Positions 1-11,934 of a DNA stretch of 11,934 nt are shown piece by piece. Every line of letters starts with the position of its first letter. Position 1 is the first letter of the stretch. A program made the position numbers and the translations under genes. The notes beneath the pieces are model-generated. The model did not search any database, had not been told where the DNA came from, and saw only the letters and a program-made list of their open reading frames with translations. This DNA is from Candidatus Desantisbacteria bacterium CG1_02_38_46 (GTDB lineage Bacteria; Desantisbacteria; UBA1551; UBA1559): the NCBI GenBank assembly GCA_001871015.1, contig MNUO01000110.1:1-11934 (forward strand), in the 5' to 3' direction.

Positions 1-321
1 GGCCGCCACAAAGCAAAATTAAAGGAGGAATGGTTGGGGATTCCTGTCTTTATTTCCTTTAAAACCTCAGAGTTCGGAATAACAAACAAAAGAGTTTTGT
101 TTAAGATTGGTTTTATCAGAAGAAACTCTCTGGAAATTCTTCTAACAAAAATTGAAGGAATTCAAGTCAATCAAGGGATCCTTGGAAGAATATTGAACTA
201 TGGAACAATAATAGTTAGGGGGACTGGTGGAACAGGTAGTCCTTTTCGTAAAATTGAGGCTCCTTTGGAATTCAGGAAGAAAGTTCAGGAACAAATTGCT
301 TCAATACAACAATGGCTATAA
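1..321 (+). CDS. PH-domain (bPH2/YdbS-like) protein, 3' end only
   Basis: The reading frame is open from base 1, so this is the C-terminal 106 residues of a gene that starts upstream of the window. The visible part contains the run ITNKRVLFKIGFIRR, then LTKIEGIQVNQGILGRILNY and a strand ending IIVRGTGGTGSPF, and closes with EFRKKVQEQI. This order (T-x-x-R, a strand, an I-x-x-I-x-V-x-Q-x helix-turn, a G-T-G-G strand) is the pattern of the bacterial PH domain family bPH_2 (YdbS/YdbT type). Such proteins usually have one or two N-terminal membrane helices, which would lie outside the window. Their function is poorly known; they are membrane-associated proteins, sometimes linked to stress resistance. 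A TTG at 34 could be taken as a start, but the frame upstream of it is equally open and in character, so I treat the gene as partial. Confidence 0.75.
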   Translation, partial: GRHKAKLKEEWLGIPVFISFKTSEFGITNKRVLFKIGFIRRNSLEILLTKIEGIQVNQGILGRILNYGTIIVRGTGGTGSPFRKIEAPLEFRKKVQEQIASIQQWL

Positions 322-349
322 AGAAATTTAATTATGGATAGAAGACAAG

Positions 350-523
350 ATGAAGAAAAAAAATGAACTTTGGGAAAAGGTGAAAAGAGATTTTCCAAAA
401 GACCCTGCGCTTCAGGAGGTCCATTATGCTCGGTTGAGAATTCAGGAGGAAGTGAAAGGAATGACACCAAAAGGATATGTTAAATATATTAAAGAGAAAG
501 CAAAAAAAGTTTTGGGGGGTTAA
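350..523 (+). CDS. 57-residue hypothetical protein, abutting glnA
   Basis: This ORF runs from ATG at 350 to TAA at 521-523, immediately followed by the glnA ATG at 524. The product is about 57 residues, very rich in Lys and Glu, with no membrane segment or signal peptide. It reads as two helical stretches: WEKVKRDFPKDPALQEVHYA, then a region ending in GMTPKGYVKYIKEKAKK. The pattern x-x-G-(M/L)-(T/S)-P-x-x-(Y/F)-(V/I)-x-x-I-x-x-x-A is reminiscent of small stand-alone antitoxin-like proteins, but I do not recognise a named family and see no toxin partner beside it. The ribosome binding site is weak (a GGA about 11 bases before the ATG). The direct abutment to glnA, and the glnA Shine-Dalgarno lying inside its last codons, suggest translational coupling. 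The tidy codon use and tight fit to its neighbour support a real gene. Confidence 0.6.
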   Translation: MKKKNELWEKVKRDFPKDPALQEVHYARLRIQEEVKGMTPKGYVKYIKEKAKKVLGG

Positions 524-1846
524 ATGAAAACTGCAGATTATGTATTAAAGGAAGTAAAGGAAAAGGGGATAAGATTCATCCGCCTCTGGTTTACAGATAT
601 ATTAGGGCAGTTGAAATCCTTTGCAATTACTCAAGCCGAACTTGAAATGGCGTTTAAAGAAGGAATGGGTTTTGATGGTTCATCAATTGAGGGATTTGCT
701 CGCATTGATGAAAGTGATATGATTGCAAAGCCCGACCCATCTACTTTTCAATTGATTCCCTGGATGCCTGCTGACAAACCCGAGGCAAGAATGTTCTGTG
801 ATATACTGAATCCTGACGGCACACCCTACGATGGAGACCCAAGGTATGTATTGAAACGAAACCTGAAGGAACTGAACAAGAAAGGATTCGCCTATATACT
901 TGGGCCAGAACTGGAATATTTCTACTTCAAGGATAGTCAGGATCCATCTATCCTTGACGAGGGTACTTATTTTGATTTGACCACTCTGGATGCCGGCAGT
1001 GATTTACGCCGCGATACAGTATCAACTTTAGAGGCAATGGGAATTAGTGTTGAACTCAGCCATCATGAGGTTGCTCCAAGCCAGCATGAGATTGACTTAA
1101 GATATGCGGATGCCCTAACAATGGCTGATAATGTGATGACATACAGAATGGTAGTTAAAGAAATAGCAATGCAATATGGTTTCTATGCATCTTTTATGCC
1201 CAAACCCATTGCAGATGTTAATGGAAGTGGAATGCATGTCCATCAATCCCTTTTTAAAAGTGGAGAAAACGCATTTTTTGATTCGAGGGATAAGTACCAT
1301 CTTTCAAAAGTAGCAAAGGGATTTATTGCAGGGTTGCTAAAGCATGCAGCAGAGATTACTTCGGTCACAAATCAATGGGTTAATTCATATAAGAGATTGG
1401 TGCCGGGATATGAGGCGCCTGTGTACATTTCCTGGGCGCAGCGCAACCGTTCCACTTTAATAAGAATTCCAATGTATAAACCCACAAAGGAAAAGGCAAC
1501 CAGGATTGAATTTCGCAGTCCTGACCCTGCGTGCAATCCATACCTCGCTTTTTCAGTTATGCTTGTAGCAGGAATGGAAGGTATCGAGAAGGATTATGAG
1601 CTTCCTGCGCCCACTGAAAAAGATGTATATAAAATGGACGAAAAAGAAAGAAAAAAACTTGGCATTGAATCTCTTCCTGGAAGTCTCATTGAAACAGTCT
1701 TGCTTACTGAGAAGAGTGAACTCGTTCGCAAAGCACTTGGAGAGCATGTATTTTCTCATTTCATTGAGAATAGAAAGATTGAATGGGACCAATATAGAAA
1801 GCATGTTACTTCATATGAGATAAAGAAGTACCTGCCGATTCTGTAG
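524..1846 (+). CDS. glnA: Glutamine synthetase, type I (GSI-alpha-like)
   Basis: Catalyses ATP-dependent formation of glutamine from glutamate and ammonia, the entry point of nitrogen assimilation; family members are cytoplasmic dodecamers. The 440-residue length fits GSI. In order: N-terminal beta-grasp domain with GFDGSSIEGFARIDESDM (residues 49-66), then catalytic metal ligands E129 and E131 in GPELEYF, E182 and E189 in HHEVAPSQHEID, H238 in NGSGMHVHQ, the NRSTLIRIP loop (308-316) and the flap-proximal E329/R331 in TRIEFRSPDP. The segment where GSI-beta enzymes carry the adenylylated tyrosine reads DYELPAPTEKDVYKM and lacks the usual KNLYDLPPEE context. I therefore infer the non-adenylylated GSI-alpha type, which is controlled by feedback or protein partners; R60 aligns with the Bacillus feedback arginine. 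The ATG at 524 follows a GGGGGG Shine-Dalgarno (514-519). A terminator-like hairpin lies just downstream. Confidence 0.97.
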   Translation: MKTADYVLKEVKEKGIRFIRLWFTDILGQLKSFAITQAELEMAFKEGMGFDGSSIEGFARIDESDMIAKPDPSTFQLIPWMPADKPEARMFCDILNPDGTPYDGDPRYVLKRNLKELNKKGFAYILGPELEYFYFKDSQDPSILDEGTYFDLTTLDAGSDLRRDTVSTLEAMGISVELSHHEVAPSQHEIDLRYADALTMADNVMTYRMVVKEIAMQYGFYASFMPKPIADVNGSGMHVHQSLFKSGENAFFDSRDKYHLSKVAKGFIAGLLKHAAEITSVTNQWVNSYKRLVPGYEAPVYISWAQRNRSTLIRIPMYKPTKEKATRIEFRSPDPACNPYLAFSVMLVAGMEGIEKDYELPAPTEKDVYKMDEKERKKLGIESLPGSLIETVLLTEKSELVRKALGEHVFSHFIENRKIEWDQYRKHVTSYEIKKYLPIL

Positions 1847-1852
1847 AAAAAA

Positions 1853-1878
1853 GGGAACGCTTCAGTAGGAGCATTCCC
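1853..1878 (+). terminator. Terminator-like hairpin between glnA and lpd
   Basis: GGGAACGCT (1853-1861) and AGCATTCCC (1870-1878) form a 9-bp stem with one C-A mismatch and an 8-nt loop. It is preceded by a run of A and followed by ATTTTA. It starts 6 bases after the glnA stop codon. The T tract is short and interrupted, so this may be a weak terminator or attenuator that lowers read-through into lpd. Its 3' side runs almost into the ATG at 1884, which argues against that ATG being the lpd start. Confidence 0.5.
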
Positions 1879-1885
1879 ATTTTAT

Positions 1886-1893
1886 GGAGGTGA
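1886..1893 (+). promoter_or_regulatory. Shine-Dalgarno that sets the lpd start at TTG 1896
   Basis: GGAGGTGA lies at 1886-1893, with the GGAGG core ending 5 bases before the TTG at 1896. It overlaps the in-frame ATG at 1884 and therefore cannot serve that ATG. This is a strong consensus site and favours initiation at TTG 1896. Confidence 0.6.
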
Positions 1894-1895
1894 AA

Positions 1896-3302
1896 TTGTC
1901 TGATTACGATGCAATAATTATTGGTGGTGGGCCAGGAGGATACACCTGCGCAATCAGAATCACGCAACTTGGAGGAAAAGCCTGTCTGATTGAAGAGGAT
2001 AAGCTGGGAGGAACCTGTCTTAATCGGGGGTGTATTCCCACAAAAGCCCTTCTTGCAAGTGCTGGTTTGTTTTTTAGAATTAAGAAAGCAAAGGATTTCG
2101 GAGTAAATGTAGATAATTATTCAGCAGATTTTTTAGCAATGATGCAGAGAAAGGATAAAGTCGTTACCCGCCTGCGGATGGGTGTGGAATATTTACTGAA
2201 GAATAATGGTGTTGAAATAATCAGAGGCAGGGGAAAAATTGTGGGGGAAAAAGCTGTTGAAGTTATAAATAACGAACAACGAGTAACGATAAACGGTAAA
2301 AATCTAATTATTGCAACGGGTTCAAAACCGATGAAAATTCCAGGGATAGATTGCGATGGCATCAACATAGTAACCAGCGACGAAATACTTACACTTACAA
2401 ATTTGCCCGCAAGTCTTTTGATTATTGGTGGAGGAGTAATCGGTTGTGAATTCGCCTGCATCTTTTCAGAGATTGGAACAAAGGTGACCATTGTGGAGAT
2501 GTTGCCACAGATTCTGCCCACAGAAGATGAAGAGATTGCAAAGACCTTAAGGGGGATTCTGGAAAAACGTGGAATAAAAATATATACTGAAACGAAAGTA
2601 GAAAAAGCAGACAGTCGGGTACCCACTGAAGGTGGGTGCAATAAAGTATCCAGTAAATTATCAAACGGAGAAACACTGCAAACTGAAAAAGTACTGGTAT
2701 GCACAGGAAGGCTACCAAACAGTGAAGGGCTGGGATTAGAGGAAATAGGTGTCAGGTTAGAAAAGAATAGAGTGGTGGTTGATGACAAGATGCGCACAAA
2801 TATCGATGGGGTGCATGCTATAGGAGATGTGGTCGGAGGCATTTTGCTTGCCCATGTGGCAATGTCCGAGGCAGTTTGTGCGGCTGAAAACATAATGGGC
2901 GAAGATGCTAAGATGGACTATACTGCAGTGCCGGGTTGTATTTTCACTTTTCCTGAGATTGGTTCAGTTGGTTTTACCCAGAAGAAAGCCATGGAATCAG
3001 GTATGGAAATTGTTATTGGTAAATTTCCATTTACAGCAAGCGGAAAGGCACTGGCTACAGGTGAGGCAGAAGGATTTGTTAAAGTAATTTCAGATAAATC
3101 TGGAAAAGTCCTCGGAGTTCATATAATCGGTCCTGAGGCGACAAATCTCATTGCAGAGGCGACACTGTGTATCCGCAATAGCATTGGCATAGACGGAATA
3201 GCAAGAACAATTCATGCACATCCTACATTGCCGGAGGCAGTTCTTGAGGCGACACTCGATGTAAAAGGCGAAGCAATCCACATACCCAAAAAGAAATTGT
3301 AG
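1896..3302 (+). CDS. lpdA: Dihydrolipoamide dehydrogenase (E3)
   Basis: FAD flavoprotein that re-oxidises dihydrolipoyl groups on E2 or glycine-cleavage H proteins and passes electrons to NAD+. From the TTG start the product is 468 residues, normal for the family. It starts SDYDAIIIGGGPGGY (FAD dinucleotide fold, glycines 10-15). The redox disulfide is C41/C46 in LGGTCLNRGCIPTK. The NAD-binding GGGVIG lies at 178-183, the second FAD motif is HAIGDVVGG near 307-315, and the C-terminal dimer domain carries the catalytic HAHPTLPE (H442, E447). All key residues are present, so the enzyme looks intact. An in-frame ATG at 1884 would add four residues, but a strong Shine-Dalgarno overlaps it. Two oddities: a palindrome within codons at 2619-2639 sits in a loop slightly longer than usual, and the TAG stop lies inside the outer stem of a repeat element. 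lipB and lipA lie about 1 kb downstream. Confidence 0.95.
   Translation: MSDYDAIIIGGGPGGYTCAIRITQLGGKACLIEEDKLGGTCLNRGCIPTKALLASAGLFFRIKKAKDFGVNVDNYSADFLAMMQRKDKVVTRLRMGVEYLLKNNGVEIIRGRGKIVGEKAVEVINNEQRVTINGKNLIIATGSKPMKIPGIDCDGINIVTSDEILTLTNLPASLLIIGGGVIGCEFACIFSEIGTKVTIVEMLPQILPTEDEEIAKTLRGILEKRGIKIYTETKVEKADSRVPTEGGCNKVSSKLSNGETLQTEKVLVCTGRLPNSEGLGLEEIGVRLEKNRVVVDDKMRTNIDGVHAIGDVVGGILLAHVAMSEAVCAAENIMGEDAKMDYTAVPGCIFTFPEIGSVGFTQKKAMESGMEIVIGKFPFTASGKALATGEAEGFVKVISDKSGKVLGVHIIGPEATNLIAEATLCIRNSIGIDGIARTIHAHPTLPEAVLEATLDVKGEAIHIPKKKL
2619..2639. repeat. Palindrome inside lpd coding sequence
   Basis: GTACCCAC (2619-2626), loop TGAAG, GTGGGTGC (2632-2639): an 8-bp hairpin with one G-T pair. 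It encodes part of ADSRVPTEGGCNKVSS, a segment between two strands that is about six residues longer than the usual spacing I know for Lpd. The TGAA-type loop is also seen in the type B element at 7040-7043. It may be a remnant of a palindromic element inserted in frame, but no outer stem or second arm is visible. Confidence 0.35.
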
Positions 3303-3350
3303 TGGCAGACCTTGGTCTGCAATTTAGGCGAGTAAACTCGCCCACTACAA
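3297..3350. repeat. Type A two-armed palindromic element, full copy (A1)
   Basis: A 54-nt element. The outer stem is TTGTAGTG (3297-3304) paired with CACTACAA (3343-3350), a perfect 8 bp. Arm 1 is GCAGAC, loop CTTG, GTCTGC (3305-3320). A spacer AATTTA (3321-3326) leads to arm 2, GGCGAG, loop TAAA, CTCGCC (3327-3342). It would fold as a three-way junction in either DNA or RNA. The lpd stop codon TAG (3300-3302) is part of the outer stem. A related 54-nt copy with compensatory changes lies inside thrC at 8612-8665, and a truncated copy follows directly. Confidence 0.85.
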
Positions 3351-3372
3351 GTAGTGGCAGACCTTGGTCTGC
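3351..3372. repeat. Type A element, 5' half only (A2)
   Basis: The 22 bases at 3351-3372 repeat 3299-3320 exactly at a 52-base offset: the GTAGTG half of the outer stem plus the whole of arm 1. Arm 2 and the closing strand are missing; in their place is the mscS ribosome binding site. The 3' strand of A1 (CACTAC, 3343-3348) could alternatively pair with the GTAGTG of this copy. Confidence 0.8.
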
Positions 3373-3381
3373 TTTAATGCT

Positions 3382-3387
3382 GAGGAG
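3382..3387 (+). promoter_or_regulatory. Ribosome binding site of the MscS gene
   Basis: GAGGAG at 3382-3387, six bases before the ATG at 3394. This rules out the longer reading from TTG 3364, which would begin inside repeat A2. Confidence 0.65.
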
Positions 3388-3393
3388 CTCAAA

Positions 3394-4314
3394 ATGAATT
3401 TTTTAAAAGGTTTTCAAAAGATTATCGGGGAAATTTTAAAAAAGATACCGATTCCAAAAGGAATAACATGGATGTTAATTCTTTTAGTTATCTATGTGAT
3501 TTACAGAATTCTAACGCATTTGATTGAAAGAGCATTGCTCAAGACATTCCATGAGGATACTCACAAGTTAAAAATACCGCTTAGAATCTGGAGGATATTT
3601 TTCTGGGCGATAGCAATCATACTTTTTCTTGCAGGCACTGGCGGGAATCTTGCTACACTTGGACTTTCTGCCGCACTCATAGGAATGGTCTTAGGATGGT
3701 CATTGCAGCGTCCTGTGACTGGTATTGCTGCCTGGCTTTTAGTTACGATTATGAAGCCATTTAAAATTGGAGACCGTGTCATAATTGCTGGTATTATTGG
3801 AGATGTAAAAAATATCGGGCTAATGTATGTTACAATGGAACAGGTTGGAGGAACAATCGGTGGTGAGGAAAAATCAGGGCGCGCAGTACTGATACCTACT
3901 GCTGTTCTCTTCGACAATGTAATAATGAACTACACAATGAGAGAAGAGGTTGAAGAGTCTAAATACATTCTTGATGAAATTATAGTCAGGATTGCTCATG
4001 ATTCTAAATGGGATGTGGCTGAAAAAATATTGATAGATGCGGCGTATGAAGTTACAAAAGACATTATCAAAGAAACCAGAAGGCAACCATTTATTCGCGC
4101 TGACTTTATTGATTGGGGAATTTATATGAGGTTACGATATTACGCCCGACCAGTTGATAGACAGGAGATTTCTACAAATATTACCAAGATTATATGCCGT
4201 GAATTTGCGAAATCAGAGGAAGTTAGATTTGCCTATCCTCACTCAGAAGCCGAAATTACATATACTGCCAGGGGTGGGGAACAACTGCCTTTTCATCCCC
4301 AACCTCAGAAATGA
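3394..4314 (+). CDS. MscS-family small-conductance mechanosensitive channel
   Basis: An inner-membrane channel that opens under membrane tension to release solutes during osmotic downshock. The product is 306 residues. Hydrophobic segments lie at about 24-41 (ITWMLILLVIYVIYRIL), 68-82 (RIFFWAIAIILFLAG) and 88-120. The last is the pore helix region, where LGLSAALIGMVLGWSLQRP leads into VTIMKPFKIGDRVII. The pattern small-rich helix, then K-P-F-x-I-G-D-x-V, is the MscS signature, followed by the beta domain with VLIPTAVLFDNVIMNYT (165-181) and a C-terminal alpha/beta domain. The insert GGTIGGEEKSGRA in the beta domain is somewhat long. ATG 3394 is chosen because GAGGAG lies six bases upstream. 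The stop overlaps the lipB start by four bases (ATGA), so the two are translationally coupled. Why a channel sits among lipoate genes is not clear; it may be operon packing only. Confidence 0.9.
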   Translation: MNFLKGFQKIIGEILKKIPIPKGITWMLILLVIYVIYRILTHLIERALLKTFHEDTHKLKIPLRIWRIFFWAIAIILFLAGTGGNLATLGLSAALIGMVLGWSLQRPVTGIAAWLLVTIMKPFKIGDRVIIAGIIGDVKNIGLMYVTMEQVGGTIGGEEKSGRAVLIPTAVLFDNVIMNYTMREEVEESKYILDEIIVRIAHDSKWDVAEKILIDAAYEVTKDIIKETRRQPFIRADFIDWGIYMRLRYYARPVDRQEISTNITKIICREFAKSEEVRFAYPHSEAEITYTARGGEQLPFHPQPQK

Positions 4315-4994
4315 ATAACTGTGAAGTTATTGATCCTGGATTGACCAATTACAAAGAAGCCAGAGATTTGCAGAAAAAAATTGTTCAGGAAAGATTGTGC
4401 AAGAAAATTCCGGATACTCTTATCCTATGCGAACATTATCCGGTGATAACTCTGGGGCGTAAAGGCAAAAGAAAAGATTTACTTGTTTCAGAAGAGTTCT
4501 TAAATAAAAATGGGATAGAGATTTATCCTGTAGAGAGAGGAGGAGAAGCTACTTATCACGGTCCGGGACAATTAGTGGGTTATCCAATTTTTGACCTCAG
4601 GTATCACGGGATGGACCTTCATAAATTCTTAAGAAAAATTGAAGAAGTGATTATTCGCACTCTCTCTGAAATTGGAATTGAAAGTTGCAGGCGTAAAGGA
4701 TGGACGGGCGTCTGGATTTATAGAAATAATGAATTTGAAAAAATTGCTTTCATTGGAATTGGGGTTAGTAAATGGGTTACATTTCATGGTTTTTCTTTGA
4801 ATGTCAATTGCGATTTGACTCCTTTCTCCTGGATTGTGCCTTGTGGATTAAAGGGAGCACATGTTGCCTCTGTAAAAAAAGTCATGAGTTTAGTGGAGCA
4901 CTGCAGTGTTCGAGAAATAAAGCCAAAAATAATTAAAAATTTCAGGAAAGTTTTTGATTTTGATTATGAGAAAAAGATTACCAGAGTGGCTTAA
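4311..4994 (+). CDS. lipB: Lipoyl(octanoyl) transferase
   Basis: Moves octanoate from octanoyl-ACP to the lipoyl domain of E2 or glycine-cleavage H proteins, the first step of endogenous lipoate synthesis. The product is 227 residues, typical length. Family motifs are LGRKGKRKDLL (48-58), RGGEATYHGPGQLVGYPI (77-94), the lysine of the catalytic dyad in EKIAFIGIGV (K144), SLNVNCDL (162-169), and the acyl-accepting cysteine C178 in FSWIVPCGLKG. The dyad (Cys plus Lys) is complete, so it should be active. The ATG overlaps the mscS stop in an ATGA arrangement. The 3' end overlaps lipA by about 29 bases, so lipB and lipA are coupled. Confidence 0.95.
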   Translation: MNNCEVIDPGLTNYKEARDLQKKIVQERLCKKIPDTLILCEHYPVITLGRKGKRKDLLVSEEFLNKNGIEIYPVERGGEATYHGPGQLVGYPIFDLRYHGMDLHKFLRKIEEVIIRTLSEIGIESCRRKGWTGVWIYRNNEFEKIAFIGIGVSKWVTFHGFSLNVNCDLTPFSWIVPCGLKGAHVASVKKVMSLVEHCSVREIKPKIIKNFRKVFDFDYEKKITRVA

Positions 4995-5820
4995 AAAAAG
5001 GGTGGCGTTTGGTTCTGTAGCAACTGAACGAATTCTTTCAAAATTAGACCTCAATACAGTTTGCGTAAGTGCGCACTGTCCCAATCGGGGTGAATGTTTT
5101 TCAAAAGGTGAAGCAACATTTATGATATTAGGCAATGTCTGCACCCGCAACTGCAGATTCTGTGCAGTACAAAAAGGAACACCTCCAGCAATCGACATTG
5201 ACGAACCAGATCGGATAGTTCGCGCAATCAGGGAAATGGGATTGAAATATGCTGTCATTACTTCTGTCACAAGAGATGACCTCAGCGATGGGGGGGCTGG
5301 ACAGTTTATTGAAGTTACCAGAAAACTAAGGGATGAATTCAATGGAAGCATTGGTATTGAACTACTCATTCCTGACCTTGGTGGCAACTGGGAGGCATTG
5401 AGGTTGATTGTCCAGGAGGACATAACAGTTCTCAATCATAACCTGGAAACTGCAGAGAGATTATATCCTGTAGTCCGACCTCAGGCAAATTACCACAGGT
5501 CGCTTGAACTTTTAAGAATATCCAAAGAAGAAAACCCACTCCTGTTGACAAAGTCTGGCTTAATGCTTGGACTTGGGGAAACAACTGAAGAGGTAATAAA
5601 GATAATGGAGGACCTGCGGGAAGTCTGCTGCAACTTCCTTACGCTGGGACAATATTTACAACCAGGGTCTGCGCAACTTGAAGTAACAGAATTTATTAGC
5701 CCGGGAAAATTTGAAGAATACAGGCAGGAAGCTATTAAAATGGGATTTCACGACGTTGCCAGTGGTCCATTCGTTCGCAGTTCGTACAACGCAAGCCAAA
5801 TGATTAAAGATGTAGAATAA
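4966..5820 (+). CDS. lipA: Lipoyl synthase (radical SAM)
   Basis: Inserts two sulfurs into protein-bound octanoyl groups made by LipB. From ATG 4966 the product is 284 residues. The auxiliary iron-sulfur cluster motif C-x4-C-x5-C is C33, C38, C44 (CVSAHCPNRGEC). The radical SAM motif C-x3-C-x2-C is C59, C63, C66 (CTRNCRFC). The C-terminal RSSY that gives the serine ligand of the auxiliary cluster is present in GPFVRSSYNA. All diagnostic residues of LipA are there. A TTG at 4954 in the same frame has AGGAAAG (4944-4950) at good spacing and would add MILI; the ATG fits family N-termini better, and coupling to lipB makes a strong site unnecessary, so the exact start is open by four residues. The aminotransferase start follows the TAA after a single base. 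Confidence 0.96.
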   Translation: MRKRLPEWLKKRVAFGSVATERILSKLDLNTVCVSAHCPNRGECFSKGEATFMILGNVCTRNCRFCAVQKGTPPAIDIDEPDRIVRAIREMGLKYAVITSVTRDDLSDGGAGQFIEVTRKLRDEFNGSIGIELLIPDLGGNWEALRLIVQEDITVLNHNLETAERLYPVVRPQANYHRSLELLRISKEENPLLLTKSGLMLGLGETTEEVIKIMEDLREVCCNFLTLGQYLQPGSAQLEVTEFISPGKFEEYRQEAIKMGFHDVASGPFVRSSYNASQMIKDVE

Positions 5821-5821
5821 A

Positions 5822-7000
5822 ATGATTGAGTGCAGTGAAAAATTAAAAAATCTTCCGCCATATATTTTTGCGCGGATTAAGAAACTAAAAGACGAGGTCA
5901 GACTATGCGGAACAGATGTAATTGACCTTGATATGGGAAATCCAGACAAGCCCACACCTTCCCATATTGTAGAACGGCTTTGTGATACAGTAAGAAATCA
6001 TCCTGATACCCACCGCTATCCTCAGGCAAAAGGTATGCCGAAATTGCGAAAGGTGATTTCCGAATGGTACAAAGAGCGGTTTAATGTTGATTTAGACCCT
6101 GATAAGCAAGTTTTAGTATTGGTGGGTTCCAAAGAAGGAATTTGCCATTTGGCAATGGCTTATCTTAATCCCGGGGATATTGCTTTAGTGCCTGACCCTA
6201 CATACCCGGTTCATTTTAACGGAGTTTATCTTGCAGGTGGCGAAGTTTACAGTATGCCATTGTTAGAAAAGAATAATTACATTCCCAAGATTGGTGCAAT
6301 TCCGGATGAAGTTAGTAAAAAGGCGAAAATCTTATTTATCTGTTATCCTCATAATCCAACAACTGCTGTTGTTGAGGATACCAATTTTTTCAGTGAAGTG
6401 GTGGAATTTGCAAAGAAATACAATCTTATCGTTGTCCATGACTTTGCCTATTCAGAGATTGTATTTGACGGCTATGATGCTCCAAGTTTTCTTCAGACGC
6501 CGGGTGCAATAGATGTAGGAGTGGAATTTCATTCCTTTTCTAAAACATACAATATGGCTGGCTGGCGCATAGGATTTGTTGTGGGAAATTCATCCATTAT
6601 TTCAAACCTTGAGAAATTTAAATCTTTCGTAGATTACGGTGTTTCTACCGCAATTCAACTATGTGGAGTATCCGCACTGACAGGTCCACAGGATTGCGTT
6701 GATGAGATAAGGCAGGTATACCAGAAGCGCAGGAATATAATGGTGGAGGGAATGGCAAAACTTGGATGGGAAATTAAGAAGCCGAAGGCAACTATGTATC
6801 TCTGGGCGCCATTGCCGCAGAAATACAGGCATATGTCCTCAATGCAGTTTTGTGAGTTTCTTCTAAGGGAGACAGGTATTGCAATTTCTCCAGGTAGTGG
6901 TTTTGGAAAATATGGTGAGGGATACTTGCGTATAGCCCTGGTCACCCATAATAATCGATTTCACGATGCACTTTTACGTTTCAAAAAAATTCTACAGTGA
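5822..7000 (+). CDS. alaC: AlaC-like PLP aminotransferase (class I/II)
   Basis: A fold-type I, PLP-dependent aminotransferase of 392 residues. It follows the E. coli AlaC pattern closely: LPPYIFARIKKLK near the N-terminus, MGNPDKPTPSHIVERL (38-53), GSKEGICHL (102-110), YPHNPTTAVVE (175-185; N178), VVHDFAYSEIVFDGY (204-218; D207 pairs with the PLP nitrogen), and the Schiff-base lysine K241 in SFSKTYNMAGWRIGF. The C-terminus has SPGSGFGKYGEGYLRIALV with the substrate-carboxylate arginine. By similarity it makes alanine from pyruvate and glutamate, but relatives include LL-diaminopimelate and other aminotransferases, so substrate specificity is not settled; the neighbouring aspartate-family genes leave a role there possible. 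It starts one base after lipA with no clear Shine-Dalgarno. Two palindromic elements follow its stop codon. Confidence 0.85.
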   Translation: MIECSEKLKNLPPYIFARIKKLKDEVRLCGTDVIDLDMGNPDKPTPSHIVERLCDTVRNHPDTHRYPQAKGMPKLRKVISEWYKERFNVDLDPDKQVLVLVGSKEGICHLAMAYLNPGDIALVPDPTYPVHFNGVYLAGGEVYSMPLLEKNNYIPKIGAIPDEVSKKAKILFICYPHNPTTAVVEDTNFFSEVVEFAKKYNLIVVHDFAYSEIVFDGYDAPSFLQTPGAIDVGVEFHSFSKTYNMAGWRIGFVVGNSSIISNLEKFKSFVDYGVSTAIQLCGVSALTGPQDCVDEIRQVYQKRRNIMVEGMAKLGWEIKKPKATMYLWAPLPQKYRHMSSMQFCEFLLRETGIAISPGSGFGKYGEGYLRIALVTHNNRFHDALLRFKKILQ

Positions 7001-7002
7001 TC

Positions 7003-7055
7003 GTAACTCAGGACTTTAGTCCTGATATTGTATCAAACCTGAAGGTTTGAGTTAC
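7003..7055. repeat. Type B two-armed palindromic element, full copy (B1)
   Basis: The outer stem is GTAACTC (7003-7009) with GAGTTAC (7049-7055), a perfect 7 bp. Arm 1 is AGGAC, loop TTTA, GTCCT (7010-7023). A spacer (7024-7034) can form a small GATA/TATC hairpin. Arm 2 is AAACC, loop TGAA, GGTTT (7035-7048). The plan is the same as type A at 3297-3350, with entirely different stem sequences. It begins two bases after the aminotransferase stop. Confidence 0.85.
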
Positions 7056-7065
7056 AATTCTTTTT

Positions 7066-7114
7066 GTAACTCAGGACTTTAGTCCTGATATCAGAACTAA
7101 AGTTCTTAAGTTGC
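7066..7114. repeat. Type B element, second copy with a different arm 2 (B2)
   Basis: Positions 7066-7091 repeat 7003-7028 exactly: the GTAACTC stem strand, arm 1 (7073-7086) and the start of the spacer. Arm 2 is different: AGAAC, loop TAAA, GTTCT (7093-7106). The closing strand AAGTTGC (7108-7114) pairs with GTAACTC over six positions, including one T-G, with one mismatch. The element ends nine bases before the hom ATG and takes up the place where a ribosome binding site would normally lie. Confidence 0.8.
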
Positions 7115-7122
7115 TCCTCAAT

Positions 7123-8436
7123 ATGAATAAAAAAATTATTAATTTAGGTATTGTTGGTTTTGGTACTGTCGGTATGGGTGTTGTGAAGATTTTGCAGCAT
7201 TCACCTGCGATGTTCACTGAGAAAACAGGCTTACGACCCATTATCAGAAAGATAGTTGACATAGATAAAAAGCGTCACCGAGATGTTAGGATCCCTGCCT
7301 GGATTTTAAGCAAGAATGTGCAGGATGTACTTGACGATTCTGAAATCAATGTGGTGATTGAACTTACAGGGAATGAATCTGCAGCAAGAAAGATTTTACT
7401 GGATGCACTTTCAAGGAAAAAGAATGTTATTACAGCTAATAAATCAGCTCTCGCTAAATATTGGGATGAGATTTTTGCCGCGGCGAGAAAAAACGGCGTT
7501 GAAGTTTACTATGAATCAGCTGTGTGTGCTGGGTTACCAATTATTCAGGTTCTCCAACAGGGTCTTGCTGCAAATCGTATTTCCAGGATTTTTGGAATAG
7601 TAAATGGTACGACAAATTATATACTTACGAGGATGGACAGAGATGATTATAGTTTTAAGGATGCCCTCGTGGAGGCTCAGAAAAAAGGATTTGCTGAGTC
7701 AAATCCTACCCTGGATATCAATGGTTATGATAGTCTTCACAAGATTGTCATACTTTCTTCACTTGCTTTCGGAAAGAGGGTGAAGATTGAAGATGTATAT
7801 GTGGAAGGCATAGATAAAATAGAAGTCAGCGATATAAAGAATGGTGCTGAACTTGGTTATGTTCTCAAATTGCTTGCCATTGCAAAAGAAGAAGTGAATA
7901 AAGAAATTGAAGTCAGGGTTCACCCAACATTTTTACCAAAGGGTCATGTGCTATCATCTGTAGAAGAAGAGTATAACGCCGTATATATTGTGGGCGACCT
8001 TACAGGCCCGATAGTCCTGTATGGACGAGGTGCAGGACAGATGTCCGCGGCAAGCGCTGTAATAGGAGACCTGATTTATTTGGGGCGCAGATTTGTGTCC
8101 GGGATGAGCGGGAGGGTGGACAATATATGGGAGGAGAAACACTCTGATTTAAAGATTAAGGGGATAAACGAGATCAGGGCTGAGTACTATCTTCGTTTTT
8201 CTGTGGTCGATTCACCAGGAGTGCTTGCAAAAATTTCGAACATACTTGGTATGAATGATATCAGCATTGCACAGGTGATTCAAAAAAGCAGGTTCAGTGG
8301 AAGTGTAGTTCCTGTAGTGATGATGACACATGAGGCAGTTGAAAAAAATGTGCAGCGCGCACTAAAATTAATTGACCATCTGGATATTGTTAAGGCAAAA
8401 ACAGTCCTTATCAGGGTAATAGGTGTCAGGTCTTGA
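7123..8436 (+). CDS. hom: Homoserine dehydrogenase with C-terminal ACT domain
   Basis: Reduces aspartate semialdehyde to homoserine, the branch point to threonine and methionine. From ATG 7123 the product is 437 residues. The NAD(P) fold starts NLGIVGFGTVGMGVV (7-21), ANKSALA lies at 105-111, the catalytic domain has ESAVCAGLPII (131-141) and GIVNGTTNYILTRM (158-171), and AESNPTLDINGYDSLHK (191-207) holds the substrate-binding Asp and Lys residues. The last ~85 residues (YYLRFSVVDSPGVLAKISNI onward) are an ACT domain, usually the site of threonine feedback inhibition. A TTG at 7111 in frame is less likely because it overlaps repeat B2. No Shine-Dalgarno is visible before either start. The last codons and the TGA stop lie within a 15-bp inverted repeat. 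thrC follows; homoserine kinase does not. Confidence 0.95.
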   Translation: MNKKIINLGIVGFGTVGMGVVKILQHSPAMFTEKTGLRPIIRKIVDIDKKRHRDVRIPAWILSKNVQDVLDDSEINVVIELTGNESAARKILLDALSRKKNVITANKSALAKYWDEIFAAARKNGVEVYYESAVCAGLPIIQVLQQGLAANRISRIFGIVNGTTNYILTRMDRDDYSFKDALVEAQKKGFAESNPTLDINGYDSLHKIVILSSLAFGKRVKIEDVYVEGIDKIEVSDIKNGAELGYVLKLLAIAKEEVNKEIEVRVHPTFLPKGHVLSSVEEEYNAVYIVGDLTGPIVLYGRGAGQMSAASAVIGDLIYLGRRFVSGMSGRVDNIWEEKHSDLKIKGINEIRAEYYLRFSVVDSPGVLAKISNILGMNDISIAQVIQKSRFSGSVVPVVMMTHEAVEKNVQRALKLIDHLDIVKAKTVLIRVIGVRS

Positions 8437-8465
8437 CAAATGACAAATGACAAGACCTGACACCT
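8421..8465. repeat. REP-like 15-bp inverted repeat at the end of hom
   Basis: AGGTGTCAGGTCTTG (8421-8435) and CAAGACCTGACACCT (8451-8465) are perfect reverse complements, 15 bp. They are separated by 15 bases made of two copies of ACAAATG plus an A. The left arm includes the last codons and most of the stop codon of hom. There is no T tract, so it is not a classical terminator. A third copy of the 14-base core stands at 9714-9727. It resembles REP palindromes mobilised by REP-associated tyrosine transposases, but no transposase is in the window. Confidence 0.8.
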
Positions 8466-8486
8466 TCTATTAGAGAGGAAAAATTA

Positions 8487-9629
8487 ATGCGTTGGAAAGG
8501 GGTGATTGAAAATTATTGGAAATATTTACCAGTAAACAAGAAAACGCCAGTAGTTACTTTACTGGAAGGAAATACCCCTCTCATTGAGGCAAAAAACATT
8601 TCCAAATATCTTTGTAGTGGCAGAGTTTACTCTGCAAATAGGTCGAGCAATCTCGACCACCACAATTTTAAAATCTATCTTAAATACGAGGGTCTTAATC
8701 CAACTGGTTCATTCAAGGACCGCGGAATGACTTTAGCAATCTCTAAGGCAAAGGAAGAAGGTTTTAAGGCGGTCATCTGCGCTTCAACTGGTAATACATC
8801 TGCTTCTGCAGCTGCTTATGCAGCGCGTGCTGGATTGAAATGCATAGTTCTGATACCAAAGGGTTCTACAGCGCTGGGAAAACTTTCGCAGGCACTCATC
8901 CATGGCGCACAGGTTATTGCAGTAAATGGAAATTTTGACCAGGCATTGGAAGTTGTCAGAGAAATTACAGAGAAATATCCTGTTGCACTCGTAAATTCTA
9001 TTAACCCATATAGAATTGAGGGACAGAAGACTGCTTCTTTTGAAATATGTGATGTTCTTGGAAGAGCGCCTGATTTTCAAGTGATGCCCGTCGGAAATGC
9101 TGGCAATATCACCGCATACTGGAAAGGGTATAAAGAATATAAAAAAGTAGGAAAAATCAAGAATTTGCCAGGGATGTGCGGATTTCAGGCAAGCGGTGCT
9201 GCACCGATTGTAAAAGGGCATCCAATAAAGAATCCCAGGACTGTTGCTACTGCTATTAAAATTGGAAATCCGGCGAGTTGGAAATTTGCCAAACAAGCAA
9301 GAGATGAATCTGGCGGTCTGATTGATACTGTAACTGATGCAGAAATTATCCGCGCCTATAAATTGCTTGCAACTCTTGAAGGAGTTTTTGCTGAGCCGGC
9401 TTCAGCCGCTTCTATCGCCGGCCTCATCAAGCTGTGTAAAAAAGGATATTTTGCCATCGCTCGCCACGACGACAGGGAAGGGTGTATCAAATCATCCAAT
9501 TGTCTAATTGTGGTCTGCATTCTTACCGGCCATGGTCTCAAAGACCCGGATAGAGCAATCGCTTCAGTGAAAGCACCGATTGTAGTTGAACCTGAAATTG
9601 ATAAGGTAATGAAAGTGATTAAGATATAA
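8487..9629 (+). CDS. thrC: Threonine synthase carrying an in-frame 18-codon insertion
   Basis: A PLP enzyme of fold type II that converts O-phosphohomoserine to threonine. The product is 380 residues, longer than the ~350 usual for this form. It starts with [17 protein letters not shown] (26-42), then [20 protein letters not shown] with the Schiff-base lysine K77, [19 protein letters not shown] (98-116), the PLP phosphate loop [14 protein letters not shown] (202-215), EPASAAS (303-309) and [15 protein letters not shown] (344-358). Residues 42-60 are encoded by a type A palindromic element and replace what is normally a very short link. A second extra stretch of about 10 residues lies at 323-342 ([17 protein letters not shown]). 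All catalytic motifs remain, so I expect function to be kept. Start ATG 8487 follows AGAGAGG (8472-8478). tRNA-Val begins three bases after the stop codon. Confidence 0.93.
8612..8665. repeat. Type A palindromic element in frame inside thrC (A3)
   Basis: The element is 54 nt, the same length as A1 at 3297-3350, and aligns to it without gaps (42 of 54 identical by hand count). The outer stem is TTGTAGTG (8612-8619) with CACCACAA (8658-8665), one A-C mismatch. Arm 1 is GCAGAG, loop TTTA, CTCTGC (8620-8635). Arm 2 is GTCGAG, loop CAAT, CTCGAC (8642-8657). Relative to A1, both members of one base pair have changed in each arm: C-G to G-C in arm 1 (8625 with 8630) and G-C to T-A in arm 2 (8643 with 8656). 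In this frame A1 would contain a TAG, which is absent here. Confidence 0.88.
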
Positions 9630-9632
9630 CTG

Positions 9633-9706
9633 GGGCGGTTAGCTCAGTTGGTTAGAGCGCTACGCTCACATCGTAGAGGTCATCGGTTCGAATCCGGTAC
9701 CGCCCA
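9633..9706 (+). tRNA. tRNA-Val (anticodon CAC)
   Basis: A full cloverleaf can be drawn. The acceptor is GGGCGGT/ACCGCCC, the D stem GCTC/GAGC, the anticodon stem CTACG/CGTAG around loop CTCACAT (anticodon CAC, codon GUG), the variable loop AGGTC, the T stem ATCGG/CCGGT with loop TTCGAAT, and the discriminator A73 as expected for Val. CCA is not encoded (the next bases are CAC), so it must be added enzymatically. It begins three bases after the thrC stop, so it is probably processed from a thrC read-through transcript. Confidence 0.96.
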
Positions 9707-9713
9707 CATCCAT

Positions 9714-9727
9714 GGTGTCAGGTCTTG
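9714..9727 (+). repeat. Half copy of the hom/thrC REP-like repeat
   Basis: GGTGTCAGGTCTTG, identical to bases 8422-8435 at the end of hom. The second arm is absent. The copy is instead bracketed by CACATC (9705-9710) and GATGTG (9729-9734), which are reverse complements, so the unit could sit in the loop of a small hairpin starting at the 3' end of tRNA-Val. The remaining bases up to the next tRNA (9735-9778) show no clear promoter or terminator. Confidence 0.7.
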
Positions 9728-9778
9728 CGATGTGCTTTAAGATTCTTCCTGGTTTATTTGAGCAAGTTATCAAAATGC

Positions 9779-9855
9779 GGGACCGTCGTTCAGTGGTCTA
9801 GGACACTGCCCTGTCAAGGCAGAGATCGTGGGTTCAAATCCCATCGGTCCCGCCA
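9779..9855 (+). tRNA. tRNA-Asp (anticodon GTC)
   Basis: Cloverleaf: acceptor GGGACCG/CGGTCCC, D stem GTTC/GGAC with loop AGTGGTCTA, anticodon stem CTGCC/GGCAG around loop CTGTCAA (anticodon GTC), variable loop AGATC, T stem GTGGG/CCCAT with loop TTCAAAT, discriminator G73 as expected for Asp. CCA is encoded (9853-9855), unlike in the neighbouring tRNA-Val. Confidence 0.97.
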
Positions 9856-9882
9856 AATTAAAGAAAATTATGGAGGGATAAA

Positions 9883-10947
9883 GTGAGAAAGATAAAAGTA
9901 GGAATTATCGGAGCAGGTGGTGTAGTACAGGAAGCCCACATTCCTTGTTTCCAAAAATTAGATAATGTGGAAGTGCTGGCAATTTCTGACCCGAACAAGA
10001 AAAAACTAAACTTCGTAGCAGAAAAATTCAATATTCCTGAAAAATTTGTGGACTGGCGGGAAATGCTTGGATTAAAAGAATTAGAGATAATTAGTATTTG
10101 TTCGCCAAACTATCTTCATAAAGAACAAGCAATAAATAGTCTTAAAAAAGGCAAAAATGTTCTTTGTGAAAAACCGGTAGCGATGAATGCTAAAGAAGCA
10201 GAAGAAATTTTAGAAACAGCAAAAAAATCAAAAAAGAAATTTATGGTTGCTTTTCCCCACAGATTTTCTCCAGGTGCAACTTTTTTAAAAAAGATGATTG
10301 ATGATAAAGAATTTGGAGAAATATATTATGCTAAAGCAAGTTATTTGAGAAGAAGGGGAATTCCTGGATTAGGTGGATGGTTTACTACAAAAAAATTGTC
10401 TGGAGGAGGACCTTTAATAGATGTCGGCGTCCATATTTTAGATAGGACCTACTGGTTGATGGGAGCGCCAGAGCCAGTGAGTGTAACAGGTGCTACTTAT
10501 CAAAAATTCAAAAAAGAAGCAGTGGATGGTGGATGGCCCCCTCAGTCGTCAAGAGTGGGAGACAAATACAAAGGTACTTTTGATGTGGAGGATTTATCCT
10601 CTGCTTTCATAAAATTTGAAAATGGTGCAACGTTATTCTTAGAAGCATCCTGGGCTGGAAATTCAGAAGTTGGGATGTCGCTTTCCTTGTTTGGCGAAAA
10701 AAAGGGAGCGAAAGAAGATGCCAGTGGCTTAAAAATTTTTGATGAAAAAAATGGTGTTCTTGTGGATAGTTCTCCAGCACTTCCTCATGTTAATGTTTAT
10801 GAAGAAGAAATCAAGCATTTTGTTTTCTGTGTTGTTGAAAATAAAGAACCAGTCACTAAACCAAGCGAGATTCTTAATGTAATTCGTATAATTGAAGCAA
10901 TCTACAAATCCGCAGCAAGCGGCAAAGAAGTGCGTCTTGGAAAATAA
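9883..10947 (+). CDS. Gfo/Idh/MocA-family oxidoreductase
   Basis: An NAD(P)-dependent dehydrogenase of the glucose-fructose oxidoreductase/inositol dehydrogenase family, 354 residues. The Rossmann fold starts KVGIIGAGGVVQEAHIP (5-21). SICSPNYLHKEQAI lies at 71-84, and the cofactor/substrate motif EKP is at 96-98 in LCEKPVAMNAKEAEE. The C-terminal sheet domain has SGGGPLIDVGVHILDRTYWL (173-192), in which D180 and H184 are the usual catalytic-site residues. The substrate cannot be told from sequence; members act on sugars, inositols, aldoses or UDP-sugar acids. It starts at GTG 9883 with GGAGGG (9872-9877) at good spacing, 27 bases after tRNA-Asp. Codon use is visibly richer in A (many AAA, AGA and poly-A runs) than in the amino-acid genes to the left, which may mark a later arrival beside the tRNA gene. 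Confidence 0.92.
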   Translation: MRKIKVGIIGAGGVVQEAHIPCFQKLDNVEVLAISDPNKKKLNFVAEKFNIPEKFVDWREMLGLKELEIISICSPNYLHKEQAINSLKKGKNVLCEKPVAMNAKEAEEILETAKKSKKKFMVAFPHRFSPGATFLKKMIDDKEFGEIYYAKASYLRRRGIPGLGGWFTTKKLSGGGPLIDVGVHILDRTYWLMGAPEPVSVTGATYQKFKKEAVDGGWPPQSSRVGDKYKGTFDVEDLSSAFIKFENGATLFLEASWAGNSEVGMSLSLFGEKKGAKEDASGLKIFDEKNGVLVDSSPALPHVNVYEEEIKHFVFCVVENKEPVTKPSEILNVIRIIEAIYKSAASGKEVRLGK

Positions 10948-10951
10948 AAAA

Positions 10952-11770
10952 ATGAATGAAAAGGGAAAACTTCTAATTAGAGAATTACAAAAAAAATATA
11001 CGAAAGCAGAAAAAATTATTGCTGCGTCAGATAAAAAATACTTTAATTTTCTTTCGGTTTCAGATAAAATCCGTCTTGCTAATCAGATTGCGGGTATGTG
11101 TTTTGAACTTGCAAGGCATAGTGGAAGAGAGTCAATTAAAAAATTACCAGGAAATGATAAAATGGATGAGGAAAAAGCAGAAGAAGAGTTTGCCACCGGT
11201 ACGCCATTAATCGTTCTTTGTGCTGTAGGAGCACTCATGAATGAAGCAAAAATAGATTATATGATTATTGGTGGAGTTGCAACCGCAGCTTGGGGGATGC
11301 CAAGACCAACTTATGATGTGGACATTATGATGACATTTCCAAGAAAAAAAATTACACAATTATTACTACTCGCAGCTAAACATGGTTTTTTGTATCAGGA
11401 AGAAGAAATAGAAAGATTGCTTAAAAGCGATATGATAAGATTGCGCTATAAGATACCAGAAAAGGATTTTTCTATTCCCATTGACTGTATTTTTGCTAGT
11501 GTAGAATACCAACAACAGGCTCTCCAGCGCAAACAGAAGAAAAAAATAGATCAACATTGGATCTGGTTTGCTAGCCCTGAAGATGTAGCTATTTTAAAAC
11601 TTATTTCTTTTCGTGGAAGAGACCAATTAGACATTGAAAGTGTTCTCATTCAGCAGGGAGAGAAATTTGATTTAAACTATGTAAAAAAATGGGCGAAAAA
11701 ATTTGGTTTGGGAAAAAATCTCAAACTTATCTTAAAAAAATTATCTGAAAGTAAAATGGCGTGCGGGTGA
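10952..11770 (+). CDS. AbiEii/DUF6036-like nucleotidyltransferase-fold protein
   Basis: A protein of 272 residues whose middle part has the nucleotidyltransferase core: MIIGGVATAAWGMPRPTYDV (104-123) gives the GG motif and then the D-x-D pair (D122, D124). A third acidic residue, D178, sits in IPIDCIF. After it comes the segment ASPEDVAILKLISFRGRDQL (207-226), typical of AbiEii-type and related uncharacterised transferases (S-P-E-D-L-x-x-x-K ... R-x-x-D-x-x-D). The first ~85 residues form a charged helical extension that I do not recognise. Relatives include toxins of type IV toxin-antitoxin or phage-defence pairs, but no AbiEi-like antitoxin is adjacent, so the role is open. ATG 10952 is four bases after the upstream stop; a TTG at 10892 lies inside the oxidoreductase gene. 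The last four codons (MACG plus stop) fall in the stem of a structured element. Confidence 0.75.
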   Translation: MNEKGKLLIRELQKKYTKAEKIIAASDKKYFNFLSVSDKIRLANQIAGMCFELARHSGRESIKKLPGNDKMDEEKAEEEFATGTPLIVLCAVGALMNEAKIDYMIIGGVATAAWGMPRPTYDVDIMMTFPRKKITQLLLLAAKHGFLYQEEEIERLLKSDMIRLRYKIPEKDFSIPIDCIFASVEYQQQALQRKQKKKIDQHWIWFASPEDVAILKLISFRGRDQLDIESVLIQQGEKFDLNYVKKWAKKFGLGKNLKLILKKLSESKMACG

Positions 11771-11849
11771 CTGCGTAAAAACATAGGGAGGAGAAATCCT
11801 ACCCTCTTGCGCTTAGAAGCGCGTTAAAAATTTTGCAGCCCCGCACGCC
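11758..11849 (+). other. 92-nt structured element with outer stem and two hairpins
   Basis: GGCGTGCGGG (11758-11767) pairs perfectly with CCCGCACGCC (11840-11849). Inside this, CTGC (11771-11774) pairs with GCAG (11835-11838), and AAAA (11777-11780) with TTTT (11831-11834). The core holds two hairpins. The first is AGGGAGGA, a GAAA (GNRA) tetraloop, then TCCT, a bulged A, CCCT (11785-11805). The second is GCGCT, loop TAGA, AGCGC (11809-11822). Its GC-rich arms stand out from the A-rich gene it overlaps. It could be a small structured RNA, a mobile-element end or a larger relative of the two-armed palindromes. No known RNA family is recognised. Confidence 0.6.
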
Positions 11850-11887
11850 GTGCTCAATAATAAAATTGGGGCAGTAGAGCGAATAAA

Positions 11888-11934
11888 ATGAGTGTAAAAA
11901 CAATTCTGAAGCAAAATAGATTAGAAACAAATAA
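11888..11934 (+). CDS. Possible start of a gene cut by the window end
   Basis: ATG at 11888 opens a frame MSVKTILKQNRLETN that is still open at the last base. The upstream region offers only a weak GAG (11877-11879) as ribosome binding site. It is too short to identify. Its position 38 bases after the structured element makes it worth reading on into the next sequence. Confidence 0.3.
   Translation, partial: MSVKTILKQNRLETN

Follow-up and report, generated by a model that had tools for sequence, protein, structure and literature searches.

The threonine synthase gene (thrC) of Candidatus Desantisbacteria bacterium CG1_02_38_46 carries, in frame, a 54-nt element that consists of two inverted GTAG-tagged REP units, i.e. 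a REPIN. The insert would be translated as a hydrophilic surface loop of the enzyme, a loop that structure modelling renders as disordered. We regard it as very probable that the REPIN landed in thrC as a mobile element and is translated as a tolerated loop, with the surviving copies filtered by selection. Judging from the genome sequence, some twenty further housekeeping genes likewise carry the element in frame, and there too selfish DNA apparently gives rise to additional protein loops. The gene lies in a stretch of 11,934 nt on contig C87 (here called the window, meaning the whole stretch of DNA analysed) together with genes for glutamine synthetase, lpd, an MscS-type channel, lipoate metabolism, an aminotransferase and hom, where ORFs that were not scanned are named by reading of their sequences.

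In each REP unit GTAGTGG overlaps a stem of 7 bp that is closed by a 2-nt loop, and GTAG lies at the foot of the hairpin. In the REPIN of thrC (8612-8665, + strand) two such units stand head-to-head. The left unit GTAGTGGCAGAGTTTACTCTGC (8614-8635, + strand) is the exact family consensus (0 mismatches) and is read C-S-G-R-V-Y-S-A, and the right unit GTGGTGGTCGAGATTGCTCGAC (8642-8663, - strand) has 1 mismatch, which turns GTAG into GTGG. A sequence-only reading of the window had equated this element with the one in the intergenic gap between lpd and the MscS-type channel gene (3297-3350, + strand), and a repeat search with a direct count agrees, since the two align ungapped with 42/54 identical bases (78%). 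The intergenic REPIN belongs to the same GTAGTGG family and is immediately followed by a solo unit, GTAGTGGCAGACCTTGGTCTGC (3351-3372, + strand). The further claim that both copies share the same outer stem and two arms stood for the two-unit build but not for the whole stem: in thrC the outer stem is flawed at one place (GTAG..CCAC for GTAG..CTAC), and on the + strand it forms only in part. Both 54-nt copies fold beyond their shuffled versions (z -4.2 to -6.1 as RNA, -4.6 to -6.1 as DNA). Position 8612 is the third position of codon 42 and 8665 the second position of codon 60, so the assignment of ThrC residues 42-60 to the element, with a net gain of 18 codons, was correct. The stop predicted from the intergenic copy, which in this frame reads CSGRPWSAI*ASKLAHY with TAG in the spacer, is indeed absent from thrC.

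The family is large. The doublet pattern GTAGTGG-N28..44-CCACTAC has 28 exact matches in the 1.73-Mb genome against 0 for a reversed control, and the half-unit pattern with up to 2 mismatches has about 261 matches genome-wide, part of them individually listed, against 1 for the control. Within 278 kb of stretches picked around element matches we found 232 units in 96 clusters over dozens of contigs, in the form of solo units, head-to-head doublets (spacer mostly 5-7 nt), units set back-to-back at a distance of 1-2 nt, and tandem arrays. In this sample 22 of the 96 clusters (about 23%) lie in genes, the counts of intragenic sites being lower bounds, and the remainder lie mostly outside. The family is also present in genomes that are not related to this one, with 77 matches in G087, 12 in G114 and 9 in G116. 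None of the 16 sampled clusters of G087 and G114 falls inside a long ORF, compared with 22/96 here (p=0.04), and the load on coding sequence is therefore not a property of the family alone. A literature search on Desantisbacteria repeats found nothing relevant.

By its sequence, the host gene is an intact threonine synthase gene. It runs from 8487 to 9629 (+ strand), is open through 380 codons and retains the PLP motif GSFKDRG (K77). Since the length of the element is a multiple of three and the used frame has no stops, thrC stays open and the element would be translated. Alignment of 40 ThrC proteins upheld the earlier statement that the catalytic motifs survive the insert, as every invariant residue including K77 is kept. 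The top Foldseek matches are threonine synthases and the fold agrees with solved structures. Modelling had been proposed as a check for a surface loop; in the AlphaFold2 model (pTM 0.87) the insert appears as a disordered, low-confidence coil between the helix at 36-43 and the strand at 60-67, with pLDDT under 50 at 49-53. That the thrC frame is a pseudogene or an assembly artefact, and the element untranslated, is very improbable. The sequence does come from a metagenome-assembled genome (MAG) of 133 contigs that is 88% complete; against this, however, stand the intact frame and invariant residues, a half-element at the same site in an independent assembly, the presence of a single ThrC ortholog in the genome (the second match is a distant PLP enzyme), and the same pattern in about 20 other genes.

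How the loop came to be there is best judged from orthologs. Relatives had been expected to carry a few residues at this position, and 37 of the 40 ThrC proteins are indeed without any insert, having few or no additional residues there, but the nearest relative carries half of the element, read in the same frame. A short loop is the norm in this alignment, and distant orthologs sharing the 18 residues were not found. The half-unit, TGTAGTGGCAGAGCTTGCTCTGC, is the single one in thrC of Desantisbacteria CG1_02_49_89 (G001, the sister genome below; another family of the same order, ThrC 85% identical in protein sequence), and it has an identical left boundary, orientation and frame. The third exception is an Omnitrophota MAG (L070), whose insert at the same loop is based on a different, unrelated inverted repeat (18 nt, perfectly complementary); from these three exceptions it follows that the loop is a permissive site hit more than once. 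ThrC loops do differ in length by a few residues, but the idea that the 18 residues merely reflect normal variation in loop length and resemble the repeat by chance can practically be dismissed, given the rarity of inserts among the orthologs and a 22-nt left unit that exactly matches a family of 261 copies against 1 in the control. More serious, though still unlikely, is the proposal that the insert is an old, retained part of ThrC, inherited from an ancestor in common with CG1_02_49_89 and possibly useful through a loop function or mRNA-hairpin regulation. The agreement of the two half-units in placement speaks for it, as does the paired T-A to C-G change that separates their stems. Yet each unit matches the commonest loop variant of its own genome, as separate insertion or gene conversion would predict, there is no conservation of the length or of the second half, and in other genes different repeats hit the same loops independently. 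Because the left boundary is identical, shared descent with gain or loss of one half is inseparable from two independent insertions; we lean toward shared descent for the unit common to both genomes, convergent insertion also being possible.

Other loops of ThrC vary as well. A second length-variable loop near the C terminus (9430-9510 of the window) contains a 15-residue sequence here, GCGTCGTGCGTCGTGCG repeats in the sister genome and other inserts in many Omnitrophota. Two Elusimicrobia proteins (L095, L105) have other repeat-like inserts, KSKLKVKSKRLKL and SEFRVQSSEKKLRTTNYELRT, at another loop, in columns 226-276 of alignment A1, hinting, as far as sequence comparison goes, that in-frame repeat insertion may be common in such MAGs.

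A search for the 54-nt pattern inside other ORFs, which the earlier reading had advised, gave at least 22 in-frame sites in 21 ORFs, thrC included, accepted among units in long ORFs after Pfam scans and reading of the sequences. Besides ThrC, these encode aspartate-semialdehyde dehydrogenase (ASD), a ThiL-like protein (two sites), a TsaD/TsaB-family protein, TopA, DprA, LeuC, a GHMP kinase (seven 24-nt tandem units), IspG, a radical-SAM/DUF2344 protein, an ABC ATPase, an NADH dehydrogenase-type subunit, HypD, PcnB, AroA, TrmD, TrpE, DHODH, a GIY-YIG protein, a TraF-like signal peptide and one unassigned protein of 730 aa. In most of the 21 ORFs, Pfam domains were matched around the element, e.g. 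in ASD, ThiL, TopA, LeuC, IspG and HypD, and likewise in AroA, TrmD, TrpE and the ABC ATPase. The weakest five are DHODH and PcnB, in which nothing clearly exceeds the Pfam profile, and three ORFs whose family support is weak or lacking (GIY-YIG, TraF-like and 730-aa). The element is absent from the relatives aligned for all six genes examined (ASD, LeuC, IspG, TrpE, TrmD with three relatives and HypD with one), but in the sister genome the same loops often hold a different insert. The IspD, FTCD, GH20 and LeuD ORFs were not counted, as the element precedes the likely start codon, nor was a UPF0164 match (GVVADLGLLYK), which resembles native sequence.

The copies in genes are biased in frame and in spacing. 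Forward units in genes use the CSGRVYSA frame at 18 sites and the VVAEFTL frame at 2 (p=4e-4); one of the latter falls in a putative signal peptide, for which a hydrophobic peptide is suitable. Within genes all 14/14 tandem spacings are divisible by three, versus 23/61 outside (p=1e-5), tandem neighbours within one array not being independent events in such statistics. A second, stop-rich palindrome family, GTAACTCAGGACTTTAGTCCTGA..., occurs in the window between the aminotransferase and hom genes (7003-7056 and 7066-7106), and its doublet has stops in all six frames. In the 278 kb sampled, 0/40 of its copies lie in long ORFs versus 50/235 for the GTAGTGG family (p=2e-4), the stop-rich copies having been taken from DNA selected around GTAGTGG matches. 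The frame and spacing biases may be read as signs of selection on reading frame.

Several further features of the window deserve mention in their own right. At 8422-8464 a hairpin, GGTGTCAGGTCTTG...CAAGACCTGACACC (z -8.4), provides the final codons and the TGA stop of hom, and a related sequence is found at 9714-9734. A 100-nt region of strong folding (11755-11855, z -6.6) lies where the last complete ORF ends and has no Rfam match. In lpd, the extra residues SRVPTEGGCN lie over a small hairpin (2612-2660); the case for an insert is weak there, because these are only about 4 residues more than a plant homolog has and the sequence has a single copy.

Mobilisation of GTAG REPs has been attributed to RAYT transposases (PMC3733652, PMC3116915). 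A RAYT gene flanked by GTAGTGG units was not found in this 88%-complete MAG, whose two RAYT-like genes bear other terminal repeats; a Y1 fragment on contig C53 was considered and set aside, since its sequence looks like an IS200-type TnpA instead. In the sister genome a RAYT gene is flanked by inverted GTAGCTGCAGGGCTTGCCCTGC units (L301), in G087 RAYT is flanked by GTAG REP units of the GTAGTGGCAGGTC type (L255/L288), the build of these flanking REPs being that of the present family, and in G116 the exact 22-mer of the GTAGTGG family lies inside a RAYT gene (L259). These associations make RAYT-type mobilisation of the GTAGTGG element plausible. A RAYT gene of G087 (L255, 1342-1998) has in-frame GTAG REP units of its own, near the N terminus and after the HxH motif. 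No target-site duplication was identified for the element, and in a test for MITE character inverted ends were present, the search for matching IS ends having covered the surroundings of Y1 transposase genes.

Elements of this kind are known: GTAG REPs, REPINs and REPs inside genes have all been described before. GTAG REPs (Di Nocera et al. 2013, PMC3733652) likewise have a GTAG end, a short stem and loop, predominantly head-to-head dimers and clusters. Copies inside ORFs, which are most numerous in Opitutus terrae, encode 20-30 (up to 82) residues, including in repair and tRNA genes, and since that survey counts intragenic units as REPs, an intragenic location is no bar to the class. The present case differs in that the host phylum lies outside that survey, many of the intragenic copies sit in biosynthetic enzymes, and a strong frame preference and multiple-of-three tandem arrays have been measured. 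REPINs (Bertels and Rainey 2011, PMC3116915) share the inverted REP doublet that forms one hairpin and acts as a replicating unit. Here, however, the spacer is only 5-7 nt, each arm is a complete hairpin and many units are solo or tandem, and there are intragenic copies, whereas those of P. fluorescens were studied in extragenic space (PMC3116915). The parallel drawn earlier with the Rickettsia palindromic elements (RPEs) is apt for the mode of insertion, palindromic repeats in frame in many unrelated housekeeping genes (PMC10969869), but not for the family, which is here a GTAG-type REP doublet. RPEs are about 150 bp long (PMC10969869) as against 54 nt, and the REP-like RPE-4 and RPE-6 are CGTC-tagged (PMC3733652) rather than GTAG-tagged. 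The case is notable for its unusually heavy load on core enzymes, for the biases in frame and spacing measured here, and for the fact that three palindromic inserts have used a single ThrC loop.

As we picture the events behind insertion and tolerance, the element would be a small mobile one that arrived in thrC, most likely in the form of single-stranded hairpin DNA, through a RAYT-type Y1 transposase. The resulting 18-residue hydrophilic loop would be tolerated by ThrC, presumably as a neutral addition to the enzyme. Purifying selection would remove insertions that break genes, which would explain why the intragenic copies that survive keep the reading frame, occupy permissive loops and mostly encode the hydrophilic peptide. 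A bolder reading, which we consider doubtful, is that the GTAGTGG REP has evolved to be translation-compatible (stop-free in several frames and coding for a soluble, flexible peptide in the favoured one), colonises coding sequence and supplies loops, the ThrC loop having been retained across two families of one order.

In this uncultured lineage, a repeat whose name marks it as extragenic decorates a considerable number of core enzymes. The copies form a natural collection of tolerated loop insertions and a measure of mobile DNA becoming protein, and they are a warning for the annotation and structure prediction of such genomes. The common site in ThrC offers a way to test whether such loops are inherited and serve a purpose or merely survive where insertion is tolerated.
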